From NCBI GenBank assembly GCA_945903265.1, contig CAMDNQ010000022.1, positions 1 through 45,180 on the forward strand: 45,180 bases of DNA, in the 5' to 3' direction. Positions 1-45,180 of this stretch are shown in pieces. Numbering within the stretch: position 1 is the first letter of the stretch; the number at the start of each line of letters is the position of its first letter. The position numbers and the translations under genes are program-made. The notes below the pieces were generated by a model that searched no databases, was not told the DNA's origin, and saw only the letters and a program-made list of their open reading frames with translations. The DNA comes from Candidatus Sulfopaludibacter sp. SbA3. GTDB lineage: Bacteria; Acidobacteriota; Vicinamibacteria; Vicinamibacterales; UBA2999.

Positions 1-93
1 GAGCGCACCAGTACCGATGTCGAAGCGGAATTCGCCCTGCTGGAAGACGACCGGCCGATAGCTGAAGAGTGCCTGAAAAATGGCGTCCAACAC
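1..93 (-). CDS. 5' end of an unidentified gene, cut by the window edge
   Basis: A minus-strand reading frame opens with GTG at 93 and runs in frame off the left edge (31 codons seen). The start is supported by AGGAG about 7 bases upstream of the GTG. The visible peptide begins MLDAIFQALFSYRPVVFQQG, an aromatic, partly hydrophobic N-terminus. It lies 62 bases after the acyltransferase stop on the same strand, so it is probably the next gene of that run (DUF4159, acyltransferase, this). Genes beside DUF4159 are often VWA or membrane-anchored amidotransferase-like proteins, but 31 residues are not enough to name a family. Confidence 0.6.
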   Translation of the reverse strand, partial: MLDAIFQALFSYRPVVFQQGEFRFDIGTGAL

Positions 94-155
94 GGCGGAC
101 TCCTATGAAAACGGCCCCGGACCGGATGAGGGCCGATCATACTTCAGCCCCGCCC

Positions 156-1274
156 TCAGGGACGGACGTCTGGCCAGAGCAAGAGGCCGCCGAGGACCAC
201 CCCGGCCGCCACCGACACCCACCGCGCAGCGCCCGGGCGGGCGTGTTTCAGACGGTTCCAGTACACGGCGAGCGCAATCATCGGGATCACGACCCCCGCG
301 ACGAAAATAAGCGTGACCGGCAATGACATCTGGTGGCCGTAGAACTGGGACAGGCCGGGATTCCAGACCGAGCCGTACACGACGCAGAGGTGGACGAAGT
401 AGACGACGAGCGATTCCTGCGCCACGGCGCCGAAGGCGCGCGGCAGCTGCGAGATGCGCTGGCTGAGGAGCGCGATACACCCCATCACCAGGAAGCAGGA
501 CCCGGTGCGCAGCGCGACGTCGCTCGGAATGCCCCACATCACGGTGCTGGCCAGCCCGAGAATCAGCGCGCCCGGCAGGAGCATCCCCCATCGCGCGAAC
601 GTCCCCATGTTGGCGGCGCCCCACCGCGCGTAGACCTGGCCGGTCGCCGCGCCAATCAGCACGTACGCGACCCAGGGGAAAAGGGGAAACAGCGACCCGG
701 TGCCGGGAGACAGGTAGGCGGCCAGCGGCAGCGGCACCACCCGCGTCCAGTCCATCCTCCACATGTACGGCGAGGCGGAGACGATCGCGACCGCGACTCC
801 AAACGACACCCCCATGAAGACGCGGCGGGATCGGCTGATGAGCACGAGCGCCTGCACGATCAGCAGCGTCACCCCGATCAGCTGCAGGACGTCCACCGCG
901 AACAGCGCGCGCCACTGCGGCTCGGTGACGCCGGCGAGCTTCCAGATCGGACGCGTGGGCAGGTGCAGCGCATAGCCGAGCACCACGAACATCGCGAAGC
1001 GCTGCGCGCGCTTCAGGACCTGCGGCGACAGCGTGAGGTGCGTGGCCCAGTGGCGCGTCGTCGCGATGCTGAAGGCGAAGCCCGCGAGGAGCAGGAAGAG
1101 CGCGGACGTGAGACCACGCTGGAACGTCCAGATCTCGAACCAGCGGCCGGACTGATAGCTCGTGGCGAGGAGAGCGCTCGAGGTGTGCCCCGCCACCATC
1201 AGGATGACGGCGATCGCCCGCGCGAGGTCGATAAAGATGACGCGATGGGCGGAACGAGGGCGGGCGTCGTTCAC
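156..1274 (-). CDS. multi-pass membrane acyltransferase-like protein (HGSNAT/DUF1624 or acyltransferase-3 type)
   Basis: A 372-residue integral membrane protein with about ten hydrophobic segments. After a short polar N-terminus it has a first-helix motif of the form R-x-IDLARAIAVILMVAGHT (about residues 11-29). An Arg/Asp just before the first membrane helix and a His inside it are typical of membrane acyltransferases that move an acyl group across the membrane to a sugar or glycan. I read it as HGSNAT/DUF1624-like, with acyltransferase-3/OpgC the alternative; substrate unknown. The start is GTG at 1274, the only sensible start before helix 1, although the AGAAGG in front is too close to be ideal. 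It follows the DUF4159 gene by 62 bases on the same strand. Confidence 0.7.
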   Translation of the reverse strand: MNDARPRSAHRVIFIDLARAIAVILMVAGHTSSALLATSYQSGRWFEIWTFQRGLTSALFLLLAGFAFSIATTRHWATHLTLSPQVLKRAQRFAMFVVLGYALHLPTRPIWKLAGVTEPQWRALFAVDVLQLIGVTLLIVQALVLISRSRRVFMGVSFGVAVAIVSASPYMWRMDWTRVVPLPLAAYLSPGTGSLFPLFPWVAYVLIGAATGQVYARWGAANMGTFARWGMLLPGALILGLASTVMWGIPSDVALRTGSCFLVMGCIALLSQRISQLPRAFGAVAQESLVVYFVHLCVVYGSVWNPGLSQFYGHQMSLPVTLIFVAGVVIPMIALAVYWNRLKHARPGAARWVSVAAGVVLGGLLLWPDVRP

Positions 1275-1336
1275 CCTTCTATGTTCTCACTGCTCGGTTC
1301 GTGTTCAGGTTCGGTTCGGGCGGCAGGCGGGCGGGC

Positions 1337-2158
1337 TCAGTGCGTCATTGAATAGAGGAGCACGTTGATCCCGAGCGCGTACCCGTTCGGGGAGAACTGG
1401 TAGAAGAAGCCGGGGTCTTCGCCTTCGCGCTCCCACGAGTCGGCGACGTCCGTGTTGTGCGTCATCACGACCATGATGCGGCCGTGGTCGTCGCGGATCG
1501 CGCGGAAGTGCGCGTCGCGGCTGTCTTCGCCCCGCTCCGACGTCTCGCGGCCGCGGCTGCGGCGCCAGAAGCCGATGTTCGTGATCTGCGGGATGGCGGT
1601 GACGACGAACTGGCTGGTGAAGATGGGATCCGTCATCGGCACATCTTCGATCGGGAACTCGGCGGGCGGCAGTGCCTTCGCCAGCTCGCGCGTCCACTGC
1701 TGCCAGGCAGGAGTGCCCCAGAAGTCGTCCACCCAGAGGAATCCACCCTTGAGCAGATACAGGCGCAGGGCCTCCGCTTCCAGCGTGCTCAGTCCAATCG
1801 TGCCCACGTCGGACGCCATCAGAAAGGGGCACTCGAAGAGCGCCTCGTCGGTCGCGCGCACGACGTAATGGATCGGGTCCCGCTCGCCCTCGAAGGGCAC
1901 CGGCGTCTTGGTGAGCTCGCGCAGCCGGATCATCAGGTTGCGCTCGCCGTACGGATAGTCGGTGCGCCAGCCGCCGCCGGAGGGTTCGCGGCGCACGCTG
2001 GTATAGAACAGCCGGCAGAAGGAAAATGCACGGTCGGTACGGAGAGCGGGGGGCCGGCGGGCCGGAAAGTTCCCGTCGCCGCGGAATCCCTGGTCGAACT
2101 GGGCGTACGCGGCGGCGCCGGTCAGCAGCAGCGCACCGATGGCGAGCCACGCACGCAT
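1337..2158 (-). CDS. DUF4159 domain protein, exported
   Basis: A 273-residue protein with an N-terminal signal peptide (MRAWLAIGALLLTGAAAYAQ, cleavage near residue 20). The body matches DUF4159: an early YGERNLMIRLRELT stretch, then LYLLKGGFLWVDDFWG, the central 'membranes/lid' motif seen in glutamine-amidotransferase-like folds, and a C-terminal FFYQFSPNGYALGINVLLYSM. DUF4159 proteins have no proven reaction; they often sit beside MoxR ATPase/VWA clusters in Acidobacteriota and Planctomycetes. It starts 50 bases from the divergent peptidase at 2209, so the two share a control region. No convincing Shine-Dalgarno sequence is visible. Confidence 0.85.
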   Translation of the reverse strand: MRAWLAIGALLLTGAAAYAQFDQGFRGDGNFPARRPPALRTDRAFSFCRLFYTSVRREPSGGGWRTDYPYGERNLMIRLRELTKTPVPFEGERDPIHYVVRATDEALFECPFLMASDVGTIGLSTLEAEALRLYLLKGGFLWVDDFWGTPAWQQWTRELAKALPPAEFPIEDVPMTDPIFTSQFVVTAIPQITNIGFWRRSRGRETSERGEDSRDAHFRAIRDDHGRIMVVMTHNTDVADSWEREGEDPGFFYQFSPNGYALGINVLLYSMTH

Positions 2159-2208
2159 CGGAAACAGTGTATACCCTGCCCTATACCCTCCTCGGCGGCA
2201 CTCTTGAT

Positions 2209-4275
2209 ATGGTGATCGCCATGGATGTGAAGCGTGTTTTGGCTATCGGAACTGTCATTGCCGGAATCGTGACGTCGGCCGTTGCCGGCTGCTCGCGCCC
2301 GGAACCTGCGGACGCGCCGGCCGGGACGGCGGCGACGAATACCGCGCCCGCGAACACCGGCCGTAAGTACCTGCTCGAACAGGTTGGCGACGCCGCGGTC
2401 GTCCAGGTGTACGCGGACGGCTTCACTGCGCTGCCGCTGCGCGAGAAGACGCTCGTCTGGCATCTGTACCAGGCCGCGGCCGCCGGCCGCGACATCTACA
2501 TCGACCAGAAGCACCGCGACGCGCTCGAGATGCGCGGCGTCATCGAGCAGATCGTCGCGCATCCGGGCGGCGTCGATGCGGGGACGCTCCGCGAGATCCA
2601 GCGCTACACGAAACTCTTCTGGATCAACAACGGCCCCTACAACAACCTCACCGCGCGGAAGTTCGTGCTCAACCTGACGCCGCAGGCGCTGGCCGCCGCG
2701 GTGAAAGCGTCCGGCGGCTCGGGTGGAACGTTCGCCACGCGCCAGGGCGAAACCGTGGACGCGACGCTCGCGCGGCTGGGTCCGATGTTCTTCGATCCGA
2801 ACGTCGACGCGATCGTCACCAACAAGACGCCCGGACCGGGCAGGGACATCCTCACCGCGAGCGCCAACAACCTCTATTCCGGCGTGAGCCTGGCGGACCT
2901 CAAGGGGTTCACCGAGAAGAACGGCCTGAACTCCCGGCTGGTGAAGCAGAACGGACGGCTCGTCGAAGAGGTGTATTCCATCAACGGCCGCTACGGGGCG
3001 CAGATCGCGAACATCGTGAAGCACCTCGAAGCGGCGGTCCCGTTCGCGGAACCGTCGATGGCGAACGCCCTGCGCGCGCTCGTCCAGTGGTACCGCACGG
3101 GCAGCGACGCGGACCGGGCGAAGTACGACATCGCGTGGGTCCAGGACAAGACCTCCCCCGTCGACACGATCAACGGCTTCATCGAGGTGTACCTCGACGC
3201 GCGCGGCATCAAGGGCTCGTGGGAGGGGCTCGTCTTCTACGTGAACCAGGAGAAGACCGGGCGGATTCAGACGCTGGCGACCAACGCGCAGTGGTTCGAG
3301 GACCGGATGCCGTGGAACCCCGCGTACCGCAAGCCGCAGGCGACCGGCATCGTCGCCAACGCGATCGATGTCGTGATCGAGACCGGCGACTCGGGCCCCG
3401 TATCGCCCGTCGGCATCAACCTGCCGAACGACCAGCGGATCCGCGAGCAGTACGGCAGCAAGTCGGTGTCGCTCAGCAACATCCGCGATGCCTATGACAA
3501 CTCCACAACGGGAGGCATGCGAACCGAATTTGCGTGGTCGCCCGAGGAAGTCGCGCTCGACGAGAAGTACGGCGCGCTCGGCGCGGAGCTGCTGACCGAC
3601 ATGCATGAAGTGATCGGCCACGCCTCCGGCCGCCAGAAGGAAGGGCTGACCGGGACGCCGCAGCAGTTGATCAAGGAACACTTCTCGGCGCTCGAAGAAG
3701 GGCGCGCGGACCTGATAGGCCTCTACTTCCTGGCGGATCCCAAGCTCGTCGAGCTCGGCGTGATCCCGGCGGCCGACCACGAGAGTGTCGTGCGCGCCGA
3801 GTACAACGCGTACGCCCGTCAGGCAATCGTCCAGCTCCGGCGCGTCCGCGAGGGCACGCAGATCGAGGAGGACCACATGCGCAACCGCCAGATGGTGGTG
3901 CGGTGGCTGATGGCGAACACGAAGGCGATTGAAGAGCGGACGCGCGACGGGAAGCGCTATCTCGTGGTCGTGGACACGAAGGCCTTCCGCGAAGGCGTCG
4001 GGCGGCTCCTCGCCGACATGCAGCGCATCAAGTCGGAAGGAGACGCGGCCGCCGCCGCGAAGCTGTTCGATGCCTACGGCATCCACTTCGACGCCGGGCT
4101 GCGAGACGAGGTCGTGAAGCGCGTCGACGCGCTGAACCTTCCCTCGTATACCGGGTTCGTGATGCCGAAGCTGACGCCGGTGACCGGCGCCGACGGGACG
4201 ATCACCGACGTGACGATCTCGTACCCGCTCGACCTCACGACGCAGATGCTGGAGTGGTCCGGAGTCAGACGCTAG
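2209..4275 (+). CDS. M49-type (dipeptidyl peptidase III family) zinc peptidase lipoprotein
   Basis: A 688-residue metallopeptidase. Counting from ATG 2209, the zinc motif HEVIGH is at residues 466-471 and the second motif EEGRAD at 496-501. HExxGH plus EExRA(D/E) is the M49 signature, distinct from classical HExxH enzymes; M49 enzymes release dipeptides from peptide N-termini. The N-terminus is a lipoprotein signal (hydrophobic core, then TSAVAGC), so the enzyme is probably anchored in the periplasm. Starts at 2209 and 2221 are both possible and neither has a strong Shine-Dalgarno; an upstream extension to 2026 would overlap the DUF4159 gene and bury the signal peptide. The 3' end overlaps the convergent gene by 11 bases. 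The 30-residue spacing between motifs is shorter than in human DPP III. Confidence 0.88.
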   Translation: MVIAMDVKRVLAIGTVIAGIVTSAVAGCSRPEPADAPAGTAATNTAPANTGRKYLLEQVGDAAVVQVYADGFTALPLREKTLVWHLYQAAAAGRDIYIDQKHRDALEMRGVIEQIVAHPGGVDAGTLREIQRYTKLFWINNGPYNNLTARKFVLNLTPQALAAAVKASGGSGGTFATRQGETVDATLARLGPMFFDPNVDAIVTNKTPGPGRDILTASANNLYSGVSLADLKGFTEKNGLNSRLVKQNGRLVEEVYSINGRYGAQIANIVKHLEAAVPFAEPSMANALRALVQWYRTGSDADRAKYDIAWVQDKTSPVDTINGFIEVYLDARGIKGSWEGLVFYVNQEKTGRIQTLATNAQWFEDRMPWNPAYRKPQATGIVANAIDVVIETGDSGPVSPVGINLPNDQRIREQYGSKSVSLSNIRDAYDNSTTGGMRTEFAWSPEEVALDEKYGALGAELLTDMHEVIGHASGRQKEGLTGTPQQLIKEHFSALEEGRADLIGLYFLADPKLVELGVIPAADHESVVRAEYNAYARQAIVQLRRVREGTQIEEDHMRNRQMVVRWLMANTKAIEERTRDGKRYLVVVDTKAFREGVGRLLADMQRIKSEGDAAAAAKLFDAYGIHFDAGLRDEVVKRVDALNLPSYTGFVMPKLTPVTGADGTITDVTISYPLDLTTQMLEWSGVRR

Positions 4276-4825
4276 GCCAGAGCCACCCGAAGGCGCCGCC
4301 GGTCAGCAAGCCGTAGATCAGCGAGTCGAACGTCTCCTTGAGGCTGGTCTGCCACGCCTTGCGGTACCAGATGGTGCGCGGCCACTGTCCGAGCGCGTAA
4401 CTCATGAACGCCGCGGTGCTCGACACGCGGAAGACCGTCATATAGGGCGCGCCGGCCGGCAGCGCCAGGCTCGTGACATACGCGACGAAGACGCCGACGA
4501 TGGCGCAGAACGCGAACCAGGCGCCGAGCTGGGCTCCCATGCCGTCATACGGCGGCATCACCGTCATCACCACGTTCGGGCCGCGCTTCATCTTCGCCAT
4601 GAAGTCGGCATCGCGCATCGCCGCGGCCGAACCCGGACGAGGCATGTGGTAATCGCCGGGTGGCAGGTTGAAGGCGCGGACGGCGTCCATCGCCGCGTCC
4701 TCGGATGGCACCTTCCGGAAGTCGCTGGCGTGATACCCGAGCAACGCATGAATCGCGTAGCTCGCGAAGAAAATGAGGACCGCCGAAACCAGGATGGGAA
4801 GCCAGAGCGCAGCTATCGAAACCAC
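4265..4825 (-). CDS. small membrane protein, function unknown
   Basis: A 186-residue protein with a hydrophobic N-terminal helix (residues 5-30), a polar middle section of about 60 residues (with HASDFRKVPSED), and three more hydrophobic segments (about 100-125, 130-148, 165-183). I do not recognise a named domain. The start is GTG at 4825 behind a good GAGGAGG Shine-Dalgarno. It is the last gene of the minus-strand run from 10346 down, separated from the DUF411 gene by a 30-bp perfect palindrome. Its stop overlaps the convergent M49 peptidase by 11 bases. Confidence 0.75.
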   Translation of the reverse strand: MVSIAALWLPILVSAVLIFFASYAIHALLGYHASDFRKVPSEDAAMDAVRAFNLPPGDYHMPRPGSAAAMRDADFMAKMKRGPNVVMTVMPPYDGMGAQLGAWFAFCAIVGVFVAYVTSLALPAGAPYMTVFRVSSTAAFMSYALGQWPRTIWYRKAWQTSLKETFDSLIYGLLTGGAFGWLWPSV

Positions 4826-4843
4826 GGAAGCCTCCTCGTTATG

Positions 4844-4873
4844 GTAGGGGCCGACCTTAAGGTCGGCCCCTAC
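4844..4873. repeat. perfect 30-bp palindrome (family B)
   Basis: GTAGGGGCCGACCTT is followed directly by its exact reverse complement, with no loop. It fills most of the 54-base gap between the DUF411 stop and the next start. No T-tract follows on either strand, so it is a poor intrinsic terminator and looks more like a REP-type element. Read as protein it contains VGADLKVGP, a peptide that I recall turning up in spurious reading frames of related genomes (memory, not checked). Confidence 0.85.
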
Positions 4874-4879
4874 AGAAGA

Positions 4880-5347
4880 TCAATGCGAAGCGAAGACCCG
4901 TGTCTGTCCCTGCTTGTCGAACGCGACGACATCATACGCCTGCGGCTTCTGGCCCGGCACTTCCATTCCGGGCGAGCCGATCGGCATCCCCGGCACCGCA
5001 ATGCCAACGACCGATGGACGCTCCTTGAGCAGCCGCTGCACGTCGGCGGCCGGCACGTGACCCTCGATGACGTAGCCGTCGACCACCGCCGTGTGGCACG
5101 ACTGCACGCGCGCCGGCACACCGCGCTGCGCCTTGATGCCCGCGACGTTGTTGCTGTCGGTGACGAGCGTCTTGAAGCCGTGCTGCTCCAGGTGCTTGAC
5201 CCAGCTGGCGCAGCAGCCGCACGTCGGCGACTTGTAAACGTGAACGGTGTAGGCCTGCGAAGCCGGCGCAGGCTTCTGCGCAATCACAATTCCGCCGACG
5301 GATATCAGGGCGCCGAGCAACCCGGCCGCCAGAACACGCTTTCTCAT
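4880..5347 (-). CDS. DUF411 metal-binding protein, exported
   Basis: A 155-residue protein with a signal peptide (to about residue 24) and a DUF411 body. The metal/thiol motif is SPTCGCCASW at about residues 40-49; further conserved parts are the SCHTAVVDGYVIEGHVP block and the C-terminal PGMPIGSPGMEVPG. DUF411 proteins are small periplasmic proteins linked to copper/heavy-metal handling in several bacteria. No copper pump or sensor is next to it here. It lies 24 bases after the M28 peptidase gene, in the same minus-strand run. AAGGGG lies about 6 bases before the ATG. Confidence 0.88.
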   Translation of the reverse strand: MRKRVLAAGLLGALISVGGIVIAQKPAPASQAYTVHVYKSPTCGCCASWVKHLEQHGFKTLVTDSNNVAGIKAQRGVPARVQSCHTAVVDGYVIEGHVPAADVQRLLKERPSVVGIAVPGMPIGSPGMEVPGQKPQAYDVVAFDKQGQTRVFASH

Positions 5348-5371
5348 GTGAACCCCTTGAACCTCTAAACC

Positions 5372-7045
5372 CTAGTTCGCACTTCCGGTCGTCGTCGCCG
5401 GTGCCGCGGCTGGCGGCGGTGCCGGCGCGGGCGCGGGCGGCTGCTGCGGCCGGCGCGGCATCTCGTCGTTCTTGAACCGCGGCAGCGGCTCGTCGCGCAT
5501 CGCCAGGTGATACACCGTCGACGCGATCACGATCGCCGCCTTCTTCACATCATCTTCGACGATCCGCTCGTACGTGTCGAGGTTTGTATGCCACGTGTAC
5601 GACTGGTACTGGATGGGATCCTGGAGGACGTTGATGCCCGGCAGTCCCGCCTCGTTGAACGATGTGCTGTCGGTGCCGCCGCGCTGGCGGCTTCGCGTCG
5701 TGACGGCGCCGAGCACGCCGAGATCCTTCAGCGACGCGACCGCCTCGCGGAGCACCGTTCCGGTTTCCGCCGGCCCGAAGACGTTGAGGCCGCGGGCGCG
5801 CCCGGTGCCGGTGTCCATATTGATATAGCCGGCGAACTTCGCGTACTCCGGCTTCGGTTCCTCGAACGTCCCGAAGTGCTCCTTGACGTAGGCCTGCGAC
5901 CCGAGCAGTCCCTGCTCCTCGCCGGTCCAGAGCGCAAGGCGGATCGTGCGGCGCGGCTTTGCGTCGATCGCGGACAGGATGCGGACGGCTTCCATCATCA
6001 CGGCGCAGCCGATCCCGTTGTCGGTCGCGCCCGTCGCCGCATGCCAGGAATCCAGATGGCCGCCGAGCATCACGACTTCGTCGGCCTTGTCGGTCCCGGG
6101 CAGTTCCGCCGTGACGTTGTACTGGGTGCGCCCTTCCGGGTACGTCGTGTTGGCGATGTCGAATTCGAGCTCCACGGCGCGGCCGTCGTTCAGGAGCCGC
6201 CAGATGCGGCCGTAGTCCTCGTTGCGCATCACCACCGTCGGCGGCGCCTTCGCCACGTCGTACGCGGGGTTGTTGAACGCGCGGATCTGGCCGTGGTCGC
6301 GCCCGGCGTCATTGATACGCACGAGCACGCCGCTGTCGAGCAGGAACTGATTGAGCTGCTCCTGGATCTGTCCGTTGGTGAGCGGCTGCGGCGCGGCGTT
6401 CTGCTGCGCGTTTGGATTGGCGGCGTTGTTCGCGGGTGCGTTGTTTTGCGGCGGCGCCGGCGGCGCTGGCGCATTCAGCTGCGTGAGCACATCGGAGTCA
6501 TCCCGGCGAAGCGCGGGCGGGCTGAACGACACCAGCACCTGCTGCGGCATCCCGACGAGCACCATGCGGCCGGCGAGCGTCGGTTTCATCTTCTCGAGAA
6601 ACTCAGACAGCGATTCCTTCGTCGGCCGCTGCGGGAGCACCAATTGCACCGCCCCGGCGCGGACCACGCCCTTCGTACCCGGCGTCCAGGCAAGCGCCTC
6701 GGCCACCAGCGCATCCCTGGCGGGCGAAACGATGTGCGCCACCAGTCGATCGTTGGTCCACCCGGATCGCGCGAAATCCCACGGCTCGAGCTTGCCGTTC
6801 GTGAGCCCCCACGCGTGCATCTGCTGGATGACCCACTCCCCTGCGGCCTTCACGTTCGGCGAGCCGGTGAGACGCGGGCCGTAGACGTCGGTCAGCGTGT
6901 GCAGCGTCTGGAGGATCCGGGAGTTGTCGGTGCCCTCCGAGCGAATCTTCCAGGCCATCTGCTGGTCGATTCGTTCCTGCGCCTGCACGCTGACGAACGT
7001 GGCGCCAAGGGCGAGTGCGAAGACGAAAAAGAGCGGTTTTCGCAT
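5372..7045 (-). CDS. secreted M28 family zinc aminopeptidase
   Basis: A 557-residue exported peptidase. Signal peptide at residues 1-22. The M28 di-zinc residues can be followed through the sequence: H330 in GGHLDSWH, D342 in ATDNG, catalytic E376/zinc E377 in TGEEQG, D411 in NMDTG and H486 in YTWHTNLD. Between about 185 and 325 is an inserted PA-like region with a low-complexity Pro/Ala/Asn/Gln segment (192-222), and the C-terminus ends in a Pro/Ala tail (535-552). Such enzymes trim N-terminal residues from peptides outside the cytoplasm. The start has AAGGAAGG 6 bases upstream. It follows the S9 peptidase by 26 bases, so the two peptidases and the DUF411 gene are probably co-transcribed. 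Confidence 0.93.
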
Positions 7046-7071
7046 CAGAAGCCTTCCTTAAGGACGCGATG

Positions 7072-9048
7072 CTAACTCAAATTGTCGATATGTACGGGCG
7101 CGATGTCGTCCGCCGGTGTGAAGCCGAAGACCGCCCCGTAGAAATAAAGCTCGGCCTCGAGGCTTCGAATAATTGTCGCAGCCTTTCGGAAACCGTGCTG
7201 CTCCCCTTCGAACGCCAGGTAGGCCACCGGCAGTCCCTTCGCGCGGAGCGCCTCGGCCATCATTTCCGACTGGTTGGGCGGCACGACCTTGTCTTCCAGC
7301 CCCTGCAGCAGGATCAGCGGGCAGGCGAGACGCTCGACCGCATGAATCGGCGACCGGGCACGGTAGATGTCCTTCGCGGCCGGATAGGGGCCGATGAGCG
7401 AGTGCGAGTAGCGCGACTCGAACTTGTGCGTGTCGATCTCGAGCACCTCGAGGTCGCTGATGCCGTAGTAGCTCGCCCCCGCCTTGAACACGTCCGGATG
7501 GAACGCGAGCGCCGCGAGCGTCGTGTAGCCCCCCGCGCTCCCGCCGCGGATGATCAGCCGCTGCTCGTCGGCGCGGCCGCTTCCGCTGAGGAAGCGCGCG
7601 GCGTTGATCACGTCGTGCACGTCGACGATGCCCCAGCGGCCGTTCAGGCGCTCGCGATAGGCACGGCCGAAGCCGGTGCTTCCGCCGTAGTTGACGTCAA
7701 CGACGGCAAAGCCGCGGCTGGTCCAGAACTGAATGGCGAGATCAAACGTCGGATGCGCGGCAGACGTTGGTCCACCGTGGCTGATCGCAATCAGCGGCGG
7801 CGTGTCGCCGGCCGGCGCGCTGAACTCCTTGTTGCGGGGCGCGTAATAGAACGCGTGCGCCGTCTGCCCCTCGTCGGTCGCAAACTCGATGGGCTCGGCG
7901 ACGGAGATGTTGCCGGGATCGATCGCCAGCGAGGACGCGGTACGAAGCACCTCGATCCGGCCAGACGCGAGTTCCACATCGACGAGCGCGTCCGGCGCGG
8001 CATCGAACCCCGAGACGAGCGCCACATGCGTGTCGCTGGCCGCGAGCCAGTCGTGCGGCTGGAGCGTGGCGGCCAGTGTCTCTACAGGCGGCGAGAGCCG
8101 GCCGGTGGCAAGGTCCACGAGCCCGAGATACCAGCGTCCGAGCCGCGTGTACGACACGACCAGACGCGACGGCCCCGCACAGGCCCACGTGGCGGTACCA
8201 AAGACCCACTGCGGTTTCCCGAACTCCGCATCGAGTGGTGCATTGCTGATGACTGGTTCTGGCGAGCGGTCTGAATAGAGTCGCCACCAACCATCGCGAT
8301 CGCTCACGTAATACAAGCTTCCGTCGGGCGACCATCCGGGTTGATAGATCGATTCGGTATCGCCGCCTGCAACGAGGCGCTGGTTCGATAGCGCACCGCT
8401 CGCGTCAACATCGGCGACCCAGAGTTCGGTACCGTCCCACGGCATGTTGGGATGCCGCCACGAGAGCCACGCGAGCCGCGAGCCGTCAGGGCTCAGTCGC
8501 GGCGTCGAATAAAAGTCGTAGCCTGAGGCGAGAACCTCTCCACCGTCGGCTTTCCTGTCCGCCGCAGCCTTGGCGGAGGTGGAAGCCGGACCTAGCGACA
8601 CTGCGACCAGCGTGTTGACCGCTTCGCCCTTCCCGCCGTGATCCTCACGCACGCAGATCAGTCGATTCCGCCGCGCATCCAGCTCGAAGTCGGCGTACAT
8701 GAACGACCCCGCCGGCGTGAGTGCCTCGGGCGGGCGCGACGAGGCGATGCGATACACGCGCTGGTCGCTGAAGTTGACGCAGTAGACAACCCCGCCGCGC
8801 GGCAGGTACGCGCCGCCGCCGTATTCATGCACGCGCGTGCGAACGTTGAACTCGGGCGGCGTCACCTCCGCGATCGCGCCCTCAGCGCTCCGCCGCATGA
8901 GCGCGTACCGGCCGCCTTCGGCCGGCCGTCCTTCAATCCAGTAGAGGTCCGCCCCGTCCCGCTGGACCGCGCCAAGGCGCAGACCTCCGGCCGCCACTGC
9001 TGCCGCAGTGATCGGGGAGGTCCAGGTTCCGTAGGGAGCGGTCGTCAG
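7072..9048 (-). CDS. S9 family (prolyl oligopeptidase-type) serine peptidase
   Basis: About 658 residues: an N-terminal beta-propeller (WSPDG, LSPDGSRLAW repeats) and a C-terminal alpha/beta-hydrolase domain with HGGPTS, the nucleophile motif GGSAGGYTT, an acidic residue in LQGLEDKVVPP and the final His in EGEQHGF. S9C-type acylaminoacyl/oligopeptidases hydrolyse short peptides; no signal peptide is visible, so it is probably cytoplasmic. The family's conserved N-terminus (APYGTWTSPIT) is present, but no ATG, GTG or TTG precedes it in frame. CTG at 9048 overlaps the upstream TGA in a CTGA arrangement and is my chosen start; the fallback is GTG at 8997. A repeat is inserted in frame at 8547-8588. 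Confidence 0.88.
   Translation of the reverse strand: MTTAPYGTWTSPITAAAVAAGGLRLGAVQRDGADLYWIEGRPAEGGRYALMRRSAEGAIAEVTPPEFNVRTRVHEYGGGAYLPRGGVVYCVNFSDQRVYRIASSRPPEALTPAGSFMYADFELDARRNRLICVREDHGGKGEAVNTLVAVSLGPASTSAKAAADRKADGGEVLASGYDFYSTPRLSPDGSRLAWLSWRHPNMPWDGTELWVADVDASGALSNQRLVAGGDTESIYQPGWSPDGSLYYVSDRDGWWRLYSDRSPEPVISNAPLDAEFGKPQWVFGTATWACAGPSRLVVSYTRLGRWYLGLVDLATGRLSPPVETLAATLQPHDWLAASDTHVALVSGFDAAPDALVDVELASGRIEVLRTASSLAIDPGNISVAEPIEFATDEGQTAHAFYYAPRNKEFSAPAGDTPPLIAISHGGPTSAAHPTFDLAIQFWTSRGFAVVDVNYGGSTGFGRAYRERLNGRWGIVDVHDVINAARFLSGSGRADEQRLIIRGGSAGGYTTLAALAFHPDVFKAGASYYGISDLEVLEIDTHKFESRYSHSLIGPYPAAKDIYRARSPIHAVERLACPLILLQGLEDKVVPPNQSEMMAEALRAKGLPVAYLAFEGEQHGFRKAATIIRSLEAELYFYGAVFGFTPADDIAPVHIDNLS
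8547..8588. repeat. imperfect palindrome inside the S9 peptidase gene
   Basis: A 42-bp imperfect inverted repeat. The inner stem is TCCGCC/GGCGGA (8558-8577), and outer arms CGGCTT/AAGCCG extend it. It encodes an Ala/Lys-rich stretch (TSAKAAADRKADGG) between propeller strands, where the family normally has a short variable loop. It looks like a REP-type element tolerated in frame. Confidence 0.6.
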
Positions 9049-10346
9049 TTGGTGCGGGAGGCGCCGGGACGATACATCACGCGCCAGAGTTTTCCCTTGA
9101 TTGAATCGATCACGTAGAGCGATCCGTCGGGGCCCTGCGCGAGGCCCATCGGCCGTGCCGCCGCCTCCTTCGTCGTCATGATCGTCGGCATCCCGGCGAA
9201 GCCGTGCGCGAACACTTCGTACGCGCCCGACGCCTTGCCGTCGCGCATCGGCTGGAAGACGACGTTGTAGCCGCCCTGCGGCAGGGGTGCGCGGCTCGAG
9301 CCGCCGTGAAACGCGATGAAGATCCCGCCGCGATACTTCGGCTCGAACTGCGTGCCGGTGTAGACCATCATGTCGTTCGGCGCCCAGTGGGCCGGGTACG
9401 CCGCGACCGGCGCCTGATACTTGGCGCAGTCGCCTTCCTTCTTCCCGTCGCCGCCGTACTCGGGCGACAGCACGCGCTTGTTCTGCAGCCGGTCGTAATA
9501 GCAGTACGGGAATCCGTGATTCGAGCCCTGGTCGATGCGCTGCAGTTCCTCGGACGGCTGCTCGGCGTTCTGATCCGGCGTGTAGTACTCGGTCCAGCGG
9601 TTGAGTCCCGCCCGCCCGTGCTGCACGAGGTACAGCGCATTCGCGGCCGGGTGCCACGCCATCGCATTCGTCTGGCGCAGGCCAGTGGAATACTGCCGGC
9701 CATCCTTGCCGAAGACCTGCCCGGTGCGGTTCGCGTCGAAACGCCACACGCCGCCGCCCGTCTCGAGATACGTGCAGGGATTCAGGCCCGACGTCTTCGT
9801 CTGATCGGGGTCGGTGCAGGCATTCGCGCGAAGGCCGACATTGACGTACAGCCCGCCGCTGGCGTCGAACGCGAGCGTCTTCGTCGGATGCACCCGCTGA
9901 TCGGGAAAGCCGGTGACCACCGTTTCGGCCGCACCGGATGGCTTCAGCTCTCCCGTCTTGATCGGGAACCGGACGATCGCGAAGTCCTGCGCCTGATAGA
10001 GATAGCCGTTGTGCAGCACGAGGCCGGTGCCGCCTGTGTCGCCGAATCGCTCGCGGACGTCCGCACGCCCGTCGCCGTTGGTATCGCGGAGACCGACGAT
10101 GCCGCCGGGGACGCCAGGCATGTTGCGGAGCGTCACGAAGATGTCGCCGTTGGGCGCGACGGCGAGGTGCCGGGCAAATCCGACCTCATCCGCAACGACC
10201 GTCGCGCAGAACCCGGCCGGGAGCGTGAGGCCGCCGCTTTGGCCGGCGCTGTCCTGCGCGCAGGCGGGTACGGGCGCCTGCTGGGCAAAAAGGACCGCTG
10301 GCGCGGCAAGAACCGTCGTGACGAGCGCGGCGAGAGTTCGGTGCAT
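9045..10346 (-). CDS. exported PQQ-type sugar (L-sorbosone-like) dehydrogenase
   Basis: A 433-residue protein with a signal peptide (residues 1-21) followed by a six-bladed propeller of the soluble glucose/sorbosone dehydrogenase fold. Landmarks are LPAGFCATVVADEVGFARHLAVAPNGDIFV near the start, DTNGDGRAD (calcium-type loop), the central QTNAMAWHPAANALYLVQHGR, and GFPYCYYD. Four or more cysteines suggest disulfides. Members oxidise sugars or sugar aldehydes in the periplasm using PQQ, but the exact substrate cannot be read here and no PQQ genes are in view. GGAGG lies 7 bases before the ATG. Its stop shares bases with the start of the S9 gene, so translational coupling is likely. It is the first gene of the minus-strand run and is divergent from the L,D-transpeptidase. 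Confidence 0.88.
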   Translation of the reverse strand: MHRTLAALVTTVLAAPAVLFAQQAPVPACAQDSAGQSGGLTLPAGFCATVVADEVGFARHLAVAPNGDIFVTLRNMPGVPGGIVGLRDTNGDGRADVRERFGDTGGTGLVLHNGYLYQAQDFAIVRFPIKTGELKPSGAAETVVTGFPDQRVHPTKTLAFDASGGLYVNVGLRANACTDPDQTKTSGLNPCTYLETGGGVWRFDANRTGQVFGKDGRQYSTGLRQTNAMAWHPAANALYLVQHGRAGLNRWTEYYTPDQNAEQPSEELQRIDQGSNHGFPYCYYDRLQNKRVLSPEYGGDGKKEGDCAKYQAPVAAYPAHWAPNDMMVYTGTQFEPKYRGGIFIAFHGGSSRAPLPQGGYNVVFQPMRDGKASGAYEVFAHGFAGMPTIMTTKEAAARPMGLAQGPDGSLYVIDSIKGKLWRVMYRPGASRTN

Positions 10347-10393
10347 GAATCAGCCTCCAGAAAGAGCGGACCCGGAAATCTTACCTGTCGGGC

Positions 10394-10422
10394 TTGAATA
10401 CGGGTCGGCTGGGCCGTACTAT
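10394..10422 (+). promoter_or_regulatory. candidate sigma-70 promoter, very short leader
   Basis: TTGAAT (10394-10399), a 17-base spacer and TACTAT (10417-10422), on the plus strand, in the 87-base divergent gap. Transcription would begin about 10429, leaving only about five bases before the ATG at 10434. No Shine-Dalgarno is visible, in line with a leaderless or near-leaderless message for the L,D-transpeptidase. Confidence 0.5.
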
Positions 10423-10433
10423 CTCTCATTCCC

Positions 10434-11165
10434 ATGCGTTTGAAACTGATCGGTTTTTCGGTGGCGGGAGCTTTGTGCCTGACAGCTCTGCCATTCAGCG
10501 CCGGGGTCCAGGAGGTTCAGGCGGTTCAGCATGTGCCGAAGGCCGTGCACGCTGCGGAACCCATTGAACCTCTTGCACGTTTTGAACTGGAACCCGAAGG
10601 CGGCATTTCTCCGGAGGTGCTGGATCTTGCGCTGAATGCCGTGCAGTGCGGCGTCGAGCGTGGCGATCTCGAGCCGCCGCCCACGCTGACCGTCATCGAC
10701 TATTCGAAGCCGTCCGTCGAGCCGCGCCTCTGGGTGTTCGACATGACGCGCGGGGAGCTCCTTTTCAACGAACTGGTGGCTCACGGCCGGAAAACGGGCG
10801 AGAACATGTCGGTGCACTTCTCCGACGCGATGAACAGCCACCAGTCGAGCCTCGGCCTCTTCGTCACCGACGAGACCTACGTCGGCAGCAACGGCTACTC
10901 GCTCCGGCTGAACGGCCTCGAACCCGGCTTCAACGGCCGCGCCCGCGAGCGCGCCATCGTCATGCACGGCGCGCCCTACGTGAACGAGACCCTCGCGTCG
11001 AAGCAGGGACGCATCGGCCGCAGCTGGGGATGCCCGGCGCTGCGCGAAGCGGTGGCCCGCGACGTCATCGACACGATCCGAGGCGGCGGCGTGGTGTTCT
11101 CCTACTACCCCGACTCGGACTGGCTCAAGAGCTCGCGCTTCCTGAACTGCGGCGAGACCACATAG
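10434..11165 (+). CDS. murein L,D-transpeptidase catalytic domain protein (YkuD_2 type)
   Basis: A 243-residue protein with an N-terminal signal peptide (about residues 1-24). The catalytic half carries H178 in VMHGAPYV and C200 in GRSWGCPAL, the His/Cys pair of L,D-transpeptidases that make 3-3 cross-links or attach proteins to peptidoglycan; spacing and the SWGCPA form fit the YkuD_2 subfamily rather than classical ErfK/YbiS. Nearby NSHQSSLGLFVT is also characteristic. A 9-bp triplicate (10505-10531) encodes VQEVQAVQH just after the signal peptide. It stands alone on the plus strand, facing the acetamidase gene across two palindromes. Confidence 0.9.
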   Translation: MRLKLIGFSVAGALCLTALPFSAGVQEVQAVQHVPKAVHAAEPIEPLARFELEPEGGISPEVLDLALNAVQCGVERGDLEPPPTLTVIDYSKPSVEPRLWVFDMTRGELLFNELVAHGRKTGENMSVHFSDAMNSHQSSLGLFVTDETYVGSNGYSLRLNGLEPGFNGRARERAIVMHGAPYVNETLASKQGRIGRSWGCPALREAVARDVIDTIRGGGVVFSYYPDSDWLKSSRFLNCGETT

Positions 11166-11167
11166 AC

Positions 11168-11187
11168 GCGCACGCTAAAGCGTGCGC
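11168..11187. repeat. palindrome, family C copy 1
   Basis: GCGCACGCT and AGCGTGCGC separated by two bases, flanked by TAGA/TCTA, just after the L,D-transpeptidase stop. There is no T-tract, so it is only a weak terminator candidate. Copies 2 and 3 are at 11217-11236 and 25993-26012. Confidence 0.8.
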
Positions 11188-11216
11188 TCTACGTACGGCT
11201 CTACGCACCCTGTAGA

Positions 11217-11236
11217 GCGCAGGCTTCAGCCTGCGC
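11217..11236. repeat. palindrome, family C copy 2
   Basis: GCGCAGGCT, TC, AGCCTGCGC, within TAGA...TCTA. Relative to copy 1 the stem carries a compensated base pair (C:G swapped to G:C), as expected if the hairpin itself is under selection. It ends two bases before the acetamidase stop codon. Confidence 0.8.
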
Positions 11237-11238
11237 GT

Positions 11239-12393
11239 CTAGTTCACAAACGCGCTCTTCGGGATCTTCCCCGCCACCACCTGACGCCCGTCGACCGCTT
11301 CCGCCACGTGGAAGTCGACGGCGATGCTGCAGAGCGATAACGCTTTCGCCGGCGTCATCTTCTTCTCCTCCACCAGGAACTTGACCGCCTCGGCGACCGC
11401 CAGCTTCATGGCGCGGTCGAGATCGAGGTCGATCCCCATGACGATGAAGTGGGTCGCGTTCTCGGCGCGGGGCGCGGTGATTGTCTTCCCCTTGTGGACG
11501 ACAAAGCGGAAGACGCCCGTCAGCGACTGCTCCAGTGCGTTCCCGCTCACCTCGCCGTCGCCCTGCGCGCCGTGCGGATCGCCTGTGTAAAAGCGCGCGC
11601 CCGAATGGTTCACCGGCAGGTAGAGCGTCGCGCCAGTCGTCAGCGCGCGGAAGTCCATGTTGCCGCCGTAGTCGACGCCGGGCGGACCCGACCCCTGCAG
11701 TCCCGCCGCGCGCACGCCGACGTCACCCATGACCGGCGCCTTCGGCGCCACCGCCATGATGCCCATGAACGGATTCATCGCCACGTGCACGGTGTCGGTG
11801 AGCATCGCGACATGCTTCCCCTTCACCATGCCGGTGCGAATCAGATGCCGCGTGCCCTCAGGAATGTCGAGCGGCGCGTCACCCTCCTTCGCGCCCGGAT
11901 AGTCGTCACGGAACACTCCTCCGGTCGGCCCGGTGCTGTTCATCCCGTACGGCACGCGCGTCTGCAGATCGAGGATCTGCACTTCGAGCATGTCGCCCGG
12001 CTCGGCGCCCTCGACGTAGATCGGTCCGGTGAGCACGTGCCCGCCTCCGGCGCCCGGCTGGCGCAGTGCCGGCCGGGCCGCCCAGAAGTCGAGCACGTCC
12101 TTGAGGATCTCGTTCGAGGCGACGCCGTACTTCGCCAGGAACGCCGCGGGCGCTTCGTCCTGCGTCGATCCCGCATGCGACAGCGTGTCGATGCGCACGG
12201 TCTGTCCCGATGTGACCGTCGCGACCGCCGGCTTGTCGATCGGGAACGCGCCCCAGGTGATCGTTTCCGGCCGTGACGGCACGTGCACCTCGGCCTTCGG
12301 TGTCTGCGCCTGCACCCCGCTCGCCTGGTGCAGCAGCAGGGCGCATCCAGTGACCGCGAGCAGACTCAGCGTCTGGCGAAGTGGTGTCAGCAT
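11239..12393 (-). CDS. acetamidase/formamidase family protein, exported
   Basis: A 384-residue enzyme of the FmdA/AmdA family with an N-terminal signal peptide (to about residue 30). Family landmarks are GGHVLTGPIYVEGAEPGDMLEVQIL, the glycine-rich GGNMDFRALTTGATLYLPV, and FYTGDPHGAQGDGEVSG, whose acidic and His residues bind the catalytic metals. It hydrolyses short-chain amides to ammonia and the acid; an exported form suggests amide scavenging in the periplasm. The start is ATG 12393 behind GAGGGG; a longer reading from 12423 would run back into the TonB gene. It begins eight bases after the stop of the TonB receptor, so the two are almost certainly one operon, and uptake and amide hydrolysis may be linked. 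Confidence 0.9.
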   Translation of the reverse strand: MLTPLRQTLSLLAVTGCALLLHQASGVQAQTPKAEVHVPSRPETITWGAFPIDKPAVATVTSGQTVRIDTLSHAGSTQDEAPAAFLAKYGVASNEILKDVLDFWAARPALRQPGAGGGHVLTGPIYVEGAEPGDMLEVQILDLQTRVPYGMNSTGPTGGVFRDDYPGAKEGDAPLDIPEGTRHLIRTGMVKGKHVAMLTDTVHVAMNPFMGIMAVAPKAPVMGDVGVRAAGLQGSGPPGVDYGGNMDFRALTTGATLYLPVNHSGARFYTGDPHGAQGDGEVSGNALEQSLTGVFRFVVHKGKTITAPRAENATHFIVMGIDLDLDRAMKLAVAEAVKFLVEEKKMTPAKALSLCSIAVDFHVAEAVDGRQVVAGKIPKSAFVN

Positions 12394-12400
12394 GATCCCC

Positions 12401-15307
12401 TCAGAACGCGAGCCGGAAGCCAAGCTGCAGCATGCGGGCCTGGTAGGCGAGGTTGCTGTTGAACGACGGCCGGCCGTAGCTGGCGCTGCTCTCCTGCGTC
12501 GTATACGACCCGTAGTTCTCGTGGTTCAGCAGGTTGAACACTTCGACGACCCCCGCGATCGAGCGGTTGGCGCCGAGGGCGATCTTCTTCTGCAGCCGCA
12601 TGTCGACGCGATGAATCGGGTCGCCGACAAAGCCGTTGCGCGGGACGATCGTGCCGTCCGGCCGCAGCCGCTGTTCGCTCACCGCCGTGCCCCCCGCATT
12701 CCGCAGATCCCCCCCATACGTCGTCGTGCGGCGCGTTCCGGAGCCGAAGAAATACATGCCGCTGACCTGGAGACCGAGGGGCGCCTCATAGATCCCGCTG
12801 AAGACCGCGCGGTGCCGCTGGTCGCCGGCCGCCAGCCCGTATTCCCCGCCCAGATCCTTCGCGACCTCGAACCCGAGCGCGCTCCGTGTGAGCTGACCGT
12901 CGACGATCGCGATGACCGGCGGCGGCGGTGTGCCGTCCCAGAAGCCGGCCAGCGTGTAAGTGCCGGACGCCTGCCAGCGGCTGCTGAACCGCTTCGTGAA
13001 GCTCGTTTCGAGCGCGTGGTAGTTCGAGTACCCCTCGAGGAACCCGACGTTGACGAGGCCCCATTCCGGGAACGGACGCTTGCCGATGTCGCGGAACGGA
13101 TAGTTCACACCGGTGACCGGGTCGTAGCTCAGATTCACGTTGTAGGTGTTCTCTTCTCCGCGGCCGCCCGTGTAGACGTAGTTCGCCTCCACGTTCGCGA
13201 CGTTGCCAAGCTGCCGCTGCATGCCGATCGATGCCTGGTGGGCGTACGACCCCTCGCGCCAGGGATGGTTGATTTCGCTCGTCAGCTCGCGGCGCAGGCA
13301 GCCCGGCACGATGCCGGTGATGTCGCACGCGGTCGCCAGCACCTGTTCGAAGGTCGGCACCGGGCCGTTGAACGGATTGGCGGCGAAGTCCGCGCGGCCG
13401 TCATTGAGCTGCTCGGCGACCGCGCTGACGGTATAGAGCGCGGTCTGGTGCGCCTCGTCTGTCGAGACCTGCGTGAAGAACAGGCCGTAGCCCCCGCGCA
13501 GCACGGTACGGTCGTTCAGGCTATAGGCGAACCCGAGCCGCGGCGCGTAGTTGTTGAGGTCGTGCGGAATGTCGTTCACCCACGGCAGCAGCGTCAGGTT
13601 CTCGGAATGCACACCGAGCTGAACGTCGTAGCGGACACCGAGGTTCAGCGTCAGCCGCGACGCCACCTTCCAGTCGTCCTGCAGCCAGCCCGCCATCAGG
13701 TGCTGCGGGACTTCGTAATGGAAGTTGGTGTTCGAGACCGCCCGCCGCACGCGGACCGTGATCGGCGAGAGCGCCGCCAGGTTCCACGTCGAGGCGTCGT
13801 CCCAGACCGGGAAGAGCTGCTGGATGTTGGCGGGGATCGCGGCGCCGTTGGCTTCAATCGCGCCGGTGCACTGCGCGCACCAGTCGATCACCGTCGGCTG
13901 GTTGATGTACTCCGCGCCGACCTTGATGTCGTGCCGGCCGCCCTTCACGAACGAGGTGACGAAGTCGTCCCTGATCGAATAGTTGTCCTGGTATTGATGC
14001 TGCCCGACGGCTGACCCGATGCTGTAGCCGCGGAGGCTGATGGTGACCGACCCGCCGCAATCCACCGGCGCGTCGGGGAAGCAGCCGCCCATCCATTTCA
14101 CGTGCGAGTCGCGCGTGTAGTCATAGAGGGCGACGCCGCCCTTGATCTCGTTCACCGCCCGGTCGCCGAGGACCTGCGTGAACGTCGAGAAGTACTGGTC
14201 GCTGTAGCGCTGCTCGCGCCGCGCGGTGGACGGGTGGCTGGTCGCCCCGCCGGTGCCGCCGTACGGCTGGTCGAAGTAGTATTTCTGGCCGCGCACGTAG
14301 AGGCGCATCTGCGGCGACATCTGGAAGTCGACGCGAGCGACGGCCTTCCGCTGCCGGTTCAGCGCCGCCTGGTCGATGTTGAAGCTGGGAAACGGGCTCG
14401 AGAACGTCACGGTGCGCGGTTCGCGCTCGGTTTCGTAATTGGCGAAGAAATGCAGCCGGTCGAGGACGATGGGGCCGCCGAACGTGCCGCTGATCTGCTG
14501 GTTCGAGTACGGCAGCACGCGCTTCTGAATGTGGTCGGCCGCGTTGAAGCGGTCGCTGCGGAAGAAGCCGGACAACGTGCCCGCGTGGTCGTTGGTGCCG
14601 GACTTCGTGATCGCATTCGCCAGCATGCCGGCCGACCGCCCCTGCGTCGCGTCGAAGCGGTTCGTGATGAGCACGAACTCCGCGATGGCGTCCATGCTGT
14701 AGCTCGGCTGGTTCTGATCGGTGCCGGGAATCAGATGCGTGATCTGCTGCCCGTCGATGTTGATCTGCGAGTAGCCCTGGCGCGACTGCGGAATGTTGCT
14801 CGCCTCGTTCTGCCGGCTGCCGGGCGCCAGGATCGCCAGGTCCATCCAGTTGCGGCCGTTGATCGGCAGCTCCTGCATCTGGCGGCGATCGATGTTGCCG
14901 CCGAGCGTCGACGAGGCGGTGTCGACGAGCGGCGCCTCCGCGCTGACTGTGACGGCCTCCGTGATCGTGTCCGGCGCCATTTCGAGCTTGAGCGCTGCGG
15001 TCTGCCCTACGAGGATCTCGACCCGCCGGACGAGCGTCGCAAATCCGGGAAGCTCGATGGTGAGCTGGTACTGGCCGACACGGACCGGCAGCCGGAACTC
15101 GCCGCGTTCATCGGTCACGGCGAGGAACGTGTTGCCCGACGCCTGATGCAGCGCGGTCACCGATACTCCGGGCAGCACGCCCCCGGAGGTGTCAACGAGG
15201 GCGCCGCTCAGCGCGGCTTCCTGCTGCGCGAGAAGCGCGCGTGGGGTCAACGCGATCGCGCAGAGCGCGATCATCAGCACGCGAAGCGTGCGGGTCACAG
15301 TCGGCAT
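12401..15307 (-). CDS. TonB-dependent receptor with N-terminal carboxypeptidase-regulatory domain (Oar/SusC-like)
   Basis: A 968-residue outer-membrane transporter. Signal peptide at residues 1-27; a carboxypeptidase-regulatory-like beta-sandwich at about 30-115 (LSGALVDTSGGVLPGVSVTAL, then TVSAEAPLVDT); a plug domain at about 120-240 (MQELPINGRNWMDLAILAPG, IDGQQ); then a long beta-barrel ending in an aromatic, antiparallel C-terminus (LQLGFRLAF). This architecture is greatly expanded in Acidobacteriota and Bacteroidota and takes up glycans, peptides or other large ligands with energy from TonB. The ATG at 15307 is chosen because AAGGAGAA precedes it and a signal peptide follows. The acetamidase gene begins eight bases downstream. 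No SusD-like partner is visible, as is normal in this phylum. Confidence 0.93.
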   Translation of the reverse strand: MPTVTRTLRVLMIALCAIALTPRALLAQQEAALSGALVDTSGGVLPGVSVTALHQASGNTFLAVTDERGEFRLPVRVGQYQLTIELPGFATLVRRVEILVGQTAALKLEMAPDTITEAVTVSAEAPLVDTASSTLGGNIDRRQMQELPINGRNWMDLAILAPGSRQNEASNIPQSRQGYSQINIDGQQITHLIPGTDQNQPSYSMDAIAEFVLITNRFDATQGRSAGMLANAITKSGTNDHAGTLSGFFRSDRFNAADHIQKRVLPYSNQQISGTFGGPIVLDRLHFFANYETEREPRTVTFSSPFPSFNIDQAALNRQRKAVARVDFQMSPQMRLYVRGQKYYFDQPYGGTGGATSHPSTARREQRYSDQYFSTFTQVLGDRAVNEIKGGVALYDYTRDSHVKWMGGCFPDAPVDCGGSVTISLRGYSIGSAVGQHQYQDNYSIRDDFVTSFVKGGRHDIKVGAEYINQPTVIDWCAQCTGAIEANGAAIPANIQQLFPVWDDASTWNLAALSPITVRVRRAVSNTNFHYEVPQHLMAGWLQDDWKVASRLTLNLGVRYDVQLGVHSENLTLLPWVNDIPHDLNNYAPRLGFAYSLNDRTVLRGGYGLFFTQVSTDEAHQTALYTVSAVAEQLNDGRADFAANPFNGPVPTFEQVLATACDITGIVPGCLRRELTSEINHPWREGSYAHQASIGMQRQLGNVANVEANYVYTGGRGEENTYNVNLSYDPVTGVNYPFRDIGKRPFPEWGLVNVGFLEGYSNYHALETSFTKRFSSRWQASGTYTLAGFWDGTPPPPVIAIVDGQLTRSALGFEVAKDLGGEYGLAAGDQRHRAVFSGIYEAPLGLQVSGMYFFGSGTRRTTTYGGDLRNAGGTAVSEQRLRPDGTIVPRNGFVGDPIHRVDMRLQKKIALGANRSIAGVVEVFNLLNHENYGSYTTQESSASYGRPSFNSNLAYQARMLQLGFRLAF

Positions 15308-15602
15308 CGGTAGTTCTCCTTCTTGCGGATGGCGTAGCTGACCAGCCATTGAGCAAGTCGAAGTCCATGCGATCCATCCGAGCGCAGATCGAAGATTTCG
15401 ATGGATTGTCGAATGAAAGTGCCGATCGTCGAGTGACGAGTGGTTCGTCGTGCGTCGCGTGCGAGCCGACAACTTTGTGCCGGCGCACGAAGACGCCGAC
15501 ATCGCTGTGACTATTTGCGATCGCGACTCTACGTACGTAGGGCGGGTTCCGAGGCGAGGCTGGATCCATCCGAGCCTCGGACCCGCCGTCCCTTCGATCC
15601 CT
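15308..15602. other. 295-bp gap: TonB receptor control region plus repeat
   Basis: No gene is supported. It holds a small dyad ATCGAAGATTTCGAT at 15388-15402 (6-bp arms, 3-base loop), a possible operator upstream of the TonB receptor, and the family A palindrome at 15541-15587. I could not find a convincing minus-strand -35/-10 pair. Confidence 0.5.
15541..15587. repeat. palindrome, family A copy 1
   Basis: GGCGGGTTCCGAGGC pairs with GCCTCGGACCCGCC (one bulged base); the loop region contains GAGGCTGGATCC. It lies 15 bases before the stop of the 7TM-PAS gene. Two more copies with the same outer arms and part of the same loop are at 18592-18629 and 29751-29796. Confidence 0.8.
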
Positions 15603-16723
15603 CTACTGATTTGTGGGATGCGGTTTCGGAGGAGACAGGTTTGTCGTCAGACGTTCCAGGCGCTCCAGCTTGCGCAGCGCCGCCTGCAGCTCGTCAATCA
15701 GCTGCTCGCGCTCGTCCTCGAACGCCTTCTGCGAGCTGACGTCGCGCGCCACGACGAGTCGTCCGGCGAGCGCGCCCCAGCGGTCGCGCACCGGATCGAT
15801 CGCGACATCCAGCCACTTCACCGCGCCGCCCACCGTGATCTGCACTTCGGTTCGCCACGGGCCGGGCAGGTGTGTCAGCGCTGGAACGCCGAGGGCCGCG
15901 GCCAGCGCCGCTCCGTCGATCGGGAGAATGCGGCCCGCCGCGTCGTTCGCGAACATCACCTGCCCTTCGCGGTCGAGCACGATGACGCCGTCGGTCATCC
16001 GCTCGATCAGCGCTTCGCGCGCCGACGGCAGCAGGTCGAGCAGCCCTTCGCGGAGCACCACCCAGACAAGGAGGCTCCCGCTGACGCCCAGGGACAGCGT
16101 CAGCCAGTTGAGGCCCGGCCAGGGGCCGAGCTTCAGGTTGTACATGGCGTTGCCGATCCACGGGAGGACCACTGCGACGAGGACGACGGCCATGCCGATC
16201 CGGTAGTGGCGGCCGACGCGACGGATCGCCTGCGACAGCATCACCGTCGCAGCAATCATCAGCAGGTAGTGCTGCGCCGTCAGCACCCAGAACGCCCACC
16301 CGTACTCGTAGATCGCGAAGGGCAGCTCGCCGGCGGGCACGCGGACTCGACCCAGAGCCATCGGTGCAGCGGGTTGGTCCACGCCGCCAGCAGCGCCAGG
16401 ATCGGGATCGCCCAGACCGCCGCCAGCGCGGCGATCGACAGCTGCGCCCGGCGGCCGGCAAGCTCCCACGCCGCGTGGAAAAAGAGCGGCGCCGTCGCGA
16501 TGACGCCGATGTACTGGATTTGCGAAATGAAGCGCTTGCCCTCGGAGGTTGGCAGGTGCAGCTCGATCGCGTCGCAGATGGCCCAGAGCGCGCCGGCCGC
16601 CAGCATCAGCGCCAGCGGCAGGCCGCCGGGCGAGCGGCGGCGCGGCCAGATGGTCGCCGCTGCCACCAGGCAGATCGCGGCCGCGAGCAGGTAGACGAAC
16701 GTGAACGCCATCGCGAGCGACAT
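15603..16723 (-). pseudogene. 7TM-PAS sensor protein without kinase domain, one-base frameshift
   Basis: Two minus-strand frames join into one protein of about 373 residues. The first (from ATG 16723) gives an N-terminal multi-helix region like the histidine-kinase 7TM sensor (MAFTFVYLLAAAICLVAAATI, then ISQIQYIGVIATAPLFFHAAWEL, TNPLHRWLW). Near 16343 the frame is lost in a short C-run; adding one base yields E-S-R-V-P-A-G-E-L and continues through YEYGWAFWVLTAQHYLL, further helices, and a PAS domain (ALIERMTDGVIVLDREGQVMFANDAAGRIL...RDVSSQKAFEDERE). It ends in a short coiled coil with no HisKA or ATPase domain, so the intact form would be a sensor needing a partner. The frameshift may be a sequencing error. 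It is divergent from lhr. Confidence 0.75.
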
Positions 16724-16808
16724 AGTCTCTGGTAACCGTCCCTAGTATCCGCCTACGCCTCAGCCGTGTGTAACGTTTCGCGTCCTGTAAAATTACGACA
16801 TCCCACCG

Positions 16809-19800
16809 GTGCCCCTGACGTCCTTCCATCCCCTCGTAGCGGACTGGTTCCGCGACACGCTCGGCGAGCCGACAGCGCCGCAGGTGCGCGGATGGCGCGC
16901 AATCCGGGAAGGCCGTCACACGCTTATCGCGGCGCCCACCGGCTCCGGCAAGACGCTCGCCGCGTTCCTGAGCGCCATCGATGATCTCGTCAAGGAATCT
17001 GTGGTCCGAGGCAATAGCGCCCTTCTCCCTGACGAAATTCGCGTCCTGTACGTCTCGCCGCTCAAGGCGCTCAGCGCGGACATTCATAAGAACCTGGCCG
17101 AGCCGCGCCGCGGCATCCGGCAGCTCGCCGAGGCGCGCGGCATCGAGCCGCCGCGCATCACCGCCGCCGTCCGGACCGGCGATACCACGTCATCCGAGCG
17201 CGCCGCGATTCTGCGCAACCCGCCGCACATTCTCGTGACGACCCCCGAGTCGCTCTACCTGCTGCTGACCGCCGAGCGCAGCCGGGCGCTGCTCAAGACC
17301 GTCCGCACGGTGATCGTCGACGAGATTCACGCGGTCATCGGCACCCGCCGTGGATCGCACCTGGCGCTGTCTCTCGAGCGGCTGGAACAGATCGCCGATG
17401 GACCGATTCAGCGCATCGGTCTCTCCGCAACCCAGAAACCGATCGAGCAGGTCGCGCGCTTTCTCGTTGGCGCCGCTCCCGGCCGCCCTGACTGCGCGAT
17501 CGTGGACGAGGGCCATCGCCGCCAGATCGACCTGGCGATGGAAATCCCGAAGTCACCGCTGAGCGCGGTGATGTCGCACGAGGTCTGGGAGGAGTACTAC
17601 GACCGCCTCGCGCAGCTGATCGAGCAGCACACCACGACGATCGTGTTCGTGAACACGCGCCGCATGGCGGAGCGCGCCGCGCGCCACCTGAGCGAGCGGA
17701 TCGGCGAGGACAAGGTCACCGCACATCACGGAAGCCTCTCTAAAGAGACGCGTCTCGACGCGGAACATCGTCTGAAGACGGGCCAGCTCAAGGCGCTCGT
17801 GGCAACCGCGTCGCTGGAGCTCGGGATCGACATCGGTCACGTGGACCTCGTCTGCCAGGTCGGATCGCCCCATCGCATCGCCACGCTGCTGCAGCGCGTC
17901 GGCCGCTCGGGCCACACCATTGCCGGCACGCCGAAGGGACGCGTGCTGCCCGTCTCGCGCGACGACCTGGTCGAATGCGCGGCGCTCCTCCGTTCCGCCC
18001 GCCGCGGCGACCTCGACGCCGTCGTCATGTATGACGCGCCGCTCGACGTCCTGGCGCAGCAGATCACGGCGGAGTCGACGGCACGCGAGTACACCGAGGA
18101 CGAGTTGTTTACGCTGGTTCGCGGCGCGTGGCCGTACCGCGCGCTCGAGCGCAAGGACTTCGACGCCGTCATCCAGATGCTGTCGGACGGCTTCTCCACC
18201 CGCCGGGGCCGCCGCGCCGCGCTCGTCCATCGCGACGAAGTGCACGCCACCGTGCGCGCACGCCGGGGCTCGCGGATGCTGGCGCTCACCTCGGGCGGCG
18301 CCATCCCCGAAGTCGCCGACTACCGCGTCATCCTCGAACCGGAGGAAACGTTCATCGGCACGCTGAACGAGGACTTCGCGATCGAAAGCCTGGCCGGCGA
18401 CATCTTCCAGCTCGGGAACACCTCGTGGCAGATCACGCAGGTCACCTCCGGCACCGTCCGCGTCCGCGACGCCCACGGCGCACCGCCGTCAATGCCCTTC
18501 TGGCTCGGCGAAGCGCCGGCGCGCAGCGATGAGCTCTCGAAGGCCGTCAGCGACCTAAGGGGCGATATCGACAGGAAGTTGTCAGATGTGGGGCGGGTCC
18601 CGCTCAGCGAAGGCTCCGGCGGACCCGCCGTCATCGAGTGGCTGATGGCGGAGACCGGCATTTCCCAGGGCGCCGCACAGCAGCTGTTCGAGTACATGGC
18701 GGAAGGACGATCGGCGCTTGGCGTCATTCCGACGCAGCAGACGCTCGTCCTCGAGCGGTTCTTCGACGAGTCGGGCGGCATGCAGCTGGTGCTCCATGCG
18801 CCGTTCGGCAGCCGCATCAACCGCGCCTGGACGCTCGCGCTGCGCAAGAAGTTCTGCCGCCAGTTCAACTTCGAGCTGCAGGCCGCCGCCACCGAGGACG
18901 CGCTGCTCCTCTCGCTCGGCCCGCAGCACTCGTTCCCGCTGGCCGACGTCTTCCGCTACCTGCACCCGGCGTCGCTGCGCGACACGATCGTCCAGGCCGT
19001 GCTCGACGCGCCGCTCTTTGCCACGCGCTGGCGGTGGAACGCGACGGTCTCTCTCGCCGTACCGCGCAACCGTGCCGGTAAGAAAGTGCCCCCGCAGCTG
19101 CAGCGGATGCAGGCAGACGACCTGATGGCGTCGGCATTTCCGGACGCGGCCGCCTGTCTCGACAACATCCCCGGCGACCGCCAGATTCCGGATCACCCGC
19201 TCGTCAACCAGGCGATCCGCGACTGCCTCGAGGAAGCGATGGACATCGAGGGCCTGTCGCGCATCCTGGAGCGCATCCACCGCGGCGAGCTCACGCTCGT
19301 CTCGAAGGACACGCCGGAACCGTCAGCCTTCGCAGACGACGTGGTGAATGCGCGGCCGGATCAGTTCGTGGACGACGCGCCGCTCGAGGAGCGGCGGACG
19401 CACGCGGTCCAGATGCGCCGGCCGACGACGATCGAGGCCGGAGGACATGGGTCGCTCGACGCCGACGCCATCCAGCGTGTCATCGACCAGGAGCGTCCGG
19501 ACCCGCGCGACGTCGACGAGTTGCACGACGCGCTCCTCGGCGCCGGTTTCCTGCTCGACACCGAAGCGGAGGCCGCTCTGTTTCAGCAACTCGCGGAGCG
19601 CTCCAGAGCGACACATCTTTTGAATTTCTGGATCGCCGCCGAGCGCATTCCTGAGATCCTTGCCGTCCATCCCGGCGCCGTTCTCGACCCGCCGATCTCC
19701 GCCCCACCCTCACGCGCGGCGAAGACGTGGACGCGCGAGGACGCGCTAACGGAGATCCTCCGCGGCCGTCTGTCACTCAGCGGTCCCATCACGGTGGACC

Positions 19801-21158
19801 GCCTCGCCGCCTCATTCGTCGTCGCGCCGCCTGAGGCCGAGGCCGCGCTGCTGGATCTCGAGGCCCAGGGCATCGTGCTGCGCGGTAACTTCACGCCGGG
19901 CGCACAGGCGACCGAATGGTGCGACCGTGTGCTGCTCGCGCGCATCCACCGCTACACGCTGAACCGCCTCCGCGCGGAAATCGCCCCTGTAACCCCGGCC
20001 GAGTTCATGCGGTTCCTGTTCGACTGGCAGCACGTGGCGACGTCTGCGGCGCTCACCGGACCCGATGGCCTGCGCGAAGTCATCGCTCAGCTCGATGGGT
20101 TCGAGCTGTCGGCGCGCGCGTGGGAGAAGGACATCCTGCCGGCCCGCGTGCAGGGCTACGAGCCCTCGCTCCTCGACATGCTGTGCCTGACCGGCGCCGC
20201 CGGCTGGGCGCGGCTCTCGACCGGACCGACACAAGTGGTCGGCGCCACTCCGATCGCCCTTTTCCTCCGCGAGCACGCCGATGCCTGGCTGGCGCTCCGC
20301 GGCGATGGTCCGCCTGAAGACGAAAATGGGGTCGGAGGTCATTTAAAGGAGACAGTCGGCCAGATCATCGAGCACCTGCGGACGCATGGCGCATCCTTCG
20401 CCCACGATCTCGCCACGGCATCCGGCATCACTCTCGAAGAGACCCACACGGGGCTGGCCGAGCTCGTCGCGCTCGGCCTCGTCAGCTCGGACGGCGCCGC
20501 GGGCCTCCGCCGCATCATCGGCCCGACGTCCTTCACGACGTCGTGGACAACAGGCGCGCACTCGCTCTCACACCGTGCCGGCGCCGACGGCCGCTGGTTC
20601 GCCCTTGCCTCGCCGAGGCCGCGAAGCGGCGAAGGCGAGATCAAAGAGGCCGGCCAGGAACGCAGAAAAGACGATGTCGAGACGCTCGCCTGGACGCTGC
20701 TCCGCCGCTACGGCGTCGTCTTCCGGCGCGTGCTCACGCGTGAGGCGTCGGGCGTCCCCTGGCGCGAGCTGGTTGGCGTGTATCGGCGGCTGGAAGCCCG
20801 CGGAGAGATTCGCGGCGGCCGCTTCGTCTCGGGCATGTCCGGCGAGCAGTTCGCGCTGCCGGATGCGGTGGAGCGGCTGCGTGAGCTGCGCCGCTCGGGA
20901 CCGGACGATACGCTCCTGACGATCAGCGCCGCCGACCCGCTGAACTTTACCGGCGTCATCACGCCGGGCGACCACATCCGCGCCATCGCCGCCAGCCGCA
21001 TCGTGTATCGGAACGGCGTCCCGATCGCCGCGATGGAAGGCGACATGCTGAAGCGACTGACGGAAGACGTCGAGCCCGACGTCGCCGCGAGTGCAGCGGC
21101 GCTCGCCGCCGGCCGCCGCGTGCCAGTCGTCGCCGGCTACGTCGGCCGGCTCGGATAA
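16809..21158 (+). CDS. lhr: Lhr-type large DEAD/DEAH-box helicase
   Basis: A 1449-residue superfamily 2 helicase, close to the full-length Lhr size (about 1,500). Walker A APTGSGKT is at residues 42-49, DEIH at 171-174, motif III LSATQKP at about 205, and motif VI QRVGRSGH at about 365. The core continues with winged-helix and Lhr-specific domains to about 870, followed by the long C-terminal half typical of bacterial Lhr (LRGRLSLSGPITVDRLAASF, FLFDWQHV, GVVFRR). Lhr translocates 3'-5' and remodels branched DNA and RNA-DNA hybrids; the C-terminal half of E. coli Lhr has been linked to uracil-DNA glycosylase activity. The start is GTG 16809, with no Shine-Dalgarno. At least three repeat-like segments run in frame through it (18592-18629, 20323-20344, 20601-20638). 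Confidence 0.93.
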   Translation: MPLTSFHPLVADWFRDTLGEPTAPQVRGWRAIREGRHTLIAAPTGSGKTLAAFLSAIDDLVKESVVRGNSALLPDEIRVLYVSPLKALSADIHKNLAEPRRGIRQLAEARGIEPPRITAAVRTGDTTSSERAAILRNPPHILVTTPESLYLLLTAERSRALLKTVRTVIVDEIHAVIGTRRGSHLALSLERLEQIADGPIQRIGLSATQKPIEQVARFLVGAAPGRPDCAIVDEGHRRQIDLAMEIPKSPLSAVMSHEVWEEYYDRLAQLIEQHTTTIVFVNTRRMAERAARHLSERIGEDKVTAHHGSLSKETRLDAEHRLKTGQLKALVATASLELGIDIGHVDLVCQVGSPHRIATLLQRVGRSGHTIAGTPKGRVLPVSRDDLVECAALLRSARRGDLDAVVMYDAPLDVLAQQITAESTAREYTEDELFTLVRGAWPYRALERKDFDAVIQMLSDGFSTRRGRRAALVHRDEVHATVRARRGSRMLALTSGGAIPEVADYRVILEPEETFIGTLNEDFAIESLAGDIFQLGNTSWQITQVTSGTVRVRDAHGAPPSMPFWLGEAPARSDELSKAVSDLRGDIDRKLSDVGRVPLSEGSGGPAVIEWLMAETGISQGAAQQLFEYMAEGRSALGVIPTQQTLVLERFFDESGGMQLVLHAPFGSRINRAWTLALRKKFCRQFNFELQAAATEDALLLSLGPQHSFPLADVFRYLHPASLRDTIVQAVLDAPLFATRWRWNATVSLAVPRNRAGKKVPPQLQRMQADDLMASAFPDAAACLDNIPGDRQIPDHPLVNQAIRDCLEEAMDIEGLSRILERIHRGELTLVSKDTPEPSAFADDVVNARPDQFVDDAPLEERRTHAVQMRRPTTIEAGGHGSLDADAIQRVIDQERPDPRDVDELHDALLGAGFLLDTEAEAALFQQLAERSRATHLLNFWIAAERIPEILAVHPGAVLDPPISAPPSRAAKTWTREDALTEILRGRLSLSGPITVDRLAASFVVAPPEAEAALLDLEAQGIVLRGNFTPGAQATEWCDRVLLARIHRYTLNRLRAEIAPVTPAEFMRFLFDWQHVATSAALTGPDGLREVIAQLDGFELSARAWEKDILPARVQGYEPSLLDMLCLTGAAGWARLSTGPTQVVGATPIALFLREHADAWLALRGDGPPEDENGVGGHLKETVGQIIEHLRTHGASFAHDLATASGITLEETHTGLAELVALGLVSSDGAAGLRRIIGPTSFTTSWTTGAHSLSHRAGADGRWFALASPRPRSGEGEIKEAGQERRKDDVETLAWTLLRRYGVVFRRVLTREASGVPWRELVGVYRRLEARGEIRGGRFVSGMSGEQFALPDAVERLRELRRSGPDDTLLTISAADPLNFTGVITPGDHIRAIAASRIVYRNGVPIAAMEGDMLKRLTEDVEPDVAASAAALAAGRRVPVVAGYVGRLG
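18592..18629. repeat. palindrome, family A copy 2, inside lhr
   Basis: GGCGGGTCC at 18592-18600 and its complement GGACCCGCC at 18621-18629, with AGCGAAGGCTCC in the loop. It lies entirely inside the lhr reading frame and encodes a GRVPLSEGSGGPAV-like loop just before a winged-helix segment (EWLMAETGISQ). Confidence 0.75.
20323..20344. repeat. short repeat-like motif inside lhr
   Basis: AAAATGGGGTCGGAGGTC followed by ATTT: the AAATG and CATTT ends are inverted. It is AT-richer than its surroundings and encodes ENGVGGHLK in a non-conserved linker. I recall this word near REP-associated transposases in other genomes, but it occurs once here, so the call is tentative. Confidence 0.35.
20601..20638. 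repeat. compound palindrome inside lhr
   Basis: Nested inverted repeats GCCTCGCCGAGGC and GCCGCGAAGCGGC with outer TCGCC/GGCGA arms. It encodes ASPRPRSGEGEI, a low-complexity peptide typical of REP-derived insertions, in the linker before the conserved ETLAWTLLRRYGVVFRR segment. Confidence 0.6.
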
Positions 21159-21187
21159 CCTCGCAGGCGCGGGTCCGAAAAAACGCT

Positions 21188-22123
21188 CTAATCCTCGTGA
21201 AAGGCCGACGGGTGCAGGCCGTGCCCGCGGTTCTCGCCCAGGTTCCGCGAAATATCGTTGACGGTATCGAGATCGCCCGGCGTCAGCGCCAGCTGCACCT
21301 CGGTGCCGCGCAGGTCGTTGAAGCCAACCGCATTGCCGTGAATGACGTGCATCAGCGGGTCGGGATCCGACGCCTCTGACAGCTCGATCGCGACGACGTC
21401 CACCGCGGCGGGCCTGTCGCTCACGAGACTCACCTCGTTGTTCACGATGACGTTGTTGGTGATGCTGAGCGATCCGATCCGGCCAAACCGGAAGTCCGCG
21501 TAGATCACGATCCCCGTGGCGCTGTATCCGCCGCAGTCCGCGGCGCTGACGTGCACCGTGCCGCTGATCCGGTTGTGCGACACGACGTTGTCGCTGACGA
21601 CCCCGCCGTTGTAATCGCCGACCAGGATGGCAATGCCGCCGCCGCAGCGCGTCCGCAGATCGACGACGTCGTTCTGTGTGATCGTCCAGCGGCTCCCGAG
21701 CCAGTTGGTGATCCCCTGCACCGGATTCATCAGCGTGTTGTGCGCGATGGTCACCTCGTCCACGACGTTGAACGATGCGTTGATGACCGCGAGATCCACG
21801 GTGAAGCGCAGGTGGCTGATCGTCGTGCCGTCGCTGCCGTCGAACAGCCGGAAGCCCTGCGTCATGCCGGATGGATGCAGCGGGCCGGTGGAAATCGTGG
21901 CGCCCCCGGTGCCCTGGATGTGCACCGGTTTCGTCACGAGCGCGCCCGCATGCGATCCGGGCCCCACGAGAATGCGGTCGCCCTCCTCGACGAGCGCGCT
22001 GTCGATCGCCGCCTGAATCGTCGCGAAGTCGCGGGGCACGCGCCAGTCCGCGGCGAACGCCGCTTCTGTGTTCCAGAACAGCACAACGATGACGAAAACT
22101 GTGGCGCGCAGCGACGAATTCAT
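21188..22123 (-). CDS. secreted parallel beta-helix protein
   Basis: A 311-residue protein with a signal peptide (to about residue 26). It begins with the typical start of right-handed beta-helix proteins (WRVPRDFATIQAAIDSALVEEGDRILVGPGSH), followed by repeated rungs of about 22-25 residues rich in Asn/Val/Ile (ITQNDVVDL, VSDNVVSHNRISG, ITNNVIVNNEVSL). The fold is used by pectate lyase-like enzymes and by structural proteins; no catalytic set is evident, so only the fold is claimed. Start ATG 22123 has CAGGAG 9 bases upstream. It converges on lhr and is divergent from the TMEM175 gene. Confidence 0.75.
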   Translation of the reverse strand: MNSSLRATVFVIVVLFWNTEAAFAADWRVPRDFATIQAAIDSALVEEGDRILVGPGSHAGALVTKPVHIQGTGGATISTGPLHPSGMTQGFRLFDGSDGTTISHLRFTVDLAVINASFNVVDEVTIAHNTLMNPVQGITNWLGSRWTITQNDVVDLRTRCGGGIAILVGDYNGGVVSDNVVSHNRISGTVHVSAADCGGYSATGIVIYADFRFGRIGSLSITNNVIVNNEVSLVSDRPAAVDVVAIELSEASDPDPLMHVIHGNAVGFNDLRGTEVQLALTPGDLDTVNDISRNLGENRGHGLHPSAFHED

Positions 22124-22219
22124 TCGATTTGCTCCTGAAAGTCGATGACTGTCCCGGAGCAAGGGCAGGCGGCGTGCCAGGTTGGAACAGCGGGTTTATA
22201 TGTGCGGTATCGTCACAGC

Positions 22220-22803
<584 letters not shown>

Positions 22804-22804
<1 letters not shown>

Positions 22805-23625
22805 TGGCTGACATCTCCGACTACGAGCTTGCGAAAGAGGACACCCCAACCCCGCCGCAGCGGCGCGAATCGAGGACGGGGCTGATGGCCGGCGTGGCGC
22901 TGATCGTCATCGCGGTGGCGGTCGGCTGGTATGTGATGCGCGACGGCCCCGTGACGCGGGACCAGGCCGAGGCCACTGACCCCGGTTCCGCGGGCGATTC
23001 GCCGGCGGAACGCATGCCCGAGATTCCGCTCCCGCCGCTCGATCAGACCGATACGCTGGTGCGGACGCTCGCGATGGGGCTTTCATCCCACCCGCTCCTC
23101 GCATCCTGGCTGGCCACCGATGGTGTCATCCGCCGCTTTGTCATCGTCATCGACAACATCGCGTACGGCCAGCCGGTGCGGAAGCAGCTCACAGAAGTCA
23201 CGCCCGCGGGGTCGTTCCTGGTGGTGGGCCGGGGAATACTGCGCGCGGATCCGCGCAACCACGCCCGGTACGAGCCGCTCACGGCCGCCATGGAGTCGAT
23301 CGAGCCGGTGCGCGCGGCGCAGATGTATTCGATGCTGCGGCCGCGGCTCGAGGAGGCCTACCTGGAACTGGGACGAGGGGTGTCGTTCGAGCGCGCGCTC
23401 GAGCAGGCGATCATCGCGCTGCTGCAGGCGCCGCCGATTCGCGGGGACGAGGCGCTCGTGCCGGCGCGCCCGGTCGGCTATGCCTTCAGCAATCCGCAGC
23501 TCCAGGCCCTGACGCCGGCGCAGAAGCACCTGCTGCGCATGGGACCTGAGCACGCACCGCGCGTGCAGGCGAAGCTGCGCGAGATCGCGCTCGCGCTCGG
23601 CATTCCACGCGAGCGCCTCCCCTAG
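22804..23625 (+). CDS. DUF3014 domain protein, single membrane anchor
   Basis: A 273-residue protein with one transmembrane helix (about residues 27-45) after a short acidic cytoplasmic segment, then a Pro-rich linker and a globular domain outside the membrane. LPPLDQTDTLVRTLAMGLSSHPLLASWLATDGVIRRFVIVIDNIA and the FLVVGRGILRADPRNHARYEPL block match DUF3014. Function is unknown for the family. The start overlaps the TMEM175 stop (TGATG), so the two form a unit and this protein could be a partner of the channel. The 3' end abuts a GGGATCA tandem array. Confidence 0.85.
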
Positions 23626-23627
23626 CG

Positions 23628-23669
23628 GGGATCAGGGATCAGGGATCAGGGATCAGGGATCAGGGATCA
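23628..23669. repeat. six exact copies of GGGATCA
   Basis: A perfect heptamer array in the gap between two convergent genes; the last copy contains the stop codon of the NmrA-like gene (TGA at 23669-23667). Variants of the same heptamer occur inside nrdJ at 38226-38253. Confidence 0.95.
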
Positions 23670-24617
23670 GCCAATCGGAATGCGCGAGGCGTTCGCGCGC
23701 AGCCAGGTATCGAAGTTCTGAAGCGCCGGGTTCAGCGCGCGCGCGACTTCGGGGGAGCGGTTGCGGCGGAAGGCTTCACCGAGGATCGCGTGGTGCTCGT
23801 ACATGTTGCCCATGTCATCCGCTCCAGGAAAACCGAGCGCCCGATAAGCGTCGAACGGCATGTCATAGAAGGAGACCGGCACTCCCAGGTGACGCGAGAA
23901 GGCGGCCGCGTACTCAGGACCCGACAGGACATCGCCGGCCACGCCGAACCGCTGGCCGGCGGCCTCAGGCCCGCGCTTGAAGATGCCGTACGCGCACCTG
24001 CCGATGTCCTCGGCTGCGATCCCGGGCAGCTTGCCGCCACCGAGCGGGAGCCCGAGCACGACGCTGCCATCCACCATCTTTCGCGGACCCTGGCCGAAGA
24101 AGATGAAGTTCTCCCAGTAGAAGGCGGCCATCAGGTAGCTGGTCGGCGCCGCCTCCGCGCGGAAGATGGCGTCCGCTTCGCCCTTGGCGTCGAAGTGCGG
24201 GACTTTGTACTTTCCCTGCAGGGTTTTGAGCCGTGGATCGTCGAGGGGGAAATCGAGGCGCGTGTCTTCCAGCGTGGACCAGACCGCGTGCTTCACGCCG
24301 GCGGCCTTCGTGGCGCGCGCCATTGCCGACGCCTGCGTCAGCTCGCGTTCGGCTGAGAAGTGCTCCCAGAAATTGGTGACCACAAAGACGCCGTGGGCGC
24401 CCGCGAACGCGCGCTCCAGGCTCGCCGGATCGTCGGCGTCGGCGGCCACGACGTCGGCGCCCGCTGCAGCCAGCGCACGCGCCTTGTCGGAATCCGTCTT
24501 GCGCGTGACGGCACGCGCGGCGAACCGGCGTTCGGGGTCCGCGAGAATGGCGCGCACGAGCCCTCCGCCCTGCGCTCCAGTGGCACCGATGACGGCGATC
24601 GTTTTTCTGTCGGACAT
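23667..24617 (-). CDS. NmrA-like (HSCARG-type) NAD(P)-binding protein
   Basis: A 316-residue atypical short-chain dehydrogenase. The N-terminal dinucleotide loop is VIGATGAQGGGL (residues 9-20), followed by the NmrA-like GVFVVTNFWEHFS and KHAVWSTLED blocks and AFYWENFIFF. Family members bind NAD(P) and act as redox sensors or as reductases of small substrates; the catalytic YxxxK is not clear here, favouring a sensor or non-classical enzyme. It follows the GT2 gene by nine bases on the same strand. Its stop codon lies in a GGGATCA repeat. Confidence 0.88.
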   Translation of the reverse strand: MSDRKTIAVIGATGAQGGGLVRAILADPERRFAARAVTRKTDSDKARALAAAGADVVAADADDPASLERAFAGAHGVFVVTNFWEHFSAERELTQASAMARATKAAGVKHAVWSTLEDTRLDFPLDDPRLKTLQGKYKVPHFDAKGEADAIFRAEAAPTSYLMAAFYWENFIFFGQGPRKMVDGSVVLGLPLGGGKLPGIAAEDIGRCAYGIFKRGPEAAGQRFGVAGDVLSGPEYAAAFSRHLGVPVSFYDMPFDAYRALGFPGADDMGNMYEHHAILGEAFRRNRSPEVARALNPALQNFDTWLRANASRIPIG

Positions 24618-24626
24618 CCGTAAATA

Positions 24627-25376
24627 CTATCGCCTGCCGTCGTACCACTGGTAGCAGTCGTCAGGATTGCGCAGCGTGCGGCCGCGCGTCGCGATCGTCC
24701 TGACCATGAAGCTGAACGCTTCGCGCGGCGTGTAGAGCGTCGCCTTTCGCGCGCTCGTCACAAGCGGATGCGCGTGGAGGATCACGATCGTCCGCCCTGT
24801 CCGGCGCGCCACCCGTTTCAGCCGGCGAAAGAAATCGATCTCCTCGGACGCGTACAGCTCCAGGCTGAAGCCGCCGAGCTCGCGAAACGCCGCCGCGTCG
24901 CAGAAGATGAACGACCCCGCAGCCCACTTCATCGCGCGGCTCACCAGGTTCCACGAAGCGACGGCAAGGGTTGGCGCCAGTTCGCGGGTGTCGAGTTGAA
25001 CCGTGCTGCCGCCGGCAAGGACGCGGCCTTCCTGCCCCGTCTGCTGCGTTGTCTGCTTCAACGCCCGCACGACATCGGCAAAGAGCTCAGGGCTGGGATG
25101 GGAATCGGCGTCGACGAACAGGAGCCAATCGCCGGTCGCCGCTGCCGCGCCGGTGTTCCGCGCCCGCGAGATCTGGTTGACCGGTTCGAAGACGACCTCT
25201 GCGCCCACCGCCCTGGCAATCGCGGCGGTTCGATCAGTCGAGTTGTTGTCGCAGACGATCAGCTCCGAGCGCCATCCGGCCCGGTCAAACGCGCCCATCG
25301 CGGCGCGGATGCTCCGGAGCGACTCTTCCAGGCCCTGCTCTTCGTTGAATGCGGGGACGATCACCGAGACCTTCAT
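24627..25376 (-). CDS. family 2 glycosyltransferase
   Basis: A 249-residue GT-A enzyme with the textbook order: SVIVPAFNEEQGLEESLRSI at the N-terminus, CDNNSTDRTAAIA, then the metal-binding FVDADSHPSP (DxD) near residue 96, and an acceptor-side region with YASEEIDFFRRLKR. No transmembrane helix is evident. It transfers a sugar from a nucleotide- or lipid-linked donor to an unknown acceptor. It is divergent from the EF-P-like gene across only 39 bases and precedes the NmrA-like gene. Confidence 0.9.
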   Translation of the reverse strand: MKVSVIVPAFNEEQGLEESLRSIRAAMGAFDRAGWRSELIVCDNNSTDRTAAIARAVGAEVVFEPVNQISRARNTGAAAATGDWLLFVDADSHPSPELFADVVRALKQTTQQTGQEGRVLAGGSTVQLDTRELAPTLAVASWNLVSRAMKWAAGSFIFCDAAAFRELGGFSLELYASEEIDFFRRLKRVARRTGRTIVILHAHPLVTSARKATLYTPREAFSFMVRTIATRGRTLRNPDDCYQWYDGRR

Positions 25377-25415
25377 GCGTTTTCACATCATCGAACGGTA
25401 TGATGATTGGCGCAA

Positions 25416-25991
25416 ATGGCCAGCCAGATTGAAGCAATTGAAGTGAAGCGCAAGATGTACTTCGAGCACGAGGGGGCGCCGTACCACTGTCTCGACGTCG
25501 AAGTCTCGAAGCCGACCGCCCGCGGCGGCCAGACGCTCGTCCGCCTGAAGATGCGCAACATGATCACCCGCGCCGTCTTCGACAAGACGTTCAAGGCGGG
25601 AGACAAATTCCGGGAACCCGACCTGGAGGTGCGACCCTCGACGTTTCTCTACACCGACACCGAGGGCTACCACTTCATGGATCAGGAGAGCTTCGATACG
25701 CTGACGCTCCGCGGCGACCTGCTCGGCGACGACAAGCTGCTGCTCTCGGACAACCTGCCCGTCCAGATCCAGAAATTCAACGGCAACCCGATCGCCGTCC
25801 AGTTGCCGACGATCGTGGAGCTGACGATCACCTACACGGAGCCTGGCGTCAAAGGGGATACCGCGAGCGGCGGCGTCACCAAGGCAGCAACGCTGGAGAC
25901 CGGACTGGAAATCCGCGTGCCGCTCTTCATCAAGGAAGGCGAGCGCGTGAAGGTGCACACCGAGACGCGCGAGTTCGCCGGAAGAGTGTAG
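25416..25991 (+). CDS. elongation factor P family protein with EfpL (YeiP)-like loop
   Basis: A 191-residue protein with the three EF-P domains: KOW-like domain I (residues 1-65), OB domain II, and domain III ending with TLETGLEIRVPLFIKEGERVKV. EF-P rescues ribosomes stalled at proline runs; the tip of domain I inserts near the peptidyl-transferase centre. Here the tip is SKPTARGGQT (31-40), with Arg36 where canonical EF-P has a modified Lys in PGKGQ. This resembles the SPTARG loop of EfpL/YeiP, whereas domain III is like ordinary EF-P. ATG 25416 is preferred over an upstream TTG at 25407. No modification-enzyme gene (epmA, earP, ymfI) is in view. Confidence 0.88.
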   Translation: MASQIEAIEVKRKMYFEHEGAPYHCLDVEVSKPTARGGQTLVRLKMRNMITRAVFDKTFKAGDKFREPDLEVRPSTFLYTDTEGYHFMDQESFDTLTLRGDLLGDDKLLLSDNLPVQIQKFNGNPIAVQLPTIVELTITYTEPGVKGDTASGGVTKAATLETGLEIRVPLFIKEGERVKVHTETREFAGRV

Positions 25992-25992
25992 A

Positions 25993-26012
25993 GCGCACGC
26001 TTCAGCGTGCGC
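25993..26012. repeat. palindrome, family C copy 3
   Basis: GCGCACGCTTCAGCGTGCGC, flanked by GTAGA/GAACTA, fills the gap between the convergent EF-P-like and SDR genes. It has the same layout as the copies at 11168 and 11217. It may act as a weak bidirectional terminator, but has no T-tract. Confidence 0.8.
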
Positions 26013-26015
26013 GAA

Positions 26016-27452
26016 CTACCAATTGGTTTCTTTGTAATCCTTCAGGAACTTCCCCCACACGTGCGTGCCCGTGTTGAACCCGCTGATGATGGGGTCGACG
26101 ATGCGGGCGGCGCCGTCGACGATGTCGAGCGGCGGGTGAAACCGGTGCTCTGACACTTTCCGTGCGGCAATCTCCGCCGGATCCTCATCGGTCACCCAAC
26201 CCGTATCGACGCTGTTCATGTGAATGCCGTCGTGCTCGTAATCGGTCGCCGACGTGCGCGTCATCATGTTGAGCGCCGCCTTCGCCATATTCGTATGCGG
26301 ATGCCTCGTCGTCTTGAACTTGCGGTAGAACTGCCCTTCCACCGCCGACACGTTCACGATGTGCTTGTCGCGCTCGGGCGTGCGCGTCATGAGCGGCTTG
26401 AGCCGCCCGTTGAAGATGAACGGCGCCACCGCGTTGACCAGGTGCACCTCGAGCAGCTCCACGGTCGGCACCTCGTCCAGCATCAGGCGCCACGAGTTGC
26501 GGCCGCGTAAGTCGACCTGCTGCAGATCCTGATCGAGCTGACCCGTCGGGAAGAAGTGTCCCTGCGGCGCGAGCTCCTCTTCGAGCAGCTTCACCTGCGT
26601 CAGCTCCGCCGAGTGCGTGATGCCGACGGCGCCTACCAGGCGGCCCGCGGCTGCCGGCAGCGATCGGGCGGCCTCCTTCTCTTCCTCGAGCATGTGGGCG
26701 TAGAACTCGGGCGGCCGGCGCACGGTCTGGCAGGCGTTGTTGATGATGAAGTCGAGCCGCGAGCGGGTCAGCATCTCGCGGCAGAACAGCTCGACGCTCG
26801 GCGTGTGGCGCAGGTCGAGACCGTACACCTCCAGCCGATCGCTCCAGTCCGAAAAGTCAGGCTCCTGGGAGTAGCGCTTGGCGGCGTCGCGTGGAAACCG
26901 CGTGGTGACGACCACGTGGGCGCCGCAGCGCAGGAGCTTCAGCCCGGTCTGGTAGCCAATCTTGACGCGACCGCCGCTGAGCAACGCCACCCGCCCGCGC
27001 AGGTCGGCGAGCTCGGTGCGCTTGCGGAAGTTCAACTCGGCGCAAGGGGGACAGAGCTGGTCGTAGAAATGGTGCGCCTGCGTGAACATCTCTTTGCACA
27101 CATAGCAATGCTGACGTTCCAGTTCCCGCGGCTCTTCCTGTATCTCCGTCGGCGGAAACACATTGGGCGTGTGGAAGACACGTTTTCTTCGCAGGACCTG
27201 AATCCCGGTGAGCGCCCGCGTTTCCAGGTCACGGTTGACGCGCGCGTTGCGGATCTCGCGCGCCCGGCCCTTCGTCCTGTGGCGGCGCGCCGTGCGGTCA
27301 GGGTGAACCACCGTTGAGACCGCCTTGAGCAGGCGCTTCCGCTCCTCCTCAGGCAGACCTTCGAGGACGCTCCGGTCCGCGCCAATCGACTCGAGCAGCT
27401 CGACCGCGTCGCGCAGGCGTTCCACAGTAAGCCGCTCATCTCGTACAGCCAT
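26016..27452 (-). CDS. SDR-fold protein with four-cysteine domain and no catalytic Tyr
   Basis: A 478-residue protein in three parts. Residues 1-105 are charged and helical with no recognised domain. Residues 116-137 hold C116xxC and C134xxC in [23 protein letters not shown], a likely zinc site. From about 150 there is a Rossmann domain: [11 protein letters not shown] at 160-170, INNA at 237-240, NVSA (Ser369) and TNMAKAALN. At the position four before Lys391, where SDR enzymes have Tyr, there is Thr387. The motif TNMAKAALN is, as far as I remember, also kept in eukaryotic homologues. Function unknown; possibly an oxidoreductase with an altered mechanism or a non-catalytic protein. Divergent from the sugar dehydrogenase gene by 22 bases. 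Confidence 0.75.
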
Positions 27453-27474
27453 CCGTTCAGGTTACGATCCACTC

Positions 27475-28680
27475 ATGAAACGCGCAATGCTCATCGGCGC
27501 GCTCCTCCTGGCACTCGGCGTGCTCGGCGTGACCGCCTGGGCGCAGGTCGATCGGCGTCCGCCGAACGGCGCGAGCCAGCGTCCGGCATTTACCGGCCAG
27601 ACCGATGCGCCCGCGCAGACTGGGGGCGTCGCCTTCGACGTGCTCACGGTCGCCGCGGGCCTGCAGTTCCCGTGGGGCATGGACTTCCTGCCGGACGGAC
27701 GCATCCTCGTCACCGAGCGTGACGGCCGCCTCCGCGTCGTCAGCCCTGGCGGCAACCTCTCCTCTCCCGTTGATGGCGTGCTTGCGGTGGACGCTCGCGG
27801 GCAGGGTGGCCTGCTCGACATCGCGCTGCATCCCGACTTCGCGTCGAATCAGCTGGTCTACTGGACGTTCTCCGAGCCGCAGGGCGGGAACAGGAACGGG
27901 ACGAGCGTGGCGCGCGGCAGGTTCGTCGATGGTGCTGCGCCGCGCATCGAGGGCGCGCAGGTCATCTTCCGCCAGGCGCCGGCGATGAACTCCGCCCAGC
28001 ACTATGGCGGACGCCTTGTCTGGGCGCCCGACGGCACACTCTTCGTGACGATGGGCGACCGGTCGATCAACGAAGGCCGGATGCAGTCCCAGAACATGGA
28101 CAGCCTGGTGGGGAAGATCGCGCGCATCAACGCCGACGGCTCGATCCCCGCGGACAACCCGTTCGTCGGCCGCGCGGGCGTGCCGCAGCAGATGTTCTCG
28201 ATCGGCCACCGCAACGTGCAGGCGGCAACGCTCCATCCCGAGACCGGCGAGCTCTGGGAAGTCGAGCATGGCACCCGCGGCGGCGATGAAATCAACATCG
28301 TCCGGGCGGGCCAGGACTACGGCTGGCCGACGATCGCGTACGGCATCGAGTACAGCGGCGGACCGATCACGGGCGCCATCACGCAGAAGCCGGGCATGGA
28401 GCAGCCGGTCTACTACTGGGACCCGGTGATCGCGCCGAGCGGCATGACGTTCTATACCGGCGCGCTCTTCCCCGAGTGGCAGGGAAGCCTTTTCATTGGT
28501 GGATTGGCGACTGAAGATCTGGTCCGTCTGTCGCTCGACGGCGAGCGCGTGACCGGTGAGGAGCGCCTGCTGCGCGACGTCTCTGAGCGCATCCGCGACG
28601 TGGTCCAGGGCCCCGACGGCGCGCTCTACCTGCTCACAGACAGCATCCGCGGCCGCATTCTGAAGATCATTCCCAAATAG
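27475..28680 (+). CDS. exported PQQ-dependent aldose sugar dehydrogenase (Asd/YliI type)
   Basis: A 401-residue protein with a signal peptide (residues 1-24) and the soluble glucose dehydrogenase propeller: [65 protein letters not shown] (catalytic-type His), [32 protein letters not shown] and QDYGWP. Aldose dehydrogenases of this type oxidise pyranose sugars in the periplasm with PQQ and calcium. The ATG at 27475 directly precedes the signal peptide. It is the second PQQ-type dehydrogenase in the window (see 9045), with no PQQ synthesis genes in view. A hairpin follows the stop at 28684. Confidence 0.92.
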
Positions 28681-28683
28681 AAA

Positions 28684-28707
28684 GGGCGGGCTGTTTCCAG
28701 CCCGCCC
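28684..28707. repeat. hairpin palindrome after the sugar dehydrogenase (family D)
   Basis: GGGCGGGCTG, loop TTTC, CAGCCCGCCC, directly after the stop. Stable enough to block 3' exonucleases or weakly terminate, but followed by CTACC rather than T's. Confidence 0.8.
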
Positions 28708-28711
28708 CTAC

Positions 28712-28732
28712 CGACTACTGACTACCGACTAC
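28712..28732. repeat. three copies of the heptamer YGACTAC
   Basis: CGACTAC, TGACTAC, CGACTAC in tandem between the family D hairpin and the end of the dienelactone hydrolase gene; an inverted CCAGCT/AGCTGG pair follows at 28732-28750 and includes that gene's stop codon. Confidence 0.85.
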
Positions 28733-28742
28733 CAGCTGACAG

Positions 28743-29645
28743 CTAGCTGGTCGCTTTAACGTATTTGTTGAACCACGCCACGGTGCTCTTCCACGCCGCG
28801 TCGGCCGCGGCCTTGTTGTAGCGCATCGGCGTCGCGTCGTTGTTGAACCCGTGCACGGCGCCAGGATAGATGTGGCCTTCGTGCGTGACGCCCGCGGCCT
28901 TCATCGCCGCCTCGTACTCGGGGTACGCGTCGACCAGGCGCTTGTCTTCCTGTCCGTGGTGCACGAGCACCGCGGCCTTGATCTTCGGGACGTCGGCAAC
29001 CGGCGGGGCGCCGCCGTAGTACGGCACCGCAGCCTGCAGATCCGCGCCCATGCGGACGGCGAGCTGGTTGGAGACGCCGCCGCCGAAGCAGAAGCCGGTG
29101 ACGCCGAGGCGTCCCGTGCTGTCGGCGCGCTTCTTCAGCCACACCGCCGAGGCATAGAGGTCCTCGTTCATCTTGGGACGGTCAAGCTTGCCGAACAGCG
29201 CGCCACCCTTTTCGTCGTCACCCGGGTAGCCGCCGACCGAGGTCAGCGCGTCGGGCGCGAAGGTCATGAAGCCCTCGAGCGCCAGGCGGCGCGCGATGTC
29301 TTCGATGTGCGGGTTGAGGCCGCGGTTCTCGTGAATGACGAGGACGGCGGGCAGGCGGTTGTTGCCGGCGTTGGCCGGGCGCACGAGCAGGCCGCTGATG
29401 GTGCCATGGCCCTGGGGCGACGGCACGCTCTCGCGGCTGGTCCGGATGCGCGGGTCGGTCGGCGCGACCTGCTGGGCTGCCGCGTAGTTCGGCATCAGCT
29501 GATCGACGATGGCCGCGGCGGCGGCGCTCGACACGGCGACCTTCTTCACGCGGTCCATGAACGACCGGCGGTCGATGTGTCCGTGGATGAACAGGTTATA
29601 GGCGGAAACCGCCTCTTCGGGCACGGCCGGCTTGGTTGGTTCCAT
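28743..29645 (-). CDS. dienelactone hydrolase family protein
   Basis: A 300-residue alpha/beta hydrolase. The triad is visible: C186 in GFCFGGG, D234 in HGQEDKR and H265 in GAVHGF, with HENRGLNPHIED as the oxyanion region (105-116). A Cys nucleophile is normal for dienelactone hydrolases. The N-terminal 55 residues contain RRSFMDRVKKVAVSSAAAAA, a Tat-like twin-arginine segment set unusually far in (25-45), so export is possible but uncertain. Family members open lactone rings or cleave other esters; substrate unknown. ATG 29645 has AGGAG 8 bases upstream. Confidence 0.9.
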   Translation of the reverse strand: MEPTKPAVPEEAVSAYNLFIHGHIDRRSFMDRVKKVAVSSAAAAAIVDQLMPNYAAAQQVAPTDPRIRTSRESVPSPQGHGTISGLLVRPANAGNNRLPAVLVIHENRGLNPHIEDIARRLALEGFMTFAPDALTSVGGYPGDDEKGGALFGKLDRPKMNEDLYASAVWLKKRADSTGRLGVTGFCFGGGVSNQLAVRMGADLQAAVPYYGGAPPVADVPKIKAAVLVHHGQEDKRLVDAYPEYEAAMKAAGVTHEGHIYPGAVHGFNNDATPMRYNKAAADAAWKSTVAWFNKYVKATS

Positions 29646-29750
29646 CAGTGAGCTCCTAATTCAGAAGAAACGGGGATCAGAAGGGCGCCCGGGAGAATAC
29701 CACGCTCCCCCCGCGCCTGTAAGACGTCTGCCGCCCCCCCTCGCACGTGG

Positions 29751-29796
29751 GGCGGGTCCGGCCGCGAGGCTGGTTCCAGCGAGCGGACGACCCGCC
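29751..29796. repeat. palindrome, family A copy 3
   Basis: Outer arms GGCGGGTCC and GACCCGCC with GCGAGGCTGGTTCCAGCGAG in the loop, close to the loop of copy 1. It lies in the 152-base gap upstream of the dienelactone hydrolase start and two bases from the DUF1569 stop. The rest of that gap shows nothing else. Confidence 0.8.
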
Positions 29797-29797
29797 G

Positions 29798-30262
29798 TCA
29801 GACTCCAAACTGCCGTAGGTGATGGTCCACATGCAGCCATGCCCAGCGGAACCATTGATCGGGACGCATGGCGCCGAAGGCGGGATGGCGGTACGAGCAG
29901 AAGTCCTGGTCGGGTTGCGCGAAGCCTTCGATCAGCCGCAGGAGGTCCGTTCGGTCCCGCTCGAACTCTGTCGGCTTCGTCCCGCCGATCTCCTGATCCA
30001 TCTCCGGCATCGTGCGAATACCGTGCGGCCACTTGCCCGGGCCGTTGAGAGCGACCGCTTTCAGGAGCGATCGCGTGATCACGTTGCTTCGGTCGACGAC
30101 GCTCTTGCGGCCGGTTACGCCAAGAAACGAATCGCTCAAATGGCAGACCGCCTGGTGCGCCGTCATCCGTCCCCACTGGCGCGGACTGTTGGCCCGAAGC
30201 GTCGCGAGCCGCTCGAGGAGACGCGCCTTGTCAGCGGGAACCGCGAGCGTGTTCTTCGGCAT
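29798..30262 (-). CDS. DUF1569 (DinB-like) protein
   Basis: A 154-residue helical protein. WGRMTAHQAVCHLSDSF and the C-terminal WFRWAWLHVDHHLRQFGV give the His residues that form the DinB/YfiT-like metal site (H in the first and last helices). DUF1569 proteins are members of that four-helix superfamily; some relatives are thiol transferases, most are uncharacterised. ATG 30262 begins two bases after the preceding DinB stop, so translation is probably coupled. The longer upstream reading overlaps that gene and is rejected. Confidence 0.83.
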   Translation of the reverse strand: MPKNTLAVPADKARLLERLATLRANSPRQWGRMTAHQAVCHLSDSFLGVTGRKSVVDRSNVITRSLLKAVALNGPGKWPHGIRTMPEMDQEIGGTKPTEFERDRTDLLRLIEGFAQPDQDFCSYRHPAFGAMRPDQWFRWAWLHVDHHLRQFGV

Positions 30263-30264
30263 CG

Positions 30265-30813
30265 CTAGATCTTGTATCGATCGGCGAACAGCCGCAGGTG
30301 ATGCTCGATGTGGCCGTAGGTGACGTAAACAAGCGCTACCGCCGTGACCCTCTTGCCATTGGCGATTCCGCTTCGCTTCCAGGCTTCGGCCGGGAGTCCC
30401 CTGACGAGCGCCAGCGTCGCGTTGCGGACGGCCACCCATTCCTCGAGCACGTCGCCGAAGTCGCGCTGCTCGAAGGCGCCGGCGGGCACGTAGGTGTTCT
30501 CGTCGAAGCCTGAGAGCGGCGTTTCATCGCCGCGGCCGATGCGCATCAGGCGATAGGCGAAGACGCGCTCGGCGTCGGCGAGATGGCCGACCACCTCGCG
30601 GACGCTCCACTTCCCTTCCGCATACCGGTACGCCGCCTGTGTCGCGCTCACACCCGCCAGCTTCTGCCGCACCGCATCCCGCTGCATCGTCAGCAGCTTC
30701 ACGGCGTCGGTGAGGTCGGGCGCGGCGGCGACGTAGCCGGCCATGCCGGGCGAGTGATCGCCGGCGGCAGGGCGTGGCAGTGTGACTACCGACGAAAGCG
30801 TTCGTGTGGTCAT
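30265..30813 (-). CDS. DinB family protein
   Basis: A 182-residue four-helix protein. KWSVREVVGHLADAERVFAYRLMRI carries the first metal His and TYGHIEHHLRLFADRY the last two, in the usual DinB_2 arrangement. Proteins of this superfamily use bacillithiol, mycothiol or other thiols in transferase reactions, or are of unknown role. GGAGG precedes the ATG by about 7 bases. It overlaps the upstream phosphatase by ATGA and is followed after two bases by a second DinB-like gene, so two paralogous folds are produced side by side. Confidence 0.88.
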   Translation of the reverse strand: MTTRTLSSVVTLPRPAAGDHSPGMAGYVAAAPDLTDAVKLLTMQRDAVRQKLAGVSATQAAYRYAEGKWSVREVVGHLADAERVFAYRLMRIGRGDETPLSGFDENTYVPAGAFEQRDFGDVLEEWVAVRNATLALVRGLPAEAWKRSGIANGKRVTAVALVYVTYGHIEHHLRLFADRYKI

Positions 30814-31307
30814 GGCGGGTCCTCCGCGAACTCATCTGCAAAGCGGTGAATCAATTCGTCCTGCGCGGGCGTTTCGGGATGCCCGCCCGCCTCGAGAATT
30901 CTGGCGCGCGCTTCTTTTTCGCTCATTCCGAGCGCGATGGCAACACAGGTCGCGAGCGTTCCCGTCCTGCCGATGCCCATGGCGCAATGAATGAGGATGC
31001 GCTCGCCCGCGCGAAGGCGGGCGGCGGTGTCGTGTGCAAGCCGGGCGAAGGCGGCGCGGTCGTCGGGGACGCCGAGGTTCGCGATCGGAAAGACGTCACG
31101 CTCGCCGCGATACGTCCCGGCCTCGAGCGACCCGGCGTACGACGGCGACTTCCGCGCGATCTCCTGTTCGTCGTTGAGGCAGATGGTCCGCGTCATCTTC
31201 CGGGTGCCGTACTCGCGGAGGAACGACTCGATCGACTCACAGCGGCCCGGCATGCTGTGGAGGTAGAGCGATCCGGCGACGCCTTCAAGATGCACGGCTC
31301 GGAACAT
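30810..31307 (-). CDS. dual-specificity/tyrosine phosphatase
   Basis: A 165-residue protein with the PTP signature HCAMGIGRTGT: Cys108 nucleophile, Arg114 in the P-loop, and a candidate general acid at D82/D83 in GVPDD. It is in the size range of small dual-specificity or cyclin-dependent-kinase-inhibitor-3-like phosphatases. Targets may be phosphotyrosine, phosphoinositides or phosphoglycans. The start at ATG 31307 avoids overlap with the glycosyltransferase stop at 31324; no clear Shine-Dalgarno. Stop/start overlap with the DinB gene is ATGA. Confidence 0.85.
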   Translation of the reverse strand: MFRAVHLEGVAGSLYLHSMPGRCESIESFLREYGTRKMTRTICLNDEQEIARKSPSYAGSLEAGTYRGERDVFPIANLGVPDDRAAFARLAHDTAARLRAGERILIHCAMGIGRTGTLATCVAIALGMSEKEARARILEAGGHPETPAQDELIHRFADEFAEDPP

Positions 31308-31323
31308 ATGGTGCAGCGGAGAC

Positions 31324-33009
31324 TCAGCTGAAGCACGGCAGGCCGAGCCGGCCAAACCGGCTCGTGGCGCGCCGGCGTGTGTCGATCAACAGTCGGCCGC
31401 CGGTCCCTTCCAGCTCCACATAGTGCCGGGTGAAGTGTTCGAGGATACGCGGATACGCGGCCAGATCCTCGAACACCGGGTCGTGGGTCGAGACGGCAAA
31501 CGGCACAGACTGCCGCTCGAGCAGCGCCAGCGACTGCGCCTCGTGTGGCGGGTCGGAGCGCCACCCGTGAGCCCACTGCAGGTGTCCGCCCGCAATCGGC
31601 CGTTCGGCGAGGTATCCCACCTGATACGGCGTCGAGCCGGTGACAAACAGGCGGTCCCCGCCGGTCGTGCAGTCGTGCATGTAACGGATCAGCATCTTCA
31701 GCCGGAAGTCCTCACCCGCCTCCTCCCATCCTGCGGCATCGAGGCGTCGAGCCTCCTCCGCCGGCTGATAGGCATCGATAGGCGGCGCCGCAAGAAGCTG
31801 CCCGTACACGTTGCGAAGTTCGGCACGTTCGGATGGCGCGAACAGGTCGCGGTCCAGGCTGGCGATGGCCGCCACAGTCGTGACGAGAAACACCGCGATT
31901 GAGGCGGCAATGCCGAGCGCGCGCCGGATGCCGGGCTCCGCGCGCCACGCCTGGGTCAGCAGTCGCGCTCCGAGCACGGCGGTCAGCGGGAGCAGGGCCT
32001 GGTAGTAGCTGGGCTGGCGCAGCAGCCTCTCGGCAATGAACGTCGCGAGCGCAGCGGCCAGCAGGCATCGGCCGGAATCGAGTGATGTCGGTTCGCCACG
32101 CCTCATGCGAGACAGGACGGTGTATGCGGCCAGGCCCAGGATGAACACCGGCACGAGCATGGTGAGATGAAACAGCCATTCGACGGCTGTGTCATTCGGC
32201 GGGAGCCTGAACTCGCCTCCGCCGATCGGCACCATGCGAAGAGGATTGGCGTCGACGAGCGAACGATAAGGCGATTCGGCTGGCGCCCATGTCTCGCCCC
32301 ATGCCGCGCGCGTCCGCACGTAATCGACCAGCCCCTCATTGACCTGCACGACCACCGCCCACGGGGCCAGCAGCGCGGCAGCCGTCAGCCCGTAGGCAGT
32401 CGCGTCGCGGAATGCGCCACGCCAGCCACGGGACGCCGGGACGATCAGGCGGGCGAGCGCAAAGGCGAGGACGGACGCGACGCCGATGTACAGGCCGTGA
32501 TCGTGCCGAAACAGGAATGCGAGTCCGGCGATCGCTCCGAGAGCCGCGGCGCGGCGGACCGAGGGCCGTTCCATGTACCACCAGCCCGCCAGCACGGCGC
32601 ACGGGTAGAAGAACATCTTCGGAAACTGGAACGTCGGCGCGCCGAGCAGAATCACGATCGCCACGAGCACGCTGGCGAGCGACGCGACCGGTGACCCCGA
32701 CAGGCGCACCGCCATGTGGAACGCGATCACCATGCTCGCGACGATGAACGTCCAGTGGACGACAAACTCGCCAATCAGGCGATAGCCGCTCAGCCACTGG
32801 ACGAGCGTGGAGACAGCCGTCAGCAGCGGCCACCCGGTCTGGAAGAAATCGCGGTAGGGATGATCGCCGGCGAGGAGCGCCGTCGCTTCCCACAGGACAT
32901 AGAAATTCGTGTCGAAGACCTGTTCGACGACGCCGTACGCGAGGACGGCCGTCGTCAGCGTCCCGACCAGCGCGTACAGACTCCAGTGCGCGCGGTACGG
33001 GAGCGCCAT
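31324..33009 (-). CDS. multi-pass membrane glycosyltransferase-like protein (ArnT/PMT, GT39/83 type)
   Basis: A 561-residue protein with about ten hydrophobic helices in the first 400 residues and a soluble C-terminal domain of about 150 residues. VVEQVFDTNFYVLWEATALLAGDHPYRDFFQTGWPLL in the first loop contains an acidic residue and aromatic pattern as in GT-C enzymes, which take sugars from polyprenyl phosphate on the outer face of the membrane. The match to a named subfamily is not certain. ATG 33009 is chosen; it lies five bases after the nuclease stop. The nucleic-acid-enzyme neighbours upstream and the phosphatase downstream offer no functional clue. Confidence 0.75.
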   Translation of the reverse strand: MALPYRAHWSLYALVGTLTTAVLAYGVVEQVFDTNFYVLWEATALLAGDHPYRDFFQTGWPLLTAVSTLVQWLSGYRLIGEFVVHWTFIVASMVIAFHMAVRLSGSPVASLASVLVAIVILLGAPTFQFPKMFFYPCAVLAGWWYMERPSVRRAAALGAIAGLAFLFRHDHGLYIGVASVLAFALARLIVPASRGWRGAFRDATAYGLTAAALLAPWAVVVQVNEGLVDYVRTRAAWGETWAPAESPYRSLVDANPLRMVPIGGGEFRLPPNDTAVEWLFHLTMLVPVFILGLAAYTVLSRMRRGEPTSLDSGRCLLAAALATFIAERLLRQPSYYQALLPLTAVLGARLLTQAWRAEPGIRRALGIAASIAVFLVTTVAAIASLDRDLFAPSERAELRNVYGQLLAAPPIDAYQPAEEARRLDAAGWEEAGEDFRLKMLIRYMHDCTTGGDRLFVTGSTPYQVGYLAERPIAGGHLQWAHGWRSDPPHEAQSLALLERQSVPFAVSTHDPVFEDLAAYPRILEHFTRHYVELEGTGGRLLIDTRRRATSRFGRLGLPCFS

Positions 33010-33014
33010 GGTGG

Positions 33015-33482
33015 TCAGATCAATCGTTCGGAGACGACCGGGATGCGCTTCTCGACGATGACGTCCCACCAGCCGAAGTGGACGGCAAGGACGTGATCGA
33101 GCTCGCGGGTGTCGACGGTGCTGATTGCCTGGCCGGTGGAGGGCATGCAGTAGGCGGCGTGCGGCGACGCGGCCAGCATATGGAGCACGCCGGAGGAAAA
33201 CCCGCTGCCGCCGTACGCGACGCAGCCCGACATCGCGAGCGAGCGGACGTCCTCGAGGGCGTACGGGATCTTCTCGTCCACCGACCCCTGGCTATCCTGG
33301 AACTTGCACTCGATGGCGAACGCCTTCTGCCCTTCTTCGCTGACGCAGAAGACGTCGACGCAGCGGTCCTTGCCGATGATCGTCTTGCCGACGCGCACTT
33401 CGCGGTAGACCTTCAGCCCGCGCGGCCCGAAGCGCGTGGCGATGTACGACGCGACAAGGTTGGCGTAATCGGCGCCCGTCAT
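33015..33482 (-). CDS. PD-(D/E)XK nuclease superfamily protein, candidate restriction enzyme
   Basis: A 155-residue protein. The motif is D43 in KDRCVDVFCV, then E58-C-K60 in FAIECKFQ, giving D-(x14)-E-x-K; N-terminal TGADYANLVASYIATRF is a helix typical of small restriction-type folds. It could cut DNA but may be a diverged, non-specific or inactive member. It is co-oriented with and 22 bases downstream of a DNA methyltransferase gene, the arrangement expected of a type II restriction-modification pair. No Shine-Dalgarno is seen; the repeat F copies separate the two genes. Partner specificity unknown. Confidence 0.75.
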   Translation of the reverse strand: MTGADYANLVASYIATRFGPRGLKVYREVRVGKTIIGKDRCVDVFCVSEEGQKAFAIECKFQDSQGSVDEKIPYALEDVRSLAMSGCVAYGGSGFSSGVLHMLAASPHAAYCMPSTGQAISTVDTRELDHVLAVHFGWWDVIVEKRIPVVSERLI

Positions 33483-33490
33483 CGAGGGTG

Positions 33491-33540
33491 CGTAGTGTCC
33501 GGCTTCATCGGGGGTACGTAGTGTCCGGCTTTAGCCGGAC
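33491..33540. repeat. family F repeat: direct pair plus palindrome
   Basis: CGTAGTGTCCGGCTT occurs twice, at 33491-33505 and 33517-33531, with a 26-base period. The second copy runs into a perfect palindrome GTCCGGCTTTAGCCGGAC (33523-33540). The unit supplies the last residues and stop codon of the methyltransferase (VRLKPDTTYPR). The shared core ACGTAGTGTCCGGCT is also found inside nrdJ (38127-38175). Confidence 0.85.
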
Positions 33541-34281
33541 CTCCTCGAGCAAATCGGGTTGTTCGTCAGGCGGATCCGCGGGCAGGTCGTCCGGCACGCG
33601 CCCTTCCCCGAACTCGCGCAGTCGATTCGCGGCAATGCGGACGGCTTCGGGATTCAGGTCGTTGCCGAGGAACCGCCGCCCGAGCCGCACGGCGGCGACG
33701 CCCACGCTTCCCGATCCCATGAACGGATCGGCGACGACATTCCCTGGCGACGAGCTCTGATTGATGAGAGCCTCGGCCACCTCGGTGGGCTTCTCCGCCG
33801 GATACCCGCCGCGGACGCGCGACACTTCGATGATGTCGGCCATGCCGAGATCGTTCAGCTTGCGCTTCCCTTTCTCGAAAAACAGGATCAGCTCGTAGCG
33901 CGCGCGGTAGTGATACCCCATCCCGATCGTCTGCTTGTCCCACACGAGCGGCTTCCAGAACTTGAAGCCGGCCAGCTCCGCTTCCGGCTTCGCCACGAAC
34001 ATCGTTTCGGCGTCGCAGAGCAGGTAGAAGTGCGAGTCCTTCTTGAGGACGCGGTACACCTCGCGGAACAGCTCGCCGAAGCGCGCGTTCGGAAAGATGG
34101 CGAACCAGTCGTTGCTGGACGACTTGCTGTGCTTCAGCCTCGTCGTCGTCCCGATCGCGCGATGCTTTTCGAGCGACTCGTAGGCGGGATCGGTGATCAG
34201 CAGGTCGACGGACGCGGCCGGCTGCGTCTGCAGCCAGGCGACGGCGTCGAGATGCGCAAGTTCGTAAGGGGAGGCAGCCAC
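33505..34281 (-). CDS. beta-class DNA (N4-cytosine/N6-adenine) methyltransferase
   Basis: A 258-residue enzyme with motif IV DPAY (31-34) before motif I DPFMGSGS (185-192), the order of the beta class; motif X-like NPEAVRIAANR follows. The target (N6-A or N4-C) and recognition site cannot be read from sequence. It sits directly upstream of the PD-(D/E)XK gene on the same strand, so I read the pair as a candidate type II restriction-modification system. Start is GTG 34281, no Shine-Dalgarno. The C-terminal residues VRLKPDTTYPR and the stop come from a family F repeat, so the native C-terminus has been replaced or extended. Confidence 0.88.
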   Translation of the reverse strand: MAASPYELAHLDAVAWLQTQPAASVDLLITDPAYESLEKHRAIGTTTRLKHSKSSSNDWFAIFPNARFGELFREVYRVLKKDSHFYLLCDAETMFVAKPEAELAGFKFWKPLVWDKQTIGMGYHYRARYELILFFEKGKRKLNDLGMADIIEVSRVRGGYPAEKPTEVAEALINQSSSPGNVVADPFMGSGSVGVAAVRLGRRFLGNDLNPEAVRIAANRLREFGEGRVPDDLPADPPDEQPDLLEEVRLKPDTTYPR

Positions 34282-34327
34282 GCGGATGCCGTCATTCTAC
34301 GACGGCCGGCGTGACAGACTAGGTCAC

Positions 34328-34816
34328 ATGCGCGCCCTCGCCGCCCTTGGTGTCGTCGCAATCCTGACCTCGGCCGGGCCAGTCGGGGCGCAGGAGCTTG
34401 CCGGCACGTTCGATCAGCTGCGCGTCCTCGTCAAAGCGGGCGACCGCATCCGCGTCGTGGATACGTCCGGTGTGGATATTCGCGGGACGATCGCCGACAT
34501 CGGCGCATCGTCTCTGGCGGTCATGTCCGAAGGGACGCGGCGCGACCTTGCCGAACGCGACATTGCCACCATCCATCAGCGGCGCCCGGATTCGCTCGCC
34601 AACGGTGCTCTGTGGGGATTCGGGATCGGGGCCGGTCTCGGACTGGCCGGTGGCATCGCGCTGTCGGACCTCGGTTCGGCGGCGATCGTCCCGATCTTCA
34701 CGCTGCTGTATGGGGGGATTGGCGCCGGCATCGGCACCGGCCTGGATGCGATGGTTTCCGCCGAGCGGGTGATTTACGCCCGGCGGATCGTCCTCTCGCT
34801 GTCGCTGCGTCCTTAG
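34328..34816 (+). CDS. exported protein with glycine-rich helices, function unknown
   Basis: A 162-residue protein with a signal peptide (residues 1-22), a small beta-rich segment (about 30-85; IRVVDTSGVDIRGTIADIG) and two glycine-rich hydrophobic helices (GFGIGAGLGLAGGIALS, GGIGAGIGTGLDAM). The first part resembles the short SH3-like barrel of many uncharacterised Acidobacteriota proteins. No name can be given. The ATG at 34328 sits 46 bases from the divergent methyltransferase start. Its stop abuts the VOC gene stop exactly. Confidence 0.7.
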   Translation: MRALAALGVVAILTSAGPVGAQELAGTFDQLRVLVKAGDRIRVVDTSGVDIRGTIADIGASSLAVMSEGTRRDLAERDIATIHQRRPDSLANGALWGFGIGAGLGLAGGIALSDLGSAAIVPIFTLLYGGIGAGIGTGLDAMVSAERVIYARRIVLSLSLRP

Positions 34817-35218
34817 CTAGTCCAGCTTCGACGCGATCGTGATCTTGAAGCCGCTCGGCTCGGTGACGTTGAACGCGCGGGCGCCCCATTCGGTGTCGTG
34901 CGCGTCCTTGTCGAGCGCGACGCCGTTCTTCTTCGCCGTCGCCGCGAGCTCGTCGATGTTCTGCGCGGTGCTGATGTAGAACCGGAGGCCCAGACCCTTC
35001 TTCCGGTCGCGGCCCGCCTTCCAGTCGTCCTGGCTCAGGCCCACCTCGACGTCGCCGCCCTTCATCGTCGCACCAAGGAGTTTCCCTTCGTGCTCCCAGC
35101 GCTGGCCGGCGCTGAATCCGAGACCCTCGAAGAATTTCATGCTCGCCTGGAGATCGTCCACCGTGAGCGTGGGCATGATCGTCTTGGCCTGAAAGGGTGC
35201 GGTTGTCTGGGTCGTCAT
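34817..35218 (-). CDS. VOC (glyoxalase/bleomycin-resistance) family protein
   Basis: A 133-residue protein with the two beta-alpha-beta-beta-beta units of the VOC fold: IMPTLTVDDLQASMKFFEGLGFSAGQRW, GDVEVGLSQDD, then LRFYISTAQNIDELAATAKKNG and the terminal TEWGARAFNVTEPSGFKITIA. VOC proteins bind a metal and act on thiohemiacetals, antibiotics or aromatic substrates; this one is not assigned. GGAGA precedes the ATG. The alpha/beta hydrolase gene starts upstream, 11 bases from this start, on the same strand. Confidence 0.87.
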   Translation of the reverse strand: MTTQTTAPFQAKTIMPTLTVDDLQASMKFFEGLGFSAGQRWEHEGKLLGATMKGGDVEVGLSQDDWKAGRDRKKGLGLRFYISTAQNIDELAATAKKNGVALDKDAHDTEWGARAFNVTEPSGFKITIASKLD

Positions 35219-35229
35219 GGCGTCTCCAG

Positions 35230-36096
35230 TTACGTCGAGCGCGGCGTGTTGGTCTTCAGGAACGAGCGGACGTGGCGGACAGCAAGAGGTATCCGCGACG
35301 AGGGTTCTTTCCAGGGATAGAGGCTCACCTGCGCGTTCGGCGCGAGCATGGCAGTTTCCATCGCCACGGCGTACGGGTGCGCGGGGATGTCGTCCGGCAG
35401 GATCAGCACGGGCGTCTTGCAGCTCTTCACGAACTCGCGCGAGACGGTGAACACGAAGTCCGGATTCGTCCGGTACATGCGCGTGAGGAACTGATCGACC
35501 TGCGCCATCGTGATCTCGGGCCGGCGCTTCACGAGCTCGGGTCCCCAGCCCTTGATGTTGTTCTCGTAGAACAGATCGCGCGCTTCGGGTCGCGACCCGC
35601 TCGGCTGCGCGAGGACGGCCGCGACGACGCGTGCGGGCGCGCGCTCGAGGAGATTCCAGATGAAGGGCCCGCCGATACAGAAGCCGAGCACCGCGAACTG
35701 CTTGATGCCCAGGTGGTCCATCAGGGCGAGCTGGTCGTCCGCGTGCATGTCCCACGGCCGCTCGATGTCGAGCGGCCCGGTGGACTGGCCGTTGTTGGAG
35801 TTACGCGGGTCGAATGCGATGCAGCGGTACTCCTTGCTGAACTCCTCGACCGGATTGAAGGGCGAGTTGAGCGTCCCCTGAATCGAGCCGTTCAGGCCGC
35901 CACCGGAGATCAGCAGCAGCGGGAACCCGGAGCCCCACTCCTGATAGCGGATGCGAACGTTCCCCCTCTCGAAGAACTTCATGCCCGCGCCGACCGGTTT
36001 GGGTTGCTGAGCGAACAGGCCCTTTGTAGCCGCAACTGCCGTGGCCGCCGCCGCTGCACCAGTCTTCAACAATGAACGTCTAATTTCGTCAACCAT
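35230..36096 (-). CDS. Tat-exported alpha/beta hydrolase with Cys nucleophile
   Basis: A 288-residue protein with a twin-arginine type signal (RRSLLKTGAAAAATAVA, residues 6-22) and an alpha/beta-hydrolase fold: SGGGLNG oxyanion region (64-70), FDPRNSNNGQS, and nucleophile elbow GFCIGG with Cys140 instead of Ser. A Cys at this position is known in dienelactone-type enzymes but unusual for the canonical fold seen here. Substrate unknown. GGAGGG precedes the ATG. The VOC gene is 11 bases downstream, so they are probably co-expressed. It is the last gene before the low-GC island. Confidence 0.86.
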   Translation of the reverse strand: MVDEIRRSLLKTGAAAAATAVAATKGLFAQQPKPVGAGMKFFERGNVRIRYQEWGSGFPLLLISGGGLNGSIQGTLNSPFNPVEEFSKEYRCIAFDPRNSNNGQSTGPLDIERPWDMHADDQLALMDHLGIKQFAVLGFCIGGPFIWNLLERAPARVVAAVLAQPSGSRPEARDLFYENNIKGWGPELVKRRPEITMAQVDQFLTRMYRTNPDFVFTVSREFVKSCKTPVLILPDDIPAHPYAVAMETAMLAPNAQVSLYPWKEPSSRIPLAVRHVRSFLKTNTPRST

Positions 36097-36401
36097 CGTC
36101 GTCCCTCCGCGCCGTTACTCTATGTGAAGACAAGGCTTAATGACAGTCGCATGATTATGCGAAACACCCCCGTGTCACCGCGCGTTCGAGACAACGTTAA
36201 CAACGCTTGTCCCGGACGACTCGGAGGCAGTTCGGCCATCAGCAGATTCATCGACGCGCCCCCATGGCTACAGCGTCTCTAGTAGATCGTTCGAATGGAT
36301 GAACGGATGCCGCATCGAACGCTAACCGGAATGACAGCTTACGTCACACTTCCCGAATGAGACCTCGCGAGGACGACATTTGAAAGAACGTAGAACGTCA
36401 C
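36097..36401. other. 305-bp low-GC gap, left flank of the SEFIR island
   Basis: No supported gene. Base composition falls to about half G+C. It contains one short dyad, TCGCAT-GATT-ATGCGA (36147-36162). No clear promoter or terminator is visible. Part of an acquired segment with 36402-37865. Confidence 0.5.
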
Positions 36402-37865
36402 TTACCAGATTCCCAACTGCCCGCGCACCAAGCCCACAAACTCTTTTAATGAAGCCAACAACTGTTTCGCACGATCTGGCGAACCTCCAAAAAATCCAGC
36501 TTGGAGAGGTGCCCATTCCACCCCTTGAGTATCTAGTTCGCTTTCGATCTGCTCGATCAATCCGCTCCGGCGCCAGACGAAGGAGCCTAATGGCGCCCAA
36601 AAGCGTTCGCGCTTATCAAAGTCGGCGTAGGTAAGGGCCTGAAGTAATTCGAAGCGATCAAACGCACGAACATACTCGTCATCGTCTGGAACGAACTCGT
36701 TGAGAAAACCCTTCAGCGTTTCTTGAAAGTAGTCCGATACCGGGAAATAGTGTCGTTCTTGCTCAGGTAACCACTTCCACTGCCTCTGGGCAAATCCGGC
36801 CCCGGTGTGCAGAGCTCGAATGAGCGGAAGCTCCGCGTCTTGATGGCGTTCGCGCGATTTGACATCAACCATCAGACGACGAAGCATGACGTACGATTCA
36901 TTCGCCACAGCCGCGATTCCCCCGCAGTACAACCCGCGCAATGATGGGTACCGGATTACGTTTTCCCAAAGCTCATAAAATGTGCCTTGGGGCTGGGGAA
37001 CGATGGTGATTTGCTTCAGTGCCGTAGTAAAGATCTTGGCTTCATTAGCGCTTGCCCAAAACCCTCCGACAGCGAGCACCTGACAAATGTCGTTTGTCGC
37101 TGCATCGGCCTCACTTATCCTTTGCAGGAACGATGCCTCGGTTGGCGGCTCTGAATATTTCACCAAACTGCTTGCCAGGACCTGCTCCTTCGCATGGAGG
37201 GCGATAGGGACAACGACATCGTGCAGGGCCATCAAGTGTGATGGCTTCGAAATTAGACCCTTGATTGTTCCCACAAGCGCGGACGCCTCGTCGGGAACAT
37301 GCAATTCAATCCATTGCTTGGCTGTATCAGACGTCGTAACAAAATCATGCTTAACGACTAACGCCGAGCCCTCACCCGACCCGTCGAACGGACTTGATCC
37401 GAGCGGAGGCTTACCGGGATCCGGAACCTCAAAAATTTCGCGCAACAAGGTTTCCAAGCTTGTCGCGTATTTCGCATCGTCCTCAAAATCAATGTAAAGG
37501 CGGTATCCCAAGAAGGCGGGCACGGGCGGCGTGCCAGAGCCTCGGATGATCGGGATGAATTTCTTAGTTCCCAAGTTCGGTATAAGTTCAGCTGTGACGA
37601 TCATCTTCTCGTAGCCAACCCCGCCCTTACCCTCTTCCGCGCGCTCGACGTAAATATTGGAGCAAACGACAATCACGCGGTCCGCAGACTTCAGACCCAT
37701 CTCCATGAAGGCAGCAATGTCTTGGCCGGGACTCAAATCCCACTGATCAAGGACTGCGTCGACTCCATTTCCCCGAAGGTCTGAGGCGAGTTTTAGCACC
37801 CACAGTTTGTGAGTGGGCGAATCGTGGGAATACGAAATAAAAACGTTTGGGGCAGTTTTCGCCAT
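36402..37865 (-). CDS. SEFIR/TIR-domain protein, candidate anti-phage defence gene
   Basis: A 487-residue protein. Residues 8-145 form a SEFIR/TIR-like domain: VFISYSHDSPTHKLWVLKLA, DAVLDQWDL at 36-44, VIVVCSNIYV, and GVGYEKMIV with Glu86 at the position of the TIR catalytic Glu. Such domains usually cleave NAD+ in bacterial immunity. Residues 160-487 are alpha/beta, with no recognised motif, and probably sense the trigger. Base composition is clearly lower in G+C than the neighbours. A single-gene SEFIR defence system has been described; the layout here (SEFIR then about 330 unknown residues) fits that type. It begins only a few bases after the nrdJ terminator and shows no promoter of its own and no Shine-Dalgarno. 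Confidence 0.83.
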   Translation of the reverse strand: MAKTAPNVFISYSHDSPTHKLWVLKLASDLRGNGVDAVLDQWDLSPGQDIAAFMEMGLKSADRVIVVCSNIYVERAEEGKGGVGYEKMIVTAELIPNLGTKKFIPIIRGSGTPPVPAFLGYRLYIDFEDDAKYATSLETLLREIFEVPDPGKPPLGSSPFDGSGEGSALVVKHDFVTTSDTAKQWIELHVPDEASALVGTIKGLISKPSHLMALHDVVVPIALHAKEQVLASSLVKYSEPPTEASFLQRISEADAATNDICQVLAVGGFWASANEAKIFTTALKQITIVPQPQGTFYELWENVIRYPSLRGLYCGGIAAVANESYVMLRRLMVDVKSRERHQDAELPLIRALHTGAGFAQRQWKWLPEQERHYFPVSDYFQETLKGFLNEFVPDDDEYVRAFDRFELLQALTYADFDKRERFWAPLGSFVWRRSGLIEQIESELDTQGVEWAPLQAGFFGGSPDRAKQLLASLKEFVGLVRGQLGIW

Positions 37866-37871
37866 TTGTTT

Positions 37872-37908
37872 TCAAAAAAGCGAAGGGGCGGACATCGGTC
37901 CGCCCCTT
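37872..37908 (-). terminator. intrinsic terminator after nrdJ
   Basis: On the minus strand AAGGGGCGGAC pairs with GTCCGCCCCTT across a 4-base loop (CGAT), followed by CGCTTTTTT. This is the best intrinsic terminator in the window; the hairpin itself resembles the families of GC-rich palindromes. It ends about seven bases before the SEFIR start codon, so that gene may rely on read-through. Confidence 0.75.
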
Positions 37909-37944
37909 TTGTTCATCAGCCCTCGCTACAGCGACGGACTTAAA

Positions 37945-40926
37945 TCAGGCGCAGCCGCTGGTTGTCCCGCAGTTGACGCACTTGTAGCAGGAGCCGCTGC
38001 GGATCATCAGCGATCCGCAGGTGGAACAGGGCGGCGCGTCTTCCTGCGCCTGGATGGCCGCGAACTCGCTCGGCTTGCCCTTCGGCTCGGTCCGGCTGCC
38101 TGCCCCGACGGTGAGCGAGCCGGGGAAGCCGGACACTACGTCTGAAGGTTTCGAGCCGGACGCTACGTCTGAAGGGGCCTTCGGTGCCGGCGCGGCGGAA
38201 GCCTGAACCTTCGAACCGGAACCCTGATCCCCGATCCCCGATCCCTGATCCCCGGCAGGTTCCTTCATGTTGACCCCTGCGCGGAACTGGGCCTCGTGCG
38301 ACAGGAACTTCGTGGCCATCCACCGGAAGATGTAATCCACAATCGACTTCGCGAAGCGGACCTCGGGGTTCTTCGTCATCCCCGACGGCTCGAACCGCGC
38401 GTGGCTGAACTTGTCCACCAGCACCTGCAGCGGCACGCCGTACTGCAGCGCATATGAGATCGCCTGCGCGAAGGCGTCCGCAAAGCCCGAAATCGTCGAG
38501 CCCTCCTTCGCCATCGTCAGGAAAATCTCGCCAGGGGTCCCGTCCTCGAACAGGCCCACCGTGATGTAGCCCTCGTGGCCCGCGATGTCGAACTTGTGCG
38601 TGATCGACGCGCGCTCGTCGCCCAGCTTCCGCCGGCGCGGGGTCTCGACGATCTTGATGACTTCCTTGACCGTCTCGACCGACTGATTGAAGGCGGCGCC
38701 CACGTTGCGCGTGTCGGTGACCTGCGCCTTCGAGGTGTTGAGCGGCTGCGTCCGCTTGCTGCCGTCGCGGTAAATCGAGATCGCCTTCGCGCCCAGGCGC
38801 CACGACTCGAGGTAGGCCTTCTCGATGTCCTCGACCGTCGCATGCCGCGGCACGTTCACCGTCTTGCTGATCGCGCCCGAGATGAATGGCTGCGTCGCAC
38901 CCATCATCCGGATGTGGCCCATGTACTCGATCGAGCGCTCGCCCTGCGCAGGCTTGAACGCGCAGTCGAAGACCGCCAGGTGCTCGTCCTTCAGGAACGG
39001 CGCGCCTTCGATCGTTTCCTTCTCGTCGATGAAGTGGATGATCGCTTCGATCTCGCCTTCGGCGTAGCCCAGCTTCCGGAGCGCCATCGGCACGGTGCCG
39101 TTGACAATCTTCATCAGGCCGCCGCCCACGAGCTTCTTGTACTTGACCAGCGCGATGTCCGGCTCCACGCCCGTCGTGTCGCAGTCCATCATGAAGCCGA
39201 TGGTCCCGGTCGGCGCCAGCACCGTCGCCTGCGCGTTCCGGTAGCCGAAGTCCTCGCCCAGCTCCACCGCCTCGTCCCACGCCTGCTTCGCGCCCGCGAA
39301 CAGATCCTGCGGGACGACCTTCGAGTTGATCTCGCTCACCGCGTCGCGATGCTTCCGCATCACGCGCAGGAACGGCTCGCGGTTCTTCTCGTAGCCGGCA
39401 AACGGACCACCATGGTCGCGCGCAATCCGCGCCGACTGCGCGTACGCCTCGCCCGTCATCACCGCGGTGATCGCCGCGGCATACGCCCGGCCCTCGTCGC
39501 TGTCATACGGCAGGCCGCGCGACATCAGCAGCGCGCCCAGGTTAGCGTAGCCCAGGCCGAGCGGCCGGTAGTCGTGGCTGTTCTTCTCGATCGCCTTCGT
39601 CGGATAGCTCGAGTTCGGGACGATGATCTCCTGCGCGGTGATCATGATGCGGCAGGCCGCCTTGAACGCCGCCACGTCGAGCTCGCCGTCTTCCTTGACG
39701 AACTTCATCAGGTTGATCGACGACAGGTTGCACGCCGAGTCGTCCAGGAACATGTACTCGGAGCACGGGTTGCTCGCGTTGATGCGGTCCGTGTTCGGGC
39801 ACGTGTGCCAGTCGTTGACGGTCGTGTCGAACTGCATGCCCGGATCGCCGCAGATGTGCGTGCCGACCGCGATGTCGCGCATCAGGTCGCGCGCCTTGTA
39901 GGTGTCCACCACCGCCCCGTCACGCACCGCCTTCGTCGTCCACTCGCCATCGTCCAGGACGGCGCGCATGAAGTCGTCCGTGACGCGGACGCTGTTGTTC
40001 GAGTTCTGGAAGAAGACCGAGCCGTACGCGACACCCGTGAACGAGCCGTCGTAGCCGGCGTCGATCAGCGCCCACGCCTTCTTCTCTTCCTCGACCTTGC
40101 AGTTGATGAATTCGTGGATGTCCGGATGGTCGGCGTTGAGGATGACCATCTTCGCCGCGCGGCGCGTCTTGCCGCCCGACTTGATGACGCCCGCAAACGC
40201 GTCGTACCCCTTCATGAACGAGACAGGGCCGCTGGCCGTGCCGCCGCCCGCCAGGAGCTCCTTCGACGACCGGATCGCCGACAGGTTGCTGCCGGTGCCC
40301 GAGCCGAACTTGAAGAGCATCCCCTCGGTCTTGGCCAGCGTCAGGATCGCTTCCATCGTGTCCTGCACGGCGTTGATGAAGCAGGCCGAGCATTGCGGCG
40401 CCTTCTCGAAGCCGCAGTTGAACCAGACGGGGCTGTTGAACGCCGCCTTCTGATACACGAGCATGTGCTTCAGTTCGGCGGAGAACGACTGGAGCGCATC
40501 CTCGCTCGAGAAGTACTTGTCCTGCCGCGCCCACATGGTGATCGTGTCGACGACGCGGCCGATCAGCTGCTTGACGCTGCGCTCGCGCTCCGGCGTCCCG
40601 ACCTGGCCGCGGAAGTATTTGGAGACGACGATGTTGGTGGCCTGCTGGGACCAGAAGCGGGGAAACTCGACGTCCCGCTGCTCGAAGACGACCTTGCCCA
40701 ATTCGTTACCGATGACCGCCGCGCGGGTTTCCCATTCGACCTCGTCGAACGGATCCACGCCCGGCAGGGTGAAGTAACGCGGAAACTCGACCCCCGGAAT
40801 CGCAGTGTTTCTCTGTTCCACGCTCTTGCGCGCGCGGACCGACGAATCGCCCTGCGACGTTCCCGTCGCCGACGACTCCAACTGCTGTCCTGCGGGGGCA
40901 GCTTCGCGGGCAGGCCCTTCTTCCAT
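37945..40926 (-). CDS. nrdJ: vitamin B12-dependent (class II) ribonucleotide reductase
   Basis: A 993-residue enzyme that converts ribonucleotides to deoxyribonucleotides using adenosylcobalamin, with or without oxygen. FNCGFEKAPQCSACFIN, FGSGTGSNLSAIR, the active-site NPCSEYMFLD, and APTGTIGFMMDCDTTGVEPD are typical. A C-terminal zinc-ribbon-like C-x2-C...C-x2-C motif (CSTCGS, CYKCVNC) ends the protein, as in other NrdJ. The 60-residue linker before it is made of repeats: a 22-bp direct pair and GATCCCC heptamers. ATG 40926 is chosen with GGAGG upstream. It is the only RNR in view. Confidence 0.95.
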   Translation of the reverse strand: MEEGPAREAAPAGQQLESSATGTSQGDSSVRARKSVEQRNTAIPGVEFPRYFTLPGVDPFDEVEWETRAAVIGNELGKVVFEQRDVEFPRFWSQQATNIVVSKYFRGQVGTPERERSVKQLIGRVVDTITMWARQDKYFSSEDALQSFSAELKHMLVYQKAAFNSPVWFNCGFEKAPQCSACFINAVQDTMEAILTLAKTEGMLFKFGSGTGSNLSAIRSSKELLAGGGTASGPVSFMKGYDAFAGVIKSGGKTRRAAKMVILNADHPDIHEFINCKVEEEKKAWALIDAGYDGSFTGVAYGSVFFQNSNNSVRVTDDFMRAVLDDGEWTTKAVRDGAVVDTYKARDLMRDIAVGTHICGDPGMQFDTTVNDWHTCPNTDRINASNPCSEYMFLDDSACNLSSINLMKFVKEDGELDVAAFKAACRIMITAQEIIVPNSSYPTKAIEKNSHDYRPLGLGYANLGALLMSRGLPYDSDEGRAYAAAITAVMTGEAYAQSARIARDHGGPFAGYEKNREPFLRVMRKHRDAVSEINSKVVPQDLFAGAKQAWDEAVELGEDFGYRNAQATVLAPTGTIGFMMDCDTTGVEPDIALVKYKKLVGGGLMKIVNGTVPMALRKLGYAEGEIEAIIHFIDEKETIEGAPFLKDEHLAVFDCAFKPAQGERSIEYMGHIRMMGATQPFISGAISKTVNVPRHATVEDIEKAYLESWRLGAKAISIYRDGSKRTQPLNTSKAQVTDTRNVGAAFNQSVETVKEVIKIVETPRRRKLGDERASITHKFDIAGHEGYITVGLFEDGTPGEIFLTMAKEGSTISGFADAFAQAISYALQYGVPLQVLVDKFSHARFEPSGMTKNPEVRFAKSIVDYIFRWMATKFLSHEAQFRAGVNMKEPAGDQGSGIGDQGSGSKVQASAAPAPKAPSDVASGSKPSDVVSGFPGSLTVGAGSRTEPKGKPSEFAAIQAQEDAPPCSTCGSLMIRSGSCYKCVNCGTTSGCA
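38127..38175. repeat. 22-bp direct repeat pair in the nrdJ linker (family F)
   Basis: AGCCGGAC[A/G]CTACGTCTGAAGG at 38127-38148 and 38154-38175, one mismatch, 27-base period, so it preserves frame and encodes PSDVASGSK/PSDVVSGFP. It shares ACGTAGTGTCCGGCT with 33517-33531 (reverse complement). Confidence 0.85.
38226..38253. repeat. four GATCCCY heptamers in the nrdJ linker
   Basis: GATCCCC, GATCCCC, GATCCCT, GATCCCC with a fifth degenerate unit (GAACCCT) at 38219-38225. On the coding strand the unit is GGGATCR, the same as the array at 23628. Three units make 21 bases, so the encoded peptide repeats every seven residues (GDQGSGI). Confidence 0.85.
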
Positions 40927-41066
40927 CAATCCCTCCGAACGACGGATCGCCCACCCCTAGGACGGATCCGCAAACCGACTATGTTGTGAGTTTTGCGCTC
41001 AGATGACCCGAGAATCGCCCGGAAGCTGGGAAGGATCCGTTTTCATCTCGTTCAAGCGCGAGAGGC

Positions 41067-41096
41067 AATATGCGCCCCGCGTAACCGCTTTGTCAA
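41067..41096 (-). promoter_or_regulatory. candidate sigma-70 promoter of nrdJ
   Basis: On the minus strand TTGACA (41091-41096), an 18-base spacer and CATATT (41067-41072). The predicted transcript starts near 41060, about 135 bases before ATG 40926. No B12-box-like riboswitch core could be recognised in the leader. Confidence 0.5.
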
Positions 41097-41105
41097 CTCA
41101 AAAAA

Positions 41106-41150
41106 CCACAACATGTAGCGCTTTTTTATTAGGGCACACGCAATATGTGG
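41106..41150. promoter_or_regulatory. possible NrdR box pair upstream of nrdJ
   Basis: CCACAACATGTAGCGC (41106-41121) and ACACGCAATATGTGG (41136-41150) each partly match the NrdR box (ACACWATATATWGTGT), with centres about 30 bases apart, the spacing known for paired boxes. Both lie just upstream of the candidate -35. The matches are imperfect, particularly for the second. Confidence 0.3.
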
Positions 41151-41170
41151 ATTTCATTGTCGCATACCGC

Positions 41171-42490
41171 CTAGGGCAGCGCTGGCAGGCAAACCGTGAA
41201 TGTGGTGCCCTTGCCGGGTTCGCTGTCGACCGCAATCGACCCGCCGTGCTCGCGGACAATCCCGTAGACGACCGCCAGCCCGAGACCGGTCCCCTGGTCT
41301 CCTTTTGTCGAGAAAAACGGCTCAAACACCCGCTCACGCACCTCGGTCGTCATGCCCATGCCCGTGTCCTCCACGTGCAGGCAGACGTACACCCCGGCCG
41401 CAAGAGCCGGGTCGCCTTCCTCGACGCTCAGCCGTTCCGCGGAGACCGTAAGGACGCCGCCGAACCTCCGCATGGCGTCGGCGGCATTGGTCGCGAGGTT
41501 CATCACCACCTGATGGATCTGCGTCGCGTCGCCTTCGATGGGCGGCAGGTCGGCCGCGAACGACGTGCGCAGGCGGATGCCCGAACCGAGGGATCCGCGG
41601 ACGAGAGTCAGCGCCTCCTCGACGACCGGTTGCAGCAGCATCACCTTGCGGACGGTTTCCCGGTGGCGGCTGAACGTGAGGACCTGTTGAACGAGGGCGG
41701 TCGCCCGCGCGTTCGCCTTCACGATCTCGTCGAGCGACTCGCGCACCGGGCCCGGCGGCGCCAGCGGCGCGGCCATCGCCGCGTTGCCGCCGATCGCCGT
41801 GAGGATGTTGTTGAAGTCGTGCGCGATCCCGCCCGCGAGCCTGCCGAGCGCCTCCATCTTCTGCGACTGCCGGAGCTGGCTCTCGACGGCGCGGCGCTCC
41901 TCGTCGGCGATCTTCCTCGCGGCCAGTTCCTCTTCCGCGCGCCGGAGCGCCGTCGAAATGTTCCCGGTGGCCGTGTGCACCAGCACGATCGACACACCCA
42001 TGTAGATGCAGTTGAGCATCCAGAGCGCGAGCTCGTCGTACTGCGCCGTCTGGACGAGGATGCCCTGCCACCCCGCCGCGACGAGCGCAAAGCCCAGTGT
42101 GGCGCAGACGGCCGCGGTGACAACTGCGGCGCGCGCGCCGAGCAGGACACCGGCCATCAGCGGGAACAGGAGATATGCGGTCACGCCGGGACTTCTGATG
42201 CCGCCGCCCGACAGCGCATTGAAGGTGACGAGCGAGACGAGTCCCGCCACAAACAGTGCGCTGGCGGCGCGCGTCGATCGGCGGCCGAGGACAAGGAGCG
42301 CCGCGCCGAGGGCGTTCACGATGGTCACGGTCCGGAGTGCGCGCGGCAGCAGCTCGGGCCGGCTGATCGCCAGCATCAGGAGGATGCCCGTCACGACGAC
42401 CATCGTCGCGAGCACCACCGCCTGGAAGTTCCTGGCTCTCGCCGAGTCATGCCCTGTTGCCGCCGGGGCCGACGAAGCCGCCATCGTCAT
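41171..42490 (-). CDS. membrane sensor histidine kinase
   Basis: A 439-residue kinase from ATG 42490 (a start at 42556 is possible). Five or so transmembrane helices (about residues 20-190) form the sensor; a coiled linker (RRAEEELAARKIADEERRA) leads to the phosphoacceptor box GRLAGGIAHDFNNILTAIGG, the N box VVMNLATNAADAM, and DTGMGM/GTGLGL ATP-binding boxes. The HDFNN form places it in the group lacking a classical HPE box, often working with response regulators encoded elsewhere. No regulator lies beside it. It is preceded by a candidate sigma-54 promoter. Confidence 0.9.
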   Translation of the reverse strand: MTMAASSAPAATGHDSARARNFQAVVLATMVVVTGILLMLAISRPELLPRALRTVTIVNALGAALLVLGRRSTRAASALFVAGLVSLVTFNALSGGGIRSPGVTAYLLFPLMAGVLLGARAAVVTAAVCATLGFALVAAGWQGILVQTAQYDELALWMLNCIYMGVSIVLVHTATGNISTALRRAEEELAARKIADEERRAVESQLRQSQKMEALGRLAGGIAHDFNNILTAIGGNAAMAAPLAPPGPVRESLDEIVKANARATALVQQVLTFSRHRETVRKVMLLQPVVEEALTLVRGSLGSGIRLRTSFAADLPPIEGDATQIHQVVMNLATNAADAMRRFGGVLTVSAERLSVEEGDPALAAGVYVCLHVEDTGMGMTTEVRERVFEPFFSTKGDQGTGLGLAVVYGIVREHGGSIAVDSEPGKGTTFTVCLPALP

Positions 42491-42637
42491 GGGTACGTAT
42501 CCTACGCCGCTCGGGTACGAGGCAGGAGGGGAGCTACCTTTCGGCTGCTCCCCCATGCACAGGAAGGGTGAACTTGCAGAGTGTGTCCCACCACTTTCGC
42601 TGCGGGACGGGGCAACTTTCTTACTGGCCCCCTATAG

Positions 42638-42653
42638 AGCAGGGCTTATGCCA
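42638..42653 (-). promoter_or_regulatory. candidate sigma-54 promoter (-24/-12)
   Basis: On the minus strand TGGCATAAGCCCTGCT: GG and GC are exactly ten bases apart, as in TGGCACG-N4-TTGCW. It points at the histidine kinase gene. An NtrC-type regulator, which would act with sigma-54, is encoded at the right edge of the window. Confidence 0.45.
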
Positions 42654-42659
42654 GCCCGT

Positions 42660-42684
42660 GAATTCATGACGGAAGATGAAATTC
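42660..42684. promoter_or_regulatory. dyad upstream of the sigma-54 promoter
   Basis: GAATTCAT at the left and ATGAAATTC at the right form a near-perfect inverted pair with a one-base bulge, across eight bases. Possible enhancer-binding site, though closer to the -24 element than is usual. Confidence 0.35.
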
Positions 42685-42791
42685 CTTAGGAAATCGCGCG
42701 GGCCTGGTTCCGACCCGCTGAGGGGTGCAGAAAATGCTCAGCTGTCGACGCTGAGACGTGAGTATCTGACGGGGTATGTGTGTAGCGGGCT

Positions 42792-43337
42792 CTACTGCAG
42801 CAGCTCAGCCGCGAGGGTGGCGGCTTTGTCGGCGAGGGTTTCCGCGAAGACGAAGTTCTTTTCGCGGAGCGCCTGCTGCGCCTGCTCGGTGAAGCGCTTG
42901 GACTGGTCGTACTGGGCGCGCCCGTCGGCGCTCAGGCGCGCGTAGTCCACACGACCCAGGTCACGGGCTGAACGCGCCAGGAGATCACGGACGTTCCGCT
43001 CGACCGCCGCTGACGTGGCGGCGCGGGTCTGGAGCTGACGGGTATCGGCCGGCGCAGGCGGAGCCTGGGCAGCCACAGGAGGTGCCGGCTGCGGCTTTGC
43101 GGCGGCGGGCTTCGGCGCCGGCTTCGGAGCCGCGGCTGTCGGCGACGCGGGTTCCGGCTCGGGCTGGGCGGCGACAGGCGCGGGCGCGTCGACAGGCACG
43201 AGCACGCGCGCGGGCGGGGCCGGCATCGACAGAGGAGGACCGTCGGGGACTGTGGCGGCTCGCGCCTTGGCGCACCCGGCGGCGCTCGCCAGGCAAAGCC
43301 CAAACCCCAAACCCCAAACCCCAAAGTGTCTAAACAT
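42792..43337 (-). CDS. lipoprotein with Pro/Ala-rich linker, unknown function
   Basis: A 181-residue protein. A lipoprotein signal ends in SAAGC (Cys22). Residues 30-100 are a Pro/Ala/Lys/Glu linker typical of periplasm-spanning tethers. Residues 105-181 are helical (RDLLARSARDLGRVDYARLSADGRAQYDQSKRFTEQAQQALREKNFVFAETLADKAATLA), similar in pattern to small envelope proteins with a TPR-like or coiled region. ATG 43337 overlaps the kinase stop by eight bases, so it is the last gene of that operon. The hydrophobic part of the signal peptide is encoded by GGGGTTT heptamers. Confidence 0.75.
   Translation of the reverse strand: MFRHFGVWGLGFGLCLASAAGCAKARAATVPDGPPLSMPAPPARVLVPVDAPAPVAAQPEPEPASPTAAAPKPAPKPAAAKPQPAPPVAAQAPPAPADTRQLQTRAATSAAVERNVRDLLARSARDLGRVDYARLSADGRAQYDQSKRFTEQAQQALREKNFVFAETLADKAATLAAELLQ
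43299..43325. repeat. four tandem CCCCAAA units (first one short)
   Basis: On the minus coding strand these read GGGGTTT and encode the FGVWGLGFG part of the signal peptide of the downstream lipoprotein. Confidence 0.9.
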
Positions 43338-44937
43338 TGCCGCGTGGCAGCAGAATCTTGAAAGCGGTGCCGTGGCCCGGCGTGGACTGCACTTCGAGCT
43401 CGCCGTCGTGCATCTGAATAATGCGATACACCATCGAGAGTCCAATGCCGGTGCCGCGATCCTTCGTAGTGTAGTACAGGTCGAAGATCTTTCCGAGCTG
43501 TTCCGGCGGGATGCCCACGCCTGTATCTTCCACCCGCACCTCGATCTTGTTCTGCGCCGCCGGACAGGCGATGAGCCGCAGCGTGCCTCCGCTGGCCATC
43601 GCCTGGCACGCGTTGATCGCCAGGTTCAGCACCGCCTGGCGCAGCATCGAGGCATCGCCCTGCACATCAGGGAGCGACATCGGCGCGTCGAGCTCGATTT
43701 TCACCTTGTGCGCCTGCGCCTCGGGCTCGATCAGCGGGAGCAGCTCCTGAAACAGCGTCGGAATGCTGACCGGCTGCAGCTGCAGATCCTCGGGACGCGT
43801 GAACTTCAGAAAGCCCTGGACGACTTCGTCGAGCCGGCGCACGGCGCTCTCGATCACTTCCACGTGCTGCAGCGCCGCCTGCACCGCAGGGTCGGGCGCG
43901 CGGTCGGCCGCCGTCGCCCCAAGTCCGAGTCCCGTGGTGGCCGACGCGGCAACCGGCTCGGGTGCGCGCGACAGTGTTCCCGAAAGGGCTCCGCTCCGGA
44001 TCTTCGTCCGCAGCAGCTCAAGGTGGATCATCATTGCGTTGAGCGGGTTCTTCACTTCGTGCGCGATGCCGGCGGTCAGCCGCCCGAGCGCCACAAGTTT
44101 CTGCGAATACGCGAGCGCGCGCTCGACTTTGCTCTGCAGCGTCACGTTGGATGCGGCGACCCCTGCCTGTGTGAGCTCCGATCCCTGCGCCCGCTCGGCC
44201 GAGAGCTGCTGGCTGATCGTGTTGAAGTAGTCGCCAAGCTCGCCGAACTCGTCGCCGGGCGGCAGGTCGAGCTTCACGTCCGTCTCTCCCCTGCCAAGGC
44301 GCGTCAGCCCGCTCCGCAGGACGTGAATCGGCTTGAGCAGGAGCTGCGCAAGCAGCCCCGCCACAATCACCGCGATCAGGAGCGACATGGCCGCGGTAAT
44401 CAACGCCGGCCGCAGCGCGGCGTTCAGCTCCTGCCGCATGAGAAGCGTCGACACGCCAATCCGGATCGAACCGAACGCGTCGGTCCCCAGCGTCATCGGC
44501 TGGCGCACTTCGAGCGTCTGCCCGTCGCGGTTGTAGATGACGCGCAGCTGCTGGAGGCCGCTCTGCTCGACCAGCTGCGCCAGGTCCGGCTGCTCGGCAT
44601 GCTGTGACCCGACGCGAGACGGATCGCTGCTCGCCGCGATCGTCCCGCCTGGATCGAGGATGTAGGCGCCCGTCACGCTTTCACCGTAGATGCTGGATTC
44701 GAGGATCGACCGCATGCCCGGGTCGTCTCTGAGCGCGGTGTACGGGTCAGTACTGCCGGTGACGACTTCGCGCGCGCGGTGAAAGATCGCGCTCGAGAGC
44801 AGCTGGCCGCGGGCGTGGCTTCCGTGAAGGACGACCGCCGACAGGCGCGTCACGTACAGGCCGCTCAGCGCGGTGACCGCGACGCCGACGATCGCGGTCA
44901 CACCCGCGATCTGCTTCCCTTTAATCCCAAGGCGCAT
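43330..44937 (-). CDS. HAMP-domain sensor histidine kinase
   Basis: A 535-residue membrane kinase: helix 1 (8-30), a periplasmic sensor of about 140 residues, helix 2 (about 180-205), HAMP (PIHVLRSGLTRLGRGETDVKLDLPPGDEFGELGDYFN), coiled coil, then GRLTAGIAHEVKNPLNAMMIHLELL, an inserted Ala/Gly-rich stretch (about 315-345), N box LRQAVLNLAINACQAM, and DTGVGI/GTGIGL boxes. Its neighbour upstream is an NtrC-type regulator, so this is its cognate kinase in a sigma-54-dependent system. No Shine-Dalgarno is seen before the ATG; the upstream octamer array is in the 44-base gap. The lipoprotein gene overlaps its end. Confidence 0.93.
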   Translation of the reverse strand: MRLGIKGKQIAGVTAIVGVAVTALSGLYVTRLSAVVLHGSHARGQLLSSAIFHRAREVVTGSTDPYTALRDDPGMRSILESSIYGESVTGAYILDPGGTIAASSDPSRVGSQHAEQPDLAQLVEQSGLQQLRVIYNRDGQTLEVRQPMTLGTDAFGSIRIGVSTLLMRQELNAALRPALITAAMSLLIAVIVAGLLAQLLLKPIHVLRSGLTRLGRGETDVKLDLPPGDEFGELGDYFNTISQQLSAERAQGSELTQAGVAASNVTLQSKVERALAYSQKLVALGRLTAGIAHEVKNPLNAMMIHLELLRTKIRSGALSGTLSRAPEPVAASATTGLGLGATAADRAPDPAVQAALQHVEVIESAVRRLDEVVQGFLKFTRPEDLQLQPVSIPTLFQELLPLIEPEAQAHKVKIELDAPMSLPDVQGDASMLRQAVLNLAINACQAMASGGTLRLIACPAAQNKIEVRVEDTGVGIPPEQLGKIFDLYYTTKDRGTGIGLSMVYRIIQMHDGELEVQSTPGHGTAFKILLPRGNV

Positions 44938-44944
44938 GGAGGAA

Positions 44945-44976
44945 GGTTCTCGGGTGCTCCGGTGCTCGGGTGCTCA
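44945..44976. repeat. four tandem octamers of GGTGCTCS type
   Basis: GGTTCTCG, GGTGCTCC, GGTGCTCG, GGTGCTCA between the regulator stop and the kinase start, leaving only seven bases to the kinase ATG. Confidence 0.9.
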
Positions 44977-44981
44977 AGCGA

Positions 44982-45180
44982 TTACTGCGCAACTTCGGTC
45001 TTTGTCCGGCCGCGAAGCTTGTTCAGTTTGTTGTGCAGCGTCTTGAGCGAGATGCCGAGGATTTCGGCGGCGCGCGTCTTGTTGTCACGCGTGTGCTCGA
45101 GGGTGAGCAGAATCAGGCGACTCTCCGCCTCTTCAACCGTGACGCCAGGCTCGAGCGAAATCGACGCGGACGCCGGCGCG
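44982..45180 (-). CDS. C-terminal part of an NtrC-family response regulator
   Basis: The visible 65 residues, open at the right edge, contain a Fis-type helix-turn-helix: [20 protein letters not shown], then [21 protein letters not shown], ending in a short tail and TAA at 44982. This domain ends sigma-54 activators (receiver, AAA+, Fis HTH), and the adjacent HAMP kinase supports a two-component pair. The receiver and ATPase parts lie outside the window. Confidence 0.85.

Follow-up and report, generated by a model that had tools for sequence, protein, structure and literature searches.

The original paper on the SEFIR defence system is reportedly that of Millman et al. 2022. As far as the available excerpts of the literature go, SEFIR is an NAD+-depleting abortive-infection system (PMC12322248, PMC12774641, PMC11084316, PMC11559045), and SpbK and Swarozyc are single-protein NADases with a sensing domain, both triggered by the phage portal (PMC12847820, PMC13174449). 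Two PADLOC profiles, bSEFIR (PDLC03957) and PDC-S65 (PDLC05061/PDLC05060), each match one half of the protein described here; neither the name bSEFIR nor a description of the function of PDC-S65 was found in the open-licence literature searched. The C-terminal half of the candidate PDC-S65 is called S65C below, a label of our own.

The protein is encoded in the window, the whole 45,180-nucleotide stretch of Candidatus Sulfopaludibacter sp. SbA3 DNA that was analysed. On the sequence evidence, the gene is real, foreign-looking and intact, a chimera whose two modules have separate entries in PADLOC, and among all proteins surveyed the exact SEFIR-S65C pairing occurs in this one only. It probably encodes a horizontally acquired, single-gene anti-phage abortive-infection protein composed of a SEFIR NADase effector and a regulatory, probably infection-sensing S65C half. 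The features of the locus are as follows:

37945..40929, minus strand: nrdJ, B12-dependent ribonucleotide reductase, the upstream neighbour and old boundary of the insertion
37874..37908, minus strand: terminator-like hairpin and T-run after nrdJ (sequence and pattern scan)
36402..37865, minus strand: SEFIR-S65C fusion gene, 487 aa, a single intact ORF
37422..37853, minus strand: SEFIR/TIR domain, residues 5-148, predicted NADase effector (Pfam, PADLOC and PDB matches)
37608..37610, minus strand: codon of Glu86, candidate catalytic residue in GGVGYEK (sequence)
37332..37406, minus strand: linker, residues 154-178, pLDDT under 50 (full-length model)
36405..37298, minus strand: S65C domain, residues 190-487, all-alpha (PADLOC PDC-S65 match and model)
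35230..36096, minus strand: alpha/beta hydrolase, the downstream neighbour (GC 0.641, GC3 0.855)

The low-GC island and its place beside nrdJ

The GC content of the fusion gene is 0.530, compared with a mean of 0.666 (sd 0.014, minimum 0.621; z ~ -9.4) for 404 control windows of the gene's size, all taken from the part of the same contig that lies within the window and outside 36-38 kb. Its GC3 is 0.584 against 0.786-0.910 for nine other genes of the window, and a 600-bp profile runs at 0.525-0.547 across 36.0-37.8 kb, the lowest value outside the island and its flanks being 0.605. The original prediction of a low-GC island with one gene is borne out, as the intact ORF at 36402-37865 fills it. 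A spurious ORF or composition artefact is ruled out, as two domains were matched independently within a single uninterrupted frame. An RNA element in the island was also rejected (Rfam gave no match at gathering score in 35000-39000), as was a tRNA-borne island (no tRNA within the window). A search of the own genome gave no second copy of the gene. Around the gene, no flanking repeats were found other than a 14-nt direct pair (86% identical, sharing GCTACAGCG) at 36262-36275 and 37920-37933, one copy on either side, which may be a target-site duplication or a chance match.

The upstream neighbour, nrdJ, was matched in 24 of 26 genomes of the family, the own genome included. When seven proteins of the window were searched against 17 nrdJ-downstream regions of relatives, some of them short, neither the SEFIR gene nor the hydrolase matched in any of the 17. 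In genome G014, the genes after nrdJ are related to those of the window for glyoxalase (57% identical), the DNA methylase (83%) and the PDDEXK nuclease (75%). In G022, they are the methylase (82%), part of the nuclease and DinB (56%). The SEFIR gene, perhaps together with the hydrolase, was thus inserted into an older order of genes; since the composition of the hydrolase is normal, the SEFIR gene alone looks foreign. GC, GC3 and the insertion beside nrdJ all support the reading of the island as foreign DNA, and the gene was probably acquired horizontally.

The site after nrdJ (window 37874-37945; L197-L213) varies among relatives of the family and may be an insertion spot. Methylase genes follow nrdJ in G011 and G009, recQ-like ORFs (labelled by reading) follow it in five genomes, and in G013 it is followed by a low-GC ORF of 731 aa with masked stretches, for which no PADLOC family match was obtained. 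Elsewhere in the window, at 33015-34281, a DNA methylase gene (N6_N4_Mtase 2.8e-32) adjoins a PD-(D/E)XK gene (PDDEXK_11 8.9e-37); the two are kept as a pair in G014 and are a possible restriction-modification pair.

Whether the gene is expressed is uncertain, because its ATG lies 8 nt past the end of the terminator-like T-run of nrdJ (37866-37879) and no promoter-like site was found upstream in a scan. The terminator scan by itself is no proof, as shuffled sequence is expected to give 2.5 such sites where the region has 2. This arrangement, and a gene composition not adapted to the host, would suit a recent insertion that is unexpressed or decaying and has no present function, a reading that we regard as very improbable given that the frame of 487 codons is complete, that the Glu86 motif is undamaged and that the S65C match spans profile positions 2-295 of 300.

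The two domains of the fusion protein

The N-terminus, predicted earlier to be of SEFIR/TIR type, matched Pfam TIR_2 (5.2e-21) and SEFIR (3.9e-16), PADLOC bSEFIR (residues 4-160, 3.9e-70) and the PDB SEFIR chain 5y8e (5.5e-25), all of which support that assignment. Residue 86, named as a catalytic-type glutamate, is indeed a Glu within the motif GGVGYEK; each of the 13 SEFIR relatives in the alignment has the motif with this residue, and Glu86 is a candidate for the catalytic role. The boundary originally placed at residue 160 is a fair one, falling within the low-confidence linker of the model (residues 154-178). The 13 relatives were obtained from a scan of viral contigs and are 47-54% identical to the SEFIR domain of the window; their C-termini differ, none of the 13 matching an S65C profile. 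Matches in the phage collection (5 records) lay within residues 1-159 only, and of the 169 plasmid records matching the whole protein (E 1e-5) one alone covers 80% of its length.

For the C-terminal half, a profile search and a structure prediction had been proposed with the original prediction, and both were run. Residues 190-476 matched positions 301-586 of 592 of PDC-S65 (PADLOC, E 4.7e-47), and 42 of 42 rows of the S65C domain alignment (A4) matched the same family at E <= 0.01. The S65C domain of the window covers positions 2-295 of 300 in our A2 profile (7.8e-92); as the window row is among the 23 rows of that profile, the independent test is the PADLOC match. With Pfam and PHROGs, the best E-value was 0.014, in one of 42 rows each, and a profile search of PDB sequences gave 0.33 at best. 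The earlier statement that this domain could not be named therefore stands as far as Pfam and PHROGs are concerned, but not for PADLOC, where it is already the C-terminal half of PDC-S65; its novelty is reduced in part by this match to a defence family, PDC-S65 being a listed candidate that is itself uncharacterised.

AlphaFold2 modelled residues 176-487 as almost all-alpha with a small beta hairpin (pLDDT 89.7, pTM 0.89), while the full-length model, built on alignment A6 (a full-length alignment with C-terminal rows begun later), was weaker (pLDDT 77.5, pTM 0.62). The S65C model has no clear match among solved structures: Foldseek returned nothing at E <= 0.001 in PDB or BFVD, and a second structural comparison gave, among the families that it covered, helical repeats, mostly designed (best Z 8.3 over 145 residues, rmsd 4.5), natural ARM/HEAT-type chains scoring Z near 5. 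Ten columns are invariant in the 42-row alignment, and aromatic residues, Pro and Gly make up most of the strongly conserved columns, a pattern that fits a conserved ligand and a purely structural role alike and does not decide between them. A scaffold for oligomerisation or autoinhibition, with the trigger sensed elsewhere or consisting of a general stress state, would agree with an all-alpha fold, with generic helical-repeat neighbours and with such columns. We nevertheless consider it improbable that S65C is such a scaffold, as S65C fusions mostly consist of an effector and S65C alone, which leaves no other obvious place for sensing, and as stand-alone copies of S65C are genes of their own.

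Distribution and effector partners of S65C

The whole protein matched 3 of 59 genomes, namely its own, one by its C-terminal part and one by a short N-terminal stretch; the two non-own genomes are of the same order, and none of 35 genomes of the same family matched. One profile detected S65C in the phylum of the window (10 of 396 genomes, with the own genome and nine others, carriers known beforehand, included), in that of Pseudogulbenkiania (7 of 398, known carrier G427 included; one match, G498, partial), in that of an Actinomycetota MAG (7 of 396, G428 and G431 included) and in that of a Planctomycetota MAG (2 of 294, G430 included). Among 72,556 plasmid records, 26, 24 and 20 matched three different S65C queries (E 1e-3), haloarchaeal plasmids yielded more S65C loci, and a scan of genome contigs gave 44 loci, which by their titles come from several phyla of bacteria and two groups of archaea. 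Scans of viral contigs with the whole protein and with the S65C domain of L005 confirmed no relative of these queries, nor did a scan of genome contigs with the window's C-terminal half. This broad, sporadic presence suits a mobile defence gene.

In a survey that is biased to caspase forms, and whose counts are therefore not frequencies, the 76 non-redundant S65C proteins comprised 37 with a caspase, 24 with SIR2, 6 with TIR/SEFIR, 2 with a ParA-like domain, and one each with a kinase and a Schlafen/AlbA domain, the other 5 being stand-alone copies. Forty-one of the 76 came from scans with one pattern set derived from alignment A3, WGP[IV]G[RC]FG(W) and a second pattern (viral scan); the remaining 35 were SIR2 22, TIR/SEFIR 6, caspase 4, and stand-alone, kinase and Schlafen/AlbA 1 each. 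Duplicates (L059, L084, L092, L114, L130) and partial domains (L100, L129) were dropped before this count, L069, scored as stand-alone, was relabelled by reading as a caspase protein cut at a contig end, and the fragment L078 was set to caspase by reading. Left out of the survey were loci matching by their SIR2 region only, the duplicates L116-L123 and L136-L145, and further plasmid matches.

The full PDC-S65 proteins are SIR2-S65C fusions (Pfam SIR2_2 in four that were scanned, the others by similarity). In the window's own phylum, S65C is also found at the C-terminus of a caspase protein (L012, Peptidase_C14 1.3e-14) and of a Ser/Thr kinase (L014, Pkinase 2.5e-50). Plasmid-encoded proteins with S65C at the C-terminus include the TIR_2 proteins of four Rhodococcus records (L034, L035, L049, L054) and a mycobacterial Schlafen/AlbA_2 protein; ParA-like NTPases have the domain in L065 (AAA_31 4.4e-07) and, by similarity, L086. 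The effector motifs are intact wherever the effector domain is complete: the SIR2 motifs in 24 of 24 SIR2-S65C proteins, and the caspase motifs GHG and DACYGG in 34 and 35 of 37 caspase-S65C proteins, respectively, the misses being L068 and L069, which are cut by the locus end, and the fragment L078. In the phage collection, a caspase-S65C protein matched 3 records, by its caspase part only. Two plasmid loci carry further genes close by. In the Rubrobacter plasmid L051 (5134-8429), a kinase gene (PADLOC PD-T4-6 1.3e-35) directly follows the SIR2-S65C gene and lexA precedes it. The Rhodococcus plasmid L034 has another gene with a TIR domain some 2.4 kb upstream of its TIR-S65C gene (4629-5546, 7986-9512); a DUF4231 gene and an IS3 transposase separate the two.

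On a tree of the 76 S65C domains, four rows of which have long branches, the effector labels need at least 9 changes compared with a mean of 33.8 for shuffled labels, so effectors have passed down unchanged over long stretches of the tree, with occasional exchanges. Effector swaps are real but infrequent and the labels strongly clustered; the firmly supported branches force at least three TIR/SEFIR origins, four caspase changes and three SIR2 changes. The window row is one of 32 rows that form a firmly supported set (24 SIR2, 6 TIR/SEFIR, 1 kinase, 1 Schlafen) and groups nearest with SIR2 rows, at a support of only 95/77. In the simplest reading, a SEFIR domain would have replaced SIR2, one type of NADase taking the place of another.

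The gene neighbourhood survey, likewise proposed at the outset, placed S65C homologues on plasmids and beside Shedu, DUF4062 and TIR genes, hence not in housekeeping contexts only. Four of the five stand-alone copies adjoin such a gene. In L072, S65C begins 18 nt past a Shedu SduA gene (SduA_C 2e-16; PADLOC SduA 2.4e-70). In L092 (= G422), the end of a DUF4062 gene (1.3e-20) and the S65C frame overlap, and an integrase-like gene (labelled by reading) precedes the pair. The copy in L095 has methylase-type genes on one side and, on the other, a TIR gene 139 nt downstream and a Schlafen-type gene farther on. In L098, a ThsB gene (PADLOC 2.7e-124) lies 76 nt away in convergent orientation, not in one operon with S65C, and Prok-E2/ThiF and Metal_CEHH genes are also near. 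No effector gene was evident beside S65C on the short contig L077. The copies in L072 (3064-3951), L077 (839-1729) and L095 (7977-8861) form one tight, firmly supported clade, and their MAGs are titled Heimdallarchaeota, Omnitrophota and Actinomycetota, respectively, which reflects either recent cross-domain transfer or mis-binned contigs.

These partners bear on what S65C responds to. It could be a receptor for a nucleotide second messenger, such as a cADPR isomer made by a TIR protein, instead of a phage component, as in Thoeris. Its two commonest partners, SIR2 and caspase, are the type I and type IV Thoeris effector classes in the excerpts available of PMC12847820, the stand-alone copies in L098 and L095 lie near a ThsB and a TIR gene, and ten invariant columns would suit a conserved ligand. 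Against this, a search of 68 loci, some with short flanks, with nine seed proteins showed a further TIR gene at only one S65C fusion locus (L034), though distant TIRs could escape it, all other TIR and DUF4062 neighbours belong to stand-alone copies, and SEFIR and TIR domains make signals themselves. A stand-alone receptor without an output domain would be of little use, so stand-alone S65C copies beside effectors favour a sensor or activator, and we consider a second-messenger receptor unlikely.

The preferred reading of the window protein, which we regard as probable, is an abortive-infection NADase with a sensing half; as a prediction, its role in defence is well supported by homology and by the partners and neighbours of S65C. 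S65C would hold the SEFIR effector inactive until an infection cue is met; the cue would lead S65C to bring SEFIR domains together, and the clustered SEFIR domains would cleave NAD+ and thereby stop the infected cell. The NADase activity, the phage defence, the sensing and the clustering are all inferred. The original suggestion that the C-terminal domain could be a new sensor is plausible, the more so as effectors of many kinds are fused or adjacent to it. Being joined to so many kinds of defence enzyme, S65C may be a widely shared infection sensor. Tentatively, we go further and propose an unrecognised, effector-agnostic infection sensor of prokaryotic immunity in bacteria and archaea, which would act for the at least six effector classes fused to it, would switch TIR, DUF4062 and Shedu proteins in trans when it stands alone, and would respond to one conserved cue.

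In the open-licence literature searched for a domain common to SIR2, TIR and caspase defence proteins, we found no description of S65C, and none of one uncharacterised domain used across many immune effectors. To our knowledge, the trigger of most abortive-infection effectors is not known. One presumed sensor that occurs with at least six kinds of effector makes this question testable, as NAD+ loss, proteolysis, phosphorylation and nuclease activity could each serve as its readout. An S65C profile would moreover link caspase, SIR2, TIR, DUF4062 and Shedu loci that are at present classified separately or not classified.

Comparison with known systems

The window protein shares the SEFIR domain with bSEFIR, residues 4-160 matching profile positions 38-198 of 412; the match stops there and the C-terminal half is S65C instead, which rules out a plain bSEFIR protein. 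With PDC-S65 it shares the C-terminal half (4.7e-47), but it has SEFIR in place of the SIR2 half; a plain PDC-S65 protein is likewise ruled out, as the match starts at position 301 and Pfam shows TIR_2 and SEFIR and no SIR2. The TIR_2-S65C proteins of the Rhodococcus plasmids have the same layout, an N-terminal TIR-type effector and a C-terminal S65C, but their TIR_2 domain has no Pfam SEFIR match and the best full-length pair is 22.6% identical; since their S65C domains lie apart from that of the window on the tree, they represent a separate joining event. Thoeris resembles these loci in that SIR2 and caspase effectors recur with S65C and in that a ThsB gene lies beside one stand-alone copy. 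It differs in that the window gene has no ThsA or ThsB neighbour and is flanked by nrdJ and the hydrolase; without a partner gene beside it, the window gene is ruled out as a Thoeris component.

In its working, the window protein would resemble SpbK and Swarozyc, in which, according to the available excerpts of the literature, one protein combines a TIR-type NADase with an auxiliary domain and acts through NAD+ depletion and abortive infection. The auxiliary domain of Swarozyc is described there as an HTH/winged fold (PMC13174449), whereas that of the window protein is modelled as the large helical S65C, and a Pfam search of the window protein at E-values up to 1 did not show the DUF4062 domain of Swarozyc. 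According to the same excerpts (PMC13174449), DUF4062 proteins that differ in kind from that of L092 are portal-activated NADases. By analogy with SpbK and Swarozyc, the window protein probably works like the single-protein NADase systems.
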